A stretch of DNA of 62,815 nt from Clostridiaceae bacterium. Lineage in GTDB: Bacteria > Bacillota > Clostridia > Peptostreptococcales > Tindalliaceae. The position numbers were made by a program, and so were the translations under genes. Of this stretch, positions 1 to 62,815 are shown piece after piece. Under the pieces are notes generated by a model, which saw only the letters and a list, made by a program, of their open reading frames with translations, ran no database searches and was not told the DNA's origin. Each line of letters begins with the position of its first letter. Position 1 is the first letter of the stretch. The stretch spans positions 1 to 62,815 of the forward strand of contig JAABSW010000014.1 of assembly GCA_011390155.1 (NCBI GenBank). The letters run 5' to 3'.

Positions 1-1266
1 CATGTATTCATCCAAGGAAATGTGCAAATTATTTTGCGTTTCGGCAATTTCCTTTTCAGCTTCACGAAAAATATATGCGGGAAAACAGTCTTCGTCCAGC
101 CATTTTTCTCCCAGGGAAAGGTTCATGGCCCCTTCAATGGCATTTTCCAGTTCACGCACATTGCCAGGCCAGGGATACATGGTAAAAGCCCTGAGGCATT
201 GGTCTGTGACGCCAGCCACTTTTAAGTCAAGACGATGGTTAAATTTGCTGATAAAGTAATCGGTTAAAAGAGGGATATCATCTTTGCGCTCCCGCAGGGG
301 CGGTATGGTGACATTGACCACGTTAATGCGGTAGTAAAGGTCTTTTCGAATTTTACCGTGTTCCAGCAGGCCTTGGGGGTCTTCGTTGGTGGTGGCGATG
401 ATGCGCACGTCTACGGGTATGTCTTTTAAACCACCCACCCGGCGTACATAACCTTCCTGCAGCACCCGTAATAACTTGGCTTGCAGCTGCAGCCCCATGG
501 AGTTGATTTCATCCAGCAGGATGGTACCGCCATTGGCCTGTTCAAAAATGCCTGGCCTGTCTACGGCGCCGGTAAAACTCCCTTTTGTGGTGCCAAAGAG
601 AATGCTTTCCAGCAGGCTTTCAGGAAAAGCGGCACAGTTTTGAGCAATGAATGGGTTTTTCCCCCGGTTGCTGTTGTAATGGATGCCCTGGACAAAAAGT
701 TCTTTTCCTGTGCCCGTTTCGCCATAAACCAAAACACTGGAGGCGGTTTTTGCCGCTCGTTTCGCCATTTTAATGGCTTTTTGAAAGCCTGGGCTTTGCC
801 CTTTCAGGTCTTCAAAAGTATACCGGGGTATCTTGCCGTCACTTCGGTAGACGGGTTTACTGATGGTTTGCTGTAACCGCATGATTTCATCAGAGAGGTC
901 TTTGATGCGGGTAATGTTCTTGGCAATCTCCACCGCACCAATTTTTTCATCATTCACGTAAAGGGGGATGGTGGAATTGATGGTCATGATTTTCTTCTTC
1001 TGTTTGTTCAGGTATGTCTGGCTTTGATCCAAAATGGGTTTTTCTGTCTGAAGCACCTGAAGCAGGGTGCTGGTTTGGTAGTCAAGGTCGGGGAACACAC
1101 TGAGAAACTTGTGACCCAGCACTTCATCCACTTCCATGCCTTCCAGTTCAGCCATGGCATGGTTGTACAGAATGGTAAATCCGTTTTTATCGATGACATG
1201 AATGCCTTCATCAATGGCGTCCAAAATATTTTTTAAGATGGTCATCAAGACATTTTTTGTTACCAT
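1..1266 (-). CDS. sigma-54-dependent activator with PAS domain (C-terminus cut by window edge)
   Basis: The reading frame is open from an ATG at 1266, behind the ribosome site GGGAGGG, to the window edge, so about 422 residues are visible and the C-terminal DNA-binding domain is missing. Residues 10-115 look like a PAS sensor. Residues about 150-380 are an AAA+ sigma-54-interaction domain with Walker A GETGTGKE (182-189), Walker B GGTILLDE (246-253) and the contact loop GSFTGA (229-234), in place of the usual GAFTGA. The stretch FTGAVDRPGIFEQANGGT resembles RocR/BkdR-type activators of amino-acid catabolism. It should activate sigma-54 promoters in response to a ligand or redox signal. Target genes are not visible. 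It lies downstream of glyA, with a hairpin between them. Confidence 0.9.
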   Translation of the reverse strand, partial: MVTKNVLMTILKNILDAIDEGIHVIDKNGFTILYNHAMAELEGMEVDEVLGHKFLSVFPDLDYQTSTLLQVLQTEKPILDQSQTYLNKQKKKIMTINSTIPLYVNDEKIGAVEIAKNITRIKDLSDEIMRLQQTISKPVYRSDGKIPRYTFEDLKGQSPGFQKAIKMAKRAAKTASSVLVYGETGTGKELFVQGIHYNSNRGKNPFIAQNCAAFPESLLESILFGTTKGSFTGAVDRPGIFEQANGGTILLDEINSMGLQLQAKLLRVLQEGYVRRVGGLKDIPVDVRIIATTNEDPQGLLEHGKIRKDLYYRINVVNVTIPPLRERKDDIPLLTDYFISKFNHRLDLKVAGVTDQCLRAFTMYPWPGNVRELENAIEGAMNLSLGEKWLDEDCFPAYIFREAEKEIAETQNNLHISLDEYM

Positions 1267-1349
1267 GTCATCGCCCTCCCATATGGTTTCTCTCTCCAGG
1301 TGAAACTTCTGTGTGGTCAAACCCCTTGCTTTTTTTGCTCTTTAGAAAT

Positions 1350-1384
1350 CCTCACCCTGCCGGTATGTGACCGGCAGAATGAGG
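1350..1384 (-). terminator. hairpin between glyA and the sigma-54 regulator
   Basis: A strong inverted repeat (CTGCCGGT pairing with ACCGGCAG, extended by CCTCA/TGAGG with mismatches) lies just past the glyA stop. On the minus strand it is followed by ATTTCT rather than a clean T-run, so it may be a weak terminator or a 3' stabilising hairpin. Confidence 0.45.
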
Positions 1385-1402
1385 ACATGGTTACGAAAGT
1401 GT

Positions 1403-2635
1403 TTATTCGTAAAGCTTATATTGCTTGGTAAGCTTTTCTACTCCGTCTAAAACAGATTGTTTGCTCTCTGGATTGTGAATGATTTCTGCAATCAAACGGG
1501 CGATTTCTTCCATGGCGTCTTCCTTCATGCCACGGGTTGTCATTGCCGGTGTACCTAAACGGATCCCACTGGTGACAAAGGGGCTTTCCGGGTCAAAGGG
1601 GATGGTGTTTTTATTGCAGGTGATGCCCACTTCGTCCAGCAAGCGCTCAGCGTCTTTACCAGTGATGTTTTTATTGCGCATGTCAACCAACAACAGGTGG
1701 GTGTCCGTGCCGTCGGAAACAAGGTCAAAGCCATGTTTTTTCAATGCTTCTCCTAAAGCTTTTGCATTTTTTATGATTTGTTTTTGATATTCATTGAAGG
1801 AAGGTTCCAAAGCTTCTTTAAAGGCAACGGCTTTGGCGGCAATCACATGCATAAGTGGTCCGCCCTGTATGCCTGGGAAGATGGCTTTGTCGATTTTCTT
1901 GGCATGTTCTGCTTTGCATAAAATAGCGCCGCCCCGGGGACCACGCAGGGTTTTGTGTGTGGTGGTGGTGACAAAATCGGCATAGGGGCAGGGGTTCTGG
2001 TGAAGCCCGGCTGCCACCAGACCGGCAATGTGGGCCATGTCAACCATCAGGTAAGCACCCACTTCTTTGGCGATTTCACTGAATTTTTTAAAGTCGATTT
2101 CACGGGGGTAGGCACTGGCGCCGGCAACAATCATTTTGGGCTTTTCGGCAATGGCCAGTTCACGTAATTTATCATAATCAATTAAATGGGTTTTTTCATC
2201 CACCCCATAGGGTACAAATTCAAAGTAATCACCGGACATGTTCACGGGGCTGCCGTGGGTTAAGTGACCGCCGTGGGAAAGGTTCATGCCTAACAGCTTA
2301 TCGCCGGGTTTTAAAACGGCAAAATAAACACCAAAATTGGCACTGGAACCGGAGTGGGGCTGCACATTGGCATGGTCTGCCTTGAACAACTCTTTCATTC
2401 GGTCACGGGCCAGGTTTTCTGCCACGTCTATTTCTTCGCAGCCACCATAATAACGGTGGGCAGGATAACCTTCTGCATATTTGTTGGTCAACTGGCTGCC
2501 CATGGCCTCCATAACGGCTTCTGAAACAAAGTTTTCTGAGGCAATCAATTCGATTTTATTTCGTTGACGAGCTGTTTCTTTCTCAATGACTTCATAGATC
2601 GCTGGGTCTTGCTTTTTTAAATTATCAAAATTCAC
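1403..2635 (-). CDS. glyA: serine hydroxymethyltransferase
   Basis: PLP enzyme that interconverts serine and glycine with tetrahydrofolate and supplies one-carbon units; cytosolic. The 410-residue length fits the family. I chose the GTG at 2635 because GGGGAGG lies directly upstream and the product then begins at the conserved NFDNLKKQ-type N-terminus; an upstream start at 2758 would add 41 residues with no family counterpart. The PLP lysine is K228 in [14 protein letters not shown], and the HGGHLTHG loop is at 121-128. Monocistronic by spacing. The upstream region holds two AT-rich palindromes that could be operators. Confidence 0.96.
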
Positions 2636-3050
2636 ATAATCCTCCCCTTTCAATTTTCCTCTATTACCAGCATAAACCAGTAATCCAAGGTTGTAAAGCC
2701 CAAATATTTGCACCTTTCTAACAACAGCTGGCAAAGCTGGTGGTACCATAATGGTCACCCTATTTTAATACCCTTCTCACCAGGTTTTAAAAATTATCAA
2801 AACGCAAATATATTTGCACCAACTATAATCTCGTCACTTTACAACGAATTTACTTGCTTTTAGTGACTGCAGCCTCTATACTTCTTTAGTAAAGCCTTTA
2901 CTTTCCAGGGCGCAAATCAAATCGTTTTCATCAAATGAAACAAAGTGGTCATCTACAGAGCCTCTTTGGAAATAATGCCACCTAAAGCAACAATTTTGGT
3001 TGATTAGCTGGTTGATTGATATGAAACGCAGATAATAAAGGATGGATAAC
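2636..3050. other. intergenic region between glyA and thrE with two TTTGC-type palindromes
   Basis: About 415 bases without a confident gene. It must hold divergent promoters for glyA (minus) and the thrE pair (plus). A perfect 14-bp palindrome GCAAATATATTTGC is at 2804-2817, and a related CAAATATTTG palindrome is at 2701-2710. Both are followed on the plus strand by CACC. A short stem-loop (CAGCT/AGCTG) lies near 2732-2746. On the minus strand from about 3020 to 2886 there is an open, coding-looking frame without a clear start. I see no recognised riboswitch. Confidence 0.5.
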
Positions 3051-3839
3051 ATGCAGAATGAATCAAAATCGATTATGGTAATGGCTTTGTACGCAGGTGA
3101 AATTCTATTAAAAAATGGTGCTGAGACTTACCGGGTGGAAGATACCATCACTCACATTTGTCAGTCTGGGAACCACGAATATGTGGAGGCTTTTGTAACC
3201 CCCACGGGTATTTTTGTGTCCATTGATCAAAAAGGTTCCTCCTCTGGTAACATGATGACCTTTATTAAACGGATCAAGACCAGGTCCATCAACCTGGAAA
3301 AAGTTTCCCAGGTCAATGACTTGTCCCGTCGTTTTGTGGCCGGATCTCTCAGCGCGACTGAAGCCATGAATGAACTGAAGGTCATTGAAAAAGCACCCGG
3401 CTATCCTTTTTGGCAGAAAGCCTTGGTTGGCGGACTGAGCAGTGCCCTCTTTTCCGTGTTGTTTGGGGCCAATGTGGTTGAATTTCTCATTGCTTTTATG
3501 GCCAGTGTCATGGTGAACAACGTGACCAATAACATGGACCGGGCCAGCTTCCCCATCTTCATCAGTCACTTGGCGGGCGGGGTGACAGCCGCTGTGGTGG
3601 CTGTACTGGCATCCAGCCTCATTCCCATGGTAGAGCTGGACAAGGTGATTGTCGGCGGGGTGATCGTACTGGTACCCGGTGTGGCCGTGACCAACGCCAT
3701 TCGTGATTCCATTGCCGGTGATTTGATTTCCGGCATGGCCAAAGGCGCAGAAGCCTTGATCATTGCCACCTCCATTGCCCTGGGTGTGGGGGCTGTCTTA
3801 AAAATATGGTTAATGCTGTTGGGAGGGACCCTTGCATGA
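3051..3839 (+). CDS. threonine/serine exporter family protein, ThrE N-terminal half (DUF1212)
   Basis: 262 residues. Residues about 1-120 form a soluble domain and the rest forms about five membrane helices (starting near FWQKALVGGLSSALFSVLFG). This is the N-terminal half of the ThrE-type threonine/serine exporter, which is split into two proteins in many Firmicutes. The ATG at 3051 is preferred over that at 3042 because AAAGGA then lies 8 bases upstream. It overlaps the next gene by ATGA, so the two are translationally coupled and probably form one membrane complex exporting small amino acids. Confidence 0.85.
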   Translation: MQNESKSIMVMALYAGEILLKNGAETYRVEDTITHICQSGNHEYVEAFVTPTGIFVSIDQKGSSSGNMMTFIKRIKTRSINLEKVSQVNDLSRRFVAGSLSATEAMNELKVIEKAPGYPFWQKALVGGLSSALFSVLFGANVVEFLIAFMASVMVNNVTNNMDRASFPIFISHLAGGVTAAVVAVLASSLIPMVELDKVIVGGVIVLVPGVAVTNAIRDSIAGDLISGMAKGAEALIIATSIALGVGAVLKIWLMLLGGTLA

Positions 3840-4363
3840 TGATTCTACGCGAACTTTTTGTGGTTAACCTGATCATTTATGGTTTTGCCTTTGTTTTCAA
3901 TGCTCCCCTCAAAACATTGCCAAAAGCAGGTATAGGGGGTTCTGTGGGGTGGCTTGTCTACCTGCTGACCCAACAGATTACCGGTTCAGTGATTATCAGT
4001 ACCTTTACCGGAACCCTGATGATTGCCTTGCTGGGTGATTTTTTCACCACCCAGGACCGGAAACCCCTGACTGTGTTCATTGTTCCGGGCATCGTTCCTT
4101 TTGTACCAGGCTTTGGCATCTACAACACTATGTTGGCAATGGTTGAACAGGATTATCCCATGGCAGTGCATCACGGCACCAATACTTTTTTTGTGGGTTT
4201 GTCCATCGCCTTGGCACTGACCATCATGCTGAGTATCAATAATTACCGAAAAACAAAAAAAGCGGCGAAAACAAAGGGGAAAAGCCCAGATGTTTTAGCG
4301 CACGCTTTAGAAGGTAACGATGATTCACAGACTATTCCGCAGGCTCCTCAATCACATCGGTGA
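3836..4363 (+). CDS. threonine/serine exporter family protein, ThrE C-terminal half (DUF3815)
   Basis: About 175 residues with four or five membrane helices. It carries the family's GDFF and VPGIVPFVPGFGIYNTM elements and ends in a charged, lysine-rich tail. The start is the ATG at 3836, overlapping the stop of the upstream half (ATGA), with GGGAGGG just before it. It is expected to assemble with the preceding protein as a two-part amino-acid exporter. Its 3' end overlaps the convergent RseC-like gene by 32 bases. Confidence 0.85.
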   Translation: MMILRELFVVNLIIYGFAFVFNAPLKTLPKAGIGGSVGWLVYLLTQQITGSVIISTFTGTLMIALLGDFFTTQDRKPLTVFIVPGIVPFVPGFGIYNTMLAMVEQDYPMAVHHGTNTFFVGLSIALALTIMLSINNYRKTKKAAKTKGKSPDVLAHALEGNDDSQTIPQAPQSHR

Positions 4364-4769
4364 TAATGGGGAGCATTTTTTCTCTAAAACTTTGGTTGCG
4401 TTCACTTCGGTTCAGTATGATGTATGACAACGCTGTAAAGGAAAAGGCAATGATGGCGGTGAAAAAGTCTGCATAAGCAACAACCCCCATGGCCTTTAGA
4501 CCAAAGTGACCCACTATGACGCCAACCACAAGAAAAATCAATGGTACCACATACATTAAGAAAGCTGCCAGCAGTACATGTTCATGTTCCATTTCAACTT
4601 CCACCATTTGACCCTGAATTGCTTTCTTAGGGTTTAAGGCTTCCAGTTCGATGGGATTTTCTTCTGCCCCCATTTTGCAGGCATTGCAGCCGGCACAGCT
4701 GGAATGACGTTGCATGCGTACTTTTGCTGTACTATCCAGGGTTTGCACCACTAAACCACATTGTTTCAT
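4332..4769 (-). CDS. SoxR-reducing / RseC-MucC family membrane protein
   Basis: 145 residues. The N-terminal part has the cysteine cluster CxxCxxC (SSCAGCNACKMG, near 25-34), then a small beta domain. Two membrane helices lie at about 69-88 and 95-117. RseC/RsxC-associated proteins of this type occur with Rnf-like electron transfer systems and help reduce SoxR in enterobacteria. In clostridia the role is not established. AGGAGG precedes the ATG. It is convergent with and overlaps the thrE C-half gene. The Rnf operon is about 49 kb away. Confidence 0.8.
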   Translation of the reverse strand: MKQCGLVVQTLDSTAKVRMQRHSSCAGCNACKMGAEENPIELEALNPKKAIQGQMVEVEMEHEHVLLAAFLMYVVPLIFLVVGVIVGHFGLKAMGVVAYADFFTAIIAFSFTALSYIILNRSERNQSFREKMLPIITDVIEEPAE

Positions 4770-4803
4770 GATGATTCCTCCTAAACAAGTTCCGACGGTA
4801 TTT

Positions 4804-4836
4804 AAAAGAGAAAAACCCTTTTTTCAAAGGGTTTTG
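4804..4836 (-). terminator. intrinsic terminator of 6S RNA
   Basis: AACCCTTT and AAAGGGTT form a stem, followed on the minus strand by TTTCTCTTTT, directly after the folded 6S RNA sequence. Confidence 0.8.
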
Positions 4837-5019
4837 CATTCATACAACACCCGCCATGCCGTACGCCGACCGTTTTGAAACCTGCTAGGCAGGTGGGTGC
4901 CCTGCTCACGGTTTCGTTCGTCCCCGAAGGGCATGAACTACACCGCAAGACTCCGGATTCCCAATGTAATAGTGTTGGCTCAAAACTAAGTCGAATACAC
5001 GTACACGGCAGGCTGTCTT
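4836..5019 (-). ncRNA. ssrS: 6S RNA
   Basis: About 184 nt before the terminator. The ends pair (TGCCGT with ACGGCA) into a closing stem. The middle has the long interrupted helix of 6S RNA, including GACGAACGAAACC and GGGCACCCACCTGCC on the 3' side and TTGGGAATCC on the 5' side, matching what I recall of clostridial 6S RNAs. It mimics an open promoter and sequesters the vegetative RNA polymerase in stationary phase. A good promoter and terminator bracket it. Lying two genes downstream of aspS recalls the bsrA-aspS neighbourhood in Bacillus. Covariance-model confirmation was not possible. Confidence 0.82.
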
Positions 5020-5025
5020 TTCTTT

Positions 5026-5054
5026 ATTTTAACACAGCTGGACAGGTTTTACAA
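5026..5054 (-). promoter_or_regulatory. sigma-A promoter of 6S RNA
   Basis: -35 TTGTAA (5054-5049), a 17-base spacer, and -10 TAAAAT (5031-5026). Transcription would start near 5019, just after the M20 hydrolase stop codon at 5064. Confidence 0.75.
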
Positions 5055-5063
5055 GAATCCTGT

Positions 5064-6272
5064 TTATGTCAACACTTCCCGCAGGTAGGCATAAATCACC
5101 TTGGAGGTCTCAACCACAGTCTCCAGCACTACGTATTCATCAGATCCATGGAAATCATTGCCCTGGGGTCCAAAAACATAGGTGGGGATCTTGGCTCTGC
5201 TGCCCAGGTAATTGAAATCGCCAATACTGGGGAAATAACTGATGGCTGCCTTATTACCGGTTACATCCTTGATGCAGCGTTGCATGGTTTTTGTGTAAGG
5301 GTTGCTCTCAGAGATGGTATAGGGATGGTACCCTCCATTTTCCGGATGGGGTGCGTCCCTGAATTTCATGCTCCAGGTGCCTTTGATGTCGGCTCGTTTG
5401 ACGGCTTCTTCCACTTCCTGGCGCAGGTAGCCCAGGTTTTCTCCCTGGACTGTGTGGCGGAACATGGTAAATGAAGCAAGGTCCGGTACGCTGCAGGCGG
5501 CGCCGCCGCCTTTAAAGTCGATGACTGCAATGGACCCTTTACCCAATTTAGGATCAGTTTTTGTCTCCATGGCTTTCAGCTGAAGCATAATTTTGGCAGC
5601 TTCTTCCACGGCGTCAATGCCCCGTTCCGGGTGAGCCGCATGAGAGCTTTTGCCATGGACGGTGACGGTATAATTCCAACCGCCCCGTGCCCCCAGACAC
5701 AAACAGGGAAAGGGGATGTTGGCAAAACTGCCGCTGGGTTCCGGCACAATGGCGGCGTCCACAAAATCGGTGATGCCGTCCAGCAGCAGGGCGTCCGTAC
5801 CCAGGCCATAAGGTCCTTCCTCGTCAGACACCAGGGTATAAATAATTTCGCCGTTGAAGCTGGGGGTGGTTTTTACAAAGGCTTCCACCGCCAGCATAAT
5901 GGCAGCGCAACCTGATTTCATGTCCAAGGCACCCACACCATAGAGTTTGCCATCCTCCACTTCTGCTCCCAGTGGGTCTTTTTTCCAGCCGTCACAGATT
6001 TCCACCGTGTCCAGGTGACCATTGAGCAGGATGTGGGGGCCTTCGTGATCGCCCTTTAACCGGCCGATGACATTGGTCCCTTTAAACTGTGTCACTTTCT
6101 TTTCATGGTAACGGTGGTAGAATGGTTCCAGTCCCCGGATTTTTAACCAGTCATAGGCAAATTCCATCACAGTGTCTTCCTGAAAATAGGGGCTGTAAAT
6201 TTTTACCAAATCGCCCACCAACTGTGTTGTGTTTTCCAGGTTTAGATAGTCGTCAACGGTTTTCCTGGTCAT
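5064..6272 (-). CDS. M20 family metallopeptidase (ArgE/DapE-like)
   Basis: 402 residues with the M20 zinc-hydrolase layout: NGHLDTV (H86, catalytic D88), bridging D117 in GALDMKSG, catalytic/metal pair E151-E152 in VSDEEGP, and a C-terminal histidine in FHGSDEYV. The dimerisation domain lies at about 195-300. Members deacylate or hydrolyse N-acyl amino acids, dipeptides or carbamoyl compounds. The substrate cannot be read from sequence; ArgE-, DapE- or carboxypeptidase-type roles are all possible. The ATG follows GGAGCTGGGGGAG. It lies alone between aspS and 6S RNA and is likely cytosolic. Confidence 0.88.
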   Translation of the reverse strand: MTRKTVDDYLNLENTTQLVGDLVKIYSPYFQEDTVMEFAYDWLKIRGLEPFYHRYHEKKVTQFKGTNVIGRLKGDHEGPHILLNGHLDTVEICDGWKKDPLGAEVEDGKLYGVGALDMKSGCAAIMLAVEAFVKTTPSFNGEIIYTLVSDEEGPYGLGTDALLLDGITDFVDAAIVPEPSGSFANIPFPCLCLGARGGWNYTVTVHGKSSHAAHPERGIDAVEEAAKIMLQLKAMETKTDPKLGKGSIAVIDFKGGGAACSVPDLASFTMFRHTVQGENLGYLRQEVEEAVKRADIKGTWSMKFRDAPHPENGGYHPYTISESNPYTKTMQRCIKDVTGNKAAISYFPSIGDFNYLGSRAKIPTYVFGPQGNDFHGSDEYVVLETVVETSKVIYAYLREVLT

Positions 6273-6391
6273 CTCCCCCAGCTCCTTTCCGCAACTCCTT
6301 CTTTCTGACAGCGTTCAATGATTTAAAGATCTCAAAAACTCTCTCTTGAAATGCGTTTACCTGTTTATACAATGATTAAACTGGGTGTAAC

Positions 6392-8176
6392 TTATTTTTC
6401 TGCACCCGGCGTTACCTGTATGCCCAGTTCTTCCAGTTGTTTGTCATCTGCCACACTGGGTGCGTTGGTCAGAGGGCAGCCGGCGTTCTGGGTTTTGGGG
6501 AAAGCGATGACCTGACGGATGTTCTCTTCTCCTGCCATGATCATCACCAGTCGGTCCAACCCATAGGCAATGCCGCCATGGGGGGGTGTGCCGAAGCGGA
6601 AAGCGTCCAGCAGAAAGCCGAACTTTTCCTGGGTTTCTTCTTCTGTTAATCCCAGTGTTTTAAACATACGGGATTGCAGGTTGGCGTCATGAATACGAAT
6701 GCTGCCTCCGCCGATTTCATAGCCGTTCAGGACAATGTCGTAGGCTTTTGCCCTAATTTCTCCCGGTGCTTCTTCCAAACGGTCCATGTCTTCATCCACA
6801 GGTGATGTAAAGGGATGGTGCATGGCGACGTAACGGTTGTTTTCTTCATCGAACTCCAAGAGTGGGAAATCTGTGATCCAGGCAAATTGATAGTCATCGT
6901 CTTTGAATAATTTCAGAAGTTTGGCTAAATGTGTGCGGAGAAAACCCAAGGAGGCTGCCACAACCGAAGGTTGGTCAGCGACAAAGAGTACCAGGTCTCC
7001 GGCCTGGGCATCAGCTGTTTCTAACAAATTGGCAAGTTCTTCATCACTGAAGAATTTTTTAATGGGGGACACTACTTCTTCTGCAGATACCTTCATCCAG
7101 GCCAGCCCTTTGGCCCCATAGGTTTTGGCCGCTTCTTCCAGGGCGGTGATTTCCTTACGGGTGAAGCTGTCGGCGCCGTTTTTGACATTGATGCACTTCA
7201 CCTGTCCACCTTTGGCAATGGTGTCGGAAAACACCTTAAACCCGCAGTCAGCCAACTGCTCCGAAAGATCAATGAGTTCCATACCATAGCGCAGGTCAGG
7301 TTTGTCTGATCCAAAACGGTCCATGGCTTCCTGGTAAGACAGTCGGGTCATGGGCATGGGAATGTCTACGTTCATGACTTCTTTGAACAAAGACTGCATC
7401 ATGCGGCTGTTGATTTCAATCACATCTTCCATATTGACAAAAGACATTTCACAGTCAATTTGGGTAAATTCCGGCTGACGGTCGGCTCGCAAATCTTCGT
7501 CACGGAAACATTTGACAATCTGGAAATAGCGGTCCATGCCAGACACCATGAGCAACTGTTTAAACAATTGTGGTGACTGGGGCAGGGCGTAAAATTTTCC
7601 AGGGTTTACACGACTGGGCACCAGGTAATCCCGGGCACCTTCCGGTGTTGGTTTCGTTAACACAGGGGTCTCCACTTCAACAAACCCTTCAGTGGACAGA
7701 AACTGTCGCACATGGTTGGCCACCTGCTGGCGCAGCATCAGGTTTTGCTGCATGGAGGGTTTTCGCAGGTCAAGGTAACGGTATTTCAAACGCAGGCCTT
7801 CAGACACGTCGTCGTCGTCTTTGATATAGATGGGTGGTGTATCCGCTGCGTTCAGCACTTTAAGGGAGCTGGCATGAATTTCAATTTTGCCTGTTGCCAG
7901 GTTTGGGTTCTCAGATTGACGGGCCTTCACCACGCCTTGAACTGACACCACATATTCGGAGCCCAACTTTTCGGCTACCTCAAAGGCCTCTTTTGAGATT
8001 TCCTGGTCAAAAATAATTTGCACGATGCCTGACCGGTCCCGGAGGTCGACAAAAATGAGGCTGCCAAGGTCCCGGCGTTTTTGCACCCAACCATTAAGTG
8101 CAACGGTTTCATCAATTTGTTTTTCCGATAAATTTCCACACATGTGTGTTCGTTTGAAAAAAGTCTGTTCTGCCAT
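6392..8176 (-). CDS. aspS: aspartyl-tRNA synthetase
   Basis: 594 residues, a full bacterial-type AspRS: N-terminal OB anticodon-binding domain (about 1-105), class II catalytic core with motif 2 FRDEDLRADRQPEFTQ (near 216-231), the bacterial GAD insert (about 290-420), and motif 3 GIAYGLDRL near 530. It charges tRNA-Asp. The ATG at 8176 is chosen because GAGGAG lies about 9 bases upstream; the GTG at 8185 directly abuts that site. The start sits next to the hemZ stop, so the genes are co-transcribed. hisS, often found between hemZ and aspS in clostridia, is absent. Confidence 0.97.
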   Translation of the reverse strand: MAEQTFFKRTHMCGNLSEKQIDETVALNGWVQKRRDLGSLIFVDLRDRSGIVQIIFDQEISKEAFEVAEKLGSEYVVSVQGVVKARQSENPNLATGKIEIHASSLKVLNAADTPPIYIKDDDDVSEGLRLKYRYLDLRKPSMQQNLMLRQQVANHVRQFLSTEGFVEVETPVLTKPTPEGARDYLVPSRVNPGKFYALPQSPQLFKQLLMVSGMDRYFQIVKCFRDEDLRADRQPEFTQIDCEMSFVNMEDVIEINSRMMQSLFKEVMNVDIPMPMTRLSYQEAMDRFGSDKPDLRYGMELIDLSEQLADCGFKVFSDTIAKGGQVKCINVKNGADSFTRKEITALEEAAKTYGAKGLAWMKVSAEEVVSPIKKFFSDEELANLLETADAQAGDLVLFVADQPSVVAASLGFLRTHLAKLLKLFKDDDYQFAWITDFPLLEFDEENNRYVAMHHPFTSPVDEDMDRLEEAPGEIRAKAYDIVLNGYEIGGGSIRIHDANLQSRMFKTLGLTEEETQEKFGFLLDAFRFGTPPHGGIAYGLDRLVMIMAGEENIRQVIAFPKTQNAGCPLTNAPSVADDKQLEELGIQVTPGAEK

Positions 8177-8181
8177 TTGAT

Positions 8182-9711
8182 TCACTCCTCATTCTTCTGT
8201 TGTTTGTAAGTGGATGAAAAAGCCTTGTTCCAGCCCGTTTCGTCGAAACCTTGTTGGTGCATACGTTCAATATATACATGGATGTTTTTCACGTTGGGTT
8301 TACGTTTAATGCGGTCTGTTTCCGGATAATAAAGCTTTGAAACAGCTCCGGCGCCAATGCCCATAATGGTTTGTTTTTCTTCCATCATGAGAATGTTGTA
8401 AAGCCCTACTTGCCCTTCCGTTGAAAAACCAACGTTTTCCAGGTGTCCTGCCATCTCTTTTTGTCGGTATAAATAGTAAGGGACCAGGGCTTGCTCATGG
8501 GAAAAATCATAGATACAGTTCATCATTCTTTCCGCTTCAGCGTCGGAGAGTTGGTGTTTTGCCGCATCTGTTGTTAATGTGGAACTGCGTTTCAGTGCCA
8601 GGGCATGGACGGTCACATTGGCAGGTTTAAGTGGTTTAATGGCGTTAAGTGTTTTTAGCAACTGGTCTTCTTTTTCTCCGGGTAAACCAACAATCAAATC
8701 CAGGTTAATGGTTTGAAATCCCATATCCCTTGCCAGCTGCCATGCATCGAAAAACTCATCGACTGTATGACAACGGTTTATCCGTTTCAGGGTTTCCGGT
8801 TGCAGGGTTTGAGGGTTGATACTGATCCGGTTGACAGCGTATTCTTTTAACACCTTCAGTTTTTCTTCGGTAATGGTGTCCGGTCTTCCGGCTTCAAAGG
8901 TGATTTCACGCAGTGATGCCAGGGGCCAAGCTTTGGAAAGGGTTTCCATCAATTCCCTGATTTGTGATGCTGTCAGAATTGAAGGTGTCCCACCGCCTAT
9001 GTAAAGTGTATCAAGATGCCACTGGCGTTTGTTCAGCCATGCCAGGGCGCCTTTTAATTCCATGAGCAGGGCTTCCAGGTAGGAAGCGATCAACGGGTCA
9101 TTTTTGTCAGACACCGCCTGGGAGATAAAGGAACAATAGCTGCATCGGCTGGGACAGAGGGGAATACCAATGTAAAGGCTTACACTGTTTTCTGTGACGG
9201 CCTTCAGGATGGGTTCCTGTAAACTGGCAATGCCGGTGATGAGCCGTGCTTTGTCTTCACGCAGGGCATATTGCTGCTGAAGGGTATTGATCACACTTTC
9301 CCTGTCATGGAGTTGATCTGTCAGTTGATGTGCCAGTTTCACCGGGCGAACACCAGTCAGAATGCCCCAGGGTAATGTGGTTGGTTTCCAGTTTTGCAAT
9401 AAATGGTATAAGGCAATTTTAATCTTACGTTTCGCTTCCCTTCGGGCTGTTGCCTGTTGCTGCCAGTTAGGTGGAAGGGCCACCTCAAGGGCTTCTTCAT
9501 TAAGTCGTAACCAGCAACTGTGGGAGAGATTGGCCAGCCCACTATCGCAAACAAGCCCCGGTTTTTCAACCGGGGAATTTTTATGTGTTTCAGCATCGAT
9601 CATCACTTCAACCTGCTTCAAGTCTACAAAAAGACGCACCATCTCCCTGATTTCGTAGGCAAGCCATTCATCCCGAAGCCTGATATGGAACTTGGTGATT
9701 TTATCTGTCAT
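8182..9711 (-). CDS. hemZ: oxygen-independent coproporphyrinogen III oxidase-like radical SAM enzyme HemZ
   Basis: 509 residues. A radical SAM cluster CPSRCSYCSF places C186, C190 and C193 on the [4Fe-4S] cluster, followed by YIGGGTPS. The N-terminal extension of about 170 residues is typical of HemZ versus HemN. The family name implies coproporphyrinogen decarboxylation, but activity of HemZ in anaerobes without a visible heme pathway is uncertain. No other heme gene lies in the window. It belongs to the relA-dtd-MBL-hemZ-aspS string. Confidence 0.9.
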   Translation of the reverse strand: MTDKITKFHIRLRDEWLAYEIREMVRLFVDLKQVEVMIDAETHKNSPVEKPGLVCDSGLANLSHSCWLRLNEEALEVALPPNWQQQATARREAKRKIKIALYHLLQNWKPTTLPWGILTGVRPVKLAHQLTDQLHDRESVINTLQQQYALREDKARLITGIASLQEPILKAVTENSVSLYIGIPLCPSRCSYCSFISQAVSDKNDPLIASYLEALLMELKGALAWLNKRQWHLDTLYIGGGTPSILTASQIRELMETLSKAWPLASLREITFEAGRPDTITEEKLKVLKEYAVNRISINPQTLQPETLKRINRCHTVDEFFDAWQLARDMGFQTINLDLIVGLPGEKEDQLLKTLNAIKPLKPANVTVHALALKRSSTLTTDAAKHQLSDAEAERMMNCIYDFSHEQALVPYYLYRQKEMAGHLENVGFSTEGQVGLYNILMMEEKQTIMGIGAGAVSKLYYPETDRIKRKPNVKNIHVYIERMHQQGFDETGWNKAFSSTYKQQKNEE

Positions 9712-9723
9712 TTACTTCATCAC

Positions 9724-10341
9724 CTACAAGTGTGGGTTGGATCGACGCTCGTCAGCAATGGTGGTTTCCGGGCCATGACCTGGGTAAACCAGTACATCGT
9801 CGTCCAGGGTTAACAGTTTGTCATTAATGGAACGAATCAGCTGACGTTGATTTCCGCCGGCCAGGTCAGTTCTTCCGATGGACTGCATGAAAAGGGTGTC
9901 GCCAGCGAACAACATTTTGTCTGCCATGAAGCACACACCGCCCTGGGTATGGCCAGGTGTATGAATGACCGCCACAGGCTTTTCTCCCAGTAATATTTCG
10001 TCGCCGTCCTGCAACAGGCCGTCGGGTTGAATTTCTATGCCTGGGCCCATCATAGCCGTAAAGTTTTCTTTGCTGTCTGCAGCCATGGGTGCATCATCTT
10101 CGTGCAACACCACCGGTACACCGGTTTTCATCTGCAGGTCTTTCACAGCTCCCAAATGATCGCCATGTCCATGGGTCAGGGCAATAAGTTTCAGATTCCA
10201 TCCCTGTTGTTCCAGCACCTGCATCACACCACCAGCGTTGCCGCCTGGGTCGATGACCATGGCTTCCTTGCTTTCTGTCTCTGCCAGGATATAGGTATTT
10301 ACCTGCATTGGTCCAGTGACCAGTTTTTTCATTGTAAACAT
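9724..10341 (-). CDS. MBL-fold metallo-hydrolase (glyoxalase II-like)
   Basis: 205 residues. Metal-binding motif THGHGDH (H57, H59, D61, H62), a later HTPGHTQGG histidine, AGDTLF aspartate, and a C-terminal PGHGPET histidine, so a complete dinuclear site. These small hydrolases act on thioesters such as hydroxyacyl-thiols, but the substrate is unknown here. The ATG at 10341 is used, with AGGGG 7 bases upstream. It sits between dtd and hemZ in a conserved clostridial string. The mgsA product at 45.5 kb makes methylglyoxal, so a detoxification role is thinkable but unproven. Confidence 0.88.
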   Translation of the reverse strand: MFTMKKLVTGPMQVNTYILAETESKEAMVIDPGGNAGGVMQVLEQQGWNLKLIALTHGHGDHLGAVKDLQMKTGVPVVLHEDDAPMAADSKENFTAMMGPGIEIQPDGLLQDGDEILLGEKPVAVIHTPGHTQGGVCFMADKMLFAGDTLFMQSIGRTDLAGGNQRQLIRSINDKLLTLDDDVLVYPGHGPETTIADERRSNPHL

Positions 10342-10358
10342 GCACAAACCCCTTTCAA

Positions 10359-10808
10359 TTAAAACAATTTTTTACTGTCAATTAACATTGTAACCGGGCC
10401 ATCGTTCACAGATGACACTTCCATGTGGGCCTGAAACTCCCCGGTTTCTGTTTTTATGCCTTTGTCCCGGCACATTTGTATAAACTCCTGATAATAGTTG
10501 TCGGCCTCGCTGGGTTCCTTGGCATCGGTGAAGCTGGGTCGCCTGCCTTTACGGCAATCACCCATGAGGGTAAACTGAGAAATACAGAGAATTTCCCCGC
10601 CTTCATCCATGAGTGAACGGTTCATTTTACCGTTTTCATCTTCAAAAATCCGAAGGTTGGTGATTTTTTCCACCATATAGGGAATTTCTGACCGTGTATC
10701 CGTTTTGTCCACTCCAAAATAAACCAAGAGGCCGGACTTGATCTGGCCTTTTACCTGTCCGTCAACTTCCACTTTTGCCTGGGTCACTCTTTGCACAACT
10801 GCTCTCAT
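10359..10808 (-). CDS. dtd: D-aminoacyl-tRNA deacylase
   Basis: 149 residues, the normal DTD length. The active-site motifs SQFT (77-80) and GPVT (137-140, with the cross-subunit Gly-cisPro pair) are intact. The enzyme removes D-amino acids and glycine wrongly attached to tRNAs. The ATG at 10808 has AAGGAGCG upstream; a start at 10886 would add 26 non-family residues. It follows relA by about 130 bases. Confidence 0.95.
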
Positions 10809-10939
10809 TTTCCAACGCTCCTTGTGTTTACATCTAATTGTAAATGCCAATGCTTCTCCTGTATCCTTTAGCACTTCTTTTGCCACTCATTCAGCTTCGT
10901 TTCATGATAACACTGATTGACTGACTGATATTTTGAACA

Positions 10940-13114
10940 TCAGGTTTTTACCCTGAACACTTCATTAATACCCTGCATACGTTTTAATTTCTGCATTAAA
11001 TCTTCCAGGTAGGCAATGTCTTTTGTCTCAATGACAATGTTGATGGAAGCTGTCTGGTCTTTACCGGTACGGGCATTAAGGGCATTCACAGTTACTTTCA
11101 TGTCTGTCAGTAACTGGGTAATTTCTCTGAGCAGTCCCTTTCGATCCATGGCGTTGATTTGAATTTCAGCCTGAAAATCAATCTGGGTATCGCTGTCCCA
11201 TTCCACTTCAATCATGCGTTCATCTTTTTCAGGGCTTTCTGCCAAACTGGGGCAGTCTTTTCGATGAATGGAAACACCACGTCCACGGGTGATGTACCCC
11301 ACAATGTCGTCGCCGGGTACCGGGTTGCAGCATTTTGAAAAACGAATCATGATGTTGTCAATGTCCTTGACGCTGACACCCTGGCTTTTACTGATTGGTT
11401 TCTTTTTGTCAGATTCTTTCTTATGACTTGGCGGCAGTAATTTTTCAACTTCTTCAGCCGGCACTTCTTTCTTAATGTATTCCCTGATTTTTGGCAAGAT
11501 CTGGGCCAGTGTTATACCACCATAACCCAGGGTTGCGTAGAGATCTTCCTCAGAGGCAAGGCTCATGCGTTTGGCAACAGCAGTGAGGGTTTTGGGGTTC
11601 ATGGCAATCTGCACGGGTACATTCATGCGTTTGACACTCTGTTCCATCATGTCTTTGCCTTTGGAAATGTTCTCTTCCCGTCGTTCTTTTTTAAACCACT
11701 GCTTGATCTTTGTTTTCGCCTGGGAACTTTGCACGATCTTTAGCCAGTCACGGCTGGGACCGTTACTGTTTGAAGATGTTAACACTTCAACAATGTTTCC
11801 ATTTTTAAGTTTATAATGGATGGGCACTATGCGGCCGTCCACTTTTGCGCCCACACATTTGTTGCCGATGTCACTGTGAATTTTATAGGCAAAATCGATG
11901 GGGGTTGCCCCTGCCGGCAGGTCAATGACTTTTCCTTTGGGGGTGAAAACAAAAACCTCATTGGTGAAGAGGTCGATCTTCAATGATTCCATAAATTCTT
12001 TGGGGTCTTTGGTTTCTTTCTCCCATTCCATCATTTGGCTGAGCCAGGCCAACTTGTCATCGATGTTACTGGACTCTTTGGTGGTCTGGTTTTCTTTGTA
12101 TTTCCAGTGAGCGGCAATACCATATTCTGCAATCTGGTTCATTTCCCAGGTGCGAATCTGTATTTCAAAAGGTTCCCCTTTTGGTCCTATGACGGTGGTA
12201 TGAAGTGATTGGTACATGTTGGGCTTGGGCATGGCAATGTAATCTTTGAACCGTCCCGGGATAGGCTTCCAAATGGTGTGCACCACACCCAGCACACCGT
12301 AACAGTCTTTTATGCTGTCTACAATGACACGGATGGCCAGGAAATCAAAGATTTCCTCAAATTCCCTGCCCTGGTTCACCATTTTTTTATAAATGCTGTA
12401 AAAATGTTTTGGTCGTCCATAGATCTCGTTCTCAATGTCAAAATCCTGAAGTTTTCCCCTTAATTCTTGGATTACCTGGTTGATAAAGTCTTCCCTGTCC
12501 TGGCGTTTTTTTGCCACACGTTCCACCAGGGAATAATAGCCGTCAGGGTCCATGTACAACAGGCTTAAATCTTCCAGTTCCCATTTAATGCGGGAGATCC
12601 CCAGACGATGGGCAATGGGGGCAAAGATTTCCAGGGTTTCCCTGGCTTTTTCCTTCTTTTTATCGTCACTCTGAAATTTCAGGGTACGCATGTTGTGGAG
12701 TCTGTCAGCCAGCTTAATCAGTACCACCCGGATGTCTTTGGCCATGGCCACAAACATTTTCCGCAGGTTTTCTGCCTGTTTTTCTTCCTGGCTCTCGAAG
12801 CTCATTTTGGTTAGTTTGGTGACCCCTTCCACCAGTTCAGCAATTTCCACACCGAATTCAGATTTCATTTTTTCGTAGCTGTTGGGTGTGTCTTCAAGCA
12901 CATCATGAAGCAAACCAGCTGCAATGGTGCTGCTGTCCATTTGCATTTGAATCAAGATTTTGGCCACTTCAACGGGATGAGAGAAATATCTGTCACCTGA
13001 TTTTCGGTATTGGCCTTCATGGGCGCTGTCAGCGTATTGGTATGCGCGAATAATCAATTCAACGTCGCATTGTGGGTTATATTCTTCGATCATGGTAATG
13101 AGATTTTCCAACAT
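10940..13114 (-). CDS. relA: bifunctional (p)ppGpp synthetase/hydrolase
   Basis: 724 residues. Domains in order: HD hydrolase (about 25-180, H46 and HD 70-71 of LLHDVLEDT), RelA/SpoT synthetase (about 235-350), TGS (about 390-455), a cysteine-bearing CC domain (FSKCCNPVPGDDI, near 590) and a C-terminal ACT domain (about 650-724). It makes and degrades the stringent-response alarmone in the cytosol at the ribosome. Both catalytic halves look intact, as in the Rel proteins of Firmicutes. AGGAGGTGATC precedes the ATG. Confidence 0.97.
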   Translation of the reverse strand: MLENLITMIEEYNPQCDVELIIRAYQYADSAHEGQYRKSGDRYFSHPVEVAKILIQMQMDSSTIAAGLLHDVLEDTPNSYEKMKSEFGVEIAELVEGVTKLTKMSFESQEEKQAENLRKMFVAMAKDIRVVLIKLADRLHNMRTLKFQSDDKKKEKARETLEIFAPIAHRLGISRIKWELEDLSLLYMDPDGYYSLVERVAKKRQDREDFINQVIQELRGKLQDFDIENEIYGRPKHFYSIYKKMVNQGREFEEIFDFLAIRVIVDSIKDCYGVLGVVHTIWKPIPGRFKDYIAMPKPNMYQSLHTTVIGPKGEPFEIQIRTWEMNQIAEYGIAAHWKYKENQTTKESSNIDDKLAWLSQMMEWEKETKDPKEFMESLKIDLFTNEVFVFTPKGKVIDLPAGATPIDFAYKIHSDIGNKCVGAKVDGRIVPIHYKLKNGNIVEVLTSSNSNGPSRDWLKIVQSSQAKTKIKQWFKKERREENISKGKDMMEQSVKRMNVPVQIAMNPKTLTAVAKRMSLASEEDLYATLGYGGITLAQILPKIREYIKKEVPAEEVEKLLPPSHKKESDKKKPISKSQGVSVKDIDNIMIRFSKCCNPVPGDDIVGYITRGRGVSIHRKDCPSLAESPEKDERMIEVEWDSDTQIDFQAEIQINAMDRKGLLREITQLLTDMKVTVNALNARTGKDQTASINIVIETKDIAYLEDLMQKLKRMQGINEVFRVKT

Positions 13115-13228
13115 TGAGGGATCACCTCCTTTTCCTTTTTATTTACCACTTATTTACCATTAAAATCATAACCGTTGATTAAATGTAAAATATTTAACAA
13201 TCTGCCGGTTCGCATTAAATTTTCTTAC

Positions 13229-13747
13229 CTACTCATCATATGAAATCAATGAATGCAACGGGTAATCCTTTAATTTTTCACGGCCACCCAAAAATGTTAA
13301 CTCCATGAGAAAATTGACGGATACCACTTCCCCGCCCAAGGCTTCGATTAACTTGGCTGTTGCCAGCACAGTTCCACCGGTGGCCAATAAATCGTCCACA
13401 ATGGCCACTTTCTGACCTGGTTTAATGGCATCTTTATGAATTTCAAGTATGTCTGTGCCGTATTCAAGTGCATATTCATAGCTTTCCACTTCTGCTGGCA
13501 GTTTACCAAGCTTTCGCACGGGGACGAAACCCGCACCAAGCTTGTATGCAACAGGCACACCAACAATAAACCCTCTGGATTCGGGACCGGCTACTACATC
13601 CACCTGTTTTCCCTCCATGGACTTTGTGATTTCGTCTATGGTATAGCGTAAAGCGGCCGGGTCTTTTAAAAGTGTTGTGATGTCTTTGAAATTTATGCCT
13701 TTCTTTGGAAAATCCTGGACCTCTCGAATGGTTGATTTTAAATCCAT
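13229..13747 (-). CDS. apt: adenine phosphoribosyltransferase
   Basis: 172 residues, standard for Apt. The PRPP motif [13 protein letters not shown] is at 114-126, and [10 protein letters not shown] at 51-60 shapes the purine site. It salvages adenine to AMP with PRPP. I chose the ATG in CCCATGGATTTAAAA with AGGAGGG upstream. In many clostridia recJ lies between secF and apt; here only about 250 bases with an inverted repeat separate them. Confidence 0.95.
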
Positions 13748-13847
13748 GGGTAACCCTCCTGGTATTGTTCTAAATTTTCTGATTGTGTGCATACAATATC
13801 TTCCATTATATCGGTTTAATCAACAATGATCAATAACGGGTTCAGTT

Positions 13848-13896
13848 AAACCCGGCTGGCTGTCATCACATTAAACAAAACATAGCTGCCGGGTTT
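13848..13896. repeat. inverted repeat between secF and apt
   Basis: AAACCCGGC (13848-13856) and GCCGGGTTT (13888-13896) form a perfect 9-bp stem around a loop of about 31 bases that can pair further. No T-run follows on either strand. It lies in a 248-base gene-free stretch in the position where recJ is expected. Nothing else is recognised in this gap. Confidence 0.55.
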
Positions 13897-13995
13897 ATAT
13901 TAAACTGATATGATGCTTTGCTTTTACTGATATTGATTACCTTTACTGGTCTGTTGCTGCTTTTACGGTTCTGATGCTTTCCTTACATGAAACTG

Positions 13996-14883
13996 CTAGG
14001 ATGTTTTTGCAAACATCTTCTTTTGATCTTTGCCCTTTTCCTTGATCATGACCCAGAGGGGGCTGGCAATAAAGATGGAAGAATAGGTACCACTGATGAT
14101 ACCGGCAATGAGGGGCAATGCAAACTCTTTGATCTGTGGCACACCTAATACATAAAGGGCTACGATGGTTACCAGGGTCGTGACTGAAGTGTAGATTGAC
14201 CGGGTTACAGTCTGGTTAATGCTGTCTGTGGCCAACTGTTCGTAGTCAAACTTTTTCATCAGTTTACGGTTTTCACGGATTCTGTCGAAGACTACGATGG
14301 TATCGTTAATGGAATAACCCAGCACGGTTAGCATGGCTGCCACAAAGGGACTGTTCAGGGGAATCCGGAAAATAATATACACTGACAACACAATGAGAAT
14401 GTCATGAATCAGTGCCAGGATGGCAGCAATGCCAAAACTGAATTCAAATCGGAAGGTGATGTAGGCCAGCATACCTATGGCGGCAATGATCATGGACAGG
14501 AATGCCCTGTCGCGAATTTCCTGACCAATGGATGGACCAAACTGTTCTGTTCGTAAAAAATCGTCGTCTGTCAGGTTGAATTGTTCTGCCAGTGATTCAA
14601 AGAAGAGGGTTCGCTGGCCATGGTTCATGTCTACCATGGTTCTAATCTGAACTGTTGTCTGGTTGTCACCGATAAAATTAATGTTGGCACTGGTATCCCA
14701 GTTATCCATGTATTCCCTGATGTCTTCTGTTTCCACTGATTGATGCAGTTCAATTTCCATCAAGGTGCCGCCAGTAAAGTCAATGCCTGTGTTTACACCG
14801 CTGACGAGAGCAATGACCAGGGCAATGAGGATGATGGCGCCGGAGATGGAAAACCAAATACGTTTTTGATGAATGATGTCCAT
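13996..14883 (-). CDS. secF: protein translocase subunit SecF
   Basis: 295 residues with six membrane helices. The first helix is followed by the GIDFTGG motif and a roughly 100-residue external loop, then helices with GYSINDTIVVFDRIREN (near 200-216), the conserved SecF signature. It works with SecD and YajC to pull proteins through SecYEG using the ion gradient. It starts 15 bases after secD behind GGAGGAGG, so the two are co-transcribed. Confidence 0.95.
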   Translation of the reverse strand: MDIIHQKRIWFSISGAIILIALVIALVSGVNTGIDFTGGTLMEIELHQSVETEDIREYMDNWDTSANINFIGDNQTTVQIRTMVDMNHGQRTLFFESLAEQFNLTDDDFLRTEQFGPSIGQEIRDRAFLSMIIAAIGMLAYITFRFEFSFGIAAILALIHDILIVLSVYIIFRIPLNSPFVAAMLTVLGYSINDTIVVFDRIRENRKLMKKFDYEQLATDSINQTVTRSIYTSVTTLVTIVALYVLGVPQIKEFALPLIAGIISGTYSSIFIASPLWVMIKEKGKDQKKMFAKTS

Positions 14884-14898
14884 TATTTTTCCTCCTCC

Positions 14899-16137
14899 TT
14901 ACACGCCGAAATACTTGGCATTTTTAAACAGGTTGGTAGAGATCAATGACTTTAATAAGATACGGGTGATGAAAACGGCTGTAAAGACACTGACAGCCAA
15001 ACCAATCATCAGCATCACAGCAAAACCGCGAATGGGGCCGCTGCCAAACTGGTACAGCACCAGGCCGGCAATGAGTGTGGTGACATTGGCATCGATGATG
15101 GTGCGATAGGCACGTTTAAACCCGGAGTCAACAGCTGCACGAACGGTTTTACCGTTCTTGATTTCTTCTTTGAGACGTTCAAAAATGATAACATTGGCGT
15201 CAACAGCCATACCAATGGACAGGATTAACGCCGCAATTCCAGGTAAGGTTAAGGTGGCTTCCAGGCTTATGAAAATGGATAGCACCAGCAATACGTAAAG
15301 GGTCAGGGCCACACTGGCCACAAGACCAGGGATACGGTAAACCACAAGCATGAAGAGCAACACTAGCACGATGCCAATTTTGGCTGCATCGATGCTGCGG
15401 TTCAGGGCTTCGACCCCAAGGGATGCGGTGATGGTTGACGTTTGCACTTCATTTAATGTCACCGGCAGTGCACCTGCCCGGATGAGGGCCGCCAGGTTGG
15501 AGGCTTCTTCTATGGTAAAGTTGCCACTGATGGTGGCTTGTCCCATGGTAATTTGCTGTTGCACAAGGGGTGCGGAAATGATTTCATCGTCAAGTATTAT
15601 ATAGATCGGTTGGCCGATAAAGTTGCCCGTTGCTTCAGCAAAACGCTGACTTCCTTCACTGTCAAATTCCAAACTGACAACCGGATCTGGCTCCCGGTCT
15701 ACGTAGACGGGAGAAGCATCCACTACATTGCTTCCGGTTAACACCACTTCATCTTCAGGGGTCACAAATGTAAGCTGGGCTGTTTTTCCCACCATGTCCA
15801 GGGCGTCCTGCACATTCTCCACACCGGGCAGTTCCACACGGATCCTTCGGTCACCTTCCCTCACAATGGTGGGTTCCGTCAATCCCATGGCATCCACACG
15901 TCGTCGAAACACTTGGATGGTCTGGTTTATAAGCAAATCAAGCTCTTCGTCAGTGGCTTCCGTGTCTGCTTCAAAGACAACAAAAACCCCGCCTTTTAAA
16001 TCCAAGCCCTGCTTAATGCTGTCTCTCATGGGAATGATCTGCGTATCTCCCATTTCCAATCCGTTCAGCGCCGTATAAACACCTGCTCCGGCAATGATGA
16101 GAATCAGTAAAAAGAGTATGATTCCTCTGACTTTCAT
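14899..16137 (-). CDS. secD: protein translocase subunit SecD
   Basis: 412 residues: one N-terminal helix, a large extracytoplasmic domain beginning with the GLDLKGG motif, then five helices with the GMAVDANVIIFERLKEE signature near 310-326. It partners SecF and YajC in late-stage protein export. It is shorter than the roughly 600-residue proteobacterial SecD, as usual for Firmicutes with a reduced P1 domain. It begins right after the gamma-carbonic anhydrase gene. Confidence 0.95.
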   Translation of the reverse strand: MKVRGIILFLLILIIAGAGVYTALNGLEMGDTQIIPMRDSIKQGLDLKGGVFVVFEADTEATDEELDLLINQTIQVFRRRVDAMGLTEPTIVREGDRRIRVELPGVENVQDALDMVGKTAQLTFVTPEDEVVLTGSNVVDASPVYVDREPDPVVSLEFDSEGSQRFAEATGNFIGQPIYIILDDEIISAPLVQQQITMGQATISGNFTIEEASNLAALIRAGALPVTLNEVQTSTITASLGVEALNRSIDAAKIGIVLVLLFMLVVYRIPGLVASVALTLYVLLVLSIFISLEATLTLPGIAALILSIGMAVDANVIIFERLKEEIKNGKTVRAAVDSGFKRAYRTIIDANVTTLIAGLVLYQFGSGPIRGFAVMLMIGLAVSVFTAVFITRILLKSLISTNLFKNAKYFGV

Positions 16138-16149
16138 GTGTCTTCCTCC

Positions 16150-16671
16150 TTATTTTGCCTTCATCAAATCGTTCTTATGATCCTGGGCAAAGCTCATATA
16201 ATCTTCTGCCGATCGCATGATGCCATCGATTTCTTCTTCTGATAATTCCCGCACTACTTTTGCCGGTGTACCCATGGCCAACACGCCGGAGGGTATTTCC
16301 TTCCCTTCAGGCACAAGGCTGCCGGCGGCTATGATGCTGTTACTGCCAATCACGGCACCGTTGAGCACAATGGCCCCCATGCCAATCAACACACGGTCAC
16401 CAATGGTGCAGCCGTGAACGATGGCACTGTGGCCCACTGTCACATAGTCGCCAATGATGGTGGGATGATGGTAGGCGATGTGAATCACAGTTCCGTCCTG
16501 GATGTTGGTGCCTTTACCAATGTAAACATCGTTATAATCACCACGGGCAACAACTCCGTACCAGAGGCTGGCTTTCTCCTGCATCACTACGTTGCCAATG
16601 ACACTGGCTGTTTCAGCAACAAAACAAGTTTCATGGATTGTTGGGGTTACTCCCTGGTTAGCTTTGATCAT
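16150..16671 (-). CDS. gamma-carbonic anhydrase family protein (left-handed beta-helix)
   Basis: 173 residues of hexapeptide repeats (for example IGDYVTVGHSAIVHGC, IGDRVLIGMGAIVLNG) forming a left-handed beta-helix. The zinc histidines of gamma-carbonic anhydrases are present around HIAYHH, GHSAIVHG. YrdA/PaaY relatives are trimers; real carbonic anhydrase activity varies between members. The ATG at 16671 has GAGGAG 9 bases upstream and overlaps the end of the SCIFF maturase gene by 14 bases. Confidence 0.88.
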   Translation of the reverse strand: MIKANQGVTPTIHETCFVAETASVIGNVVMQEKASLWYGVVARGDYNDVYIGKGTNIQDGTVIHIAYHHPTIIGDYVTVGHSAIVHGCTIGDRVLIGMGAIVLNGAVIGSNSIIAAGSLVPEGKEIPSGVLAMGTPAKVVRELSEEEIDGIMRSAEDYMSFAQDHKNDLMKAK

Positions 16672-18043
16672 CACTCTTCTCCTCACTTTCCTTGGCCATG
16701 AGCATCAATGCGGTTTCAATGCGTGCTTTTTCCAGTTCACACCCTAGTTGATAAGGTTTCAGTACAGAGCCATTGGTATGCCAGGCATTGGCATGGCATC
16801 CGCCGCTGCAGTAATACATGGCCCAGCATTGGCGGCAATCATCTTTATCATAGATGGTGGTATGTTGAAATTGGTCTTTTACGTGAGATTCTGTGATCCC
16901 CGTTGAAACGTGTCCCATTTTGAAGGGTTCATTTCCCACAAACTGGTGACAGGGATAGATGTCCCCTTCCGGCGTTATCGCCACATATTCCGTACCTGCG
17001 CCACAGCCGGAAGCCCTTTTTTTCATGCAGGGGCCCTGTTGCAGGTCGATCATGAAGTGAAAAAACCGAAAGGGATCACCCAACAGTCGTTTATCCAGGT
17101 AATAAGCAGCCAAGGCATCGTACTCATCCTTGATTTGCTGACAATCTTCTTCACGCAGGGCCAGGGGGCTATGGGCAGGCGCCACAACAGGTTCAACAGA
17201 GATTTCTTTAAAGCCCTGTTCTGCCAAATGAGCCACGTCTTTGGAAAAGTCCAGGTTACTTCTGGTAAAAGTGCCCCGTACAAAATGTGGTTTATCTCCC
17301 CGTAGTGCAGCCATTTCTTTAATTTTTGGCAAAATCAGCTGGTAGGTACCCTCGCCATTATGACAGTGGCGCATGTTGTCATTGATTTCAGGACGTCCGT
17401 CAATGCTCAGCACAACATTGCTCATGTGTTCGTTGATATACGCCATGTTTTCCTTGTTTAAACCTAATCCGTTGGTGGTGAGGGTGAACCGAAATGTTTT
17501 TCCTGTTTCCAACTCTCTTTTTCGACCATACGCCACGGTTTCCTTCACCAGTTCAAAGTTCAGCAGCGGCTCACCACCAAAAAAATCAACTTCTAGATGG
17601 TTGCGCTTTCCTGAGTGGTCAATGAGAAAATCAAGGGCTGCAAAAGCTGTTTCGCGGTTCATTAAGGAACGTTGTCCTTTAAAAGTACCTTCGGAGGCAA
17701 AGCAGTATTCGCAGGACATATTACAATCGTGGGCCACATGCAGGCATAATGCTTTTATCACACCTGGTTGTTGCGTTTTCATTTTCTCCAATGTGTCTGG
17801 TTCTGTGAAAAGCAGTTTATGTAGAATGAGTTGGTTAATCTCTTTCAGCGCTTCTGCCACCGCCTGTTGACCAAAATCTGTATTTAATTTTTTTCTTTTT
17901 TCAGCAGGCACATGAAACTGTTCCTCTTCGTCCAGTGACCCCAGGTTAAGCAACTCATCCACCAGGGCATCAATCACGTGAACGGCTCCTGAATGTACAT
18001 CCAGCACCATGTGTATGCCGTTTTTCGTAAACTTATGTATCAA
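16658..18043 (-). CDS. scfB: thioether cross-link-forming SCIFF peptide maturase (radical SAM/SPASM)
   Basis: 461 residues starting at a TTG with AAGAAGG 7 bases upstream. The radical SAM cluster is C107, C111, C114 (CNMSCEYCFASEG); the C-terminal SPASM region has several cysteines (SGCGAG, YPCHQF, CRQCWAMYYCSGGC) for two auxiliary [4Fe-4S] clusters. SCIFF maturases install a cysteine-to-threonine thioether bridge in the partner peptide. That peptide is encoded immediately upstream (18229-18375). The system is near universal in Clostridia, but its physiological role is unknown. Confidence 0.95.
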   Translation of the reverse strand: MIHKFTKNGIHMVLDVHSGAVHVIDALVDELLNLGSLDEEEQFHVPAEKRKKLNTDFGQQAVAEALKEINQLILHKLLFTEPDTLEKMKTQQPGVIKALCLHVAHDCNMSCEYCFASEGTFKGQRSLMNRETAFAALDFLIDHSGKRNHLEVDFFGGEPLLNFELVKETVAYGRKRELETGKTFRFTLTTNGLGLNKENMAYINEHMSNVVLSIDGRPEINDNMRHCHNGEGTYQLILPKIKEMAALRGDKPHFVRGTFTRSNLDFSKDVAHLAEQGFKEISVEPVVAPAHSPLALREEDCQQIKDEYDALAAYYLDKRLLGDPFRFFHFMIDLQQGPCMKKRASGCGAGTEYVAITPEGDIYPCHQFVGNEPFKMGHVSTGITESHVKDQFQHTTIYDKDDCRQCWAMYYCSGGCHANAWHTNGSVLKPYQLGCELEKARIETALMLMAKESEEKSDDQS

Positions 18044-18111
18044 ACAAACGCCTTCTTTCCTTCAACATTCACTCTACCTTCACTTTTCATTCACTGTAAA
18101 CACCTGGGAAC

Positions 18112-18174
18112 GCAGCACCGCTTATCTCTCTTTTGCTGAAGAGGGAATCTTAGTGGTGGTAGTTATCGGATAAA
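18112..18174. repeat. dispersed 63-bp repeat, copy A
   Basis: This stretch aligns without gaps to 51943-52005 with 49 of 63 identical bases by my count. The conserved parts are AGCACCGC at one end, GAAGAGGGA in the middle and ATCGGATAAA at the other end. The centre can fold as a hairpin (CTCTCT.../...AGAGGGA). It sits between the SCIFF peptide and its maturase. Shape and dispersal suggest a REP-like unit or a solo end of an IS200/IS605-type element; that origin is inferred. Confidence 0.7.
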
Positions 18175-18205
18175 AGAAAAAAGCAGGGAGTATAAAACTC
18201 CTGCT
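18172..18205 (-). terminator. terminator after the SCIFF peptide gene
   Basis: AGCAGGAGT and ACTCCCTGCT pair with one bulge and are followed on the minus strand by TTTTTTCTTTT. Placed between precursor peptide and maturase, it would let the peptide be made in excess over the enzyme. Confidence 0.75.
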
Positions 18206-18228
18206 GGGAAAAACGAATCAAATGAGTT

Positions 18229-18375
18229 CTATGCTTTCTCGCAGATTTGATTGCCTACCGTGCAAGATGTTTTACAGGCTGACTGACAGGATGTCTGGCA
18301 CTCTCCACAACCGGTATGTTCACCTTTTTTTGGCAGGTGTGAGGCGTTTAATGTTTTAATATGCTTTATGGACAT
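18229..18375 (-). CDS. scfA: SCIFF (six-cysteine) ribosomally synthesised peptide precursor
   Basis: A 48-residue gene, start ATG at 18375 behind GAGGAG, stop TAG at 18229. It begins MSIKHIKTLNAS and carries six cysteines (C23, C26, C30, C34, C38, C45) with the typical CxxCxTSCQxxCKTxC spacing. This is the substrate of the radical SAM maturase encoded just downstream, which links a cysteine sulfur to a nearby threonine. SCIFF peptides are among the most conserved RiPP precursors of Clostridia. It has its own promoter upstream and a terminator downstream. Confidence 0.96.
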   Translation of the reverse strand: MSIKHIKTLNASHLPKKGEHTGCGECQTSCQSACKTSCTVGNQICEKA

Positions 18376-18410
18376 GACACTTTTCTCCTCTCTCTTTATA
18401 ATCCTTATGC

Positions 18411-18416
18411 ATTATA
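18411..18416 (-). promoter_or_regulatory. extended -10 promoter of the SCIFF gene
   Basis: TGGTATAAT on the minus strand gives an extended -10 (TATAAT at 18416-18411) about 36 bases before the SCIFF ATG. The -35 region is a T-run and weak. The yajC terminator lies just upstream, so this gene is likely transcribed on its own. Confidence 0.6.
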
Positions 18417-18445
18417 CCATATGACCGCTTAAAAAAAAAGAAAAA

Positions 18446-18485
18446 GGTAATAAAACCAAAAGCAGCAGGGATCTACCCGGCTGCT
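18446..18485 (-). terminator. terminator after yajC
   Basis: AGCAGC and GCTGCT, extended by GGG/CCC around a TAGAT loop, followed by TTTTGGTTTTATT on the minus strand. It closes the ruv-queA-tgt-yajC unit. Confidence 0.75.
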
Positions 18486-18498
18486 GTCAAATGGCTTG

Positions 18499-18792
18499 TT
18501 ACGCTTCAGTTGAATCAGTAACTTGAGTCGAGCTTTCGGCAAGGTTTCCAACTGCCCATTTTGTGATGGTCAATTTTGTTTTGTCCATGCCCACCTCAAT
18601 GGTAAGTACATCTTCCTTAATTTTCATTACTTTTCCATAGATTCCACCAATGGTAATAATTTCGTCGCCTACCTTCAAATTATTACGCATTTCTTTGATT
18701 TTCTTTTCTTTTGTTTTTTGAGGCTTGATGATCAGAAAATAGAAAATCGCCAGGAATCCTAAAGGAATAATTAACCCGGAAAATTGTTGCAT
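18499..18792 (-). CDS. yajC: preprotein translocase subunit YajC
   Basis: 97 residues: one N-terminal membrane helix (about 5-23, ending IIKPQKTKEKK) and a small cytosolic domain with the GDEIITIGGIYGKV signature. It is an accessory subunit of the SecDF complex. AAGGAGG precedes the ATG. secD and secF lie about 2.4 kb downstream on the same strand. Confidence 0.95.
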   Translation of the reverse strand: MQQFSGLIIPLGFLAIFYFLIIKPQKTKEKKIKEMRNNLKVGDEIITIGGIYGKVMKIKEDVLTIEVGMDKTKLTITKWAVGNLAESSTQVTDSTEA

Positions 18793-18869
18793 TTTGGACC
18801 TCCTTCCTGTTGTCTTTCAACCCTTCTTACATTAAACAACATCCTGTTTGCATTGTCAACGTATGAACG

Positions 18870-20036
<1,167 letters not shown>

Positions 20037-20142
20037 TCAGATTGTAAAACCACTAATTCCGATTGTAAAACCACATCTTGGCCGTCTATTGGTGAAGAAC
20101 ACATTTTGCTAAAAACCAGGTTCTGGCATTGATTTTCCCGGC

Positions 20143-21171
20143 TTATTCGATCCACATGGCGTCGCCAAAACTAAAGAATCGGTAAGCTTCTTCAACGGCT
20201 GTCTGGTAGGCCTTCATCATCAGTTCTTTGCTGGCAAAAGCGCTCACCAACATCAACAGGGTGGATTCCGGCAGATGAAAATTGGTTATCATCACATCCA
20301 CAAATTTAAAGGTGTAGCCTGGTGTGATAAAGAGCCTGGTCCATTGGTTCACTGCTTCCATGGGGCCGCCATCATCCGGGGCTGCTGATTCAAGGCTGCG
20401 GCAGCTGGTGGTGCCAACAGCTACAATGCGTCCACCTTTTGCTTTGATTTCATTCATTATTGCTGCGTTTTCCGGTGATATTCGAAAAAATTCTTCATGC
20501 ATCTGGTGGTCTTCCACTTCTTCTGCCTGAACCGGTCGAAAGGTGCCCAGGCCTACATGAAGTGTGACAGGGATGATTTGAACCCCCATGTCTGTGATTT
20601 TCTGCAATAATTCGTCGGTAAAATGAAGACCTGCCGTGGGGGCCGCTGCCGAGCCATTGTCCTTGCTGTACACTGTTTGGTAGCGTTCCCGGTCTTCCAG
20701 CTTTGTATGGATATAGGGAGGCAGCGGCATTTCACCTAATTCATCAAGCACCTCCATCAAGGGGCGTTCTGTGATAAATTCGATGACACGCAGACCTTCC
20801 GGTTTTTCTTCACGAACAATACCACGCAGCAGGTTATGCCCAAAGGTAATTTCTGTTCCTGTTTTAACACGTTTTGCCGGTTTCACCAGGGCTTCCCACA
20901 TGTTCAGTCCCGTTTGCTTTAACAGAAGGCACTCAACTTTACCGTTGGTGTATCGCTTTCTGCCGATCAACCTTGCAGGCAGTACCCGGGAATCATTGAT
21001 CACCAATCCGTCACCAGGTTTTAACAGTGTTGTGATGTCACGAAAGATGTGGTGGTTGATGGACCCTTTTTCCCTGTTAATCACCATCAGTCTCGATGCA
21101 TCACGCTGCTCCAAAGGCGTTTGGGCAATAAGTTCTTCAGGTAAATCATAATAAAAATCACTTGTTTTCAT
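20143..21171 (-). CDS. queA: S-adenosylmethionine:tRNA ribosyltransferase-isomerase
   Basis: 342 residues. The N-terminal YDLPEELIAQ and the AAPTAGLHFT signature are intact. It transfers and isomerises the ribosyl part of SAM onto preQ1 in tRNA to give epoxyqueuosine. It is preceded by ruvB and a DUF2905 gene and followed by tgt, the usual clostridial order. Confidence 0.97.
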   Translation of the reverse strand: MKTSDFYYDLPEELIAQTPLEQRDASRLMVINREKGSINHHIFRDITTLLKPGDGLVINDSRVLPARLIGRKRYTNGKVECLLLKQTGLNMWEALVKPAKRVKTGTEITFGHNLLRGIVREEKPEGLRVIEFITERPLMEVLDELGEMPLPPYIHTKLEDRERYQTVYSKDNGSAAAPTAGLHFTDELLQKITDMGVQIIPVTLHVGLGTFRPVQAEEVEDHQMHEEFFRISPENAAIMNEIKAKGGRIVAVGTTSCRSLESAAPDDGGPMEAVNQWTRLFITPGYTFKFVDVMITNFHLPESTLLMLVSAFASKELMMKAYQTAVEEAYRFFSFGDAMWIE

Positions 21172-21236
21172 GGTTCACATACTTTCTATCTGTATTTGGT
21201 TCCTTCTTAAATGTCACTGTCTTTAAAAAAATGTCA

Positions 21237-21449
21237 CTACCGTCTAAAAAACAAGTTTAAAAAAAGTGTCAGCAGTAAACTGATGATAATGCTGGTGGCC
21301 AGCGGAAAATAGAAAGTGGCGTTGCCTTTTTGAAAGAAAAAATCGCCTGGTAATTTTCCAAGGCCAAAACGACTTCCCACGGTGACAAGCAGCCCTGCTA
21401 TGAGCAACACAATGCCTGCTGTCATGAGCATTTTTCCCATTGGGTTCAT
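21237..21449 (-). CDS. DUF2905 family small membrane protein
   Basis: 70 residues with two membrane helices (about 5-25 and 45-67) and the linker GLGKLPGDFFFQKGN between them, the family hallmark. Its function is unknown. The ATG at 21449 lies one base past the ruvB stop with GAGGG just upstream, so it is coupled to ruvB translation. It is often found next to ruvB or queA in Firmicutes. Confidence 0.85.
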   Translation of the reverse strand: MNPMGKMLMTAGIVLLIAGLLVTVGSRFGLGKLPGDFFFQKGNATFYFPLATSIIISLLLTLFLNLFFRR

Positions 21450-21450
21450 A

Positions 21451-22482
21451 CTATCCCTCGATTCTTTCCTGCACAGGGCCTTCCTGCAAAGGTCTACCAA
21501 AATGTTCATAGGCTTTTCGCATGACCATTCGCCCCCGGGGGGTACGGCTGATAAATCCGATTTGCATTAAATAGGGTTCATACACATCTTCGATGGTGGT
21601 TTTTTCTTCCCCTGTGGCTGCAGCCAGTGTATCCAGGCCAACAGGGCCTCCGTCAAAGTTCTCGATCATGGCCAGTATCATTTTTTTATCGGTGCTGTCC
21701 AGTCCCAAGGGGTCAATTTCAAAAAGTATCAACGCTTCATTTACCACGGGCAACGTTATTTCACCATCGGCTCTCACCTGGGCATAGTCACGAATCCGTT
21801 TAAGCAGCCGGTTGGCGATCCGTGGGGTGCCACGGGACCTGGAGGCTACCTCCAGTGCCGCTTCTTTGGCAATGGGCACTTTAAGGATCCCTGCAGACCG
21901 GGTGACAATTTTAGCCAGTTCGTCGTGCTGGTATAAATCAAGGCGGGAAATAACCCCAAACCTGTCTCGCAGCGGAGACGTTAACAGCCCTGCCCTGGTG
22001 GTGGCACCAATGAGTGTGAAACGGGAGAGATCCAGGCGTACAGTTCTTGCACTGGGGCCTTTTCCAATAATAATGTCCAGGGCAAAATCTTCCATGGCCG
22101 GGTACAATATTTCTTCCACCGTGCGGTTAAGACGGTGAATTTCATCAATGAACAACACATCATTTTCACCCATGTTGGTGAGGATGGCCGCCAGGTCACC
22201 GGGCCTTTCAATGGCCGGACCGCTGGTGATGCGAATGTTCACGTTCATCTCGTTGGCTATAATCGTCGCCAGGGTGGTTTTACCAAGCCCAGGAGGGCCA
22301 TATAACAAGACGTGGTCCAAGGCTTCTTTTCGTTCCCTGGCAGCGCTGATAAAGATGCGAAATTTTTCCTTGTTTTTTTCCTGTCCCACATAGTCGTCCA
22401 GTCTTTTTGGTCGTAAACCAACTTCGATGGCAAAGTCTTCTTCCTGGCTGTCTGTGGAAATGATCCGTTCTTCAATGGACAT
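21451..22482 (-). CDS. ruvB: Holliday junction branch migration helicase RuvB
   Basis: 343 residues. AAA+ ATPase with Walker A GPPGLGKT (62-69), Walker B FIDEIHRL (near 112-119), and a C-terminal winged helix ([15 protein letters not shown]). It forms the hexameric motor that drives branch migration with RuvA. AAGGAG precedes the ATG. Confidence 0.97.
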
Positions 22483-22546
22483 ACAACCGTCTCCTTATGT
22501 CAGCAATTTTAACTGATGGAACTCACTGTGTCCCTTTAATTTCCTT

Positions 22547-23128
22547 TTATTTCATCAACCAGGACAAAGCTGCTTTCAGGCTTTCCTCTGTGGACACGCC
22601 ACGGTCTGCAGTGGCCCTTACAGCCTCCATGGCTTCGTTGCGCTGATAGCCAAGGGTCATGAGGGCATCCATCACTTCGTCTTCAAAAAGAGTGCCCTGT
22701 TCAGGTGTGGCTGCTGGCTGAATCCCCATTTTTTTGACTTTATCCTTTAATTCCAGCACAATGCGTTCAGCTGTTTTTTTACCAATACCAGGGGCTTTTG
22801 AAAGCGCATCCAAGTTATGGGCCATGATCAATTGGCATAAGGTTTCCACTGTATAGGTGGACAACATGGCAATGGCTGCTTTTGGTCCTACTTTGGTGAC
22901 GGTGATGAGTTTACGGAACATGTCCAGTTCATCCTGGGTTAAAAAACCATACAGGCTGGCGCCATCCTCCCTTACACTGTAGTGAGTGAATAAGGTGATT
23001 GGGTCAGAAATCTTCACCCTGTTCAGTGTGGCCATTGAAGAATAAACCCCATAACCCACCCCGTTAACATCAACTACAACCATATCGACTGTGACATGAT
23101 GCACATTGCCCTTGATAAATTCGATCAA
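22547..23128 (-). CDS. ruvA: Holliday junction DNA helicase RuvA
   Basis: 193 residues from a TTG start with AAAGGAG 9 bases upstream; the product then starts at IEFIKGNV as in the family. An OB domain (1-65) is followed by helix-hairpin-helix motifs (LDMFRKLITVTKVGPKAAI, APGIGKKTAERI) and a C-terminal domain III binding RuvB. It binds four-way junctions as a tetramer. An upstream start within ruvC would add 38 residues unlike RuvA. Confidence 0.95.
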   Translation of the reverse strand: MIEFIKGNVHHVTVDMVVVDVNGVGYGVYSSMATLNRVKISDPITLFTHYSVREDGASLYGFLTQDELDMFRKLITVTKVGPKAAIAMLSTYTVETLCQLIMAHNLDALSKAPGIGKKTAERIVLELKDKVKKMGIQPAATPEQGTLFEDEVMDALMTLGYQRNEAMEAVRATADRGVSTEESLKAALSWLMK

Positions 23129-23165
23129 CGCTTTCACTCCTTTTGTTGTTCCATTCAGTGATGAG

Positions 23166-23657
23166 TTATACGCTAAACAACTGCTGAAAATGGCCTGTGT
23201 GGGCATGACACATGGCAATGGCCAATGCATCTGCGGCATCATCAGGTTTCGGTATTTCTTTTAGGTTAAGAAGTGTCTTCACCATTTGCTGTATTTGATT
23301 TTTATCGGCTCGTCCGTAGCCTGCCACACCCTGTTTTACCTGGAGGGGGGTGTACTCATAGACGGGCAGCCCTGCCGAGGCCACGGTGACCACGGCCACA
23401 CCTCTGGCCTGGCCCACAAGAAAGGCACTTTTTGCGTTTGTATTAAAAAAAAGCTCTTCAATGGCAGCGCAATCTGGTTTGTATTGCTGTACCAGGGTTT
23501 CAATGCCTTCCCCGATTTTAACCAAACGGTCAGGCAAAGGGGTTTTGCTGGGGGTTCGGATAACACCATACTGAATCACCTTAAAGTTGTTCTGTTCATA
23601 CTTAATCAATCCAAACCCTGTGATGGCCAGGCCTGGGTCAATGCCCAGAATAATCAT
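23166..23657 (-). CDS. ruvC: crossover junction endodeoxyribonuclease RuvC
   Basis: 163 residues. The four acidic catalytic residues D7 (GIDPG), E67 (AIEELFF), D140 and D143 (KPDDAADALA) are present. It resolves Holliday junctions with RuvAB. Its ATG overlaps the stop of the Fur-family gene by ATGA, so it is translated with it, an unusual upstream partner for ruvCAB. Confidence 0.96.
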   Translation of the reverse strand: MIILGIDPGLAITGFGLIKYEQNNFKVIQYGVIRTPSKTPLPDRLVKIGEGIETLVQQYKPDCAAIEELFFNTNAKSAFLVGQARGVAVVTVASAGLPVYEYTPLQVKQGVAGYGRADKNQIQQMVKTLLNLKEIPKPDDAADALAIAMCHAHTGHFQQLFSV

Positions 23658-24160
23658 GAGGGTTTCCTCCCCTGGAATGTGTCATCATCAGACTGGATGT
23701 TATCTGGCTGATTGTTATGAGACTGGTTATGACTATTCTGGCAGTCTTTGCAATAACCATAGATTTCAAAACGGTGTTCCGTCGGTAAAAAATCAGTCTC
23801 TGTTGTGACGTATTGGTTGATTTCCTGAAATGGACATAAATCAATGATTTCTGTTTTGTTGCATGTAAGGCAAATCAGGTGATGGTGATGATGCGAGGTG
23901 ACCAGTTCGTACCTGGCAATGTGGTCATTCAAAGCAATGTGCCGTAGCACACCGGCGGAAGCCAGGGTTTCAAGGTTTCTGTAAATGGTGGAAAGGTCCA
24001 TTTGATGGCCTTGTTCCAACAACACCTGCTGGACTTCAGAAGCCGTTAGCAAATGATGTGTTTGGGTTAGGAACAGCCTTAAGATTTCCTTTCGTTGACG
24101 AGTCATCTTAATGGATTTTTGTTGAAGTTCTGTTCTCAGGAGATTCAGTTCCTTTTCCAT
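23654..24160 (-). CDS. Fur-family metal-dependent transcriptional regulator
   Basis: 168 residues. Winged helix at about 15-85, then the metal-binding dimerisation domain with HHHHH (90-94), and two CxxC pairs (C97/C100 and C137/C140) that form the structural zinc site. Fur, PerR and Zur cannot be told apart safely. The C-terminus has an asparagine/histidine-rich tail (about 142-168). A tandem 20-bp repeat sits just upstream, and the gene overlaps ruvC. It might control metal or peroxide response. Confidence 0.88.
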   Translation of the reverse strand: MEKELNLLRTELQQKSIKMTRQRKEILRLFLTQTHHLLTASEVQQVLLEQGHQMDLSTIYRNLETLASAGVLRHIALNDHIARYELVTSHHHHHLICLTCNKTEIIDLCPFQEINQYVTTETDFLPTEHRFEIYGYCKDCQNSHNQSHNNQPDNIQSDDDTFQGRKPS

Positions 24161-24200
24161 CCAGATACTCCTCTCAATTTACATATTGTTTGCTTTTATC

Positions 24201-24240
24201 CAACAAACATTTCTCCGATCCGACAAACATTTCTCCGAAA
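24201..24240. repeat. tandem 20-bp direct repeat upstream of the Fur-family gene
   Basis: Two adjacent 20-base units share the core ACAAACATTTCTCCGA exactly (24203-24218 and 24223-24238) and differ at three or so edge positions. They lie 41 bases before the fur-like ATG and 9 bases from the tRNA-Sec terminator. This could be an operator for the downstream regulator. Confidence 0.75.
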
Positions 24241-24248
24241 AGTAGTTG

Positions 24249-24276
24249 AAAATAAAATGAGAGCCTGAGCTCTCAC
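24249..24276 (-). terminator. terminator of tRNA-Sec
   Basis: TGAGAGC and GCTCTCA form a perfect 7-bp stem with a 4-base loop, followed on the minus strand by TTTTATTTTC, 15 bases after the tRNA CCA end. Confidence 0.8.
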
Positions 24277-24290
24277 ATAGTTGTCTGCAT

Positions 24291-24387
24291 TGGCGGGAGT
24301 ACGTGGGAATCGAACCCACCCAAGAGGCTCCTAACCCCTCGTACTGGTTTTGAAGACCAGAGGATACACCAGCACCCATCTACTCCC
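24291..24387 (-). tRNA. selC: tRNA-Sec (anticodon UCA)
   Basis: 97 nt including an encoded CCA. The anticodon stem CTGGT/ACCAG encloses TCA, which reads UGA. The acceptor GGGAGTA pairs with TACTCCC, the discriminator is G, and a long variable arm (GAGG/CCTC) is present, as expected of selenocysteine tRNA. It lies directly downstream of selB and selA, so it may be on the same transcript. Confidence 0.96.
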
Positions 24388-24527
24388 ATATTACTTTCGT
24401 TTTTACGGACTGACACATGTTTAATCCGGGCAACGAAAGTATTATAACACAACGAAGGTTCTGTGAGCAACCTCATAATGGAATCAATTCTCCTCAATTC
24501 TGCTAATTGATCCATTTAACGGATACT

Positions 24528-26432
24528 TTACTTTTTAGCCACCAACACCCTGTTATCCCCATGTCTTTTTGTGACCCGGGCCTGGTCAAAGTATTCCAAT
24601 AATGAAACAGCATATTTTCTACTGGTTTTCAGTAAATCCCGAAAATCTGCCAGGGCAATTTCATCATGTGACGTAAAATATTCAGCCAATCTGGTTTTTG
24701 CTTCTTCTAAAGCCATGGCATGAAAAACTGTTTCCTGGTTAACCCGGATCAATGAATCGCCCATCATCAATTCTAACACCTGCTGAATGTTTTTTTGTTT
24801 TTCCCTGGTCAAATCCGGCAATTCATCAATTTTTGGCGGTGAAAAAAGGTCTTTGGTGAAAAGTGATTCAATGTTATTCAGAAGGTCCTTTTGCTGAGGG
24901 GTCATTTTTATAGTAAAAGATGACAGGGACACAAATGTACCTTTTGTTCGTATGAGTCCTTCCTGTTCCAGTTGTTCAAACCAGGCTTCCACCATTTTTG
25001 GTTTACCGGGAGGAAATACCCGGCTTTTCAGCTCTTCTTTTGACATGCCTTTTCGCAACGGGAAATCACGGTGATAATGTGCCAAAATTTCCGTAGCCTT
25101 CTCAGTGACTTCTTCATAAAACTGCCAATGGACAAAACCCTGTTCCTGGATGGAATAGGCTTTCTGATCTTCTTTCAATAGTTGAAGTAATTCAGTTGTC
25201 TGCTCTGGCGTATAACCCGTATATTTTACCAACTGTGACACATCAGGGATCTCTTTGCTGTACCGTAAGAGTTGTTGTTCAAGATGAACTTCCGGTCCAC
25301 CGGATTCTTTTGCCTGCAACTGGTCAATGACATCCTGGTGCAGCGCCTTATGTTTGTTGGGATTAGGATCAATCACAACAGCTCCGCCAAGGGTTTCCAT
25401 GGGAGAATAGAACCTCAAAATCAGTTTATCTTCTTTTTTGAAGGCAGCATTTTCTTCCAAGCGCAGTTGAACAAAACCCGATTCGCCAGCTTCAATTTGT
25501 TCTTTTTCAAGGATAACAATTCTTGCCAACACTTCGTTTGAACCATGGTAAATTCTTACCCGGTCTCGTTGTTTTAATGGACGCGGAGAATTTTTTAGTA
25601 AGTTAACCCGGCAATCAACCATCATGGTGTCTGTCATGGACCCTGGTTTTGCCAGAAAACTGCCTCGATTGATCTGGTCTTTTTTTATACCTGAAAGGTT
25701 GATGGCCACCCTCTGTCCAGCATAAGCTGTGTTCACCGTTTCACCATGCACTTGTATGTTTCGCACCCTTGCAGTCGTTTCCTCCGGGTATATTTCCATT
25801 GAATCTTCTGTGGAAACAGTTCCTTCCAGTAGTGTCCCTGTTACAACGGTACCGAATCCGGTAATGGTAAACACCCGGTCGATGGGCATTCTGCAGGGAG
25901 CTTCCTGGTCCTTTGCTTCAATTTCATCATAATCCCTGGCCAAATGGTCAATTAATTCTGGTATACCCTGGCCGCTAAGGGAATCCACCATGAGTATGGG
26001 ACAATCTTCAAGAAAGGTACCATCAACGGTTTCTGCAATGTCTTCTTTTACAAGCTCTATCCACTCAGGGTCGGCCAAAGAAGCTTTGGTGATAACGATT
26101 AAGCCTTTTTTAATGGAAAGCAACGACAGAATGTCCAGGTGTTCACGGGTTTGTGGCATAACACCCTCATCAGCGGCGATTACCAGCATGACCAGGTCCA
26201 TTCCCCCTACCCCAGCCAGCATATGCCGTATAAATTTTTCGTGTCCGGGCACGTCAACGATGCCTGCGCGGCGACCGTCGGGTAAATCAAAATAGGTGAA
26301 GCCCAGTTCTATGGATATGCCTCTTTTTTGTTCTTCTTTCAGTCGGTCTGTGTTACGACCTGTTAACGCTTGTATCAATGTGGTTTTTCCATGATCAATG
26401 TGTCCGGCTGTTCCTATGATTAAATGTTTCAC
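24528..26432 (-). CDS. selB: selenocysteine-specific elongation factor
   Basis: 634 residues. GTPase domain with G1 GHIDHGKT (10-17), G3 DVPGHE (60-65) and a divergent G4 TKAS (115-118) where TKAD is usual. Domains 2 and 3 (about 170-345) follow, then four winged-helix domains (about 370-634) that bind the SECIS element. It delivers Sec-tRNA-Sec to UGA codons at the ribosome. It is encoded 15 bases after selA and before tRNA-Sec. Confidence 0.96.
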
Positions 26433-26447
26433 ATCTTCACTCCCTGT

Positions 26448-27875
26448 TTATACAGCGCTCAATTTTGTCCAGCCTTCAATGGCCTTTACGATAGTTTCAA
26501 AATCATCTTCAAACAGTGTTCTTAAATCCAGCATATACCCGTTGTCCTGAATTCTCCCGATGATGGCTGGTTGATGTTGTCGTAAAAAACGCTCCAGTTT
26601 TGTCACCGCCTGTGGTTCGCCTTCAAACCTGATTAACCGACTCTCCAGTTGCACCGTGGGGTACGCACCGCCCCCAACCTGTGAGGTTTCAGTCACCACT
26701 GATAAGCTGAGTGTTTTATTGTTTAACAAGGCAGGTTTCAACATGTATATCAGTTGCTCTGCCCTTACTTCCAAAGCATCCGGTTTTTCTGTCATCATCC
26801 GTAAAGCCGGAATTTTAACCAGTGCTTCTTCTGGGTTCAGGTATAGTTTCAGTGTGGCTTCAAGGGCACAGAGGGTTAATTTATCAACCCGCAGGGCTCT
26901 TGTCAGTGGGTGTTTGGCAATTTGTTGAATCCATTTTTTCTTACCTGCAATAATGCCTGCCTGGGCACCGCCAAGGAGTTTATCACCACTGAAGGTCACC
27001 ACGTCACAGCCTGCTGCCACCGCTTCCTGGACAGTGGGTTCTGGAGGAAAACCGAAGGGCTGGAGGGATAAGAATAGTCCGCTGCCCAAGTCATTGATCA
27101 TGGGCAAATCATTCTTTTCTGCCAATTTTACCAATTCTTCCATGTTTGCTTCTTGGGTAAACCCCATTATTTTGAAATTGCTTTGGTGTACTTTTAATAA
27201 GGCTCCCGTCTCCGGTGTTATGGCTTTTTCGTAATCCCGTAAATGGGTTTTATTGGTGGCACCTACTTCCACCAGGGTGGCCCCGCTTTGTTCCATCACT
27301 TCAGGTACTCTAAAAGAACCGCCAATTTCAACGAGTTCACCCCTTGATATAATCACTTCTTTTCCTTTGGTGATGGCTGAAAGGGTAAGCAACACAGCGC
27401 CTGCGTTATTATTCACAACAATGGCATCTTCTGCACCAGTCAATTTTAGCAGCAATTCTTTCATATGGGAGTAACGACTGCCCCGTTTACCGGTGTCCAA
27501 ATCCATTTCCAAATTACTGTAACCCTTAGCAATGTCCCAAAGGGCGTCTTTTACATAATCGCCCAAGGGTGCCCTTCCCAGGTTGGTATGTAAAACGACC
27601 CCTGTGCCGTTAATCACTTTTCTCAGTTGCATTGAAGCCAGTTTCTGGCACTGGAAGAGCACTTCATTGACAATGGAATCGTCAAGCAATCTCATTTCAT
27701 TGAACGTGTCAGCATGACCCTGCAGTATGTCTGTTCTCAGGTTTTGTAACACGTCTCTCAATTCATTTTTAGCCATTGATTCATTAAATTCTTTGAGTTC
27801 TTCTTTGGCTTCTATCTTCGTCCATATGTCATCCATTTTGGGAATTTTACGCAGCAGGTCCCGTTGTTCCATCAT
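26448..27875 (-). CDS. selA: L-seryl-tRNA(Sec) selenium transferase
   Basis: 475 residues. The PLP lysine is K299 in TFSGDKLLGGAQAG. The N-terminal helical domain for tRNA-Sec binding and NNNAGAVLL near 155-163 fit the family. It converts seryl-tRNA-Sec to selenocysteinyl-tRNA using the selenophosphate made by SelD. AAGGAGG precedes the ATG. First gene of a selA-selB-tRNA unit. Confidence 0.97.
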   Translation of the reverse strand: MMEQRDLLRKIPKMDDIWTKIEAKEELKEFNESMAKNELRDVLQNLRTDILQGHADTFNEMRLLDDSIVNEVLFQCQKLASMQLRKVINGTGVVLHTNLGRAPLGDYVKDALWDIAKGYSNLEMDLDTGKRGSRYSHMKELLLKLTGAEDAIVVNNNAGAVLLTLSAITKGKEVIISRGELVEIGGSFRVPEVMEQSGATLVEVGATNKTHLRDYEKAITPETGALLKVHQSNFKIMGFTQEANMEELVKLAEKNDLPMINDLGSGLFLSLQPFGFPPEPTVQEAVAAGCDVVTFSGDKLLGGAQAGIIAGKKKWIQQIAKHPLTRALRVDKLTLCALEATLKLYLNPEEALVKIPALRMMTEKPDALEVRAEQLIYMLKPALLNNKTLSLSVVTETSQVGGGAYPTVQLESRLIRFEGEPQAVTKLERFLRQHQPAIIGRIQDNGYMLDLRTLFEDDFETIVKAIEGWTKLSAV

Positions 27876-27902
27876 GCCACCTCCTTATGTTAATACCATT
27901 CG

Positions 27903-27949
27903 ATTATAGCATAAAAGAGTTCTTATGAGAACAAATGAGAACAAAAGTG
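27903..27949 (-). promoter_or_regulatory. selA promoter with repeated GTTCTCAT motif
   Basis: An extended -10 TGCTATAAT (TATAAT at 27908-27903) lies about 28 bases before the selA ATG. On the minus strand, TTTGTTCTCAT is followed at once by TTGTTCTCAT and then AAGAAC, so two direct repeats and an inverted half-site (GTTCT/AGAAC) cover the -35 region. That looks like an operator. Confidence 0.55.
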
Positions 27950-28074
27950 CTGTTTAGATAACAAGAAAAATGATATAAATTAATATGAATGGGGTATTCT
28001 TATGATAGTTAAATTGACAGAATTTACATTCTGTTTGTAAAAATGCTTTTTATCTTTTCTTATTTTTTAACCTA

Positions 28075-28302
28075 TGATACAATGTGCTTGTTATACAGCA
28101 TTTCTGGCACATCTTTTTAATGAAGACAATGATCCTTTTACACAGATGAGTGTTAACATCTTCTGCCGCAAACGGGTTCACTGTCTTTTGTTTTAAAAAG
28201 TGCTCTGAAGTAAACATACATAAAGGAGGTGAGGCGCTCCGAATAATGCAATAACTGTTTAATAAACTGTTGTAAAAAAAGAAACAAAGGAGGTTTTATG
28301 AT
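28075..28302 (+). promoter_or_regulatory. extended -10 promoter and long leader of the alanine symporter gene
   Basis: The gene-free stretch from 27876 to 28302 holds an extended -10 TGATACAAT (28075-28083), giving a leader of about 210 nt. An inverted repeat ACAGAAT-N4-ATTCTGT lies near 28016-28033. Inside the leader a strong Shine-Dalgarno AAAGGAGG (28222-28229) is followed only by a minimal frame ATG CAA TAA at 28246, and AACTGTT occurs twice before the real ribosome site. I recognise no known riboswitch. Confidence 0.45.
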
Positions 28303-29670
28303 TTGATCGGTTTTATGCAAACAATTGAAGGTATTAATAGTACAATCAATGGCCTCGTATGGGGACCCTACATGCTGATTCTCTTAGTGGGAACAGGTGT
28401 CTACTATTCTTTTAGAACTAATTTCTTACAAGTTGGTAAATTCGGATTTGCAATGAAGGAAACACTTTTTAAAATCTTTGATAAGGCTGAAATCAGTGAA
28501 GATGGCGACATTACACCTTTCCAGGCTTTATCAACAGCTTTGGCGGCTACCATTGGTACCGGTAACATTGCCGGTGTTGCAACAGCCATCGCCATTGGCG
28601 GACCTGGTGCCGTTTTCTGGATGTGGGTATCTGCCTTCTTTGGTATGATGACCAAGTTTGCTGAAGTAGTTCTTGCCATTCAGTACCGTGAGAAGAACGT
28701 AGAAGGTAACTGGGTAGGCGGACCAATGTATTACATCGAAAAGGGCATGGGTTCCAATTGGAAATGGCTTGCCTGGATTTTCTCCCTCTTTGGTGCTTTT
28801 GCTGCCTTTGGTATTGGTAACATGGTTCAGGCCAACTCCGTTGCCGAAGCAATGAACGCCAGCTTTGGGGTTCCTCATCTTATTTCTGGAATCGTTCTGG
28901 CAATTGCAGCCGGTGCTGTTATCCTGGGCGGACTAAAGCGGATTGCTGCCGTAACTGAAAAAATCGTTCCATTCATGGCAGTGTTTTACATGATTGGTGC
29001 CATCGTTATTCTTATTCTTAATATTGCTGAAATTCCTGGTTCATTCGGGCTTATTTTCTCCTCTGCCTTTACCGCACGTGCTGGTGTTGGCGGTTTCGCA
29101 GGTGCCACAGTTATGATGGCCATGCGTTTTGGTGTAGCCCGTGGTGTTTTCTCCAACGAAGCTGGTCTTGGTAGTGCGCCGATTGCTCATGCCGCTGCCC
29201 GTACTGACCATCCTGTACGCCAGGGTCTTTGGGGTGTTTTCGAAGTATTTGCAGACACCATCGTTATTTGTTCCTTTACCGCACTGGCCATTATCTCATC
29301 AGGCGTGTGGAGCAGCGGTCTTACAGGTTCAGCCTTAACCACTGAAGCCTTTAACGAAGGTTTACCAGGGCCTGGTGGTATCATCGTTGCCATTGGTATT
29401 CTGTTCTTTGCTTTCTCCACCTTGTTGTCATGGGCATACTACGGCGAGAAATGCGCCGAGTTTATCCTTGGTTCAGGTTTCAACAAAATATACCGTATCA
29501 TCTGGTTGCCCCTTATTGTACTTGGTGCAGTGGGAAGCTTAACCATGATCTGGAACATTGCTGATACCCTGAACGGTTTGATGGCAGTACCAAACTTGGT
29601 TGCATTACTTGCACTGAGTGGTGTTGTTATAAAACTGACAAAAGAATTCTTTGCACGAGAAGATCTTTAA
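28303..29670 (+). CDS. alanine or glycine:cation symporter (AGCS family)
   Basis: 455 residues with about eleven membrane helices. Family signatures GGPGAVFWMW (near 92-101), GGPMYYIEKGMG and NEAGLGSAPIAHAA (near 284-297) are present. It imports alanine or glycine with sodium, which suits an amino-acid fermenter using sodium gradients. The start is a TTG with GGAGG 9 bases upstream; the ATG at 28315 is an alternative. It stands alone between the sel genes, on the opposite strand, with its own promoter and terminator. Confidence 0.92.
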   Translation: MIGFMQTIEGINSTINGLVWGPYMLILLVGTGVYYSFRTNFLQVGKFGFAMKETLFKIFDKAEISEDGDITPFQALSTALAATIGTGNIAGVATAIAIGGPGAVFWMWVSAFFGMMTKFAEVVLAIQYREKNVEGNWVGGPMYYIEKGMGSNWKWLAWIFSLFGAFAAFGIGNMVQANSVAEAMNASFGVPHLISGIVLAIAAGAVILGGLKRIAAVTEKIVPFMAVFYMIGAIVILILNIAEIPGSFGLIFSSAFTARAGVGGFAGATVMMAMRFGVARGVFSNEAGLGSAPIAHAAARTDHPVRQGLWGVFEVFADTIVICSFTALAIISSGVWSSGLTGSALTTEAFNEGLPGPGGIIVAIGILFFAFSTLLSWAYYGEKCAEFILGSGFNKIYRIIWLPLIVLGAVGSLTMIWNIADTLNGLMAVPNLVALLALSGVVIKLTKEFFAREDL

Positions 29671-29752
29671 ACAGTTTCTTTGATTCATTGCAGTTTCCTG
29701 AAAGGTATCCGGCGAACCAGGATGGGCTGACTGCTTAAAAGGTTATAAAACA

Positions 29753-29796
29753 ACGGACGGCTGCTTAGCAACATGCAGCCGTCCGTTTCATTTTTT
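29753..29796 (+). terminator. terminator of the symporter gene
   Basis: A perfect 12-bp stem (ACGGACGGCTGC with GCAGCCGTCCGT) around a 10-base loop, followed by TTTCATTTTTT. Confidence 0.9.
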
Positions 29797-29860
29797 GACA
29801 ATGATAACATGATGGTAGTATTTGGTTTTTTAAAAAAAATTTGTTTATCGGTATTGAAAG

Positions 29861-30898
29861 CTAAAGAATTTGAATGAAATGGTCTGCCAGCTCTGTCACT
29901 TCACCCACTTCAGCAAAACTGCAAGGCATTGTGTCAGATAATCGTTTCATCATTTCTTCCACTTCTTCTCCTGGAACCGACAACAACAACCCACCTGATG
30001 TTTGTGGATCATACAATAAATCCTGAAGGGCTTCAGAGATGTCTCCCTGAAGATCCACCTTATTCTTAAAGTAATCTCTGTTTCGGTACATACCACCTGG
30101 AATCAAGCCCATTTCGGCGTAATGTAACGCAGCTTTTATCACCGGTACCTTACTGGCGAACAACTTGATGGTTACTCCACTGCCTTCCGCCATTTCCACA
30201 GTGTGACCAATTAAACCAAACCCGGTTATATCGGTGCAGGCATGCACCACTGTCTGCCCAGCAGCTTCCAGGGCTGTTTTGTTTAATAATGTCATAACGT
30301 CCACTGCTTCCTGATATTCATCTTCAGAAAGCATTTCTGCTTTAATGGCCGTGCTTAAGACCCCTGTTCCAATTGGTTTTGTCAGGATGAGCCTGTCTCC
30401 AGGACGCGCACCCTTGTTTGTCAAAATTTTATGTGGATGTACTTTTCCCGTCACGCAGAGTCCATATTTAGGTTCATCGTCTTCCACTGAATGGCCGCCC
30501 ACCAGTGATGCGCCAGATTCAATGACTTTGTCAGCGCCACCTTTTAGCATTTCGGCCAATATATCGGGTGAAAGACAATTGGGAAATCCCACAATGTTCA
30601 AGGCCAATATTGGTTCGCCACCCATGGCATAAATATCACTCAAGGAATTTGCTGCGGCTATTTGCCCAAAGGTATACGGATCATCCACAATGGGTGTGAA
30701 AAAATCAACTGTCTGGATAATGGCCAGGTCTTCTGTCAGTTGATAGACAGCACCATCATCACCGGTTTCCAGCCCCACCAGTATATTGGGATTTGTTTGT
30801 GCTGGTAATTTGCTGAGAACACTTGCTAGGACCTCCGGTCCGATTTTCGCCGCTCAGCCGGCGCTTTTTGTCAGAGAAGTCAGTTTGATCCCTTCCAT
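29861..30898 (-). CDS. selD: selenide, water dikinase (selenoprotein, in-frame UGA)
   Basis: 345 residues when the TGA at 30856-30854 is read as selenocysteine 15. The ATG at 30898 follows AGGTGAGCTG, and the N-terminus reads LTKSAG-Sec-AAKIGPEVL, the standard SelD active-site context where others have cysteine. Without UGA reading the gene seems to begin at MGLETGDDG and loses its active site. It makes selenophosphate from selenide and ATP. GPGEDD-like ATP residues (GLETGDDGAVYQL) and the C-terminal DPQTSGGLL motif are present. Confidence 0.96.
30829..30856 (-). promoter_or_regulatory. candidate bacterial SECIS element in selD
   Basis: Starting with the UGA codon, 12 bases lead to GGACC-GGA-GGTCC, a 5-bp hairpin with a G-first apical loop 17 nt after UGA. 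Position and loop fit the loose rules for bacterial SECIS elements that recruit SelB. Confidence 0.6.
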
Positions 30899-30948
30899 CA
30901 GCTCACCTGCTTTCTTTCTATTTCGATTTTGTTTGATGTAATTGATTC

Positions 30949-31635
30949 TTACAGTGTAATATCAGTTTCAATGTCCTGGTATCGCTTATCGCCTATACCT
31001 GTCACTTTTTTTAGATCCTGCAGTTGTTGAAAAGGACCTTTTTCCTGGCGATAGGTAATGATTCTTTCTGCCAGTACAGGGCCTATTCCTGCCAGGGTTT
31101 CAAGGGATCTTTGGTCTGCTGTGTTGATGTTAACCAGAGAAGAACCCTGGACTGTCGCTGTTGGTTGAAATGCAATGTTAGGCGTACCACTGGCCATTTC
31201 TCCCATGGCTTCCACCTGGTTTTCTTCTCCTTTGGCTGGCACATAAACGAAAGCTTCATCCTGAAGTTTTTGTGCCAGGTTTATTTTTCCATCAGCTTGC
31301 GAAGTCAATCCACCTGCCATGGCCACCAGATCGTTAACACGTGCTCCTGCCTCCAGTTCGTAAACTCCGGGAGAAGCTATTTCGCCTTCAATATGAACAA
31401 CGATCTTTGCAGGCTCTGTAACGACAGATTCCAACTTTTTGACGGAGTTGTCTATCAATGGGTTGTTGTCTTCATTCATTAACCTTTGAGAATGATCATC
31501 AGTAGAATTTGTGCCGGTATCGGACAAGACATAGACATTTTTTCTTGTCATCAATTGCTCATAAAGGGTGAATCCTAAAAACAGACAACAAGCTAATGCC
31601 ACCATAACAATTTTGTGCTTCCGTGTCAGATCCAT
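30949..31635 (-). CDS. comEA: ComEA-family DNA-binding protein (SLBB plus helix-hairpin-helix)
   Basis: 228 residues. An N-terminal membrane anchor (about 8-25), an SLBB domain near 75-135 (VVHIEGEIASPGVYEL) and a C-terminal helix-hairpin-helix pair (LVNINTADQRSLETLAGIGPVLAERI). ComEA binds double-stranded DNA on the outer membrane face during natural transformation. The ATG at 31635 has GGAGGGG 8 bases upstream. No comEB or comEC is adjacent, so a competence role is not assured. Confidence 0.88.
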   Translation of the reverse strand: MDLTRKHKIVMVALACCLFLGFTLYEQLMTRKNVYVLSDTGTNSTDDHSQRLMNEDNNPLIDNSVKKLESVVTEPAKIVVHIEGEIASPGVYELEAGARVNDLVAMAGGLTSQADGKINLAQKLQDEAFVYVPAKGEENQVEAMGEMASGTPNIAFQPTATVQGSSLVNINTADQRSLETLAGIGPVLAERIITYRQEKGPFQQLQDLKKVTGIGDKRYQDIETDITL

Positions 31636-31700
31636 GTTGTACAACCCCTCCATGTAAAAGTTTGTGTCAGAAAAACCATTGTAAATCATCGATAAACAAG

Positions 31701-31729
31701 ATTCTTATCTGTGGTAGTCATCGAATAAA
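31701..31729. repeat. partial third copy of the dispersed repeat
   Basis: 29 bases that match the last 29 bases of copy A at 23 positions, including TCTTA, GTGGTAGT and the ATAAA end. It lies between comEA and dacF. The rest of the repeat is not recognisable here, so homology is less certain. Confidence 0.4.
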
Positions 31730-31757
31730 TGTTCATTTCAAATTAATGAATTTATAC

Positions 31758-31786
31758 TTAACAAACCAACAAATCTATTGTACTAT
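31758..31786 (+). promoter_or_regulatory. sigma-A promoter of the DacF-like gene
   Basis: -35 TTAACA (31758-31763), 17-base spacer, -10 TACTAT (31781-31786). The start site would fall about 65 bases before the TTG start codon. Confidence 0.65.
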
Positions 31787-31858
31787 AGAAAGGAGTGTTT
31801 GTATCACACCAATCTTTGATTTTCCATAAAACTTTTCCATACAGGAGCTGACTTTTCA

Positions 31859-33211
31859 TTGAAAACTTTTATCCACCATCGGCTGACAAATTGTCTTTTA
31901 CATAAAAAACCTTTGATCAACATCCTCATCGCCATACTTCTCATGATCATCTCAAACATTCCTGTTTACGCTGCCACAAACAGCGCTTATAGGCCTGAAC
32001 TCGTCGCACCCCGGGCTGTGCTCATGGATGCAGAAACAGGCACGGTGCTGTACAATAAAAATGCAGGAGAAATCACTTATCCAGCCAGTACAACAAAAAT
32101 TTTAACGGCGCTGGTGGTATTGGAACATGCCTCTCTGGAGGACGTCATCGCCATTGACTATGAACCCGGTGTTACCGGCTCAAGCATGTACATAGTACCT
32201 GGCGAGGCTTTTACGGTTGAAACCCTTTTAAAAGGCCTTCTGATCCGTTCGGGAAATGATGCAGCAGAAATATTGGCCCGTCATGTTTCTGGCTCTGTGG
32301 AAGCATTTGTAGCCCTTATGAACCAACACGCTGCTTCCATTGGGGCGGTCAACACACATTTTACCAACCCCCACGGTTTGCCAGATGAAAACCATGTTAC
32401 CACAGCCTATGACCTGGCCCTCATTGCCCGGGAAGCCATGAAGAATGAGTTTTTTCGCGAAGTGGTATCCAGCCCTTCACTGATCATTCCGCCAACGTCA
32501 GAGACAGATCAAAGAGTTTATCACAACTCGAACCGTTTTCTGTGGGGCAAGGGTCCCAGTCACCAGATGATGTACCAAGGTTTGTATACAAACATTTATT
32601 ATGAGCCTGTGGATGGCATCAAAACTGGTTATACCCACAGTGCCAGAAATTGCCTTGTCAGTTCTGCCCAGTTTAATGATTCCCGTTATATCGCAGTGGT
32701 GTTAAACGCAGAGCAGGAGAATGTTTATTCAGATTCGCGAACGCTGCTTGATTACGGGTTACAGTATTTTCATCGCATACAACTCGTTGAAGATGGTACG
32801 CAGATGGCCATGGTAACTGTTGTTCAGGGTGATGATGAAGCTGTTCCCCTCGTTACTGAAGGTTCCATTGAACAAATCGTACCCAGAAACATTCTTCCTT
32901 CAGATATTATCATGGACATTCAACTGCCTGAAGATGACCTGGTAGCGCCTGTGGAGCAAAACGCCATTCTTGGACATGTGCGCTATTATTATGGAGATGA
33001 ATTGTTGGGAGAAGTAAATTTGGTAACAGACAATGCCGTTGAAGCTATACCGGTTTACCAACAAATTTCATGGGGGTATTATGCCACTGTGGCATTAGGC
33101 ATTGTATTCATCCTTTGGCAGGTGTTTGTTTTCCGACTGCGGCAAAAAAAGCGAAAGCATCGAAGACTTCAGCGAGCCCGTCGCTACCAACGATCCGAAT
33201 CCTTTGATTAA
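31859..33211 (+). CDS. D-alanyl-D-alanine carboxypeptidase (peptidase S11, DacF-like)
   Basis: 450 residues. Signal peptide at about 18-38 (ending VYAA), then the penicillin-binding fold with S77-T-T-K80, SGN 131-133 and KTG 255-257. A C-terminal beta domain, a membrane helix (about 402-424) and a basic tail follow. It trims the terminal D-Ala from peptidoglycan side chains outside the cell. The start codon is TTG with AGGAG 11 bases upstream. Confidence 0.93.
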   Translation: MKTFIHHRLTNCLLHKKPLINILIAILLMIISNIPVYAATNSAYRPELVAPRAVLMDAETGTVLYNKNAGEITYPASTTKILTALVVLEHASLEDVIAIDYEPGVTGSSMYIVPGEAFTVETLLKGLLIRSGNDAAEILARHVSGSVEAFVALMNQHAASIGAVNTHFTNPHGLPDENHVTTAYDLALIAREAMKNEFFREVVSSPSLIIPPTSETDQRVYHNSNRFLWGKGPSHQMMYQGLYTNIYYEPVDGIKTGYTHSARNCLVSSAQFNDSRYIAVVLNAEQENVYSDSRTLLDYGLQYFHRIQLVEDGTQMAMVTVVQGDDEAVPLVTEGSIEQIVPRNILPSDIIMDIQLPEDDLVAPVEQNAILGHVRYYYGDELLGEVNLVTDNAVEAIPVYQQISWGYYATVALGIVFILWQVFVFRLRQKKRKHRRLQRARRYQRSESFD

Positions 33212-33213
33212 CG

Positions 33214-33258
33214 AAAAAAAGAAAGGTTAGCCCATAACCAGGGGTTAACCTTTCTTTT
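33214..33258. terminator. bidirectional terminator between dacF-like and ridA
   Basis: AAAGGTTA and TAACCTTT, extended by CCC/GGG, with TTTC-TTTT on the plus side and a run of seven T on the minus side. It serves both convergent genes. Confidence 0.8.
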
Positions 33259-33280
33259 GGTCTACGCTTGTGATTGGGGT

Positions 33281-33661
33281 CTATGCTTTAACAGCTACTG
33301 CTTCAATTTCAATCTGTGCATCTTTTGGTAAACGTGCCACTTCCACTGCTGCCCGGGCAGGCTTATGGTCAGTGAAAAATGTGGCATATATTTCGTTCAT
33401 TTTTGCAAAATCGTTCATGTCTTTCAGAAAAACAGTAACCTTCACAACGTCTTTGTTTTCATATCCAGCCTCATTCAGAATAGCCATTAAATTGGTCAGA
33501 CACTGTTTTGTTTGTTCCTGAATATCTCCAGGAACAAAGTTCATGGTTTCTGGGTCCAGTGGCAGCTGTCCAGAGACAAAAATCATGTTGCCTGCTTCCA
33601 CAGCCTGTGAATACGGACCAATGGCAGCCGGTGCTTTTTTTGTACTAATCATTTTGTTCAT
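33281..33661 (-). CDS. ridA: RidA family reactive intermediate deaminase
   Basis: 126 residues, the usual YjgF/YER057c/UK114 length. AIGPYSQAV near the N-terminus, [10 protein letters not shown] and the conserved arginine in [13 protein letters not shown] are present. It hydrolyses enamine/imine products of PLP enzymes such as threonine dehydratase. AAAGGGGA precedes the ATG. It follows the YheO-like regulator by 31 bases on the same strand, a pairing that hints at shared amino-acid control. Confidence 0.94.
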
Positions 33662-33692
33662 TTGAAATCCCCTTTCAAAATAGGTAAATAGG

Positions 33693-34355
33693 TTATTGTT
33701 GACCTCTTATTTCATCTAAATAGTTGTAGATGGTATACCGGGAAACACAAAGTACCTTTGCCACTGCGTCGATGGCACCCTTAATTAAAAAGGCGCCCTG
33801 CTCATCAAGTTGTCGGACAATGTTTACTTTTTCATCCTTGTTCATATAAGCCACAGGTTTTCCACTTGTTTCCAGGGTTTCTGTCATCAATATGTTCAGT
33901 ACGTCATTCACGTTGCTGGTGACGTTCTCTGAGGTTAACTGCTCTTCCCGCATATCAATGTGAGTCATCTCTTCCAGTACATGACGGGCTATCATGAATT
34001 CTGAAATATCAATGTTAATGCAAAGACAGCCAATCACCTGGTCTTTTTCATCCCGGATCAGCATGGTGGATGATTTAAGGATTTTACCATTTGAACTTTT
34101 ATTTTGATAATTAACGATGTGGTCTGAGTCGTTTCCACGTTTGCGGACTGATTCCAGTCCTTCGTTTACCATTGGACTGTCCACTGATCGGCCGGTAACA
34201 TGTCCGTTATGAATGGCCACAATGGTTTTATACTTTTCTCCAATCTCATGTAGCACCACTTCGCAATTTTTCCCAAATGTTTTTCCCATAGATTCCACCA
34301 GAGGAATCATGCTTTTTAACATTGGGTGTAATTGTTTATCCTTTTTACTTTCCAT
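33693..34355 (-). CDS. YheO-like PAS and helix-turn-helix transcriptional regulator
   Basis: 220 residues. Residues about 10-120 form the PAS-like YheO domain ([26 protein letters not shown]), and residues about 165-218 form the HTH_22 domain ([19 protein letters not shown]). Relatives such as DauR regulate D-amino-acid catabolism. Next to ridA it probably responds to an amino-acid-derived ligand. The ATG has AAAGGA upstream. Confidence 0.88.
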
Positions 34356-34403
34356 GTTTATTCCTTTCTCCGCCGCAAGGTGTTTTCTTTAGCCTTTGCA
34401 CCA

Positions 34404-36878
34404 TTACACAGGTTTACCGACAATGTTCACCAATTTATCAGGCACCACAATGATTCTCTTAACTTCCAGGCCTTCCAATGCGTCTTTCACTTTATCGGAT
34501 GCCATGGCATGGCTTTCAGTTTCTTCTTTTGTTAAACCCGAAGCTACCATGAGTTTTTCTTTTACTTTTCCATTTATTTGTATGACAATTTCCACTTCGT
34601 CCTTCACCAGGGCAGATGGATCTGCCGTAGGCCAGTCGATGAGATGAACACTATCATCATGACCCAGTTTTGCCCACAATTCTTCCATCATATGAGGTGC
34701 AAAAGGTGCCATCAAGGTTACCACATTATTCACACCTTCAGCCAGTAATGTTCCGTTGATACTGCTTCGGTCTTTTGCCTTGTATTTATACAGTTCATTC
34801 ACCAGCTCCATGACGGCGCTGATGGCTGTGTTAAAGTTAAACCGTTGTTCAATGTCATCAGTGACTTTCTTAATGGTGTAATGTGTTCGGTATCGCAGGG
34901 CTTTGTCATCCTCATCCTGTGTATCTTTTTCCAAAGACAGCAATGACTCATCCACCGCTTCTATCACCAAACGCCACACCCGGTTCAGGAACCTGAAGCA
35001 GCCTTCCACACCCTGGTCGCTCCACTCCAGGTCTCTTTCAGGTGGTGCTGCAAAGAGAACAAAGAGTCTGGCCGTGTCGGCACCATATGTTTCGATGATC
35101 TCTGCAGGGCTTACCACATTGCCTTTTGATTTAGACATTTTGGCGCCATCTTTCAACACCATACCCTGTGTCAGCAAATTATTAAAAGGTTCGTCAAAAT
35201 CAACCAGGTCAAGGTCTTTTAATACTTTTACAAAAAAGCGGGAATAGAGTAAATGTAAGATGGCGTGTTCCACTCCGCCGATATATTGGTCCACCGGCAT
35301 CCATTGATTAGCCAGTGCTGAATCAAACACTTTCTCACTGTTTTGCGGGTCTGTGTAACGAAGGAAATACCAGGATGAATCAACAAAGGTATCCATGGTG
35401 TCTGTTTCACGGGTTGCTTCCTCTCCGCATTTCGGGCAGGGTGTTTTTAGAAATGATTGGCTTGTTGTCAGTGGTGAACGTCCTTTTCCACTGAAAGCCA
35501 CATCAAGGGGCAATTCTACGGGAAGGTCTTTCTCCGGAATGGGAACAATACCGCAGTGATCGCAATAAACCACAGGAATCGGTGCTCCCCAGTAACGCTG
35601 TCGTGACAAGAGCCAGTCACGCAGGCGGTAACTGGTTGTCCTCTGGCCCAGCTCTTCAGCTTCCATTGACTGGCAGATTTCTTCGAAAGCTTTTTCACTG
35701 TCAAACCCGTTGTATTTATCCGAATTGATCATGGTGCCAGGGCCCACATAGGCTTCTGAGCCCACCTGAAAAGGTTCTTCAGCTTCTGGCGGCAAAATAA
35801 CAGGAACCACTGGAATATCATATTTTCTGGCAAAGTCAAGGTCACGTTGGTCATGGGCCGGGACCGCCATGATGGCGCCAGTGCCATAGTCTGCCAACAC
35901 ATAGTTTGCAATGAAGATAGGAATTTTTTCTTCAGTAAAGGGGTTCAGACAGTATTGACCAATAAAGATACCTTCTTTTTCTGTGTCAGTGGATGTTCTT
36001 TCAACATCAGATAAATGCTGCAGTTTATGAATAAAATCCTGTACCGGTTTTTCATATTCTGTGTCTTTAACAAGTTTTCCCACCACCGGATGTTCAGGTG
36101 CCATGACCATATAGGTGGCGCCAAAAACCGTATCAGGCCGTGTGGTGAATACCTTTAGTTTCTCTTCTGTTTCAGTAATGGGAAATAACAGGTCTGCGCC
36201 TGTGCTTTTACCAATCCAATTTGACTGCATGGTTTTAACTTTTTCTGGCCAGCCGTCAAGGAGTTTTAAATCATCCAACAGCCGCTCGGCATAATCTGTG
36301 ATTTTAAAATACCACTGGTTCAGTTCTTTTTTATTCACAGGGCTGTCGCATCGTTCACAGGCGCCGTTAACGACCTGTTCATTGGCTAACACAGTTTCGC
36401 AGGAAGGACACCAGTTAACACGGGATTCTTTCTTGTAGGCAAGTCCATTGTGATAAAACTGAAGAAACAACCATTGTGTCCATTTGTAATAGTCGGGATT
36501 ACAGGTGGCCACTTCACGACTCCAATCATAGCTTAAACCCAGGCTGTCAAGTTGTTCTTTCATTTCTTTAATGTTTGAAGTTGTCCAGGTAGCAGGGGGA
36601 ATCTGGTGCTGTATGGCCGCATTCTCTGCCGGAAGTCCAAAGGCATCCCATCCCATGGGGTGAAGCACGTCAAAGCCTTGCATGGTTTTAAACCTGGCGA
36701 TCACGTCTCCGATACAGTAGTTCCGCACATGTCCCATGTGAATTTTTCCGGAAGGGTACGGGAACATTTCCAGGGCATAGTAGGGGGTCCTGTTAATTTC
36801 ATTCAGTTCATACACTTTATGGTCTCGCCAATACTGCTGCCATTTTTCTTCGATTTTTCCAAAATCATATGTTGACAA
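34404..36878 (-). CDS. leuS: leucyl-tRNA synthetase
   Basis: 824 residues. HMGH at 47-50, a zinc-finger insert ([20 protein letters not shown]), the editing CP1 domain, KMSKS ([11 protein letters not shown], near 575) and a C-terminal anticodon domain. It charges tRNA-Leu. The start codon is TTG with GGAGG 7 bases upstream. Expression is set by the upstream T-box with a CUC specifier. Confidence 0.97.
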
Positions 36879-36920
36879 TGGCCATCCTCCTCAATTTTTA
36901 GTTTAAGAAACCTGTTTATA

Positions 36921-37144
36921 CAAAAAAACTCTCTGCACAAGGCAGGGACGAATCGAAATCCGCGGTACCACCCTGTTTGACAGAAAGTCCACTTTACTGG
37001 TTTTTAAAGGAACCAACCCTGATACCTTATATAAAAGTGAGTTCGACGTTATCATTACCGGTTTTCACCAACCACCGGCTCTCTGAAAATGATATTTGCC
37101 TACTATTCTTTCACTGGTACTATGTTATGTGAATGTCTTATTCC
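36921..37144 (-). promoter_or_regulatory. T-box leader of leuS (Leu specifier CUC)
   Basis: About 224 nt. The antiterminator bulge sequence AGGGTGGTACCGCG is at 36957-36975, the AGTAGGC element of stem I and the GAACTCA specifier loop lie upstream, and CTC is the Leu codon. A terminator helix ends in a run of seven T (36928-36922). Uncharged tRNA-Leu binds and allows read-through into leuS. Confidence 0.95.
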
Positions 37145-37150
37145 CAATTA

Positions 37151-37180
37151 ATTATACCTTAAGGGCTGAATCTGTGTCAA
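37151..37180 (-). promoter_or_regulatory. consensus sigma-A promoter of the leuS T-box transcript
   Basis: -35 TTGACA (37180-37175), an 18-base spacer and -10 TATAAT (37156-37151). It overlaps the last codons of rsfS, whose stop TAA lies inside the -10 box. Confidence 0.85.
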
Positions 37181-37523
37181 TATCAAGGACAGGTGCATCC
37201 TTCCATATTCTTTCCAACTGGTAGTGATCCCTGTCTTCTGTGACAAATAAATGGACCACAATGTCACCATAGTCAAGCAGGGCCCATCTTCCTTCGCGTA
37301 ATCCTTCCTGACGAAGCAATTCAACACCCAATTCTTCCAACCGATCTTTCACATCGTCGGCAATGGCTTTTACCTGTCGAACAGAGGGTGCACTACTGAT
37401 GACAAAATAGTCACATAAAGAAGATATACCCTGTAAATCAAGCACAACAGGTTCCTGCCCTTGTTTATCGGACACAGATATCAGAATTTCATCCACAATT
37501 TTTTGTTCACGCGTTTTTTCCAT
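37152..37523 (-). CDS. rsfS: ribosomal silencing factor RsfS
   Basis: 123 residues, with LCDYFVISSAPSVRQVKAIAD and the WALLDYGDIVVHLF signature. It binds L14 of the large subunit and blocks subunit joining in starvation. It ends the obgE-nadD-yqeK-rsfS string. Its last codons carry the leuS promoter. AGAGG precedes the ATG. Confidence 0.95.
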   Translation of the reverse strand: MEKTREQKIVDEILISVSDKQGQEPVVLDLQGISSLCDYFVISSAPSVRQVKAIADDVKDRLEELGVELLRQEGLREGRWALLDYGDIVVHLFVTEDRDHYQLERIWKDAPVLDIDTDSALKV

Positions 37524-37562
37524 TTCAAACCTCTTTTCATTGTTAATGGTTCTATGACTTCA

Positions 37563-38144
37563 TTACTTCATCAGCATTTCATTTCTCGCTTCCAGGGTGT
37601 TATGGTGCAATAGCTTTCCTGTCCGAAGCACATAAATCATCGTGTTTGTCAAAGCTTGAAGCACCGCTTTGTCTAAATCTTCCAGTGCCAATTTTCGCAA
37701 TGTTTCAACCCCTGGATACTCTCTCCCCGGTTCAATAAAATCTGAAAGGTAGATGATTTTTTCAACCATACTCATGCCTTTTCGACCGGTGGTATGATAT
37801 TCGATGGCAAGCAATACTTCTTCATCCTCTATCCCGAATTCATGAGCCGCTATACTGGCAGCCACTTTTCCGTGTAATAGTTGGTGAGCAAGTTCCAGGA
37901 TGTGGTCGGTTTCAATACTATATTTTTCTACATAAATCAATAATTCTTCTTTACTGAAGTCTTTCGCATAGTCATGCAGTAAAGCCGCAGCTGAAGTTTT
38001 GTATATGTCTGCACCATATTGCTTGGCCAAAGTTCCAGCCGCTTCCATAACGCCCAGGGTGTGCTGAAATCTTTTCTTTTTCATGTGAGGTTCAATGCTT
38101 TTTTCGATCAATTTTATTGTATCTCTATCAATAGGATTATGCAC
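37563..38144 (-). CDS. yqeK: YqeK family HD-domain bis(5'-nucleosyl)-tetraphosphatase
   Basis: 193 residues. The HD site uses H28, H57-D58 (LLHDYAKD) and later HTTGRKGMS. YqeK proteins cleave Ap4A symmetrically to ADP. The start is a GTG with AGGTG 8 bases upstream, overlapping the end of nadD by 8 bases, so they are coupled. Confidence 0.92.
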   Translation of the reverse strand: MHNPIDRDTIKLIEKSIEPHMKKKRFQHTLGVMEAAGTLAKQYGADIYKTSAAALLHDYAKDFSKEELLIYVEKYSIETDHILELAHQLLHGKVAASIAAHEFGIEDEEVLLAIEYHTTGRKGMSMVEKIIYLSDFIEPGREYPGVETLRKLALEDLDKAVLQALTNTMIYVLRTGKLLHHNTLEARNEMLMK

Positions 38145-38778
38145 GGTTTTTCACCTGCTTCTGGTAAAGTTGTTTCTCATTGATGTAGTGCTCCACATCT
38201 TTCGGCGTCAGGTGTTTGATGGATTGCTGACTTCCAATTCTTTGGCGCAACATCGATGAAGAGACATCCAGGTGGATGCCAGTGATCAGCGTAATGACAG
38301 CCTTAAAATCTTTTTTATAGTGGATTGCCCTTTCTTCAAGGGATAAGGTGTCACTTCCTTCACGGTTTATAACCACCAACCGGGCCATGGAAAACAGTTC
38401 TTTGTAGTGATACCAGAGTTCCAGTTCACGGAAAGAATCTGCGCCCATGACAAAATACAATTCTTCTTCAGGAAATTGTTTCCTGAAATAATTCAACAAG
38501 TGCACTGTGTAGCTGGGATTAGTTCTGTTGATTTCATAATCACAAACACGAAACTGAGAATGGGGTGATGCTGCCAACCTCACCATCCTGAGGCGGTGTA
38601 TGGTTTCTGTCACATCATCGGTTACCTTGTGAGGTGGATTACCTGCAGGAACAAAATACAGTTCATCCAGTTTACAAACTTCCAGTGCCAGTTGGCCGAT
38701 GATCAAATGACCATAATGTATAGGATCAAAGGTGCCTCCAAAGATTCCGATTTTACGTTTTCCGGTCTCAGATGCCAT
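38137..38778 (-). CDS. nadD: nicotinate-nucleotide adenylyltransferase
   Basis: 213 residues. Nucleotidyl-transferase motif GGTFDPIHYGHL (14-25) and the C-terminal DVSSSMLRQRIG box. It adenylates NaMN to NaAD in NAD synthesis. It sits between obgE and yqeK as in most Firmicutes. Confidence 0.95.
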   Translation of the reverse strand: MASETGKRKIGIFGGTFDPIHYGHLIIGQLALEVCKLDELYFVPAGNPPHKVTDDVTETIHRLRMVRLAASPHSQFRVCDYEINRTNPSYTVHLLNYFRKQFPEEELYFVMGADSFRELELWYHYKELFSMARLVVINREGSDTLSLEERAIHYKKDFKAVITLITGIHLDVSSSMLRQRIGSQQSIKHLTPKDVEHYINEKQLYQKQVKNRA

Positions 38779-38847
38779 CTTTTATTCACCTCAGGTTCTG
38801 ATGTTAACAGGATTCTTAGCTTATGGTGATGTATTTACTCCATCGGG

Positions 38848-40245
<1,398 letters not shown>

Positions 40246-40545
40246 TTACTGTACTTGCAGGGTTTCAGCAGAATAAATGCTAACCTGCTTTCTTTTTTTA
40301 CCTTTTCTTTCAAACTTAACGATGCCGTCGATGGTGGCAAACAAAGTATCGTCGCCGCCTTTACCTACATTAAGGCCGGGATGAATTTTCGTTCCACGTT
40401 GACGCACCAGAATGTTACCTGCTGTGACAAACTGTCCGTCACCTTTTTTTGTGCCCAGTCTTTTTGCTGCACTGTCTCGTCCGTTTTTGGATGAACCAAC
40501 ACCTTTTTTACTGGCGAACAATTGTAAATTCATTTTGAACATCAT
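40246..40545 (-). CDS. rpmA: 50S ribosomal protein L27
   Basis: 99 residues. The N-terminal extension [10 protein letters not shown] precedes [15 protein letters not shown]; Firmicutes cleave it after the phenylalanine with the Prp protease, encoded directly upstream. L27's mature N-terminus reaches the peptidyl transferase centre. Confidence 0.97.
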
Positions 40546-40547
40546 TA

Positions 40548-40880
40548 CTACACCTCCTCATCATCAATGGCAATGATTTTTGGGTACTGCTGTTGAATAT
40601 TTTTTAATCCAACCAGCATGGTTTCTAATAAAATCGTTGCTTCTCTTCTTTGTGTTGCTGTCAATGAATCCTTCATTTTACAACGAAGGTCACCCTCAGC
40701 AATATTGAACTCCGGTTGTTGGTCCAGCACCTGGTAAAGTCCCAAAATGGTGGTTTGAGCCAACACCGATACAGCTGCACACACAAGATCTTCTCCATGT
40801 GGAGCCGTCTGGGCATGCCCTGTCACGCTGTAGCTGACAATCTCATTTTGATTGTTTCGCTTAATTATAATGTTAATCAT
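40548..40880 (-). CDS. prp: ribosomal-processing cysteine protease Prp
   Basis: 110 residues with the catalytic pair H22 (TGHA) and C34 (LVCAAVS), the same positions as reported for Staphylococcus aureus Prp. It removes the N-terminal extension of L27. It lies between rplU and rpmA, its standard place. Confidence 0.94.
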
Positions 40881-40888
40881 AATAATTC

Positions 40889-41200
40889 TTACGCCTGAAT
40901 GGTTTCGATTTTAATCTTTGTGTAAGGTTGTCTGTGACCCTGCTTACGACGGTAGTCTTTTTTGCGCTTGTATTTGAAAACAATGATTTTATCTGCTTTT
41001 CCGTTTTCCAATACGGTTGCTTCAACTGAAGCACCTGCAACATAAGGTTCGCCTACAGTTAAAGAACCATCTTTAGACACAGCTAATACCTGGTCTAACG
41101 TTACTTTTTCACCTTCACTGACATCAAGCTTTTCAACATAAACGGTTGAGCCTTCTTCAATGCGGTATTGCTTACCACCTGTTTCAACGATTGCGTACAT
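40889..41200 (-). CDS. rplU: 50S ribosomal protein L21
   Basis: 103 residues beginning [17 protein letters not shown] and ending in the [17 protein letters not shown] signature. First gene of rplU-prp-rpmA. AGGAGG precedes the ATG. A structured leader and a consensus promoter lie upstream. Confidence 0.97.
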
Positions 41201-41288
41201 CGTAACACCTCCTCATCCCAGTCTCGCCAAATCCAGGTACTGGGATTTCATTCCCACGTTTAAGACCTGATCTGTGCGGCTTCTACAA
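41201..41288 (-). promoter_or_regulatory. ribosomal protein L21 leader
   Basis: About 88 nt between promoter and rplU. It holds two pairing elements (ATCCCAGTACC... with ...ACTGGGAT) and the TTTGGCGAGAC block seen in Firmicute L21 leaders. It likely gives autogenous control by L21. The match is from memory. Confidence 0.65.
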
Positions 41289-41294
41289 AGAAAG

Positions 41295-41323
41295 ATTATA
41301 CCATTCCTTGTTTATTCTGTCAA
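41295..41323 (-). promoter_or_regulatory. perfect-consensus sigma-A promoter of rplU
   Basis: -35 TTGACA (41323-41318), a 17-base spacer and -10 TATAAT (41300-41295): a full consensus match, as expected for a ribosomal protein operon. Confidence 0.92.
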
Positions 41324-41329
41324 TCAATG

Positions 41330-42796
41330 TTACTCCATATCCTGGGAAGTTTTTTGAAGCATTTTTTCCAGGCTTTCCTGATCTTTTAATCCCATTATTT
41401 TATGTTCATCAAGGGGCAATAAAGACTCGGTCTGAACCTGCAGTTCCAGGTTGTATTTACCTGCCAAAGATTTTAGGTCAATGTCAGCTTCTTTAAATTC
41501 CTGAAGTCGATGGGGATGGAGCTTTAACATAACAACGTCTATGTCCACTTGTCTTTCAAACCTGCGTAAAGTTGATTCAATTTCATACATTGTCCAATAA
41601 ATTGACCGGATGGTACCACTTCCCAGGCAGCACCTGCAGGTTGAGTTAAACAGAGCCGACACTTTTTTTCGGGTTCTTTTTCGCGTCATTTCCACCAAAC
41701 CAAGCTGGGTCATGCCCAACACAACTGTTTTTTGCCGGTCAACCTTCAAGGCCTCTTTTAATTCTCTCACTACTTCCACCTGGTTTTCAGGTTTTTTCAT
41801 GTCAATAAAATCGATGATAATAATACCGCCAATATCCCTTAACCTGATCTGTCGCGCTATTTCTGCGGCAGCTTCCCTATTAATATCAAAAGCCGATTCC
41901 TGAAATGTTTTGTTTCCCGTATAACGTCCAGTGTTCACGTCGATGGTTGTCAGGGCCTCTGTGTGGTGTATCACCAACGAGCCCCCACTCTCAAGGGAAA
42001 TACTGGAATTCATTGCCCGTTGCCATTGAGTTTCAACCTGGTATTCAATAAAAGGATTACAGCTATTGTCCAGTTCCTGAATCATATTCAATTGACCCGG
42101 CATGGTTTGTCTGCATATTTGACGCAGGGTTTCAGCTTCACCGGCATCGTTGACAAAAAAAGCTGTTGTTTCTCTATTGGCCACATCTCGAAGCAACCTG
42201 GGCAGTAATGCGTGTTCCCTGTACAAGGGTGTGCCTTTGGGCACCTGGTGTTGTTTCTCTACAACATGTGCCCACAGAGACATTAAATAACACCAGTCTT
42301 TCTGAAGTACTTCTTTGCGCTTGGAAGCAGCTTCTGTCCTAATGATCATACCATGGGTCGCTCCCACTGTTATATCTGCCCATTTCTGTAATCTTTTTCG
42401 TTCATCAGGGTCAATAATTTTTTTTGAGATGCCAATGTGCTGGGTCTGGGGTAGCAACACCACGTATTTTCCTGGAAGCGAAAGATGCATGGTGGCTTTA
42501 GGACCCTTATCGTCCATGGCATCCTTTGTGATTTGAATTAAGAGATGATCTCCCACATGTAAACTTTCATAAGGTACTGACAGTTGATCCTTGTAGACAA
42601 AGACGTTTTTATCATAACCAATGTCAACAAAGATCATTTGCAGCCCGTGAATAAGATTAACAATTTTACCCGAATAAATGTTGTTTACCAGGCTGCTTTG
42701 TTTTCGTCTTTCAAAATGCAATTCCATGAGGCGGTCATTTTCCATTAATGCGGCCCTGGTTTCATAATAGCCCACATCCGCAATGATTTGGTTCAT
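41330..42796 (-). CDS. rng: ribonuclease E/G family protein
   Basis: 488 residues. N-terminal S1 domain (about 33-120, SGKIVNLIHGLQMIFVDIGYDKNVFV), catalytic RNase H-like region with metal aspartates in TIDVNTGRYTG and IIIIDFIDM, and a zinc-link CxxC (STCRCCLGSG, near 400). It has no long C-terminal scaffold, so it is RNase G-like. It processes rRNA and mRNA 5' ends. The ATG at 42796 has AAAGG 10 bases upstream. Confidence 0.93.
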   Translation of the reverse strand: MNQIIADVGYYETRAALMENDRLMELHFERRKQSSLVNNIYSGKIVNLIHGLQMIFVDIGYDKNVFVYKDQLSVPYESLHVGDHLLIQITKDAMDDKGPKATMHLSLPGKYVVLLPQTQHIGISKKIIDPDERKRLQKWADITVGATHGMIIRTEAASKRKEVLQKDWCYLMSLWAHVVEKQHQVPKGTPLYREHALLPRLLRDVANRETTAFFVNDAGEAETLRQICRQTMPGQLNMIQELDNSCNPFIEYQVETQWQRAMNSSISLESGGSLVIHHTEALTTIDVNTGRYTGNKTFQESAFDINREAAAEIARQIRLRDIGGIIIIDFIDMKKPENQVEVVRELKEALKVDRQKTVVLGMTQLGLVEMTRKRTRKKVSALFNSTCRCCLGSGTIRSIYWTMYEIESTLRRFERQVDIDVVMLKLHPHRLQEFKEADIDLKSLAGKYNLELQVQTESLLPLDEHKIMGLKDQESLEKMLQKTSQDME

Positions 42797-42824
42797 CTGC
42801 ATCCAGCCTTTCGTAAATCTTTGT

Positions 42825-43562
42825 TTATTGAATTATGGAAATGTATTGCTGGTCTTCATCCAGTTTACATATTTCTTTTCTTTCAATAAACACAGTGTTC
42901 AATGCAACGGGCACATCCGAAACCTCAACCCACTTGTTAAAAATAAGCAGTGGTTTAATGGTCGCCTGGTCAAAGACTTTTATGTGGAGTAAGAGTTCTG
43001 CTGCGTCATCTTCCTGATGTTTGATGACAAAGGAATGAATATAGGGAAGAATATCCACTTGTTTCATTTTTTTTCGTTTTCCAAATCCTTTTTTGCCCTT
43101 TCCTGATCCGTCTTTGCCTTTCTTTTGAACAATCATTTCACTTTGATTCAAAAAAAAGTCCAGCGATTCCGCTAATTTGTTATTTTGAAAGGGTTGCTCC
43201 AGAGAGAATGTCACTGAATAGACCATCAATGCAGCCTCCTGCATTAGTGCATTGACAGGTTTCTCATCCAGTTGAAGGGCTTGCAAAATCTGAATGTCAG
43301 AAGGCAGAGTGTTGTTCATGGATGAAATAAATTCTACTGTTGATAAGGGCTCAGACAACATAACATCAAAATACTCAGCTTCACTACTAATGCCAACACT
43401 GAGTGGTGCTGCAAAAGAAATCATCGGGTGAGGGTTGAAACCTTGTGTAAAAGCAAGGGGCACCCCTGCTCGCCGAAATGCTCTTTCGAACAATCGCACC
43501 AGATCCAGGTGAGAAAGATATACCAAGTCTCCCTTTTTTGTGTATTTAGCTCTGATCATCAT
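42825..43562 (-). CDS. TIGR03936 family radical-SAM-associated protein (DUF2344)
   Basis: 245 residues. The N-terminus IRAKYTKKGDLVYLSHLDLVR and FTQGFNPHPMISFAAPL are family hallmarks. A lysine/glycine-rich stretch is near 160-180. In many species this domain is fused to the radical SAM protein encoded just upstream, with which it overlaps by ATGA. Function unknown, but its steady place by rng and rplU suggests RNA or ribosome modification. Confidence 0.85.
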   Translation of the reverse strand: MMIRAKYTKKGDLVYLSHLDLVRLFERAFRRAGVPLAFTQGFNPHPMISFAAPLSVGISSEAEYFDVMLSEPLSTVEFISSMNNTLPSDIQILQALQLDEKPVNALMQEAALMVYSVTFSLEQPFQNNKLAESLDFFLNQSEMIVQKKGKDGSGKGKKGFGKRKKMKQVDILPYIHSFVIKHQEDDAAELLLHIKVFDQATIKPLLIFNKWVEVSDVPVALNTVFIERKEICKLDEDQQYISIIQ

Positions 43563-45394
43563 GGGCATAATCCTCCAGTGCCGGTTTGTTGATATCCGCA
43601 TGCATTGCACTGAGCACGGCAATGAGGTGTGATTTTTTCAAGTAACGCTCTTTCATATTCTTTGAAAAGAAAATCTTTTGTTACCTGAACATCAATGTGT
43701 TCCCAGGGGAATACCTCGTTTTTATCACGCCCACGTGACGTATAAAAATCCATCTCCACACCACATTCATGGAAAGCTTCCACCCATTTGTCCATCTTAA
43801 AGTGTTCTGCCCAACCATCAAATTTACAGCCTTTCTCGTAAGCTTTCAGTAACACAGCGGACAGTCTGCGATCGCCTCTGGCAAACACCCCTTCTAAAAC
43901 ACTCGTGTCTGCATCGTGGTAGTTAAACTGTATTGATTTCTTTGTTCTGAACTTTTCTTTGAGAAAACGGTGTTTTTCCCTGAATTCATTCAAAGAATTC
44001 TGTGGTACCCATTGAAAAGGCGTAAAAGGTTTAGGCACAAAATTTGACACACTGACACTGATCTTAAGTGGATGTGTGTATTGTTTGTCTCTTTTATGAT
44101 AAACTTCCTGCTCAAGCCTGACGACCAAGTCGAAAATGCCTTCCACATCTTCCATGGTTTCTGTGGGTAGTCCAATCATGAAATACAACTTAACCTGGTT
44201 CCAGCCTGCTTCATAGGCATTTTTAACTGCCTCCAACAGGTCTTTTTCTGTAATTCCTTTGTTAATGACATCACGCAATCGCTGCGTACCCGCTTCAGGT
44301 GCAAAGGTCAACCCGGATTTCCTTACTTTTTGGACTTCTTTTAGAATGTCCATGGTGGTATTATCCAGGCGTAATGAAGGTAAGGATAATCCAACACGGT
44401 TTTGCTCAAAGGAGGCAGTTAGGTCTTCCGTCAAGACTTTTAGATTGGAATAATCACTGGTACTAAGAGATGTGAGTGACAGCTCCTCGTACCCTGTGTT
44501 GGCAATGATATTTTTTGCTGTTTTTGCCAGGGTTTCTGGTTTTTTCTCTCGAACAGGTCGATAAATGATGCCTGCCTGACAAAACCGGCAGCCTCGTATA
44601 CACCCACGAAACAGTTCAATGGTGGCCCTGTCGTGCACAACATTCAGAAATGGGATTACGGGTTTTTCTGGAAAATATGATTCGTCCAGGTTTTTGATGA
44701 TCCGTTTTTTAATCGTTAAACCTGCTTTTTCACTGATGGGTCGAATGGATTCAACTCTTCCATCTTCTTTGTAATCCACTGTATACAAAGAAGGTACATA
44801 GACACCCTGGATCGCCGCTGCCTCCTGTAAAAATATGCTTCTGTCAGACTTGTGTTCTTCGTAGCAGTTCAACACTTCTAAAATGACTTCTTCAGCCTCT
44901 CCAATGACAATCAGGTCTGCGATATCTGCCACTGGTTCAGGATTGTAAGCACAGGGACCTCCAAAAATGACAAGGGGGTCATTCTCTGTCCGGTCTTTGT
45001 TTAATAATGGTATGTTGGCCAGGGTCAACATATGTAAAATATTTGTGTAACTTAATTCATACTGTAGTGTAAAACCAACGATATCGAATTCTCTGACGGG
45101 TGATTTGGTTTCAATGGTAAACAGTGGCATGCCTGCATGCTTCATGGCTTCTTCCATATCAGCTGCCGGTGCATAGCATCTTTCGCAGAAAACATTTTCC
45201 TGTTCATTTAGTAAATGATACATAATTAAACTGCCTAAATGGCTCATACCAATTTCATAGAGATCTGGAAAACACCAGGCAAAACGGATGGTGTTCTCTG
45301 TCATTGGTTTATTCACACTGTTGACTTCATTGCCAACGTAACGTGCTGGTTTTTCTACTTTTTCCAATAATGGTTTTATGTTTAAACGTGTCAT
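43559..45394 (-). CDS. TIGR03960 family B12-binding-type radical SAM protein
   Basis: 611 residues. An N-terminal cobalamin-binding-like Rossmann region (about 35-200) is followed by the radical SAM cluster C265, C269, C272 (RGCIRGCRFCQAG). Its C-terminus carries a CxxxCNxCG motif (CRAQCNACG). The reaction is unknown. It is translationally coupled to the DUF2344 gene. Overall resemblance is to methylthiotransferase/B12 radical SAM enzymes. Confidence 0.9.
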   Translation of the reverse strand: MTRLNIKPLLEKVEKPARYVGNEVNSVNKPMTENTIRFAWCFPDLYEIGMSHLGSLIMYHLLNEQENVFCERCYAPAADMEEAMKHAGMPLFTIETKSPVREFDIVGFTLQYELSYTNILHMLTLANIPLLNKDRTENDPLVIFGGPCAYNPEPVADIADLIVIGEAEEVILEVLNCYEEHKSDRSIFLQEAAAIQGVYVPSLYTVDYKEDGRVESIRPISEKAGLTIKKRIIKNLDESYFPEKPVIPFLNVVHDRATIELFRGCIRGCRFCQAGIIYRPVREKKPETLAKTAKNIIANTGYEELSLTSLSTSDYSNLKVLTEDLTASFEQNRVGLSLPSLRLDNTTMDILKEVQKVRKSGLTFAPEAGTQRLRDVINKGITEKDLLEAVKNAYEAGWNQVKLYFMIGLPTETMEDVEGIFDLVVRLEQEVYHKRDKQYTHPLKISVSVSNFVPKPFTPFQWVPQNSLNEFREKHRFLKEKFRTKKSIQFNYHDADTSVLEGVFARGDRRLSAVLLKAYEKGCKFDGWAEHFKMDKWVEAFHECGVEMDFYTSRGRDKNEVFPWEHIDVQVTKDFLFKEYERALLEKITPHCRAQCNACGYQQTGTGGLCP

Positions 45395-45417
45395 TGTTAT
45401 CCTCCAATTAAAACGCC

Positions 45418-45444
45418 AAAAAAGACCATTAATAAATAGTCTTT
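45418..45444 (-). terminator. terminator after mgsA
   Basis: AAAGAC and GTCTTT with extra AT pairs form a stem, followed by a T-run on the minus strand. It separates the min-mgsA genes from the radical SAM pair. Confidence 0.65.
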
Positions 45445-45457
45445 CTTCGGCATGCGT

Positions 45458-45871
45458 TCATTTTAGTGTTACCACCCTGCTTTTATGTTTTCGCCAGCTT
45501 ATGTCTCCGCGTTGCAATGCTTTTAGCATAATCTCTGCACTGGCTATGTTTGTGGAAACAGGAATCAAATGCACATCGCATAAACGTATCAATGCCTGAA
45601 TATCAGGTTCATGGGGTTGTGCAGTTAAAGGGTCCCGAAAAAATATGACAAGGTCCATTTTATCATTTGCAATGGCGGCGCCAATTTGTTGATCGCCCCC
45701 CAGGGGTCCTGAAAGATATCGGTGTACTTTCAGTGCAGTTTCTTCTATGAGACGCAATCCTGTTGTTCCTGTGGCAAACAATGTATGTTGTGACAGTATT
45801 TGTTCATACGCAATGGCAAAATTCACCAGCATATCTTTTTTATTGTCATGTGCGATCAACGCTATATTCAT
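45458..45871 (-). CDS. mgsA: methylglyoxal synthase
   Basis: 137 residues. Phosphate site TGTTG (34-38), [10 protein letters not shown] with catalytic D60, and H87 in HEPD. It converts dihydroxyacetone phosphate to methylglyoxal, a bypass relieving sugar-phosphate stress. It lies behind minE, as in related clostridia. Confidence 0.96.
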
Positions 45872-45887
45872 GAATCTCTCCTATTCA

Positions 45888-46175
45888 TTACCGCTTGCGG
45901 TCTTTCATATGTTTGATGGGAATATTAGCCACTAAAGCAGGAATCATAGTATCATCGGTGTCACGCTTTGTGCGTGTCATGCGTATCTCCATTTCATTTT
46001 CATCAATGACCATATAATCAGAAATAACTTTAATTAAGTCACCTTTAATGGCATCCAGAAAATCTTGTGAACAGTCAGCCCGATCATGTACCAACACCAA
46101 TTTCAATCGTTCTTTTGCAACATTTTTACTTTTTTTACTTTCTCCCATAAAGAACTTAAAGAAGTCCATTTCCAT
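45888..46175 (-). CDS. minE: cell division topological specificity factor MinE
   Basis: 95 residues. N-terminal membrane/MinD-binding segment (DFFKFFMGE), then a KNVAKERLKLVLVHDRA beta-strand region. It drives MinD oscillation, so this organism should have the oscillating Min system rather than only DivIVA. GAGGGGG precedes the ATG. Confidence 0.93.
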   Translation of the reverse strand: MEMDFFKFFMGESKKSKNVAKERLKLVLVHDRADCSQDFLDAIKGDLIKVISDYMVIDENEMEIRMTRTKRDTDDTMIPALVANIPIKHMKDRKR

Positions 46176-46194
46176 TACCCCCTCTCAAAAACCT

Positions 46195-46992
46195 TTACTT
46201 GGCAAACCCCAGTATCTTCTTCAGTCGATGAACCAGGTTGTCCTGAAGATCAAGGTCTAAAAACGGTACTTCTTCACCCGTTATACGCCGTGCAATATTC
46301 CTGAAAGCCTGACCAGCCTGGGACATGGAACCATCAGCAACAGGTTCCCCTCTGTTAGTTGAAATGACAATGGCCTGGTCATCAGGGACCACACCCAGTA
46401 AATCAATGGCAAGGATGTCTAACATATCTTCGATGTTCATCATATCACCACGTCTTACCATATCAATTTTCAGTCTGTTAATAATCAGTTTTGGGTTTCT
46501 TAATTCAGCCGCTTCCAGTAAGCCAATAATTCTGTCTGCGTCTCTTACAGCAGAAATTTCGGGTGTTGTTACAACAACCGCTTTGTCAGCACCAGAGATT
46601 GCATTTCTGAAGCCCTGTTCTATTCCCGCTGGACAATCTACCAGAACATAGTCAAAGATTTCTTTCAATTCATCGTTTAGCGCTTTCATTTGTTCAGGTG
46701 ACACAGCATTCTTATCCCTTGTTTGGGCCGCCGGTAATAGAAATAATTCCGGGTACCGTTTGTCTTTGATCAGTGCCTGTTTCAGCCGGCAAGTTCCTTC
46801 CACAACGTCAACCAAATCATAAACGATGCGATTTTCTAAACCCAACACAACATCAAGGTTTCTTAATCCGATATCAGCGTCGATAACAACTACTTTTTTA
46901 CCCAGTTGAGCCAGTCCGGTACCTAAATTTGCTGTGGTGGTGGTTTTACCGACGCCACCTTTTCCGGACGTTATGACTAATACTTCACCCAT
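46195..46992 (-). CDS. minD: septum site-determining ATPase MinD
   Basis: 265 residues. Deviant Walker A KGGVGKTT (11-18), switch II DCPAGIEQGF and a C-terminal amphipathic helix (LVHRLKKILGF) for membrane binding. It recruits MinC to block polar division and is released by MinE. Confidence 0.97.
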   Translation of the reverse strand: MGEVLVITSGKGGVGKTTTTANLGTGLAQLGKKVVVIDADIGLRNLDVVLGLENRIVYDLVDVVEGTCRLKQALIKDKRYPELFLLPAAQTRDKNAVSPEQMKALNDELKEIFDYVLVDCPAGIEQGFRNAISGADKAVVVTTPEISAVRDADRIIGLLEAAELRNPKLIINRLKIDMVRRGDMMNIEDMLDILAIDLLGVVPDDQAIVISTNRGEPVADGSMSQAGQAFRNIARRITGEEVPFLDLDLQDNLVHRLKKILGFAK

Positions 46993-47026
46993 GAACTTCC
47001 CTCCTACTCATTGTCTTTTCTGGTTA

Positions 47027-47680
47027 TTAAAATGGTTCAACACAAATGATTTGATCTTTCAATTTAGCTATTTCAGGGTTTTTCGACCGATCAAGCACGT
47101 CATCTGGCGACCTGGTGATGGTCTGATGAATTCGCAGTTGTGTAGGCTGTAAAACCGAGGCAGCCACAAAGGCGTCTGTCTTACCATGGATACCTGCATG
47201 GGCAATACCTCGAAGAATTCCCATTACGACAATATTTCCCCCCGCTGATATTTCTGCTCCAGGGTTGACGTCACCAATGATCACAACATCACCTGGATGT
47301 TCAATGATTTGACCAGATCTCAGCGTACCTTCAACAAATTTTGTGCCATATTCTTTGTTTTCTTCAAAGGAATCATTTTTAAGGATTTGTCTGGGAAGTA
47401 TGTTCTTTTCCTCATCCTGCTTGATTCTGGCCCCATTGCTTTTTGAATTGATGATCATACCGTATTCATCAGCCAGCCACTGTTCCAACTCTTTCTTTGA
47501 AGTTTCAGATAGAGATTCACAGGTTAAATCTGCCACGGTTGCGCCTTTGTAAAATGAAGGGTTTTCGTTAATACGTTGCTGAATAATATCTTTAATCTGT
47601 TGATTTTCATGATACAAATGAACACGAATTGCCAATCCCTGGCCCGTTCCTTTAAACTCGACGCTCTTGTTCTCTTCCAT
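47027..47680 (-). CDS. minC: septum site-determining protein MinC
   Basis: 217 residues: an N-terminal FtsZ-inhibiting domain (about 1-100) and a C-terminal beta-helix (GTLRSGQIIEHPGDVVIIGDVN, 115-200) that dimerises and binds MinD. The ATG at 47680 follows AGGGAGG by 11 bases; a GTG at 47692 abuts that site and is less likely. Confidence 0.93.
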   Translation of the reverse strand: MEENKSVEFKGTGQGLAIRVHLYHENQQIKDIIQQRINENPSFYKGATVADLTCESLSETSKKELEQWLADEYGMIINSKSNGARIKQDEEKNILPRQILKNDSFEENKEYGTKFVEGTLRSGQIIEHPGDVVIIGDVNPGAEISAGGNIVVMGILRGIAHAGIHGKTDAFVAASVLQPTQLRIHQTITRSPDDVLDRSKNPEIAKLKDQIICVEPF

Positions 47681-47743
47681 TGCAGCCTGCACCTCCCTGT
47701 ATCAATCTCAAAGAATACCTATGGCATTTATATTATCACATAA

Positions 47744-50542
47744 TCATTCAATCTGGAAACTATTAAAAAGACTTATTGTATCATTTTCCTTTTGATTTAA
47801 TCCCATGTATTCTGCTACGATTTCCCGAAAAATAGGTGCGCCATAACCACCTGAACCACCTTGAAATATTAACACGGATATGGCTATTTGAGGATCATCA
47901 TATGGTGCAAAGCCTGTAAACCATGAGAAGTTATCATAATCGGCTTTAAATTGGTCCAGGTCACTGTTTCTAATTGAAGGATTTAAAAATTTTATTGCCT
48001 CTCTCATGGCATATCCTTCATCTTTAAACAAATGATTTTCTTTGTTTTCCTGCATCAACCGTTGGGTTTCGTTTTTCACAGCTTCTTCTGAAACATTGAA
48101 ATGCCTCAGGTGTTCAAGCAAATAAATCACTTCATCTGCAGGAGGTATTTTTCCTTCCCGCTGCGCTGTTCCTGTTTTTGCCGCAACGCTAATTGGAAAT
48201 TGATTAAAGTAACTGCGTGCGCCACCTGTCACTGTAGCTGCCAACATACCTCTTTTGATATGGTCCAAACTGTCATCTTTATTAAATTCCAGTACGACTG
48301 GATCGTTTCTCTCCATGAGGTGCTTTACATTCTCGTGCTTGTTAAGTACCTGTTGTACAATACTCACCTGGTTTCTTACTCCGCCATTGGCCAATGTTGC
48401 CATGTAGTTGGCCATTTGCAATGGCGTGTATGCATGGCTGCCCTGGCCGATGGAGAAGTTCATGGTATCCGCCAATGACCAGTAATTTTGATTGTAGTAG
48501 CTGTATTTAACTAAATCAGTGATGGCATTGGCACGTTCCGTTTTTATACCCATCGTAACAATGTTATCATATACCTGCCATCTGGGAGGGTTTTCATCAG
48601 ACATGGCTACCAATTCTTCAATAACAGATTTTAACGTTTCATCGGTGATTTCTACTTTTTCTTCGTCTAAATCTGATAAAGTGAGTATTCTGTTCAAGTG
48701 GTTTCGCAGCATTGCCTTTACCATTCTGGATTTTGAAGCAGGATCAGGTACGCCGCCATATCGTTCTCTGGGTATTTGAATCTCAATGCCAGTGGGGTCA
48801 TTTAACCCAAACATTTCAGCGTATTCAACCAGCGTTTCAATGTTCATTTCATAAGGCAAAGCCCTTTCTTTGCTATAATCATAGGCATTGGCGATGGAAT
48901 AAAAGTAGTAATTATTTGATTGGGCGATGGCTTCATATAAACCTTGGTTCCCCATGGTTGACCGGCTTTGGTTCCATAACCAGTTACCGAAAGTATGTTC
49001 GCCCACTTGAATAAAACCTCTGTCAAGTATCTTATAAGCAGGATCAAGGCCCTGTTCAATGGCGGCCAAACCCACAAGCATTTTGTAAGTTGAACCTGGC
49101 TGCACAGCTGTCGACATGGCAATGTTCATTAATGGACGCGGTGCCAGTGGATCTCGCATGTTTTCTGGTAATAGACTCTCCCAGTTTTCACTGTTGATAC
49201 CAGTGACAAAAAGATTCGGATCATAGGAAGGATAACTGGCCATGGCCAACACTTCGCCTGTTTTCACATCTGTCACAACCACAGCGCCTGCGTTTGCATT
49301 TTCCCGTGGTCCTTGTTTACCTACAAGTTTGTTTGAACCCCAGGGCGTTTCATATGTTCCACCCGATTGAATGACCCCCAGCACATCTTCGAGTATTTGT
49401 TCAACTTTCTTTGTAAATTCTATGTCGATGGTAAGGTAGACAGTGTCGCCAGGAATTGGTTCTTCTTTTTCCAATACACGTACCAATCTTCCCTTTGAAT
49501 CGACAACCACCCTCTGTGTTCCATCCTGCCCTTTTAAATTAGATTCGAAACTATGTTCAATGCCGGTTTTACCGATGATATCGCTTGGAAGATAACCAAG
49601 TTCGTTAATGTATCGCTCAATTTCACTTTGTTGTGATATTTTACCCAGATTTCCCAGAATATGAGCGGCAGAAGTCTTTTCTGGATACGTTCTTATTGGT
49701 TCAACCACCACGCTAACGCCTGGTAAATCATAGATCATTTCTTCTATCATGGTGACAGAACGTTGAGAAATATCCTGTGCGATTTTTATTGGTTGGTATT
49801 GCATAAAACCTGGCAGTTGGGTTTCTATTTGTTCACGTATGGCCATCACCATTCGAGCTTCATCACGTGAATATGAATCAGGAATTTCAAAATACTCTTC
49901 TTTTAACCAGTTAAAAGCATCTTCAGGGTGCTGCTGATCATCCGGAATGTAAAACTTTTTCAACCACTGCTCCTTCTTCATTTCATCGTTGAATTTCCAT
50001 GTTCTGATGGAAATGGGAACAGATAGTTCAGGGATTGCCAACAGTTGCTGTTGTACATCGATTGGATCGGTTTCTTCAATTTCGTACCGTATACGCAGCA
50101 GATCAAAAGCTTCCTTTGCCTGATACCACGAAGGGATTTCGTAATCATTTTTCCATTTATCAATTGAGTTATCAAAGGTATATTCAAAGCGATGATTTTC
50201 ATAAATGATTGGAAATTCATCGATAAAAGCATCTCCGTTATCTTGGAAAATCTGTACTAGTTCCATGCTTATTTCATTGATTTGTTCATTGACAATATCG
50301 TTTTTAGAAACTTCCACAGCAAAACTGGGCCTGCTGCCCGCTAGTAATCGGCCATACCTGTCTCTTATTTCACCGCGTGGCGCACTAATGGATATACTTT
50401 TTACAATTCTGTTTTCTGCATATTCACGATGTCCTTCTCCTTCTGCAATCATCAGGCTTGCCAGTCGAAAGAGAATAATGATGAAAAAAAACATGATCAG
50501 GAGTATGATCATAAAAAAACGTTTGTTGTATTTTGAAAACAT
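47744..50542 (-). CDS. penicillin-binding protein 2 (elongasome transpeptidase)
   Basis: 932 residues, longer than the usual 600-700. One N-terminal membrane helix (about 9-29), a dimerisation domain with APRGEIRDRYGRLLA, and the transpeptidase domain with S484-T-Y-K487, S542-N-N544 and KTG 789-791. Extra sequence lies at about 95-260 and between SxN and KTG. It cross-links side-wall peptidoglycan with MreC/MreD. The ATG at 50542 has AAGGTGG 8 bases upstream. Confidence 0.92.
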   Translation of the reverse strand: MFSKYNKRFFMIILLIMFFFIIILFRLASLMIAEGEGHREYAENRIVKSISISAPRGEIRDRYGRLLAGSRPSFAVEVSKNDIVNEQINEISMELVQIFQDNGDAFIDEFPIIYENHRFEYTFDNSIDKWKNDYEIPSWYQAKEAFDLLRIRYEIEETDPIDVQQQLLAIPELSVPISIRTWKFNDEMKKEQWLKKFYIPDDQQHPEDAFNWLKEEYFEIPDSYSRDEARMVMAIREQIETQLPGFMQYQPIKIAQDISQRSVTMIEEMIYDLPGVSVVVEPIRTYPEKTSAAHILGNLGKISQQSEIERYINELGYLPSDIIGKTGIEHSFESNLKGQDGTQRVVVDSKGRLVRVLEKEEPIPGDTVYLTIDIEFTKKVEQILEDVLGVIQSGGTYETPWGSNKLVGKQGPRENANAGAVVVTDVKTGEVLAMASYPSYDPNLFVTGINSENWESLLPENMRDPLAPRPLMNIAMSTAVQPGSTYKMLVGLAAIEQGLDPAYKILDRGFIQVGEHTFGNWLWNQSRSTMGNQGLYEAIAQSNNYYFYSIANAYDYSKERALPYEMNIETLVEYAEMFGLNDPTGIEIQIPRERYGGVPDPASKSRMVKAMLRNHLNRILTLSDLDEEKVEITDETLKSVIEELVAMSDENPPRWQVYDNIVTMGIKTERANAITDLVKYSYYNQNYWSLADTMNFSIGQGSHAYTPLQMANYMATLANGGVRNQVSIVQQVLNKHENVKHLMERNDPVVLEFNKDDSLDHIKRGMLAATVTGGARSYFNQFPISVAAKTGTAQREGKIPPADEVIYLLEHLRHFNVSEEAVKNETQRLMQENKENHLFKDEGYAMREAIKFLNPSIRNSDLDQFKADYDNFSWFTGFAPYDDPQIAISVLIFQGGSGGYGAPIFREIVAEYMGLNQKENDTISLFNSFQIE

Positions 50543-50555
50543 TGATATAACCACC

Positions 50556-51053
50556 TTAGTATTGCTTTTTCATGACCCGCCAATGATAGAGCTGACGCAC
50601 AGCTGCATAAACAGGAAAAACCATTAAAAAGTTATAGATTGCCTGAATAATCCAAACCTGTGACACCGCCACAAATAAATCGATCTGATAACCAAGAAAA
50701 AAGACAAATAGCAGGTATATAGCTTCATGAAAAAGGGTTCCAAGCATTGTTAAGATAATGGGTGTTGTCAAATGATCAGGAAATATTTTATGATTATACC
50801 TTCCAATGAAGTATCCAATGAGCATAAATGTAATCCCGCTTATACCTATAATTCTTCCAACTACAATGTCTTTTGTCAAACCTGCCGCAAATCCAATGAC
50901 AGCCGCCTTCTCATCATTTTGTCTTAAAGCAAGGGAAATGACCAATATCATTGTAACGTTGGGAACAACACCTGCAATGGAAATAAAAGGAAACAGTGCA
51001 GATTCTATGACAATAGAAAATACAATGGTTAACGCAAGGATGATTTTTTGCAT
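50556..51053 (-). CDS. mreD: rod shape-determining protein MreD
   Basis: 165 residues with five or six membrane helices. Divergent as usual for MreD; identified by length, topology and its position between mreC and PBP2. It links the cytoplasmic and outer parts of the elongasome. Confidence 0.88.
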   Translation of the reverse strand: MQKIILALTIVFSIVIESALFPFISIAGVVPNVTMILVISLALRQNDEKAAVIGFAAGLTKDIVVGRIIGISGITFMLIGYFIGRYNHKIFPDHLTTPIILTMLGTLFHEAIYLLFVFFLGYQIDLFVAVSQVWIIQAIYNFLMVFPVYAAVRQLYHWRVMKKQY

Positions 51054-51062
51054 ATTGTGCCC

Positions 51063-51914
51063 CTATTCATCTACATTTCTGGGGTTAACGATCAGTACTT
51101 TATCGAGTCGTTTAAAATTAACGGCTGGTTCTACAACAACACTTTTCAACAGTAAATCAGTTGTGCGATCAACTTCAGTAACTTCTCCAATCAATATGCC
51201 CCTTGGATAAAGACCGATTCCAGAAGTTATCAGCTGGTCTCCCACCACGATTTCTGCGTCCGGATCAAATAAATATCCGGATAGTTCGTGGGTAACACTA
51301 CCGGAAACAATACCCTGGTAGGTACCGTCCCGTAATACCTGAAAGCTTACAGAACTGCTGTTATCGATGATTGATATGACTTTAGCCCAATTACCGCCTG
51401 TTTCATACACTCTTCCTACTAAACCGCCGGAGCCAATGACCACACTGTCTTTTATTACACCGTGTTGTGTGCCAGCATCAACGGTGAACATTTCAAACCA
51501 ATTACCTGGATTTTTGGCAATAACATTGGCTGTAATAGGGTTTAAGTCAATTGTTCGATCGATGTTATTGAGTGTATTTTGCAGGCTTCTCAATTCAACT
51601 AATTCTTCCCGTAATAATTGTAATTCAACCAGTTCTTGCTCCAGGGCTTCGTTTTCAGTTTTTAGTGCTGTGTTTTCTTCTTTGATCTCAGATGAATTAA
51701 TCACAGTAACAACATTATTTTCTATTGTTGCTATAACGCGAGTTACCCCTTTTTGTAAAGGTGAAAAAAAACTGCCAATACCGCGTTCCATTACATTCAT
51801 TTCTTCTCTTTGTTGTGCCGTAAAACCAATAATCATTATTAATACAATAACAACAATGGTCAAAACGATTGGAATTCGATTTTTGTCATTCAAGTTGATC
51901 AATTCATTCACCAT
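51063..51914 (-). CDS. mreC: rod shape-determining protein MreC
   Basis: 283 residues. One membrane helix (about 15-35), a coiled coil (about 70-115, EENTALKTENEALEQE) and two beta domains with AKNPGNWFEMFTVDAG and TSGIGLYPRG. It scaffolds PBP2 outside the membrane. mreB, normally just upstream, is absent: only 98 bases lie between radC's stop and this start, and they contain repeat copy B. Confidence 0.93.
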   Translation of the reverse strand: MVNELINLNDKNRIPIVLTIVVIVLIMIIGFTAQQREEMNVMERGIGSFFSPLQKGVTRVIATIENNVVTVINSSEIKEENTALKTENEALEQELVELQLLREELVELRSLQNTLNNIDRTIDLNPITANVIAKNPGNWFEMFTVDAGTQHGVIKDSVVIGSGGLVGRVYETGGNWAKVISIIDNSSSVSFQVLRDGTYQGIVSGSVTHELSGYLFDPDAEIVVGDQLITSGIGLYPRGILIGEVTEVDRTTDLLLKSVVVEPAVNFKRLDKVLIVNPRNVDE

Positions 51915-51942
51915 CTTCTATAATGTGCCTATAAACAGGGAT

Positions 51943-52005
51943 GTAGCACCGCATCTCTCTCTCTTGGAGAAGAGGGAGTCTTAACAGTGTTAAACATCGG
52001 ATAAA
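51943..52005. repeat. dispersed 63-bp repeat, copy B
   Basis: Ungapped match to 18112-18174 (49 of 63 by my count), same orientation. It includes a hairpin (CTCTCTCTCTT...GAGAAGAGGGAG) and the palindrome TTAACAGTGTTAA. It fills most of the space between radC and mreC. Confidence 0.7.
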
Positions 52006-52011
52006 CTTAAA

Positions 52012-52713
52012 TTAGTTGAAAGAACAAGCATCTAATTCTCTTAAGCTTGAAAATACACTGTCTCCAATAATGACATGGTCCAGTACTGATATCCCGATGA
52101 TCTGCCCTGCATCAATCAGTCTTTTTGTGATAAGGATATCTTCTTTACTGGGCGTCGGGTCACCACTGGGATGATTGTGCACTAGAATTATCGCTGAGCA
52201 ACTCTTTTTAATCGCCGCTAAAAACACTTCCCGGGGATGAACGATGGAAGCGTTTAAGCTTCCCACAGAAATTTCTTCCATATGCAGCACTTCATGCTTT
52301 GTGTTTAGAAGTAATATATAAAACTTTTCTTTCTGTAAAAAACGTAAATCTTCCATCACCAAGCGGGATATATCTTCAGGATTTCTGATTTTGTATCGTT
52401 GATGTCTGTCCATAACTGAAATTCGCTTACCCAGTTCAATCGCTGCTAAAATTTGACATGCCTTTGCTTTACCCACACCTTTGATGGAACATAATTCTTC
52501 GATGCTGCAATTTTTAAGAAAAGCCAGACCCTCAGGTTGATGGCTTACAATTAATCGGCCTAACTCCACTGCGCTCATATTTTGCGTACCACTGGACAAT
52601 AGTATTCCAATTAATTCTGCGCTGGACAGCGCCTGAGGTCCTTCCTGCTGCATTCTTTCCCTGGGTCTTTCACTGAAAGGCATCGCTTTAATTCCCACCT
52701 GATATGCTTCCAT
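52012..52713 (-). CDS. radC: RadC family JAB-domain protein
   Basis: 233 residues from the ATG at 52713 (AAGGAGG upstream). Helix-hairpin-helix region (CSIKGVGKAKACQILA) and a metal-dependent JAMM motif HNHPSGDPTPSKED (H179, H181, D192). Its biological role is unsettled despite the repair-linked name. Normally it precedes mreB. Confidence 0.93.
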   Translation of the reverse strand: MEAYQVGIKAMPFSERPRERMQQEGPQALSSAELIGILLSSGTQNMSAVELGRLIVSHQPEGLAFLKNCSIEELCSIKGVGKAKACQILAAIELGKRISVMDRHQRYKIRNPEDISRLVMEDLRFLQKEKFYILLLNTKHEVLHMEEISVGSLNASIVHPREVFLAAIKKSCSAIILVHNHPSGDPTPSKEDILITKRLIDAGQIIGISVLDHVIIGDSVFSSLRELDACSFN

Positions 52714-52759
52714 TTTTGTTTTGTCCTCCTTCGATGTACACATGTTGTATGATTCATAA

Positions 52760-53008
52760 TTAAAGTTTTTTGAATAGTAGTGCAGCCAAAATCAATCCAA
52801 TGAGGCCGGCAAGGTTTAGATCAACCATAAAAGTCATATTAAATGTAATTAATTTCAGATCAATTCCAAACTCTCTTATGCCTAAGGGACCCGGTCCGTA
52901 ATTTAGTATTGGTGCAAAACTGGATAAAACAGCGCCAATGAGACTGCCGATCAACACGCCGGCTACGATCATCAATAACAGAACGCCTGTGTTTTTACTT
53001 CTGTTCAC
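52760..53008 (-). CDS. DUF4321 family membrane protein
   Basis: 82 residues, two membrane helices (about 8-30 and 60-80) with LNYGPGPLGIREFGIDLKLI between them. Function unknown. The start is a GTG with AGGAGG upstream. It is a short clostridial family usually found near radC/mreB. Confidence 0.8.
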   Translation of the reverse strand: MNRSKNTGVLLLMIVAGVLIGSLIGAVLSSFAPILNYGPGPLGIREFGIDLKLITFNMTFMVDLNLAGLIGLILAALLFKKL

Positions 53009-53020
53009 ATTGAACGCCTC

Positions 53021-53551
53021 CTATGTTAGCGAATAAGTAAGTTTATTGAACCTTCCTTTTACTTTTTGTAATACAAAATATGCTGTCAGGCCAATAAAAA
53101 TTCCTGTAAATATACTTGCGAACATCATAAAAGGTAAATAAACAAAAATCCTTATATTTTGAATCATTACACTGGCAACACTTAACTGTGCCACGTTATG
53201 ACCCAGGGCACCAAGTACGCTGACGCCAACAAGGCTTAAAAAACGCTTAAAAAAATTCAGTGCCATCCACATCAGAAATGTACTGAGTAAGGCACCTGCC
53301 AAACCATACATCATAGATGTAACAGCACCTGTCAATAGACCCGCCATAAAAACACGCATCAAATTGACGGACAGTGCAAACTTTAGTCCGAACATGACAA
53401 GTGTCATAAGTCCAATGATGTTTGCCAAACCTATCTTAGCCCCCGGCACAACACCCATAAAGGGGTTAGGAATGAACCCTTCCAGAATATGGAGCGCCAG
53501 CCCAAGGGAAGTTAGTATCCCAAAATAAACAATTCTTCGTGTTGAACTCAT
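53021..53551 (-). CDS. Gx transporter / heptaprenyl diphosphate synthase component I family protein
   Basis: 176 residues, five or six membrane helices. The ATG at 53551 follows GAGGAAGAG. LEGFIPNPFMGVVPGAKIGLANIIGL is typical of the family. Despite the old name it resembles ECF-type S components. In many clostridia it lies with apbE and a NusG-II gene near rnf; neither is here. Confidence 0.8.
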   Translation of the reverse strand: MSSTRRIVYFGILTSLGLALHILEGFIPNPFMGVVPGAKIGLANIIGLMTLVMFGLKFALSVNLMRVFMAGLLTGAVTSMMYGLAGALLSTFLMWMALNFFKRFLSLVGVSVLGALGHNVAQLSVASVMIQNIRIFVYLPFMMFASIFTGIFIGLTAYFVLQKVKGRFNKLTYSLT

Positions 53552-53660
53552 CTTCACTCTTCCTCTATCAAAAATTTCAATTGTAATCCATAAAAAGTGT
53601 AACACTTAAAGGGGCCACTGGCAAGGAAAACTAAGTTTTTCAACAATCATATGATGTCAA

Positions 53661-53694
53661 CAAAAAGCCGCCATGAGGTTCCCCCCCGAGCGGC
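53661..53694 (-). terminator. terminator of the rnf operon
   Basis: GCCGC and GCGGC with flanking A-T pairs, followed on the minus strand by TTTTTG, just past the rnfB stop codon. Confidence 0.65.
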
Positions 53695-53710
53695 CCTTTG
53701 TCTGGTATGC

Positions 53711-54541
53711 TTACACAGCTGCCGGTGCTTCTTCTTCTTTCTTCAAACGTCCTTCAATTGCTTTCGTTGGGCATTTTTCAACACAGATATAACAATTGGT
53801 ACATTTGTCATAGTTGATAAATGCCAGGTTGTTTTCAAAGTCAATGGCTTGTTCGGGACATGCCTTCACACAAATTTGACATGCGATACAACCGACGCTG
53901 CATTTTTGTCTGACTACTTTGCCCGGGTCATTGCTGTTGCAGGTAATAACTACTTCCTGTTCATATGGCACCATGGTGATGACATTTTTCGGACAAGCTT
54001 CAACGCATTTTAGACATGCAGTGCATTTTTCAGGAATGATTTTTGCTAGACCTGTGTCCGTAATTTCGATGGCATCGAATGGACAAACGGTCACACAGGT
54101 TCCAAGTCCAAGACAGCCATATTTACATGATTTACTGCCACCATTCACCATATTAGCGGCAATGCAATCTTGGATGCCGTTATAAATAAATTTTTCTTTG
54201 CATTTATCAGATCCGCCATTACAAATCACTTTTGCTACTTTTTTAGCACTGCCTGCCACTTCAACTCCCATCACTTCTGCTAAGGCATCAGCAAGTTCTG
54301 GACCACCCACAGGACATCCATCTACAGGAGCTTCGCCTGCTGCAACTGCTCTGGCAAAGCTGTCGCATCCAGGCAGCCCGCACCCACCACAGTTAGCCCC
54401 CGGAAGCAAATCTCGTATGGTTGTAATTTTAGGGTCAACATCTACTTTAAACTTCTGTGCTGCAAAGGCCAGTCCTGCCCCAAACAAGAGTCCTAAACCA
54501 CCTAGACTGACAGCTGGGTATAAAATACCTTCAATGTTCAT
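53711..54541 (-). CDS. rnfB: ion-translocating ferredoxin:NAD oxidoreductase subunit B
   Basis: 276 residues. N-terminal membrane helix, a four-cysteine Fe-S domain (CGGCGLPGCDSF), and four ferredoxin-type CxxCxxCxxxCP runs (ending CVTVCP, CVEACP, CVKACP, CVEKCP). It is the ferredoxin-accepting subunit of Rnf, inner-face side. Confidence 0.95.
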   Translation of the reverse strand: MNIEGILYPAVSLGGLGLLFGAGLAFAAQKFKVDVDPKITTIRDLLPGANCGGCGLPGCDSFARAVAAGEAPVDGCPVGGPELADALAEVMGVEVAGSAKKVAKVICNGGSDKCKEKFIYNGIQDCIAANMVNGGSKSCKYGCLGLGTCVTVCPFDAIEITDTGLAKIIPEKCTACLKCVEACPKNVITMVPYEQEVVITCNSNDPGKVVRQKCSVGCIACQICVKACPEQAIDFENNLAFINYDKCTNCYICVEKCPTKAIEGRLKKEEEAPAAV

Positions 54542-54556
54542 TTATTTCACCCCTTT

Positions 54557-55138
54557 TTAAACCAGGCCCATGAAGCCCATAAAGGCCAAAGACATAAGAC
54601 CGGCTGTTAGTAGTGCAACAGGAAATCCCTTGAAAACAACAGGAAGATCTGCTAATTCCATACGCTCTCTTATAGCTGCAAACAACACGATGGCCAGGGA
54701 AAAACCGATGGCTGCACCGATGGCATGAAAAATCAGTTCAATTAAGTTGTATTCATTTTGAATGTTCAAGATGGTTAATCCAAGTACGGCACAGTTGGTG
54801 GTAATTAATGGCAAGTAAACACCCAGGGATTGATAAAGTGTATAACTCGTTTTCTGAATGACCATTTCAACCAGCTGAACCAGCGATGCAATAACAAGAA
54901 TAAAGACAATGGTCTGCATGTACTCAATGCCCAATGTATCAAGAATAAACCGTTGTGCCACGTAAGTAATAATTGATGCCATGGTCATTACAAATGTGAC
55001 AGCCATACCCATTCCCATAGCAGTTTCAACTTGCTTTGATACTCCCAGGAAAGGACAGACGCCAAGAAAACGTGATAAAACAAAGTTATTAACAAAGATT
55101 GCACTTATTAAAATAATAAAGATTGAAGAAATCGACAA
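54557..55138 (-). CDS. rnfA: Rnf complex subunit A
   Basis: 193 residues, six membrane helices. [16 protein letters not shown] (near 15-30) is the RnfA/NqrE hallmark, with a cysteine that helps form the intramembrane Fe-S site. The TTG at 55138 lies 8 bases after AAGGAGG; a GTG at 55147 touches that site. Confidence 0.94.
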
Positions 55139-55153
55139 CGTTGGCACCTCCTT

Positions 55154-55753
55154 CTAGGATTTGGATTTAGGATATACAGCCTTATTAAACAGCGCCATTA
55201 GAATTCCCAATGCGAGAAATGCTCCAGGAGCCATTGTCATAATGCTCATTGGTTCAAAAGCTGCAGGTAATAATTGTGCGCCGAAAACTGTTCCAAAACC
55301 AATGATTTCCCGCACGATCCCAAGAACCACCAAGGCTAATGTAAAACCAATGCCCATGCCTAAGCCGTCTGTAATGGACTGGATGACACCATTTTTAGAG
55401 GCAAAAGATTCAGCACGGCCTAAAATAATGCAGTTAACGACAATAAGAGGTATAAAAATACCTAAAGCCTTGTAAAGTTCAGGCGTGTACGCATTCATCA
55501 ACATTCCCACCATTGTGACAAAGGTTGCAATAACGACAATATAAACAGGAATTCGGATTTTTGTAGGTACTACTCGCCTGATAGCTGATACAACAAGATT
55601 GCTTCCAAACAAAACTGCCGTTGTCGCTACACCCATACCCAGGCCATTAATGGCAGTACTTGTCACTGCCAGTGTTGGACACATGCCCAGCACTTGTACA
55701 AAGATTGGATTATCGAGCACTAATCCTCTCGAAAATATTTTACCCAGTTTCAC
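55154..55753 (-). CDS. rnfE: Rnf complex subunit E
   Basis: 199 residues, six membrane helices, with the sister signature NPIFVQVLGMCPTLAVT near residue 16 containing its Fe-S cysteine. The GTG at 55753 has GGAGG 8 bases upstream. It pairs with RnfA in the membrane. Confidence 0.94.
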   Translation of the reverse strand: MKLGKIFSRGLVLDNPIFVQVLGMCPTLAVTSTAINGLGMGVATTAVLFGSNLVVSAIRRVVPTKIRIPVYIVVIATFVTMVGMLMNAYTPELYKALGIFIPLIVVNCIILGRAESFASKNGVIQSITDGLGMGIGFTLALVVLGIVREIIGFGTVFGAQLLPAAFEPMSIMTMAPGAFLALGILMALFNKAVYPKSKS

Positions 55754-55771
55754 AGTTTCCACCTCCGTTAA

Positions 55772-56302
55772 TTAATTTTTCAGGAAATCCTGGTATAAAG
55801 AAACGGCTGTATTAACACCGTTGACGACAGCGTCACTGGACACTGTGGCACCTGATATTGCGTCTACAGAAACATCTCCGTCAGCTGACAAACCGCTGAA
55901 TCGATCTGTGTAATCAGGTTCAGTAATTTTACTACCTAAACCAGGGGTTTCGGTTTGAGAGAGTATTTCTACACCTGAGATTTCATCGTTAGTAATCCCA
56001 ACCATCATTTCGATCTCTCCGCCATATCCGTTTGGAGCCAGTTTAATGGCATATCCAATCACAGTGTCTCCCTCTCTACCGGCAAAAACATCTCTAACCA
56101 TGGATACATTATCAATTTCTGCACCTTCAACAGGTTCAAAACTATCAGCTTCTCCCAGTAATTCTTCAAGAGAGGCCCGGTCGTTTTCCAAGGCGCGTTC
56201 CATTATGATGCCTTCTGTCATGCTGTTGGTAACGCCCAGAACCAATCCTGAAACCGCGGTAATGAGCAACAAAATGAGTCCCATCTTAACCATATCACGC
56301 AT
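55772..56302 (-). CDS. rnfG: Rnf complex subunit G (covalent FMN)
   Basis: 176 residues. N-terminal membrane helix, an extracytoplasmic FMN-binding domain with ETPGLGSK (118-125) and SGAT (150-153), whose threonine T153 carries phosphoester-linked FMN. Its start overlaps the rnfD stop by 8 bases. FMN attachment needs ApbE, which is not in the window. Confidence 0.95.
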   Translation of the reverse strand: MRDMVKMGLILLLITAVSGLVLGVTNSMTEGIIMERALENDRASLEELLGEADSFEPVEGAEIDNVSMVRDVFAGREGDTVIGYAIKLAPNGYGGEIEMMVGITNDEISGVEILSQTETPGLGSKITEPDYTDRFSGLSADGDVSVDAISGATVSSDAVVNGVNTAVSLYQDFLKN

Positions 56303-57248
56303 TTTGTTTTTTCACCTCCCCATAAATCGTTGGTACCGAGTATCTATCAATAAGAGGAGTAGCAACATTCATAAGTAAAATGGAAAAACCAACACCTTCA
56401 TTATAACCACCAAAGAGTCGGATTACTGCTGTGAGCAGACCACAACCTATAGCAAAAATAATTTTTCCTTTATCGGTGACAGGTGATGAAGAATAATCAG
56501 TGGCCATGAAAATCGCACCGATGAGCAAGCCGCCTGCCACTACATGGTAAGCCATAAAATGTACGTTAAATCCGCTGTAGACCAAGGTAATAAGGGCCAC
56601 CGTTCCCACATAAACTGCTGGGATGGTGATCTTGATAACCCCTCTGTAGAGAAGGTATAATCCACCCAACAATAGTAAGGCTGCAGAGGTTTCACCCATA
56701 CATCCACCGATATTACCGGCAAAGGTGTCAAATAAACCGGGTGCTGTGGCAGGAACAGCCATTTGACCTTTCACAAAGCTTAATGGTGTCGCAGTTGAAA
56801 TCATATCAGGTCCAGGGCTTACCCACTCAGTCATTCTTCCTGTCCAGGAAAGCGTTAAAAGGATTCGGGCAGCCAAAGCTGGGTTCATGAAATTTTTCCC
56901 CAAACCTCCAAATAATTGTTTCACAACAACGATGGCAAATGCTGAACCAATCATTGGAAGCCACCAAGGAGCTGCAGCCGTTATGTTTAAGGCAATTAGT
57001 AAACCGGTAACAACCGCACTCATATCTTTAATTGTCACTGGTTGTTTACGAACTTTTTGAACAGCTGCTTCTGCTAACACCGCAGTAATAACAGCAATTA
57101 AAATCAATACCAATGCGTTTGTTCTAAAAAAGTATACAGCACCGATGGTTGCGGGTAATAACGCAATCACAACATCGGACATAACTTTGGTAACACTGCC
57201 TTCATCCCTAATGTGTGGTGATGAAGAGACAATGAGTTTCTGTTCCAT
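56295..57248 (-). CDS. rnfD: Rnf complex subunit D (covalent FMN)
   Basis: 317 residues, eight to ten membrane helices. The STAT motif at 151-154 (before PLSF) fits the FMN-threonine site. It contributes to ion movement, sodium or protons, across the membrane. Confidence 0.95.
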   Translation of the reverse strand: MEQKLIVSSSPHIRDEGSVTKVMSDVVIALLPATIGAVYFFRTNALVLILIAVITAVLAEAAVQKVRKQPVTIKDMSAVVTGLLIALNITAAAPWWLPMIGSAFAIVVVKQLFGGLGKNFMNPALAARILLTLSWTGRMTEWVSPGPDMISTATPLSFVKGQMAVPATAPGLFDTFAGNIGGCMGETSAALLLLGGLYLLYRGVIKITIPAVYVGTVALITLVYSGFNVHFMAYHVVAGGLLIGAIFMATDYSSSPVTDKGKIIFAIGCGLLTAVIRLFGGYNEGVGFSILLMNVATPLIDRYSVPTIYGEVKKQNA

Positions 57249-57267
57249 TCGGTTTCCCTCCCGTCAC

Positions 57268-58596
57268 TTATTTCTTTTCTTTTCTTCTTTTTGCAAGGAT
57301 GCTGTTTTTAGCAACACGTATCGATTGGACTAAAGGTCTTTTTGAGGGGCATATGTATGAACATGATCCACACTCAATACAGTCCATTGCATTGAATTTC
57401 TCTGCTTCTTCCATTCTGTCCCTCAAGGAATTTTCACTTATCATTAAAGGCATTAGATGAATGGGACAAACGTCAATGCATTTGCCACAACGTATACAAT
57501 TGACCGGTTCAGGAATGATCGCTTCCGTTTCATTAAAGACAAGGACACCTGAGGTTCCCTTTGTTGCAGGAAGTTCATCGGTATCTTGAGATAAACCCAT
57601 CATGGGCCCGCCCAGGATTAGTTTTCCAGGAGTTTCCTGATATCCTCCACACTGTTCAACCAGATCTGCAATGGGAGTACCAATTTTTACCAATAAATTT
57701 TTAGGTTCTTTAATGCAGCTGCCTGTTACTGTGGTAATTCGATCAATCAAAGGCATGCCGCTTTTTAAGCTTCTGGCAATTTGAACCGCGGTACCAACAT
57801 TGTTCACAACTACGCCTACATCCATTGGAAGACCGCCTGATGGCACCTCCCGGCCAGTGCAAGCATCAATCAGTTGCTTCTCAGCACCTTGTGGGTACTT
57901 TGTCTGTAGTGCCACCACCTGGATGTTGTCGGTTTCTTTAACTGCTTCAACCATGACAGCGATGGCATCCGGTTTGTTGTTCTCAATGGCAATGTAACCT
58001 TTTTGTGCACTAACTCCATGCATAATAATCTGCAAACCTTCCACTAACTCATCGGGAGCTTCCAGCATCAATCGATGATCTGCCGTTAAGTAGGGTTCGC
58101 ATTCAGCTCCGTTGATAATGACAGTATCGATAGGTTTATCCGGAGGTGGGGAAAGTTTAACATGAGTTGGGAAAGTAGCTCCACCCATACCAACAATGCC
58201 AGATTTCTGGATAAATTGAACCAGTTCTTTCGATTCCATTTGTTTATAATCACCTGGCGGTTGAATCTCAGGGTCGATCTCAAATTGTCCATCTGATTCA
58301 ATGACTACACAAACTGCATCGCGTCCTCCTCCAATGGGTCGAACGCCAACTTCTTTTACTTCACCAGAAACACTGGCATGAACGGGAGCTGAAACAAAAC
58401 CCTGAGCTTCTCCGATCACTTGACCAACCTTCACCAAATCTTTCACCTTAACAGTTGGCTGGCAAGGGGCACCAATGTGTTGATGAAGTGGAATAATGAC
58501 CATTGGAGGGTTCTTTGCTTGCTCAATGGCCAGTGAGGCTGTCGCTTCTTTTGATTCCGGCGGATGAATACCGCCTTTAAACGATAAAAACTTCAT
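57268..58596 (-). CDS. rnfC: Rnf complex subunit C
   Basis: 442 residues. NADH/FMN-binding domain with GMGGATFPTHVK and GAECEPYLTAD, then two [4Fe-4S] motifs CIRCGKCIDVCP and CIECGSCSYICP near the C-terminus. It is the NAD+-reducing subunit. First rnf gene; it starts 8 bases after the HATPase gene ends, so the signalling genes are probably on the same transcript. Confidence 0.96.
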   Translation of the reverse strand: MKFLSFKGGIHPPESKEATASLAIEQAKNPPMVIIPLHQHIGAPCQPTVKVKDLVKVGQVIGEAQGFVSAPVHASVSGEVKEVGVRPIGGGRDAVCVVIESDGQFEIDPEIQPPGDYKQMESKELVQFIQKSGIVGMGGATFPTHVKLSPPPDKPIDTVIINGAECEPYLTADHRLMLEAPDELVEGLQIIMHGVSAQKGYIAIENNKPDAIAVMVEAVKETDNIQVVALQTKYPQGAEKQLIDACTGREVPSGGLPMDVGVVVNNVGTAVQIARSLKSGMPLIDRITTVTGSCIKEPKNLLVKIGTPIADLVEQCGGYQETPGKLILGGPMMGLSQDTDELPATKGTSGVLVFNETEAIIPEPVNCIRCGKCIDVCPIHLMPLMISENSLRDRMEEAEKFNAMDCIECGSCSYICPSKRPLVQSIRVAKNSILAKRRKEKK

Positions 58597-58604
58597 TTGC
58601 TAAT

Positions 58605-59159
58605 TCACCCCTTATAATATTGATATAATTCCATTATTTCACCCTGCAACGATTTTCTGACCCATTCGATGACATCCGGATGATTCAGCGGGACATCCCC
58701 CAAAATTTGCCTGATTTCCCGTGTATCAAATATCATCTGTTGTTCATTGATCTTATGTGTGTATTGCAGGTTAAAATGACTGCCATCTATCAAAAGGGTT
58801 ACGATGGTTTCCACCATATTCCCTATTGGCACACGGTTAATGTGTGAATGTTGAAACCAAACTTCCACTTTCGTCCCAACATTTAATGATGATTCAATTT
58901 TTAAATCTCCCATACATTCAATAGCTGCCTGTTTTAACAAAGGCAGCCCCATGCCTACACGTCTTGTTGTTCTGGAGGTTGTAAAAGGATTAATTGCCTG
59001 TTTTACAAATTGTTCATCCATGCCACTTCCATCATCACTAATCGTAATGGTTAGCTTGTCGTCCATCATATTTTCATCAATAAAAATATGAATATTGGCA
59101 GCCTGTGCAACTATGGCATTTTGAACAATGTCCAATATATGTAATGATAATTCTTTCAC
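58605..59159 (-). CDS. HATPase-domain protein, GHKL family
   Basis: 184 residues. The N-box HILDIVQNAIVA (with N14), G1 DDGSGM (near 42-47) and G2 RRVGMGLPLL are present, so it can bind ATP, but there is no phosphoacceptor histidine domain. The C-terminal third is a separate unrecognised domain. The GTG start has a weak ribosome site. It is the last signalling gene before rnfC. Relatives stand near [FeFe]-hydrogenase operons. Confidence 0.82.
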   Translation of the reverse strand: MKELSLHILDIVQNAIVAQAANIHIFIDENMMDDKLTITISDDGSGMDEQFVKQAINPFTTSRTTRRVGMGLPLLKQAAIECMGDLKIESSLNVGTKVEVWFQHSHINRVPIGNMVETIVTLLIDGSHFNLQYTHKINEQQMIFDTREIRQILGDVPLNHPDVIEWVRKSLQGEIMELYQYYKG

Positions 59160-59182
59160 GTTATATCACTCATCTCTGTTAC

Positions 59183-59896
59183 TCAACTACTCAACCATGA
59201 TACCAGATTAGAGGTAGACTGATCAATTAAATCAATAAAAAAAACCCGTTCAAGGATATCTGCTAGATAGTGAGCGTCAGAACTGTAAATATGTTTAAAA
59301 AAAGCCAGTTCTTTTTTAATTTTTTCTGAGACTGCCATACTGTGTTTATCGTTTAGTTCAATGGTTTTTATGGGCAGCCCTTCTGGAAAATATCCCAGTT
59401 GGGAGTATACACTAAAACTGTCGCGCAACACATGAGCAGGCACAGGTGCTCCCTGGTATTGAATAATAAGGGCAACCAATCGGTCAAAAGATAGCTGTAT
59501 CGCATTCATCAACAGACGTTCATCTTCTCCAATCAGGTGATCGTTGGCATCAAAAATATGTTGTTGACCAAATATGTCAGGTCGGTTCTTTCTTTCTGGC
59601 AAATAAACTTTAATTTCATGATAAAACAAATCGAGTGCTTCATATGTAGGAAAATAGGCAAGCAGATGGGCTTCTTCCTGGGTAGTAATTTCAATACCAG
59701 GAACAATGACCAATGGCTTATTACTGGATGCTTTTATCGCAGGCAATACATTTTCAATGGCATTGTGATCGGTGATGGCAATCATATCCAGTTTTTTTAA
59801 CATTGCCATATTAATAATGTTGTTTGGTGTCATTTCATCATCTGCGCAAGGCGATAAGGCACTATGTATGTGTAAATCCACATATACTCTATTCAT
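59183..59896 (-). CDS. PHP-domain phosphoesterase
   Basis: 237 residues. HIH (9-11) in VDLHIHSALSPC, ITDHNAIE and a late SDAHYL form the PHP metal site. Members hydrolyse phosphate esters, including 5'-3' nucleic acids or histidinol-type phosphates; the substrate is unknown here. The ATG at 59896 overlaps the upstream DRTGG stop by 8 bases. Confidence 0.85.
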   Translation of the reverse strand: MNRVYVDLHIHSALSPCADDEMTPNNIINMAMLKKLDMIAITDHNAIENVLPAIKASSNKPLVIVPGIEITTQEEAHLLAYFPTYEALDLFYHEIKVYLPERKNRPDIFGQQHIFDANDHLIGEDERLLMNAIQLSFDRLVALIIQYQGAPVPAHVLRDSFSVYSQLGYFPEGLPIKTIELNDKHSMAVSEKIKKELAFFKHIYSSDAHYLADILERVFFIDLIDQSTSNLVSWLSS

Positions 59897-60227
59897 GTAT
59901 ATCAACACTTGCACACTTTATGGCTATATGGTATGCGCTTAGTGATGTTTGTAAAATAGGAATGCCCTCTTCCTCTGCTTTTTTCAATGTATCAGGGTCT
60001 ACTTCTGCGTCCTCCGCGATTATGATACAGCTTATATCAGTCATAACACCCACTGCAACCACGTTTATGTTGGTTTGTATGGTGATCCACGCCTGTCCTT
60101 CTTCAGCTTTTGCCATTACCCAGCTTAACATATCTCCAATATAGAATCCACTTATCTTTTTATTGAGGCCGTCTTTGCCTGACAGAAGCTTTACGTCAAG
60201 ATTGTTTAGAAGTTGGGCGACAGTCAT
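59889..60227 (-). CDS. DRTGG-domain protein (second)
   Basis: 112 residues, one DRTGG domain, a fold known from the N-terminal part of HPr kinase-like proteins and CBS-linked pyrophosphatases. A ligand-binding sensor role is plausible. AAGGAGG precedes the ATG. It overlaps the PHP gene. Confidence 0.82.
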   Translation of the reverse strand: MTVAQLLNNLDVKLLSGKDGLNKKISGFYIGDMLSWVMAKAEEGQAWITIQTNINVVAVGVMTDISCIIIAEDAEVDPDTLKKAEEEGIPILQTSLSAYHIAIKCASVDIHE

Positions 60228-60252
60228 GAAGCACCTCCTTATTGCACAACAC

Positions 60253-60678
60253 TTACATGGATTGTTTAAAGACTAGAATCAATTTTGTATGAGACTCATA
60301 CTCAGACTCAATGCTGAATTCATCTGAACACCGTTTGATATTTGGCAAACCCATTCCTGCACCAAAACCCAGCTCCCTGACGTTCTGAGGTGCTGTTGAA
60401 TAACCTTTTTTCATTGCCAATTCTATGTTTTTAATGCCTGGCCCCCGGTCACATGCCACTAACTTTATATATTCCGGTGTAATCATAAACTCTATTGTAC
60501 CGCCATAAGAATGTATGATAATGTTCATTTCTGTTTCGTAAGCAGCAACGGAAACCCTTCTAATAATTTCTGGTTTGACTCCTACCTGTTTCATGATTTT
60601 TTTGATGTTGCTGGATACTTCTCCAGCTTTTGTAAAATCATTTTTTCCCACCACATACGACCGTTGTATGGTAATCAC
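60253..60678 (-). CDS. anti-sigma-factor-like ATP-binding protein (RsbW/SpoIIAB type HATPase)
   Basis: 141 residues. N-box VAAYETEMNIIIHS, G1 DRGPGI, G2 GFGAGMGLPNI. Such proteins act as serine kinases of anti-anti-sigma partners. The start is uncertain: GTG at 60678 lacks a clear upstream ribosome site, and an internal start would lose only a few residues. It lies between the two DRTGG genes. Confidence 0.82.
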   Translation of the reverse strand: MITIQRSYVVGKNDFTKAGEVSSNIKKIMKQVGVKPEIIRRVSVAAYETEMNIIIHSYGGTIEFMITPEYIKLVACDRGPGIKNIELAMKKGYSTAPQNVRELGFGAGMGLPNIKRCSDEFSIESEYESHTKLILVFKQSM

Positions 60679-60689
60679 CCCAGCGATTA

Positions 60690-61043
60690 TTATCGTACGA
60701 TAACGGCTCCTCTAAGCCCTTTGTTATAAAGTATTCCTGAAGCAACAAACAGGATTGCATCAGTTTTCATCGTTACAATTCCATTTGCTTCAGCCATTTT
60801 AACAGTTTCCTCATCTGGTGATTTTCCACGGACAAAGACAATGGAATGAATGTCCATCATTTCAGCGGTTCTAACTGCATGTGTGTTGGTAAGGCCTGTT
60901 AGTAGGATTGTTTTGTCATCGAGTGATGAGAGAACATCGCTCATTAAGTCTGCTGCATAGGCATTGGATACTTCTCTTTCCAGGAAATCATGCCCTGACA
61001 ACACTTCTGCATTTAACAGCTCCTTAACTACGCTTAATTTCAT
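60690..61043 (-). CDS. DRTGG-domain protein (first)
   Basis: 117 residues, one DRTGG domain similar in length to the second copy at 59.9-60.2 kb, with which it shares the LLSG/LSGHD N-terminal turn. AGGAGG precedes the ATG. First gene of the run leading to rnf. Confidence 0.82.
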   Translation of the reverse strand: MKLSVVKELLNAEVLSGHDFLEREVSNAYAADLMSDVLSSLDDKTILLTGLTNTHAVRTAEMMDIHSIVFVRGKSPDEETVKMAEANGIVTMKTDAILFVASGILYNKGLRGAVIVR

Positions 61044-61081
61044 TTCTTGTCCTCCTCGAAGTGATTAATGTCAATAATTCT

Positions 61082-62176
61082 TTAAAACAAACGTCGGGCA
61101 GTATTATATCTGTTATTATACGTTCCCGTGTTTAATGGAGAAATAATAACACTCATGCTGCTTCCTGAGGAGGCGTGGATAAACTGATTATTGCCAAGAT
61201 AGAGTCCAACATGGTTAATTGACCCACTAGTGTTGTTAAAAAACACAAGATCTCCAACTTCCAGGTTATCTCGGCTGACTGGTGTACCCACACTGGCCAT
61301 GGCTCTTGATGAACGCGGAAGATTAATATTGTTTTCTTTAAGCTGATCTCCATAATACTTGTGAAGTATGTAATACACATATCCAGAACAGTCAAAGCTA
61401 TTGGGTCCCGTTGTCGCATATCGATAAGGTTTGCCCAGGTATTTTTTTGTCACTGATACGAATTCCGAGGCATTTGCACGTATCGTTCCTCTGGTAACTG
61501 GGTTTTCTCCGTTAATGATTAATGATACATCTGTACGCTTTACCCAGCCAGCAAAACCCTCTTCAGTAAGAATATCAAAGTAATCTTCATCATAATCTTT
61601 AATATATACCATCTGACCTTGTTGAAAATTACTTATTTCCACTAATGTTGAATTCATTTTATCATAAACTTTTGCTTCATTTTTGTTGATAGCGCCCCTG
61701 GGAAAGTTTGGAATCATGATCACAAATTCGCTGTGAACCCAACCGTTTTGGCCATCATTCAATTGTATTTGAATCCAGTCACCACTGGTGGAAATCACCT
61801 TAACTTCCTGGCCATTACTTAGTTGCGTTATACGATGGGCTTCTGTTGATGGAGCTGACCGAACATTTAACAGCGATGCGTTTACACGGGCTTTCTTCAT
61901 TACTTCCAATTCACTATCCTGTTGAATCGCTATCAAATCTTTAAAAACCCATCCGGATAATTGTAATTTTTCCTCGGATATCTGATACCAATCATTTTCT
62001 ACCGACAAAATACTTATTGCTGTGCCAATGGGCAAAGACGCAATTTTTGATTGATCAAATCCGCTGCCATTTCTTACTGTTGTTTGATCTCCGATAATAA
62101 TTCCTTCCATACTGACAGCATGTGTCATTGTCATTGTCGATATCATAATACAGATCGTACAAGATAACAGTTTCAT
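61082..62176 (-). CDS. SH3-domain NlpC/P60 endopeptidase
   Basis: 364 residues. A signal peptide (about 1-22), three SH3b-type repeats (about 26-84, 97-154, 165-220) and an NlpC/P60 domain (245-364) with C263 (FDCSGYVYY) and H322 (NHVGLYLG). It should cleave gamma-D-Glu-diamino acid bonds in peptidoglycan. The ATG has only AAGG 4 bases upstream; an ATT codon eight codons upstream lies at good distance from GGGAG. Confidence 0.88.
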   Translation of the reverse strand: MKLLSCTICIMISTMTMTHAVSMEGIIIGDQTTVRNGSGFDQSKIASLPIGTAISILSVENDWYQISEEKLQLSGWVFKDLIAIQQDSELEVMKKARVNASLLNVRSAPSTEAHRITQLSNGQEVKVISTSGDWIQIQLNDGQNGWVHSEFVIMIPNFPRGAINKNEAKVYDKMNSTLVEISNFQQGQMVYIKDYDEDYFDILTEEGFAGWVKRTDVSLIINGENPVTRGTIRANASEFVSVTKKYLGKPYRYATTGPNSFDCSGYVYYILHKYYGDQLKENNINLPRSSRAMASVGTPVSRDNLEVGDLVFFNNTSGSINHVGLYLGNNQFIHASSGSSMSVIISPLNTGTYNNRYNTARRLF

Positions 62177-62256
62177 GATGCCTTTTTTTCGAAAGATAAT
62201 GAATCACTCCCATATCCATTGTTGTATTTCGCCGGTAAGAAGTATTGCATAACTGT

Positions 62257-62815
62257 TTACCCTTCTGTTTGATCCCAATTATGATGTACTTCCTGAACAT
62301 CATCATTGTCTTCAAGCATATCAATGAGTTTTTCCATCTTGACCAGTTCTTCTTCGTTCAATGTTACTTGTGTTTGTGGTAGATAAATTGCTTGTGCTTC
62401 CAACATTTTATAACCTTTTGACGCAAGATTTTCCTTTACAGTTAACAGATCTTCCGGTGAAGTAATGATTTCAAAAGCATCATTTTCTGATTGAAAATCT
62501 TCAGCTCCTGCTTCAATGGACTCCATCATCAAGGTTTCCTCGTCAATGCTTCCATCCTGCTCAATAATAATCTGTCCTTTTCTGTCAAACAAATATGATA
62601 CGCAACCCGAAGTTCCAAGATTTCCTCCGTGCTTATCAAAGGCATGCCTGACCTCACCCGCAGTTCGATTTCTGTTGTCCGACAAAACTTCGACGATCAC
62701 TGCAACACCAGACGGTCCATAGCCTTCATAGATAATGCTTTCGAAATTTTGTCCATCGTTACTTCCACTGGCCTTCTTAACCGCCCGGTCAATATTGTCA
62801 TTTGGCATATTGTTT
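62257..62815 (-). CDS. YebC/PmpR family transcriptional regulator (N-terminus cut by window edge)
   Basis: About 186 residues visible, beginning before [17 protein letters not shown], so about 60 residues are outside. [21 protein letters not shown] and [17 protein letters not shown] are family hallmarks. YebC proteins either regulate transcription or help translate difficult stretches; which applies here is unknown. Confidence 0.92.

Follow-up and report, generated by a model that had tools for sequence, protein, structure and literature searches.

A five-gene DRTGG/ATPase/PHP module in front of rnfCDGEAB as a candidate redox switch for ferredoxin/NAD(H) enzymes

Five small genes lead straight into the Rnf operon of a Clostridiaceae bacterium, and we consider it moderately probable that they supply the cis-encoded components of a redox switch with six parts. 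The switch would probably be post-translational and would serve enzymes that couple ferredoxin to NAD(H), in this lineage Rnf. Its sixth part would be an Fe-S protein (FeSs) encoded elsewhere in the genome. The window, that is the whole stretch of DNA analysed, comprises 62,815 nucleotides (GCA_011390155.1, contig JAABSW010000014.1). The relevant genes are:

DRT1, 60690..61043, minus strand: single-domain DRTGG protein, 117 aa; borderline match to PF07085 (25.4 bits, cut-off 25.2)
HAT1, 60253..60678, minus strand: SpoIIAB/RsbW-like GHKL ATPase, 141 aa; HATPase_c_2 37.2 bits; possible Ser/Thr kinase
DRT2, 59889..60227, minus strand: second single-domain DRTGG protein, 112 aa; PF07085 40 bits
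PHP, 59183..59914, minus strand: metal-dependent phosphoesterase-fold protein, 243 aa from GTG; PF02811 33.7 bits, cut-off 26.4
HAT2, 58605..59159, minus strand: stand-alone histidine-kinase-type ATPase domain, 184 aa; HATPase_c 58.6 bits; C-terminal part without assignment
rnfC, 57268..58596, minus strand: TIGR01945 566.6 bits, cut-off 245.95; first gene of the apparent target operon
rnfD, 56295..57248, minus strand: TIGR01946 317.1 bits, cut-off 207.05
rnfG, 55772..56302, minus strand: TIGR01947 117.1 bits, cut-off 102
rnfE, 55154..55762, minus strand: TIGR01948 267.5 bits, cut-off 213.4
rnfA, 54557..55147, minus strand: TIGR01943 282.2 bits, cut-off 229.3
rnfB, 53711..54541, minus strand: TIGR01944 133.4 bits, cut-off 68.7
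FeSs, L152:4436-5710, other contig of the same genome: directly behind NAD kinase; group D (TamHydS-like) plan

Transcription on the minus strand runs DRT1, HAT1, DRT2, PHP, HAT2 and then rnfCDGEAB, and the Rnf complex is whole, with all six subunits (C, D, G, E, A, B) above their TIGR cut-offs. Coordinates and profile scores bear out the tight gene order given in the preliminary description, which was made from the sequence alone. Gaps measure 38 bp between an NlpC/P60 gene and DRT1, 11 bp between DRT1 and HAT1, 25 bp between HAT1 and DRT2, 23 bp between PHP and HAT2 and 8 bp between HAT2 and rnfC. DRT2 and PHP overlap (gap of -26 with the GTG start of PHP, -8 with an ATG start); most alignments to homologues begin near residue 7-13, which favours the ATG at 59896 as the start. 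HAT2-rnfC junctions range from -4 to 41 bp in the window's family, where co-transcription of the module with rnfC is plausible, and from roughly 115 to 590 bp in other relatives of the order. A ACTGTATAC/GTATACAGT palindrome lies in the HAT2-rnfC gap of 9 of the 21 rnf-linked order loci, which suggests that rnf may have its own promoter there in families f3, f5 and f11. The palindrome is absent from this gap in the window's family and from all four rnf-linked loci outside the order (L090, L188, L189, L244), and a search of the window's own genome returned 17 matches versus 15 in the reversed control. A Rex operator was rejected as a feature of the gap, since matches were scattered (best 13 of 14, in L131) and formed no consistent pattern. 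In 57000-62815, neither promoter-like sites (17 observed, 17.3 on average after shuffling) nor terminator-like sites (4 versus 4.2) were in excess over shuffled sequence.

The DRTGG assignment of DRT1, whose PF07085 score was 24.8 and under in the genome-wide profile search, is supported by its AF2 model (pLDDT 91.1). The model has a DRTGG fold (2ioj, Z 17.1, rmsd 1.9, 113 aligned) and also matches 3l2b (Z 14.2) and the HPrK-N and MurE-N folds; no STAS entry was among the best 50 structure matches listed. D32, S35, D36 and T49 of DRT1 were invariant in a 27-row alignment, as were D32, S35, T49 and N55 of DRT2 (82 rows). S35 and T49 remained invariant across 58 rows of DRT1 as well as the 82 of DRT2, and these positions differ in the genome's other DRTGG protein. 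The DRTGG domains of CBS-pyrophosphatase and AF1212 share the fold of DRT1, and the pairing of CBS with DRTGG recurs as CBS-HAT1 fusions beside DRT1/DRT2. Unlike these proteins, DRT1 and DRT2 are single-domain; their S35 and T49 are lacking in the genome's other DRTGG protein.

HAT1 finds its best NCBIfam match in the anti-sigma F factor SpoIIAB (TIGR01925) at 46.5 bits, far below the cut-off of 135, and it is also below the second SpoIIAB/RsbW equivalog cut-off (NF003144, 19.3 versus 145 bits). Against solved structures the hit was 1tid (E 0.003), and the four matched chains were anti-sigma F factors. E48, N52, D77, G79, G81 and GFGAGMGL are invariant in 54 rows; we take them to be the GHKL kinase-type ATP-site motifs (E..N, DxGxG) that HAT1 has in common with the SpoIIAB/RsbW anti-sigma kinases. 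These residues agree with the earlier reading of one of the ATPases as an RsbW-like kinase. In contrast to SpoIIAB/RsbW, the candidate partner of HAT1 is a DRTGG protein. Among 10 window gene products scanned with profiles, none matched a SpoIIE phosphatase, a STAS protein or a sigma factor, and YebC was the only DNA-binding match. The 184 aa of HAT2 contained HATPase_c-type matches only over cut-off, with no HisKA/DHp domain.

That PHP is a PHP hydrolase, as proposed before, agrees with its above-cut-off profile match and its His/Asp/Glu set, in which H15, H17, H50, E75, H83, H161, D213 and H215 are kept in 99-100% of 88 rows and presumably form the metal site. The model (pLDDT 95.7) is closest to EndoQ (5zb8, Z 21.4), with RNase AM at Z 16.2 and PHP tyrosine phosphatases at about 7.9. 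PHP shares the fold and the conserved set with EndoQ, RNase AM and 2yb1; it differs from them in its length of about 240 aa and in a Ser-Pro-Cys that follows the HxH motif and hardly varies (C23 in 88/88 rows).

We examined how often this arrangement recurs. Recurrence next to rnf had been set beforehand as the refutation test, and rnf directly follows the module in 24 of the 34 module genomes among 60 genomes of the window's order (own genome and G033 included), or in 22/32 ortholog loci fetched from the order. The module also adjoins rnf in Halanaerobacter jeridensis (L090), where HAT2 was not recognised. The order recurs in so many genomes that it is not due to chance, and the 24/34 count together with distant repeats rules out a chance or hitch-hiking order. 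Within 9.5 kb of PHP, 157 loci showed hydrogenase genes only (68), hydrogenase and rnf (16), rnf only (26), bcd-etf (2) or no searched partner gene (45, several of them cut by contig ends). The previously stated association of the same set with bifurcating hydrogenases is therefore confirmed. Among the 68 loci of the phylum sample, 13 had hydrogenase plus rnf and 3 had rnf only. Bcd-EtfBA with Fer4-EtfA is the partner in L138 and, by similarity, in L130, and a NuoEF-like plus RnfDEA hybrid adjoins the module in L079 and L082. On a PHP tree the 'rnf only' label changes 9 times, with at least 5 changes forced by starred branches; this FastTree tree carries long-branch and letter make-up warnings and was used for label-change counts only. 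Partners were labelled by their similarity to reference ORFs (HydA, HydB, HydC and Fdx2 from L141; Bcd, EtfB and EtfA from L138; Rnf from the window); among the L141 references HydA alone is backed by a family search, and for HydB the scans covered relatives in L079 and L153. The surveys exclude L092-L113 (weak PHP matches), the fetched loci G143 (75 bits), the PHP alignment L082 (stop codon), the conservation counts L034 and L114 (both from one locus of G001) and the tree L114, L255 and L257.

The preliminary description had noted the lack of an Fe-S sensor gene, which is correct for the locus and fails genome-wide, since FeSs is encoded on another contig and co-occurs with the module. FeSs comprises two N-terminal 4-Cys clusters, an H-domain and a C-terminal Cx2Cx4Cx16C (Fer4-Fe_hyd_lg_C-FeS), so that by domain plan and by the definition in the available part of PMC8163306 it is a protein of the group D (M2e) type. 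It resembles TamHydS in this cluster, H-domain and C-terminal plan; the 7 copies scanned gave no PAS match, and the aligned rows are without Cys at the position of C299. The partner had been described as an 'Fe-S/SpoIIE-type' protein. The Fe-S half of this stands, and a SpoIIE-domain protein was rejected, as the 7 copies scanned gave no SpoIIE match; the three SpoIIE-profile matches of the own genome all lie in other gene contexts. Among 21 trans or orphan FeSs loci, NAD kinase is directly in front in 10 and an nqr-like operon behind in 6. According to the accessible text of PMC3561251, the genes of such proteins usually precede those of bifurcating hydrogenases, and in many cases a histidine/serine kinase separates the two; here, unlike at the TamHydS locus, Rnf is the neighbour of the module and FeSs lies in trans behind NAD kinase. 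The portions available of PMC8163306, PMC13104023 and PMC3561251 contained no mention of a DRTGG pair, a PHP protein or a second ATPase for TamHydS.

In the order sample (n=60), PHP and FeSs were both present in 34 genomes, PHP alone in 0, FeSs alone in 1 and neither in 25. Thresholds of E 1e-20 for PHP and E 1e-60 for FeSs gave 66/4/3/126 (both/PHP only/FeSs only/neither) in the phylum sample (n=199), with G143 and G176 (FeSs match of 205 bits) accepted as scored; the Fisher test used 65/5/3/126, with G176 scored as without FeSs, and its values ignore relatedness. RnfC exceeds its cut-off in 57/60 order genomes versus 34 with the module, and G006 (96% complete) keeps rnfCDGEAB with both module and FeSs absent. 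The module is therefore at most an optional controller of Rnf.

Protein fusions suggest how the parts may be wired: DRT1-HAT1 occurs in 4 loci, FeSs-DRT2 in 2, PHP-HAT2 in 4 and CBS-HAT1 in 8. In the phylum sample, four genomes have CBS-HAT1 and three of them are without a full FeSs ortholog, a test (3/4 versus 0/64) that was framed after the data were seen.

We infer the signal, target, direction, kinase activity, phosphorylation and output of the proposed switch as follows. FeSs would read the redox state of the ferredoxin pool, and perhaps H2 in relatives able to build an H-cluster, and would pass its signal on through DRT2. HAT1 would be a SpoIIAB-like Ser/Thr kinase with DRT1 as its partner, perhaps its substrate, and with Ser35 and Thr49 as candidate acceptor or ligand residues. 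A further pair, PHP and HAT2, may reverse or oppose the action of HAT1/DRT1, with PHP acting as a metal-dependent phosphoesterase; as PHP is nearer to nucleic-acid and nucleotide enzymes than to PHP tyrosine phosphatases, reading it as a phosphoprotein phosphatase is weak. The output would set the activity or assembly of the adjacent Rnf, matching ferredoxin:NAD+ flow to the redox and energy state.

We asked whether the module might instead be an H2-sensing system for hydrogenases that acts in trans on HydABC, with its position at rnf being secondary. Hydrogenase genes are the commonest neighbour (the 68 and 16 loci above), and TamHydS binds an H-cluster and reacts with H2 according to the accessible parts of PMC8163306 and PMC13104023. 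The own genome encodes two HydA above cut-off outside the module locus, each with a NuoF-type neighbour (the hydB beside the C35 hydA is a 597-aa ORF). Rnf had been called the apparent target since no hydrogenase was seen; with two hydA elsewhere, the case for Rnf now draws on adjacency and on relatives in which no HydA exceeds the cut-off, not on hydrogenase absence. Such relatives, which speak against H2 sensing, are G011 (100% complete) and G022 (99%): both retain the module, FeSs and rnf while no HydA exceeds the cut-off; weaker Fe-hydrogenase-type matches exist in them. HydF and HydG gave no match over cut-off in the own genome (97% complete), and its FeSs, with all four cubane Cys kept, has Arg at the position of CpI-K358; in both respects it departs from TamHydS, and H2 sensing by this FeSs is therefore doubtful. 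The same arginine is found in 14/25 trans FeSs rows, and both maturases are below cut-off in 12/34 module genomes, own included (G022 carries a HydF fragment; the HydG matches of G011, G019, G022 and G047 reach 219-227 bits, under the cut-off of 312). Lack of HydF/HydG goes with Arg (9/2/5/18, p 0.002, Fisher, phylogeny ignored, G001 left out). K358R showed no significant association with rnf linkage (p 0.29, Fisher, relatedness ignored), and lack of HydF/HydG does not mark rnf linkage, being seen in 9/24 rnf-linked versus 3/10 other module genomes. One of these three, G039, has its module beside hydrogenase genes. Overall we consider the H2-sensing system quite unlikely.

Transcriptional control of rnf or hyd by a partner switch, with HAT1 as anti-sigma kinase and a DRTGG protein as antagonist, would fit the proximity of HAT1 to SpoIIAB/RsbW, the DRT1-HAT1 fusions that mimic a kinase-antagonist pair and the AraC-type gene that adjoins TamHydS (accessible text of PMC8163306). 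It is nevertheless quite unlikely given the low TIGR01925 score of HAT1, the match of the DRT1 model to DRTGG, HPrK-N and MurE-N folds and the scanned window products, in which no sigma, STAS or DNA-binding match except YebC was found. We are similarly sceptical that the two GHKL ATPases, DRTGG scaffolds and PHP serve together to assemble or repair flavin/Fe-S oxidoreductases, Rnf and HydABC among them: rnfCDGEAB persists without the module in G006, RnfC is more widespread than the module, and the CBS-HAT1 fusions favour nucleotide sensing over assembly. For such a role speak the frequent location of the module beside multi-cofactor complexes of different folds, the six FeSs loci beside an nqr-like operon and the idea that FeSs could be a cluster carrier. 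Unlikely, yet better placed than these, is a nucleotide second messenger made or destroyed by PHP, which would bind the DRTGG (and CBS) domains and set HAT1/HAT2 activity. The kinship of PHP to EndoQ, RNase AM and AMP-bound 2yb1, the occurrence of DRTGG with CBS domains in 3l2b/3l31 and the CBS-HAT1 fusions agree with it, but none of the scanned window genes was recognised as encoding a synthetase of this nucleotide.

RseC of Clostridium ljungdahlii was the only Rnf regulator in the literature searched; as described in the available part of PMC9124969, its gene likewise adjoins rnfC and it is needed for rnf expression in autotrophy. RseC belongs to the RseC_MucC family, unlike the module. Our literature search, with most subscription journals outside its scope, brought up no account of the module in its entirety; the single paper in which DRTGG occurs alongside Rnf or hydrogenase was PMC10102598, with one mention of each term.

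More tentatively, and with somewhat less than even confidence, we suggest that the module is a plug-in redox-poise controller of anaerobes. A core of kinase, DRTGG, PHP and ATPase proteins with an exchangeable input (a group D Fe-S protein or a kinase-fused CBS pair) would have been wired repeatedly to the ferredoxin-NAD(H) enzyme of a lineage, be it HydABC, Rnf, Bcd-Etf or a NuoEF-RnfDEA hybrid. In the window's lineage, a putative H2 sensor may have lost its means of sensing H2 and may now serve with Rnf as a ferredoxin-pool sensor. In many anaerobes, energy yield is determined by Rnf and bifurcating hydrogenases. For group D [FeFe] hydrogenases, the identification of interaction partners has been called critical for clarifying their signalling (2026 TamHydS paper, PMC13104023, accessible part). 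Fusions and co-occurrence give candidate partners of these 'sensory' hydrogenases, with DRT2 first, followed by HAT1/DRT1 and PHP/HAT2, and the Rnf-linked genomes without detected HydF/HydG offer a natural way of testing if H2 is the signal at all.

Family profiles and coordinates bore out the gene order of the preliminary description, which had DRTGG-HATPase-DRTGG-PHP-HATPase running into rnf. The window carries:

61043-58605, minus strand: module of DRT1 (DRTGG), HAT1 (SpoIIAB-like GHKL ATPase), DRT2 (DRTGG), PHP and HAT2 (HATPase_c)

The rnfC gene starts 8 bp past HAT2 and is followed by rnfDGEAB. DRT1 passed the Pfam DRTGG cut-off narrowly (25.4 against 25.2); its predicted structure (pLDDT 91.1) resembled the DRTGG protein AF1212 (2ioj; Z 17.1, rmsd 1.9, 113 residues). 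Further structural matches were to a clostridial pyrophosphatase in its CBS-DRTGG part (3l2b; Z 14.2) and to the N domain of HPr kinase (1ko7; Z 10.4). HAT2 gave no match to the HisKA profile, and promoter- and terminator-like sites along the module-rnf stretch showed no excess over shuffles. Elsewhere in the window, 24295-24387 hold a selenocysteine tRNA gene (Rfam tRNA-Sec, 73.4 bits).

We used PHP as a query over 60 genomes of the window's taxonomic order, its own included, and took matches of 150 bits or more as clear orthologs. There were 33; a 34th, in G033, is truncated where its contig ends beside HAT2-rnfC (L257). All 32 clear loci from other genomes were surveyed: rnfCDGEAB lies directly downstream of the module in 22, four have hydrogenase genes no more than 9.5 kb away, bcd-etfB-etfA follows in two (in the one scanned, L138, EtfA bears a Fer4 domain), neither partner nor HAT2 was seen in three, and one is cut. 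With the own locus and G033 the count is 24 of 34 module-bearing genomes of the order, which upholds the recurrence of the module order next to rnf in other genomes. A phylum sample of 199 genomes yielded 70 PHP matches, and 68 loci were surveyed (all but the own one and a 75-bit match in G143): 40 had hydrogenase genes, 13 hydrogenase and rnf, three rnf only and 12 none, several of the last ending at contig ends. Over all 157 surveyed loci, 68 had hydrogenase only, 26 rnf only, 16 both, two bcd-etf and 45 none. On the PHP tree the 'rnf only' label needs nine changes, at least five of them forced by starred branches. Among the named contigs, Halanaerobacter jeridensis (L090) carries DRT1, HAT1, the Fe-S gene, DRT2, PHP and rnfCDGEAB consecutively, with no HAT2 recognised there. 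The module-rnf gene order is real and recurrent, and the module has no exclusive tie to hydrogenase.

Two MAG contigs, L079 (CALGNK010000045.1) and L082 (JACIXS010000419.1), have the module before NuoE/NuoF-like genes and then directly RnfD, RnfE and RnfA; HydA, RnfC, RnfG and RnfB were not recognised in this hybrid set (L079:10743-16073), which may form an atypical ion pump linked to NADH. Bacteroidales/Bacteroidetes contigs carry a reduced module, with only DRT2 and PHP recognised, side by side, and no hydrogenase or rnf genes recognised within 9.5 kb (L045, L046, L048-L051, L053, L055, L056, L058-L060, L062-L064, L067, L071, L076, L078, L081, L091).

The sixth, Fe-S component, FeSs (about 420 aa), comprises two Fer4 motifs, Fe_hyd_lg_C and a C-terminal FeS domain. 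Excerpts of PMC8163306 define, for TamHydS, the group D (M2e) 'putatively sensory' [FeFe]-hydrogenases, whose plan there is two N-terminal clusters, an H-domain and a C-terminal Cx2Cx4Cx16C, with no PAS and no Cys at CpI 299. FeSs matches every listed feature and, judged by this plan, would belong to group D. PMC3561251 places such sensory proteins mostly upstream of bifurcating hydrogenases and notes that a kinase often separates the two; PMC13104023 calls identifying interaction partners critical.

FeSs lies between HAT1 and DRT2 in most hydrogenase-linked copies and in six of the 22 rnf-linked loci of the order (one further locus is cut). In the own genome its ortholog is on a separate contig (C55:4436-5710), with NAD kinase a few bases upstream. 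The preliminary claim that there is no Fe-S sensor gene thus holds for the window locus and fails for the genome; that interpretation was partly supported and is extended, its rnf linkage recurring and the sensor being encoded in trans. Both PHP and FeSs occurred in 34 of the 60 order genomes and neither in 25; none had PHP only and one, 63% complete, FeSs only. By the thresholds used, the phylum sample gave 66 genomes with both, four with PHP only, three with FeSs only and 126 with neither. RnfC and HydA exceeded their cut-offs in 57 and 48 of the 60 order genomes, so neither predicts the module. In G006 (window's family, 96% complete) the gene order is yebC-nlpC-rnfCDGEAB; the sole module trace is a stretch of 40 codons ahead of rnfC with similarity to the C-terminal end of PHP, and no FeSs ortholog was found. 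Most simply, G006 lost module and FeSs and kept rnf.

Directly upstream of FeSs in trans lies NAD kinase in 10 of 21 loci; downstream, six of 21 have an nqr-like operon of nqrB/rnfD, FMN-binding subunit, nqrD, nqrE and an nqrF-like gene (L258, L259, L260, L264, L266, L273). The nqrF-like gene was scanned in L258 and L264, where its 261-270 bits fall short of the equivalog cut-off (295). These neighbours fit a pyridine-nucleotide/ferredoxin theme. A third DRTGG-type protein is encoded directly upstream of trans FeSs in L167 (G016), L168 (G045) and L169 (G038); it scores 132-139 bits with the DRT1 model, falls under the Pfam DRTGG cut-off in the two scanned, and again pairs DRTGG with the sensor.

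HydF and HydG were both under cut-off in the own genome and 11 others of the 34 module genomes; these others include G002, G011, G019 and G047, all 99-100% complete (HydG matches in the last three reach 219-226 bits, cut-off 312); G022 has a HydF fragment. At the position equivalent to CpI-K358, 14 of 25 trans FeSs (the own one among them) have Arg, and 86 of the 91 copies from module loci have Lys. G011 and G022 retain rnf together with the module and FeSs and have no HydA above cut-off. Taken together, these data indicate that FeSs is probably unfit as a canonical H2 sensor in the window's lineage. Nevertheless it has been kept there, most simply as a sensor of ferredoxin or of general redox state. 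The four cubane Cys of its H-domain are invariant, and missing HydF/HydG is no commoner in rnf-linked (9/24) than in other module genomes (3/10). The own genome holds two group-A6-type HydA above cut-off with NuoF-type neighbours (G000:C35:27000-39623 and G000:C1:62000-81000; L153, L154), the C1 NuoF-like gene being fused to a GltD-like NAD(P)-binding domain. Given this pair, a target in trans is possible in that genome, a 97%-complete draft; its HydA without HydF/HydG above cut-off reflect either a draft gap or enzymes without a canonical H-cluster.

Gene fusions were found as follows:

L200, L209, L219, L224: DRT1-HAT1
L214, L220: FeSs-DRT2
L195-L198: PHP-HAT2
L044, L054, L079, L085, L189, L190, L244, L253: CBS-HAT1

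Each of the first three may be one event in a single clade. FeSs was not recognised in six of the eight CBS-HAT1 loci, and a full ortholog was missing anywhere in three of the four CBS-HAT1 genomes of the phylum sample, which suggests that the module's input is swappable between an Fe-S and an adenine-nucleotide-type sensor. HAT1 conserves E48, N52, D77, G79, G81 and GFGAGMGL (54 rows). D32, S35 and T49 are common to DRT1 and DRT2, and only the Asp is kept in the own genome's other DRTGG protein (554-aa frame, C30), presumably a pyrophosphatase; this makes S35 and T49 candidates for phospho-acceptor or ligand residues. PHP conserves its His/Asp/Glu set, and the adjoining Cys23 is invariant. 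The PHP model comes closest to EndoQ (Z 21.4) and RNase AM (Z 16.2) and is far from PHP tyrosine phosphatases (Z about 7.9), and this predicted fold favours a nucleotide substrate over a phosphoprotein.

In nine of 21 rnf-linked order loci the HAT2-rnfC gap holds a palindrome with ACTGTATAC/GTATACAGT upstream of rnfC (L120, L124, L127, L128, L129, L132, L133, L134, L137; two places in L129 and L134); at this place it was not seen in the window's family. It resembles the operators of GntR-type regulators. In families f3, f5 and f11, rnfC could well be served by a promoter of its own, so control of Rnf is probably not solely via co-transcription.

We propose that FeSs would sense the ferredoxin redox state and relay it via DRT2, that HAT1 would act on DRT1, and that PHP and HAT2 would counter HAT1; the output would tune the adjoining Fd/NAD(H) enzyme, Rnf in the window. 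No description of the whole module was found in the literature searched. A group-D-sensor module is already known in outline from hydrogenase loci, and the one described here is a new form of it, Rnf-linked and apparently H2-independent.
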